From Candidatus Zixiibacteriota bacterium (lineage in GTDB: Bacteria > SM23-81), in the NCBI GenBank assembly GCA_030628225.1, contig DAOVRJ010000138.1, forward strand, positions 1 through 6,704: 6,704 nt of DNA, given 5' to 3'. Positions within the stretch are counted from its first letter, which is position 1; each line of letters begins with the position of its first letter. Below the pieces are notes generated by a model. That model was given only the letters and a program-made list of their open reading frames with translations. It had not been told where the DNA came from and searched no databases. This document shows positions 1 to 6,704 of the stretch, piece by piece. The position numbers and the translations under genes are program-made.

Positions 1-1065
1 ATGAGGATTATCCCACATATCCTGCTTCTGGTCGAAGTCGGGCATGCCACTGGGCGAGTAGTCAGGATAGTCGGGCTTGAAGTAGAGACTATCCTCCTTG
101 ATGGGGCAGATAATCACGGCGTCCTCTACCTCGGTATGGCACTCATATTTTTCGCCGTGGGGCTCCTTGGCCTGATACTGGGCGAACCTCTTGGGCACGT
201 TCAGGCCGAAGAAATCCTTGGCGTACACAGGAGGATAATCCGGCAACCACCAGGACCCGCCAGGGCTGGGCGAATCCAGAGAGACGTCGTAGAAATCGTG
301 GGAGACATTGCCGGCGTCGTCATGGATGTAAGGGCCATGCGGATAAGGATGATGCGGGATAAGAAATCCATCCAAGACCCGACCCGGCCCACCAGCCCCG
401 GCATTGTCGTAGTACGGATCGCTGAAAGCGATCATCAGTGCCTCTGAGTTGACCCCGGCACAGGTCACATAGTGACCGCCCTCGCGATACCACTCGCCAG
501 AACCAGGGTAAGTCTCGTACCAGTAACCCAACAGCAAAATCACGTCCTGGCTGCGCTCGATCTCCTCCTCGATGAAGTAAAAATCCGGCCTCCAGTAGGT
601 GGTTTCCTCCAGTTTGTCGTCCAGTCCCAGCTCGATGAGCAATGAATCGATGGCCATCTGCATGGTGTCGATATAGGTGCCCCAAAAGGGGCTGCATCTC
701 ATGCGCACGGCTAGGTCGTCGATGAAGGGTAGCACGTTGCTGGGATCGTGATCGTCCCACGGCCCGTATGGGGTCACCAGCGGAAAACCGTCGCTGCTGT
801 CCGGCGGCGGGGTATTGCCGGGCTCATACTTGGAGTCGAACCACCACAGACAGTTGCCCACGGCCACCGGGCCGCAGTAGTAGTAGCCGGTGTTGCCTCC
901 CGGAGGCCACGCCCACTCGGGTCGCTTCTGGTCGAAGTCAGGTATGCCGTTGGGGGCATAGTCGGGATATCCGGGCTTGAAGTACCATTCGGACCATGCG
1001 GCACTGGTGGAGACAAAAAGCAGCAGCGCACACGCAGCGATCAAGAACAAAGCTCTTTTCATCAT
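1..1065 (-). CDS. Secreted C39-like cysteine-peptidase repeat protein, N-terminal part (cut by the left edge)
   Basis: The frame is open from the start at 1065 to base 1, giving 355 residues with no stop. Residues 1-24 look like a signal peptide (MMKRALFL followed by a hydrophobic Ala/Leu stretch, probable cleavage around SAA-WS); there is no lipobox. Residues ~27-321 form one papain-like/C39-like domain: YYYCGPVAV with candidate nucleophile Cys64, GGHYVTCAGVN with His198, and FSDP with Asp216. A second domain begins at ~327 (YFKPDYPDYSPSG...) and runs off the edge. The sequence is a close paralogue of the gene at 1570-4719, so it probably has several domains as well. AAGGAAGGTG lies 6 nt before the ATG at 1065; the adjacent ATG at 1062 is an alternative start. 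The peptidase fold is inferred from motifs, and substrate and activity are unknown. The protein should act outside the cytoplasm. Confidence 0.85.
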   Translation of the reverse strand, partial: MMKRALFLIAACALLLFVSTSAAWSEWYFKPGYPDYAPNGIPDFDQKRPEWAWPPGGNTGYYYCGPVAVGNCLWWFDSKYEPGNTPPPDSSDGFPLVTPYGPWDDHDPSNVLPFIDDLAVRMRCSPFWGTYIDTMQMAIDSLLIELGLDDKLEETTYWRPDFYFIEEEIERSQDVILLLGYWYETYPGSGEWYREGGHYVTCAGVNSEALMIAFSDPYYDNAGAGGPGRVLDGFLIPHHPYPHGPYIHDDAGNVSHDFYDVSLDSPSPGGSWWLPDYPPVYAKDFFGLNVPKRFAQYQAKEPHGEKYECHTEVEDAVIICPIKEDSLYFKPDYPDYSPSGMPDFDQKQDMWDNPH

Positions 1066-1208
1066 CTTTCACCTTCCTTTCCAGAGAATATAAACCTCCG
1101 GCTCTGAAAACTCTCTGGCAGAACCGGATAAGTGATCAGATGCAAAATCTGGACCTCTCACCTCCTTTCAACCCTGTTGAGTTCCTAGCAACGATAATGC
1201 CAGAAAAT
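1066..1208 (-). other. 5' untranslated stretch between the attenuator hairpin and the gene
   Basis: About 140 nt lie between the T-tract of the leader hairpin and the start at 1065. Patches resemble the equivalent stretch before the 4719 gene, but far more loosely than the leader upstream of the hairpin does. A perfect Shine-Dalgarno-like AAAGGAGGTGA sits at 1168-1158 with no ATG or GTG at a usable distance. The proper ribosome site (AAGGAAGGTG) is at about 1079-1070. I see no confident gene here. Confidence 0.6.
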
Positions 1209-1240
1209 AAAAAATCACCAGGCGATAGTAACCTGGTGAT
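1209..1240 (-). terminator. Intrinsic terminator in the 5' leader (attenuator), copy A
   Basis: On the minus strand ATCACCAGG (1240-1232), a 9-nt loop and CCTGGTGAT (1222-1214) form a perfect 9-bp stem, followed directly by a run of T residues and then ATTTT. The stem and T-tract are identical in copy B. The T-tract lies only on the minus-strand 3' side, so it acts in the direction of the gene starting at 1065. Its position between promoter and gene makes it an attenuator, or the end of a separate small RNA. Confidence 0.8.
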
Positions 1241-1250
1241 ACCATGAACT

Positions 1251-1319
1251 TCAATGGGGATGACACGGCCCATACGGACGTCCGCAGGGCCAACTCCACA
1301 GGTAATTGCGGCCCTTCAC
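1251..1319 (-). CDS. Candidate 22-codon leader peptide, copy A
   Basis: A GTG start at 1319-1317 is preceded by GGAG (1329-1326) with a 6-nt spacer, and the ORF ends at TGA 1253-1251. The stop lies exactly 10 nt before the terminator hairpin. The ORF in copy B (4908-4976) has the same start codon, Shine-Dalgarno spacing, length, stop and distance to the hairpin. Shared residues are Met-Lys-Gly at 1-3, Tyr-Leu-Trp at 6-8, Pro11, Gly13, Pro-Tyr-Gly at 15-17 and Pro-His at 21-22 (13 of 22). The peptide is rich in Pro, Gly, Trp, Cys, Tyr and His. A ribosome near the stop would cover the 5' arm of the hairpin, so a role in attenuation is inferred. The substitutions show no third-position bias, so coding is not proven. 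Confidence 0.45.
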   Translation of the reverse strand: MKGRNYLWSWPCGRPYGPCHPH

Positions 1320-1368
1320 TCTTGGCTCCGGGTTTGTGCTAATGGGTCAAAAAAACCTCTTATTCTAT

Positions 1369-1386
1369 CATATAACCCATATAACC
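1369..1386. repeat. Tandem 9-bp direct repeat at the predicted transcription start
   Basis: CATATAACC is repeated twice head to tail (1369-1377 and 1378-1386). On the minus strand this gives GGTTATATG twice just after the -10 box, overlapping the expected start site. Copy B has only one related unit (GGTTATGTG), so this is a local expansion in copy A. Confidence 0.75.
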
Positions 1387-1415
1387 ATTTTAGCAGAGAG
1401 AACCCTCTTTGTCAA
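1387..1415 (-). promoter_or_regulatory. Sigma70-type promoter, copy A
   Basis: TTGACA (1415-1410) is followed by a 17-bp spacer and TAAAAT (1392-1387). An A-tract directly upstream of the -35 box resembles an UP element. A 6-bp inverted repeat (TTGAGA 1424-1429 / TCTCAA 1443-1448) lies just upstream and could be an operator, though it is absent from copy B. The predicted transcription start is about 1380, driving the gene that begins at 1065. The same boxes and spacing occur in copy B at 5034-5062. Confidence 0.8.
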
Positions 1416-1510
1416 GCTTTTTTTTGAGAAAAAATTTCATTCTCTCAACCTTGCAATTTCAGACAACTTAGACGATCACAAGAGAAGATAGAGGCTTTCT
1501 AACAGACAAC

Positions 1511-1547
1511 AAAAAGAGCCGCCCAGACCCGCAGGTCCCGGCGGCTC
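1511..1547 (-). terminator. Intrinsic terminator after the triple-domain protease gene
   Basis: On the minus strand GAGCCGCC (1547-1540) pairs with GGCGGCTC (1523-1516). An inner GACC/GGTC pairing extends the hairpin, and TTTTT (1515-1511) follows. It begins 22 nt after the stop codon at 1570, so the gene ends its transcript here and is not co-transcribed with the paralogue downstream. Confidence 0.92.
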
Positions 1548-1569
1548 ATGCTAACCAGCTGTGCAGGGT

Positions 1570-4500
1570 TTACCGACGCTTGATCTCAGGGCTTTCCTGC
1601 ACACTTTTCTTCTTGGCGTTGATAAGGTCTCTGTCGAACTCGCCCACACATCGCGAGTTATCAGACTCAAAGCTGCCTACACGTGCGTTCACATAGTAGT
1701 AGTAGTTGACGCTGGAGTCGCCGGCCACGTTAACGTCCAGGTAAGTGGTATCTGTGGTGTTGTCATACTCCTTGGTCGGACCGACCGCGAAATCAGGCAC
1801 GGTGTCGCGGTATACCACATAAGAGTCGACCGTGATCGGCCTGCCTGCGGTGTCTGTGGTCACCGGGGACCAGATGAGCCGGATGTCTTTGGTGAAGGGC
1901 AGCACAGTGCCAAAGGCGTTGTAAATCTCCAGATTCTTTACTGCCTCCGGTGGGCCTGTGGGTGAGATCAACACCGCACCCTCGATCTCGGTGTAAAGAG
2001 GGCCACCTTGCCAGTTGTCCTCATATATCTTCAGGTGATCCGGGCAATTCTCCAGCTGGTGACGGGGAGCCACTGTGGTGCCGGGATACCAGGGAAGCCC
2101 CCAGTAACCACCCGGGCTGGGCGAGGGAGCCACCAGGTACACATCGTGGGAGACCAAAGCCGCGTTGTTGTGCCACTTGGGGTCAAAATACGGATAGTCC
2201 GTGGGCTGCTGGTCAAAATCCGGATCGCTGAACATGATCAGCATGCTGTCGGAGTTAACACCGGCACAGGTCACGTAATGTCCGCCGACGCGATGCCACT
2301 GCTCAGGGACATACTCCTCCCAGAATCCTAACAGCAGGATTACATCCTGGCAGCGTTCGATCTCCTGCTCGATAATGGCGAAGAACTCGGGATCACGAGT
2401 GCTGTCGACCAGTGTGTGTTCGTAGAAGATATCGTCCAGGCCCTTGTTCATCAACCACTGCTCGATGCCCATCTGCATATCATCGATGTCGGTTCCCCAC
2501 ACGGGATCGGTTAACATGTAATTCTGGGCCAGATCCTCGATGAAGTACTGGACGTTGTCATAGGCACCAGGCCAGGGTCCTTCCAGATCGTAAGAGTGGT
2601 CGTCATAGCCGGGAATGTAGGCTTCGACCAGATTGAAGTCGTCCTGCACAAAAGGCGGCGGCGGCAGGCCCGGAGCATTCAACCACTGGTACTTGGAGTC
2701 GAACCACCACAGACAATTGGCCACGGCCGTCGGGCCGCAGTAGCCGGTCCAGCCGTGTTGATTTTGGTCAAAATCCGGCATCCCGTCGGGGGCATAGTCG
2801 GGATACTCTCCCTTGAGGTGCCAACCCTCGCCGATGGGCGAGATGGCCACGGCGTACTCGATCTCGGTGTGCACATCTAACTCGGGAACATACCCCTCCT
2901 GGTACTCCTTGAGCTCCGGCGGGAAATTGGCTCCCTGAAGCTTGTGCATAATCTCATTGTTGCGAGGATAATCCGGAATAGACCAAGGGCCGCCCGGCGA
3001 TAGGTAATCGTAGACGACCGCATAATAATCGTGAGAGATGTTGCCGGCGTCGTTGTGGACCTCAGGGGCATGCCCGCCATGAGGGTGCGGTATGAGGATC
3101 CCGTCCCGGACTCGACCCGGCCAACCCTGCTCGGCCATATCGTAGAAGGGATCGCTGATGGCCAAGGTCAGCTGCGCTGAGTTGACCCCGGCGCAGGTCA
3201 CCCAGTGACCGCCCACCCGGTGCCAGTCGAAATCCGTCGGCGTACCCCAGTTCTGCCAGAAACCCAGGAGTAGAATCACATCCTGACTGCGCTCGATCTC
3301 ATCCTCGATCCAGTAGAAGTCCGGGGCCTTCTTGGTATGTTTATAGAAGATGGTATCCGTTTCTGTCTCTAACAACCACTCGGCGATGGCTGCCTCCATC
3401 TCGAAAACATTGGTGCCCACGCTCCCATCCCCCGTGCGTCGGCCGTCGGTGTTCATGCGCCAGGCCAGATCATCCACCAGAGGCATCACGTTGAGGGTGT
3501 CGTGATCGTCCCAAGCTCCGTATTCCATCACCAGTGGAAAATCGTCTCTGACGGTTGGCGGTGGTATGGAATCGGGATCGATAAGATACTGGTACTTGGA
3601 GTCAAACCACCACAGGCAGTTGGCCAGGGCCACCGGCCCGCAATAGCTCCACTTCCCGCTTCCCGGAGGATTGTCCCACATATCCTGCTTCTGGTCGAAG
3701 TCGGGCATGCCGCTGGGCGCGTAGTCGTCATAGTCGGGCTTGAAGTACATCGTGTCTTCCTCGATGGGGCAGATGATCACCGTGGCTTCCACCTCGGTAT
3801 GGTGGCTTTGTTTTTCGTCGGGGGGCCTCTCGGCCTGATACTTCTCGAACCTCTTGGGCACGTTAAGGCTAAAGAAATTCACGGCTTTCTCGACCGGATA
3901 GCCCTGCAACGACCATAACCCGCCAGGGCTGGGGGAACACAAGTTCACAGTGTAGTAATCATGGGATACGTTGCCGGCGTCGTCGTGCCGGATGGGATCC
4001 CCAGGGTGGGGCCAGCTGTGGGGGATGAGGAAACCACTGCCTATTCGCCCAGGGCCATCTAGCGCACAGGCCCTGTCTAGGTACGGATCGCTGATGGCGA
4101 TCTTCAGGCTCTCGGAGTTGACCCCGGCACAGGTGACGAAGTGGCCACCCGTTCGATACCACACGGTATCCGTTGCACTCCAGTACCAGAAGCCCAACAG
4201 CAAGATCACGTCCTGGCTGCGCTCGATCTCACTCTCGATGAAATAGAAATCCGGCATCCAGTAGGTGCTCTCCACCAGGGTGTTTTCCAGCCCCCTCTCG
4301 ATGAGCAGCGAGTCGATGGCCATCTGCATGGTGTCGATGTGGGTGCCCACACCGGGTTTGCATCTCATGCGAGCGGCCAGGTCCTCGACGAAAGGCCTCA
4401 CATTAGAGGTGCCGTGATCGTCCCACGGCCCGTAGGCAGTCACTAAAGGAAACCCGTCGCTGCTGTCCGGCGGCATGGTGGCGCCGGGCTCGAACTGGGA

Positions 4501-4719
4501 GTCGAACCACCACAAGCAATTGGCTAGGGCCACCGGGCCACAATAGTAATATGTTCCCGGATCGCCCCACCCGGGCCGTTTCTGGTCGAAGTCGGGCATA
4601 CCGCTTGGGGCGTAGTCGGTATAGCCAGGTTTGAAGTACCAATACGCCCATATAATATTGGCGGAAACAAAGACCAGCAGCGTGCACACAACCGCCAGGA
4701 ATAAAGCTCTTTTCTTCAT
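1570..4719 (-). CDS. Secreted protein with three tandem C39-like cysteine-peptidase domains and a C-terminal Fn3 domain
   Basis: The protein has 1049 residues. The chosen ATG at 4719 has GGGAGGTG upstream (core GGAGG at 4730-4726, 6-nt spacer); an in-frame TTG at 4740 would place this ribosome site inside the gene. Residues 1-26 are a signal peptide (MKKRALFLAVV, probable cleavage near IWA-YW). Three domains follow at ~26-318, ~324-627 and ~632-919. Each has YCGP(V/T)A..NCLWWFDS (Cys60, Cys360, Cys661), EIER(S/C)QDVILLLGFW, GGH(F/W/Y)VTCAGVNS (His193, His505, His814) and SDP (Asp211, Asp523, Asp832). This matches the Cys-His-Asp layout of papain-like/C39-like peptidases, and all three sites look intact. 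An invariant DFDQ before each Cys may supply the oxyanion Gln. Residues ~923-1027 form an Fn3-like domain ending in CVGEFDRDLINA, shared with the M14 gene upstream. Substrate is unknown; a non-proteolytic transglutaminase-like or binding role is possible. Confidence 0.9.
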   Translation of the reverse strand: MKKRALFLAVVCTLLVFVSANIIWAYWYFKPGYTDYAPSGMPDFDQKRPGWGDPGTYYYCGPVALANCLWWFDSQFEPGATMPPDSSDGFPLVTAYGPWDDHGTSNVRPFVEDLAARMRCKPGVGTHIDTMQMAIDSLLIERGLENTLVESTYWMPDFYFIESEIERSQDVILLLGFWYWSATDTVWYRTGGHFVTCAGVNSESLKIAISDPYLDRACALDGPGRIGSGFLIPHSWPHPGDPIRHDDAGNVSHDYYTVNLCSPSPGGLWSLQGYPVEKAVNFFSLNVPKRFEKYQAERPPDEKQSHHTEVEATVIICPIEEDTMYFKPDYDDYAPSGMPDFDQKQDMWDNPPGSGKWSYCGPVALANCLWWFDSKYQYLIDPDSIPPPTVRDDFPLVMEYGAWDDHDTLNVMPLVDDLAWRMNTDGRRTGDGSVGTNVFEMEAAIAEWLLETETDTIFYKHTKKAPDFYWIEDEIERSQDVILLLGFWQNWGTPTDFDWHRVGGHWVTCAGVNSAQLTLAISDPFYDMAEQGWPGRVRDGILIPHPHGGHAPEVHNDAGNISHDYYAVVYDYLSPGGPWSIPDYPRNNEIMHKLQGANFPPELKEYQEGYVPELDVHTEIEYAVAISPIGEGWHLKGEYPDYAPDGMPDFDQNQHGWTGYCGPTAVANCLWWFDSKYQWLNAPGLPPPPFVQDDFNLVEAYIPGYDDHSYDLEGPWPGAYDNVQYFIEDLAQNYMLTDPVWGTDIDDMQMGIEQWLMNKGLDDIFYEHTLVDSTRDPEFFAIIEQEIERCQDVILLLGFWEEYVPEQWHRVGGHYVTCAGVNSDSMLIMFSDPDFDQQPTDYPYFDPKWHNNAALVSHDVYLVAPSPSPGGYWGLPWYPGTTVAPRHQLENCPDHLKIYEDNWQGGPLYTEIEGAVLISPTGPPEAVKNLEIYNAFGTVLPFTKDIRLIWSPVTTDTAGRPITVDSYVVYRDTVPDFAVGPTKEYDNTTDTTYLDVNVAGDSSVNYYYYVNARVGSFESDNSRCVGEFDRDLINAKKKSVQESPEIKRR
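1639..1953 (-). other. Fn3 plus VGEFD tail segment homologous to the end of the M14 gene
   Basis: Residues ~923-1027 of the triple-domain protein align with the last ~110 residues of the M14 gene (coded at about 5168-5497). Shared elements are PPE.V..L at the start, SPVT.DTAG.P.TVD.Y, RDT..DFA, a Thr/Asp-rich turn, VN..Y.V.A, and a final VGEFD..LINA. The Fn3 identity comes from length and strand pattern. The common tail on otherwise unrelated secreted enzymes suggests a transferable export or surface-anchoring module. Confidence 0.7.
1963..4644 (-). repeat. Threefold tandem domain repeat within the protease gene
   Basis: Three in-frame units of about 290-305 codons each lie at 4644-3766, 3750-2839 and 2826-1963. 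Each runs from a (YF/L)K(P/G).Y.DYAP.GMPDFDQ block through the Cys, His and Asp motifs to a closing HTE(V/I)E..V.I(C/S)P block. Units 1 and 2 are more alike than either is to unit 3, which has a YDLEGPWPGAYDN insertion before the central helices and a shorter lead-in to its Cys. The second unit of the left-edge paralogue shares KQDMWDNP with unit 2 here, so the multi-domain form predates the gene duplication. Confidence 0.85.
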
Positions 4720-4865
4720 CCTGCACCTCCCTTTGGCCAAGAAAACGAATTTCAGACCTTAAAAACTTTCCAGCAGAGCCAGATGAAAGTGCGCAGACGG
4801 CTTTTTCCGAGGACTCATCTTCCTTCAATCCGGTCGAGCTGAAAGCAATGGTGGTGGCGCAAAAC
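4720..4865 (-). other. 5' untranslated stretch between the attenuator hairpin and the triple-domain gene
   Basis: About 145 nt separate the leader hairpin from the ATG at 4719. Weak patches match the equivalent stretch of copy A, for example around GGATTGAAGGAAGATGAG versus GGGTTGAAAGGAGGTGAG and a CTCTGC block, showing common descent with much drift. The only clear functional element is the ribosome-binding site AAAGGGAGGTG at 4734-4724. No confident gene is present. Confidence 0.6.
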
Positions 4866-4897
4866 AAAAAATCACCAGGCGATAATAACCTGGTGAT
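4866..4897 (-). terminator. Intrinsic terminator in the 5' leader (attenuator), copy B
   Basis: ATCACCAGG (4897-4889 on the minus strand), a 9-nt loop and CCTGGTGAT (4879-4871) form a perfect 9-bp stem, followed by a T run and GTTTT. The loop differs from copy A by one base, while stem and T-tract are unchanged. It lies between promoter and gene, so it must be bypassed for the protease gene to be expressed from the promoter at 5034-5062. Confidence 0.8.
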
Positions 4898-4907
4898 ACT
4901 ATAATCC

Positions 4908-4976
4908 TCAATGGGGATAATACGACCCATACGGATGCCCGCTGGGGCAGACCCAAAGATAATGGAGGCCCTTCAC
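4908..4976 (-). CDS. Candidate 22-codon leader peptide, copy B
   Basis: GTG at 4976-4974 follows GGAG (4986-4983) with a 6-nt spacer, and TGA lies at 4910-4908, exactly 10 nt before the attenuator hairpin. It matches copy A in start, length and stop and in 13 of 22 residues. This copy has four Tyr, three His, three Pro, one Trp and one Cys codon in 22. By architecture it resembles leader peptides whose translation decides whether a downstream terminator forms. Evidence for translation is limited to the start site and conserved spacing. Confidence 0.45.
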   Translation of the reverse strand: MKGLHYLWVCPSGHPYGSYYPH

Positions 4977-5033
4977 TCTCCGCTCCGGGGTTGTGCTAAT
5001 GGGTCAAAAAACCTCTTTCTCTATCACATAACC

Positions 5034-5062
5034 ATTTTAGCAGAGAGAACCATTTTTGTCAA
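5034..5062 (-). promoter_or_regulatory. Sigma70-type promoter, copy B
   Basis: TTGACA (5062-5057), a 17-bp spacer and TAAAAT (5039-5034) form a near-consensus promoter, with an A-tract just upstream of the -35 box. The predicted start is about 5027. The promoter lies after the terminator of the M14 gene and drives the gene starting at 4719. The spacer tail GGTTCTCTCTGC is identical in copy A. Confidence 0.82.
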
Positions 5063-5109
5063 GGCTTTTTTCGATATAGCCCTTTTTATCTCAGTTAAAT
5101 CACCTAAAT

Positions 5110-5141
5110 AAAAAGGCCCTCCCAAATCTTCAAGAGGGCCT
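5110..5141 (-). terminator. Intrinsic terminator after the M14 carboxypeptidase gene
   Basis: On the minus strand AGGCCCTC (5141-5134), a 12-nt loop and GAGGGCCT (5121-5114) form an 8-bp GC-rich stem followed by TTTTATTT. It starts 26 nt after the stop at 5168 and closes this transcription unit before the promoter of the next gene. Confidence 0.9.
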
Positions 5142-5167
5142 CTATCTTTACATCAGAAATCGTTCAC

Positions 5168-6704
5168 TCACTTAGGTAGAGCATTGATCAGCTCGGCATC
5201 GAACTCCCCCACCCGGTTGGAATCGTCCGACTTGTTGCCGCCGCCGTCTACGGCTCGAACCAGGTAGAAGTGGTTGACCAATGGGTTCCCGTCGCCGGCG
5301 GTGGCGTCCACATAGGCGGTATCGGCGGCCACATCCAGGGAGTTGGCCGGGCTGGCCGCGAAGTCGTGAGCCGTATCCCGATGTATGATGTAGTAGTCAA
5401 CGGTCTCCGGGCCTCCGGCCGTGTCCACGGTCACCGGCGACCAGCTCAGATGAATGCTCCCCGTCAGGGTGGCGGTCAGATCGGCGACCGGCTCCGGCGG
5501 CACCAGGTCCGTGGAGACGGTCACATCCTCATAACAGCTCCAATCGCCCCAGCCCCGGGCGGCGTTATGCCCTTTGACGCAATAGGTGTAGTCCCCCGGC
5601 GTACGGCCGGTGATAGCGTAAAAGGTGTCGGCGATGCTGGAAGAGAGAGTGGTGGTGGTGCTGTAAGAGGCCACCGGGTGGATATCGTCCACGTAGAAGC
5701 CCTCCTCCAGGACGTACGAATCGGTGGTGTGCCGGAAGCGGAAGAAGACGGACTTGCCCTCATACTCCTCCAGGCTGTAGGCCTTGCGCACCCAACCACC
5801 CGAGGACCCGGTGAAGGTGGCCGTGGTATCGGCCAGCTTGAAGCAGCGTCCGTCGGTGGAGATCTCGGCGTAGGCCATATCCCAGTCTTCTTCGATGTCG
5901 TACCAGCACCAGAAGGTCAGAGAATCACCTGAAGATACCAGGTGTGGCTGGACGGTGGTCATGGCGTCATAGGCGGTGTGCACCCCGGAGGAGGAGCGAA
6001 AGCTATGACTCGAACTGTGGTACCGGGTTGTGCTCACCGAGAAGCCGGCCAGATCCCAGAGGCCGCCGCCGCTCTCGGCGTCGTCGGTGACCACGGACAG
6101 ACCGGTCAGCTCGTCCAACTGGTAGACATCTGCTCCAGCATCGGGGTTGGTGGGACTCCAGGAGACGGTATAATTCCCACTGGATACGGTGCTCATCGGG
6201 TCGATGACCGGGGGCATCACCCGGGGGGTGAGCAGGTTGGCCACCGAGTCGGCTATATCACACAGATAGATGGCCCCGTCGAAATTCTCTCGAACAACCT
6301 CGTCCAGATATACCTGGGAGGGATGAAAGCTGTTGCAGGCCTCCACGGTGTAGCCGATGCAATTGGTTCCCGCCACATAGTGGTGATAGCCGTAGGCCCA
6401 GTCGTCGGTATCCCCGGAGGTGGTATAGCCGATGCCGGGCGACTGGGAGGCATCATAGGTCCCACCCCCGGACATCTTGCTGATTCGCGAGGCCATCTCG
6501 GTGCCCACGTCGACGATGAGGTCGTTGTCCGGGGTCTGCTTGCTTCCGGAATAACCCCACGACCAGATGACCATCTCCGCATAGGTATGATAGGAGACGT
6601 CGATGATGAAATCGTGGGCCATAAACAGGTCGCGAACGGCCTGGATCTCCAGCTCGGAGAAGGGATACGGCCCGCAGTAGACCGACTGGTCGGGATAGTG
6701 TGTG
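5168..6704 (-). CDS. Secreted zinc carboxypeptidase (peptidase M14), C-terminal part with MAM-like and Fn3 domains (cut by the right edge)
   Basis: The frame is open to the right edge (511 residues visible, TGA at 5170-5168). Upstream of an internal Met at 6622 it still reads YCGPYPFSELEIQAVRDL, typical M14 sequence, so that Met is not the start. Numbering from the edge, IDVSYHTYAE holds the second zinc-ligand His39 and GYTVEAC the catalytic Glu121; the HxxE zinc motif lies outside the window. After the peptidase (to ~150) comes an Fn3-like sequence interrupted by an immune-inhibitor-A/MAM-like jelly-roll at ~207-342 (DDAESG, SHSFRSSS, GDSLTFWCWYDIEEDWDMAYAEISTDG in pieces, TGSSGGWV, EGFYVDDIHP). 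A second Fn3 (~401-505) ends in NRVGEFDAELINALPK. The family removes C-terminal residues from peptides, and the protein is probably extracellular. The tail matches that of the triple-domain gene downstream. Confidence 0.9.
   Translation of the reverse strand, partial: THYPDQSVYCGPYPFSELEIQAVRDLFMAHDFIIDVSYHTYAEMVIWSWGYSGSKQTPDNDLIVDVGTEMASRISKMSGGGTYDASQSPGIGYTTSGDTDDWAYGYHHYVAGTNCIGYTVEACNSFHPSQVYLDEVVRENFDGAIYLCDIADSVANLLTPRVMPPVIDPMSTVSSGNYTVSWSPTNPDAGADVYQLDELTGLSVVTDDAESGGGLWDLAGFSVSTTRYHSSSHSFRSSSGVHTAYDAMTTVQPHLVSSGDSLTFWCWYDIEEDWDMAYAEISTDGRCFKLADTTATFTGSSGGWVRKAYSLEEYEGKSVFFRFRHTTDSYVLEEGFYVDDIHPVASYSTTTTLSSSIADTFYAITGRTPGDYTYCVKGHNAARGWGDWSCYEDVTVSTDLVPPEPVADLTATLTGSIHLSWSPVTVDTAGGPETVDYYIIHRDTAHDFAASPANSLDVAADTAYVDATAGDGNPLVNHFYLVRAVDGGGNKSDDSNRVGEFDAELINALPK

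Follow-up and report, generated by a model that had tools for sequence, protein, structure and literature searches.

A conserved promoter–leader–terminator cassette with the layout of a transcription attenuator precedes two secreted C39-like protein genes in a Candidatus Zixiibacteriota bacterium

Two tandem genes of a Candidatus Zixiibacteriota bacterium encode secreted three-repeat C39-like proteins, and each is preceded by a copy of the same cassette, which consists of a promoter, a leader and an intrinsic terminator. The leader is genuine, constrained and lineage-specific, and it has the layout of an attenuator. On balance, we read the cassette as most likely a transcription attenuator upstream of the secreted C39-like gene.

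Organization of the locus

The window analyzed here is the entire contig C300 (6704 bases) from a 2.34-Mb metagenome assembly. All features of interest are located on its minus strand, where the 5′ to 3′ order is the M14 carboxypeptidase gene, a terminator, cassette B (5062–4866), gene B, a terminator, cassette A (1415–1209) and gene A (Table 1). The start of gene B is at 4719 and that of gene A at 1065/1062. Positions 1–119 of the window overlap positions 4035–4153 of contig C3 (119 bp at 98.3%), which makes the contigs joinable and completes gene A. Since C3 holds the remainder of gene A, this gene has three repeats like gene B. By inspection, the C-terminal domain of gene B is fibronectin-III-like, and a TPR-repeat protein gene lies beyond gene A on C3. 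Like the C39 proteins, the M14 carboxypeptidase has VGEFD..LINA at its C-terminal end. This suggests that secreted proteins of the organism have a C-terminal domain in common, perhaps one of fibronectin-III type or with a role in sorting.

Table 1. Features of the window (contig C300), with orphan Shine-Dalgarno examples from other contigs of the genome
Feature	Position	Strand	Evidence
M14 carboxypeptidase gene	5168..6703	-	Pfam PF00246
Terminator closing the upstream M14 carboxypeptidase gene	5112..5143	-	
Promoter, cassette B, TTGACA-17-TAAAAT with TG before the −10	5034..5062	-	exact motif
Leader RNA B, from the inferred transcription start through the T tract, ~162 nt	4866..5027	-	82% identity to leader A
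Intrinsic terminator B, 10 pairs, loop of 7, TTTTTGTTTT	4871..4897	-	26/27 identical to A
Post-terminator 5′ UTR of gene B, ~145 nt, GGGAGGTG at end before ATG	4720..4865	-	63% identity to A
Gene B: three C39-like repeats between a signal peptide and a C-terminal domain	1570..4719	-	
Terminator closing gene B, parting the two units	1516..1547	-	
Promoter, cassette A	1387..1415	-	
Leader RNA A, from the inferred transcription start through the T tract, ~171 nt	1209..1380	-	
Intrinsic terminator A	1214..1240	-	
Post-terminator 5′ UTR of gene A	1066..1208	-	
Orphan Shine-Dalgarno AAAGGAGGTGA, ~95 nt 5′ of the gene A start codon	1158..1168	-	sequence
Gene A, 5′ part (rest on contig C3)	1..1065	-	contig overlap and frame on C3
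Orphan Shine-Dalgarno examples, own genome	L163:5466-6068, L165:4561-5731, L176:1187-2533, L196:563-2272, L209:10002-11118		

The exact promoter motif TTGACA-N17-TAAAAT is present in both cassettes, and the window contains no third (0.01 expected from shuffles). The transcription start was inferred about 7 nt past the −10 element, and leader length was counted from there to the T tract. Leader A carries a 9-nt tandem insertion near its start. An earlier reading of the sequence alone had proposed that one and the same module precedes both genes. This was borne out: in both copies the promoter is followed by a leader of 160–170 nt, a terminator and about 145 nt up to the start codon. The hairpin and T tract noticed there after each leader form an intrinsic terminator with a 10-pair stem and a 7-nt loop, nearly identical in the two copies. 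An intrinsic terminator between the promoter and the start codon of the regulated gene is one of the marks of an attenuator, and it is found in both cassettes. The upstream genes close with terminators of their own, so the leader terminator is not the end of an upstream operon. No promoter-like site was found between the terminator and the start codon.

The downstream genes were previously taken to encode secreted proteases, and the predictions agree with this to the extent that the products are secreted proteins with a predicted C39/papain fold. Gene B gave one match above cut-off to Pfam PF13529 (Peptidase_C39_2). Among 26 homologues His193 is invariant, while Cys60 and Asp211 are nearly invariant. 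Compared with solved structures, the AlphaFold model of the first repeat of gene B (pLDDT 87.9) has a C39-like peptidase (3erv) and staphopains among its best matches. Together, these results support a papain-type fold in which Cys, His and Asp occupy the positions expected of the family, and the gene products are presumably peptidases. The family is found mainly in Zixibacteria, Chloroflexota and archaea.

Conservation of the cassette

The two copies are identical at 27/29 positions of the promoter, 112/136 positions of the leader (82%) and 26/27 positions of the terminator, and the leader holds blocks of 8–20 identical bases. Two controls were available for comparison: the UTR behind the terminator is identical at 90/143 positions (63%), and in the coding sequences of the two paralogues 62/101 four-fold degenerate sites agree (61%). 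The leader exceeds both in Fisher tests (p=3e-4 against the UTR, p=4e-4 against the four-fold sites), and when the cassette as a whole was compared with the UTR the test gave p=1.3e-6. In 40-nt windows the identity is 0.68–0.93 from the promoter to the terminator and 0.57–0.65 past it. The constraint therefore spans the −35 element to the T tract and falls off at the terminator. Leader identity lies above that of the UTR and the four-fold sites, and so is not accounted for by common ancestry with neutral divergence at the local rate. These figures uphold the earlier claims of stronger conservation in the leader than in the ~145 nt following it, and of common descent alone being insufficient. 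The natural reading of the aligned copies is that the cassette is under selection.

Sites of the same layout

We scanned 1.14 Mb of the genome of the organism (~49%) for a promoter followed within 50–300 nt by an intrinsic terminator and then an ORF. With thresholds of our own choosing and in small numbers, seven sites were found beyond the two cassettes, four of which are known RNAs. Terminators are strong at two of three tRNA genes, at an FMN riboswitch and in the leader of a C25 peptidase gene; they are weak at the remaining tRNA gene and at two matches that have no explanation. The FMN riboswitch (L136:3232-3367, RF00050, 103 bits) lies with its terminator 5′ of a RibD-like gene. It shares with the cassettes the succession of TTGACA promoter, leader, intrinsic terminator and gene, but is a known structured aptamer and serves a vitamin gene. 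The C25 site (L257:1261-1380) precedes a gene for a gingipain-type secreted peptidase (Pfam PF01364). Its promoter, TTGACA-17-TAGAAT, leads into 82 nt of leader containing a strong hairpin, and an intrinsic terminator follows. Searches detected no sequence similarity between this site and the cassette. Two families of secreted cysteine peptidases, C39-like and C25, thus have the promoter–terminator–gene layout in common. As this layout marks transcribed RNA elements in the genome, a terminated leader RNA is likely at the cassettes as well, and the cassette probably makes one. A strong promoter followed by a terminator and a gene therefore appears to be a cheap and fairly specific finder of RNA elements in this genome.

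The one C39 homologue from the same phylum has, at L042:6173-6330, TTGACA-17-TATATT, then about 90–120 nt and a strong terminator, both located in a divergent intergenic region ~340 nt 5′ of the C39 gene. Direct alignment of the cassette leader to this leader gave no convincing homology, and the sequences are unrelated. An orphan AAAGGAGGTGA is present past the terminator. In other C39 homologues promoter-like sites are often located 130–200 nt upstream with no terminator in between, and in ~45 such homologues scanned no terminator was found between promoter and gene.

The tRNA genes among these sites bring up the next most likely explanation, namely that the cassette is a stand-alone gene for a trans-acting small RNA, present in two copies, and that the C39 gene is read by leakage or from an undetected promoter. 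The cassette has what such a gene would need, that is its own promoter, an intrinsic terminator and a conserved transcribed body, and it is bordered by the promoter and the terminator. In E. coli, promoter-proximal transcript ends occur in long 5′ UTRs and some of the products are small RNAs, including documented trans-acting ones (PMC7815308). Against this, both copies accompany the C39-like gene, none was found elsewhere in the genome, and no promoter-like site is present past the terminator. We regard this explanation as unlikely, although it deserves the most attention after attenuation.

Search for further copies

BLASTN with the cassette against the genome of the organism and 59 others returned only the two known copies, and it gave no copy in plasmid and phage collections. 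A degenerate DNA pattern revealed no further copy in viral and genome contigs. A covariance model built from the two leaders, which diverged relatives will escape, found only the two known copies in 98 genomes including that of the organism, and no further one at 81 homologue loci, in 39 genomes with C39 homologues or in the phylum. Two weak matches of the model (L068, E=6; G017, E=1) look like chance, and three motif look-alikes (L058, L061, L120) appear to fall within coding sequence. The similar leaders that the sequence-only reading proposed to seek in related genomes were thus found in none of the genomes, homologue loci, plasmids or phages searched, and such an absence is the first half of the refuting condition which that reading had set for itself.

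The presence of just two adjacent copies in one genome would fit a third, non-regulatory explanation, in which a constitutive weak terminator was kept, or homogenized by gene conversion, after a tandem duplication. Long leaders behind TTGACA promoters are also common for signal-peptide genes of this genome. Gene conversion, however, would need a tract that stops at the functional borders, with 61–63% identity downstream and in the coding region. We consider this explanation improbable, and attenuation is still preferred.

In the same genome, TTGACA-17-TARAATGG together with an A/T-rich start region and GGG recurs before many secreted-protein genes. This recurrence suggests a shared promoter class of secreted-protein genes. 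A perfect Shine-Dalgarno sequence, AAGGAGGTGR, with no start codon following it, is likewise frequent in signal-peptide genes with long 5′ UTRs, typically 70–120 nt 5′ of the true start. The 176 long-UTR signal-peptide genes contained 9 such sites and the 317 other genes 1, compared with 0 and 4, respectively, on the reverse strand. The orphan site in the UTR of gene A belongs to this class, and its counterpart in gene B is degenerate. These sites resemble STAB-SD, reportedly an mRNA stabilizer of Bacillus described by Agaisse and Lereclus in 1996.

Nature of the leader RNA

The sequence-only reading had offered the leader as a candidate new attenuator or riboswitch, the latter taken here as a ligand-sensing riboswitch of a new class. 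Its statement that the leader belongs to no recognized riboswitch class holds, as the comparison with Rfam 15 at the gathering threshold and at E<=10 gave nothing. The size of the leader is that of an aptamer, an intrinsic terminator and identical blocks of 8–20 bases are present, and the invariant CCCAU (5′), AUGGG (middle) and CCCCAU (3′) allow two mutually exclusive pairings. The folding results do not point to an aptamer. Folded singly together with their terminators, the leaders do somewhat better than shuffled sequences (z about -2.2 and -2.4); without the terminators they do not (z -0.96 and +0.24), and neither does the two-copy consensus fold (z +0.3 to +0.6 against column shuffles). 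The minimum-energy folds of the two leaders differ, and enforcing the 5′ CCCAU:AUGGG helix costs 4.6 kcal/mol in copy A. The compensating changes that had been proposed as a check were not seen: between the two copies, a comparison of low power, none of the paired positions shows two-sided compensation. Two sequences and pseudoknot-free folding thus gave no conserved structured aptamer, either by covariation or by fold stability, and the leader did not recur before related genes of other species in the genomes searched. Riboswitch classes are usually widespread. With the low power of a two-sequence comparison and a folding model that leaves out pseudoknots, a riboswitch is unsupported rather than disproved; we rank it last, as a very unlikely reading, and the label should be dropped on present evidence.

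Other identities of the leader were also considered. A tRNA or tmRNA was rejected after search. A leader peptide was rejected as well: none of the six frames has a coding signature, the changes between the copies are spread over all codon positions, and most changed codons are nonsynonymous.

Of the attenuation architecture claimed earlier, the intrinsic terminator before the gene stands, whereas a conserved antiterminator was not found. The 5′ arm of the terminator can pair with GUGAU at the 5′ end of the leader in copy B but not in copy A, and the search revealed no antiterminator common to both. Conserved blocks with no common fold would suit a leader whose sequence is recognized by a partner, either protein or RNA, no less well than they would suit an aptamer for a ligand.

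Proposed mechanism and comparison with known systems

We propose attenuation as the most likely function of the cassette. Each C39-like gene would form its own unit, composed of the promoter, a leader of ~165 nt, the intrinsic terminator, a UTR of ~145 nt, the gene and a closing terminator. Most transcripts from the TTGACA/TAAAAT promoter would stop at the leader terminator. Read-through would lead to production of the secreted protein, and its extent might be set by a factor recognizing the conserved leader sequence. The cassette would then probably act as an on/off brake on the protease gene. The sequence itself shows the anatomy, the constraint, the terminator signature and the lack of a second promoter-like site before the gene; we infer that termination occurs and depends on conditions, with the conserved leader blocks as the sensor. 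Weighing against attenuation are the lack of a conserved alternative structure to switch the terminator, the failure of the searches to find a copy beyond this locus, and the ~45 C39 homologues with no terminator between promoter and gene.

Regulation of a secreted protease by an RNA in the 5′ UTR is known from ppep-1 (zmp1) of C. difficile, which is controlled by a c-di-GMP-I riboswitch (PMC11477304). The position of an RNA before a secreted protease gene is similar; however, the cassette matches no Rfam c-di-GMP model, and ppep-1 encodes a metalloprotease, in contrast to the C39 fold here. The 5′ UTR of rpfB in M. tuberculosis contains an experimentally tested RNA switch or attenuator that is transcriptional, lineage-restricted and orphan and precedes the gene of a secreted wall enzyme (PMC6009663). 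It resembles the cassette as a lineage-restricted RNA ahead of a secreted-enzyme gene, a comparison by layout that implies no sequence link. Many of the premature transcript ends in E. coli 5′ UTRs are Rho-dependent (PMC7815308), whereas the terminator here is intrinsic, and the RNAs derived from those UTRs have no sequence relation to the cassette. There is a slim chance that the cassette is the first known member of a new class of cis-acting RNA sensors that control secreted cysteine proteases by attenuation in a sparsely sampled phylum, with the C25 leader and the L042 element as diverged or analogous members.

If read-through is conditional, this uncultured bacterium would control the release of its large multi-repeat secreted proteases during transcript elongation, and the neighboring cassettes could readily be compared with each other within one locus.
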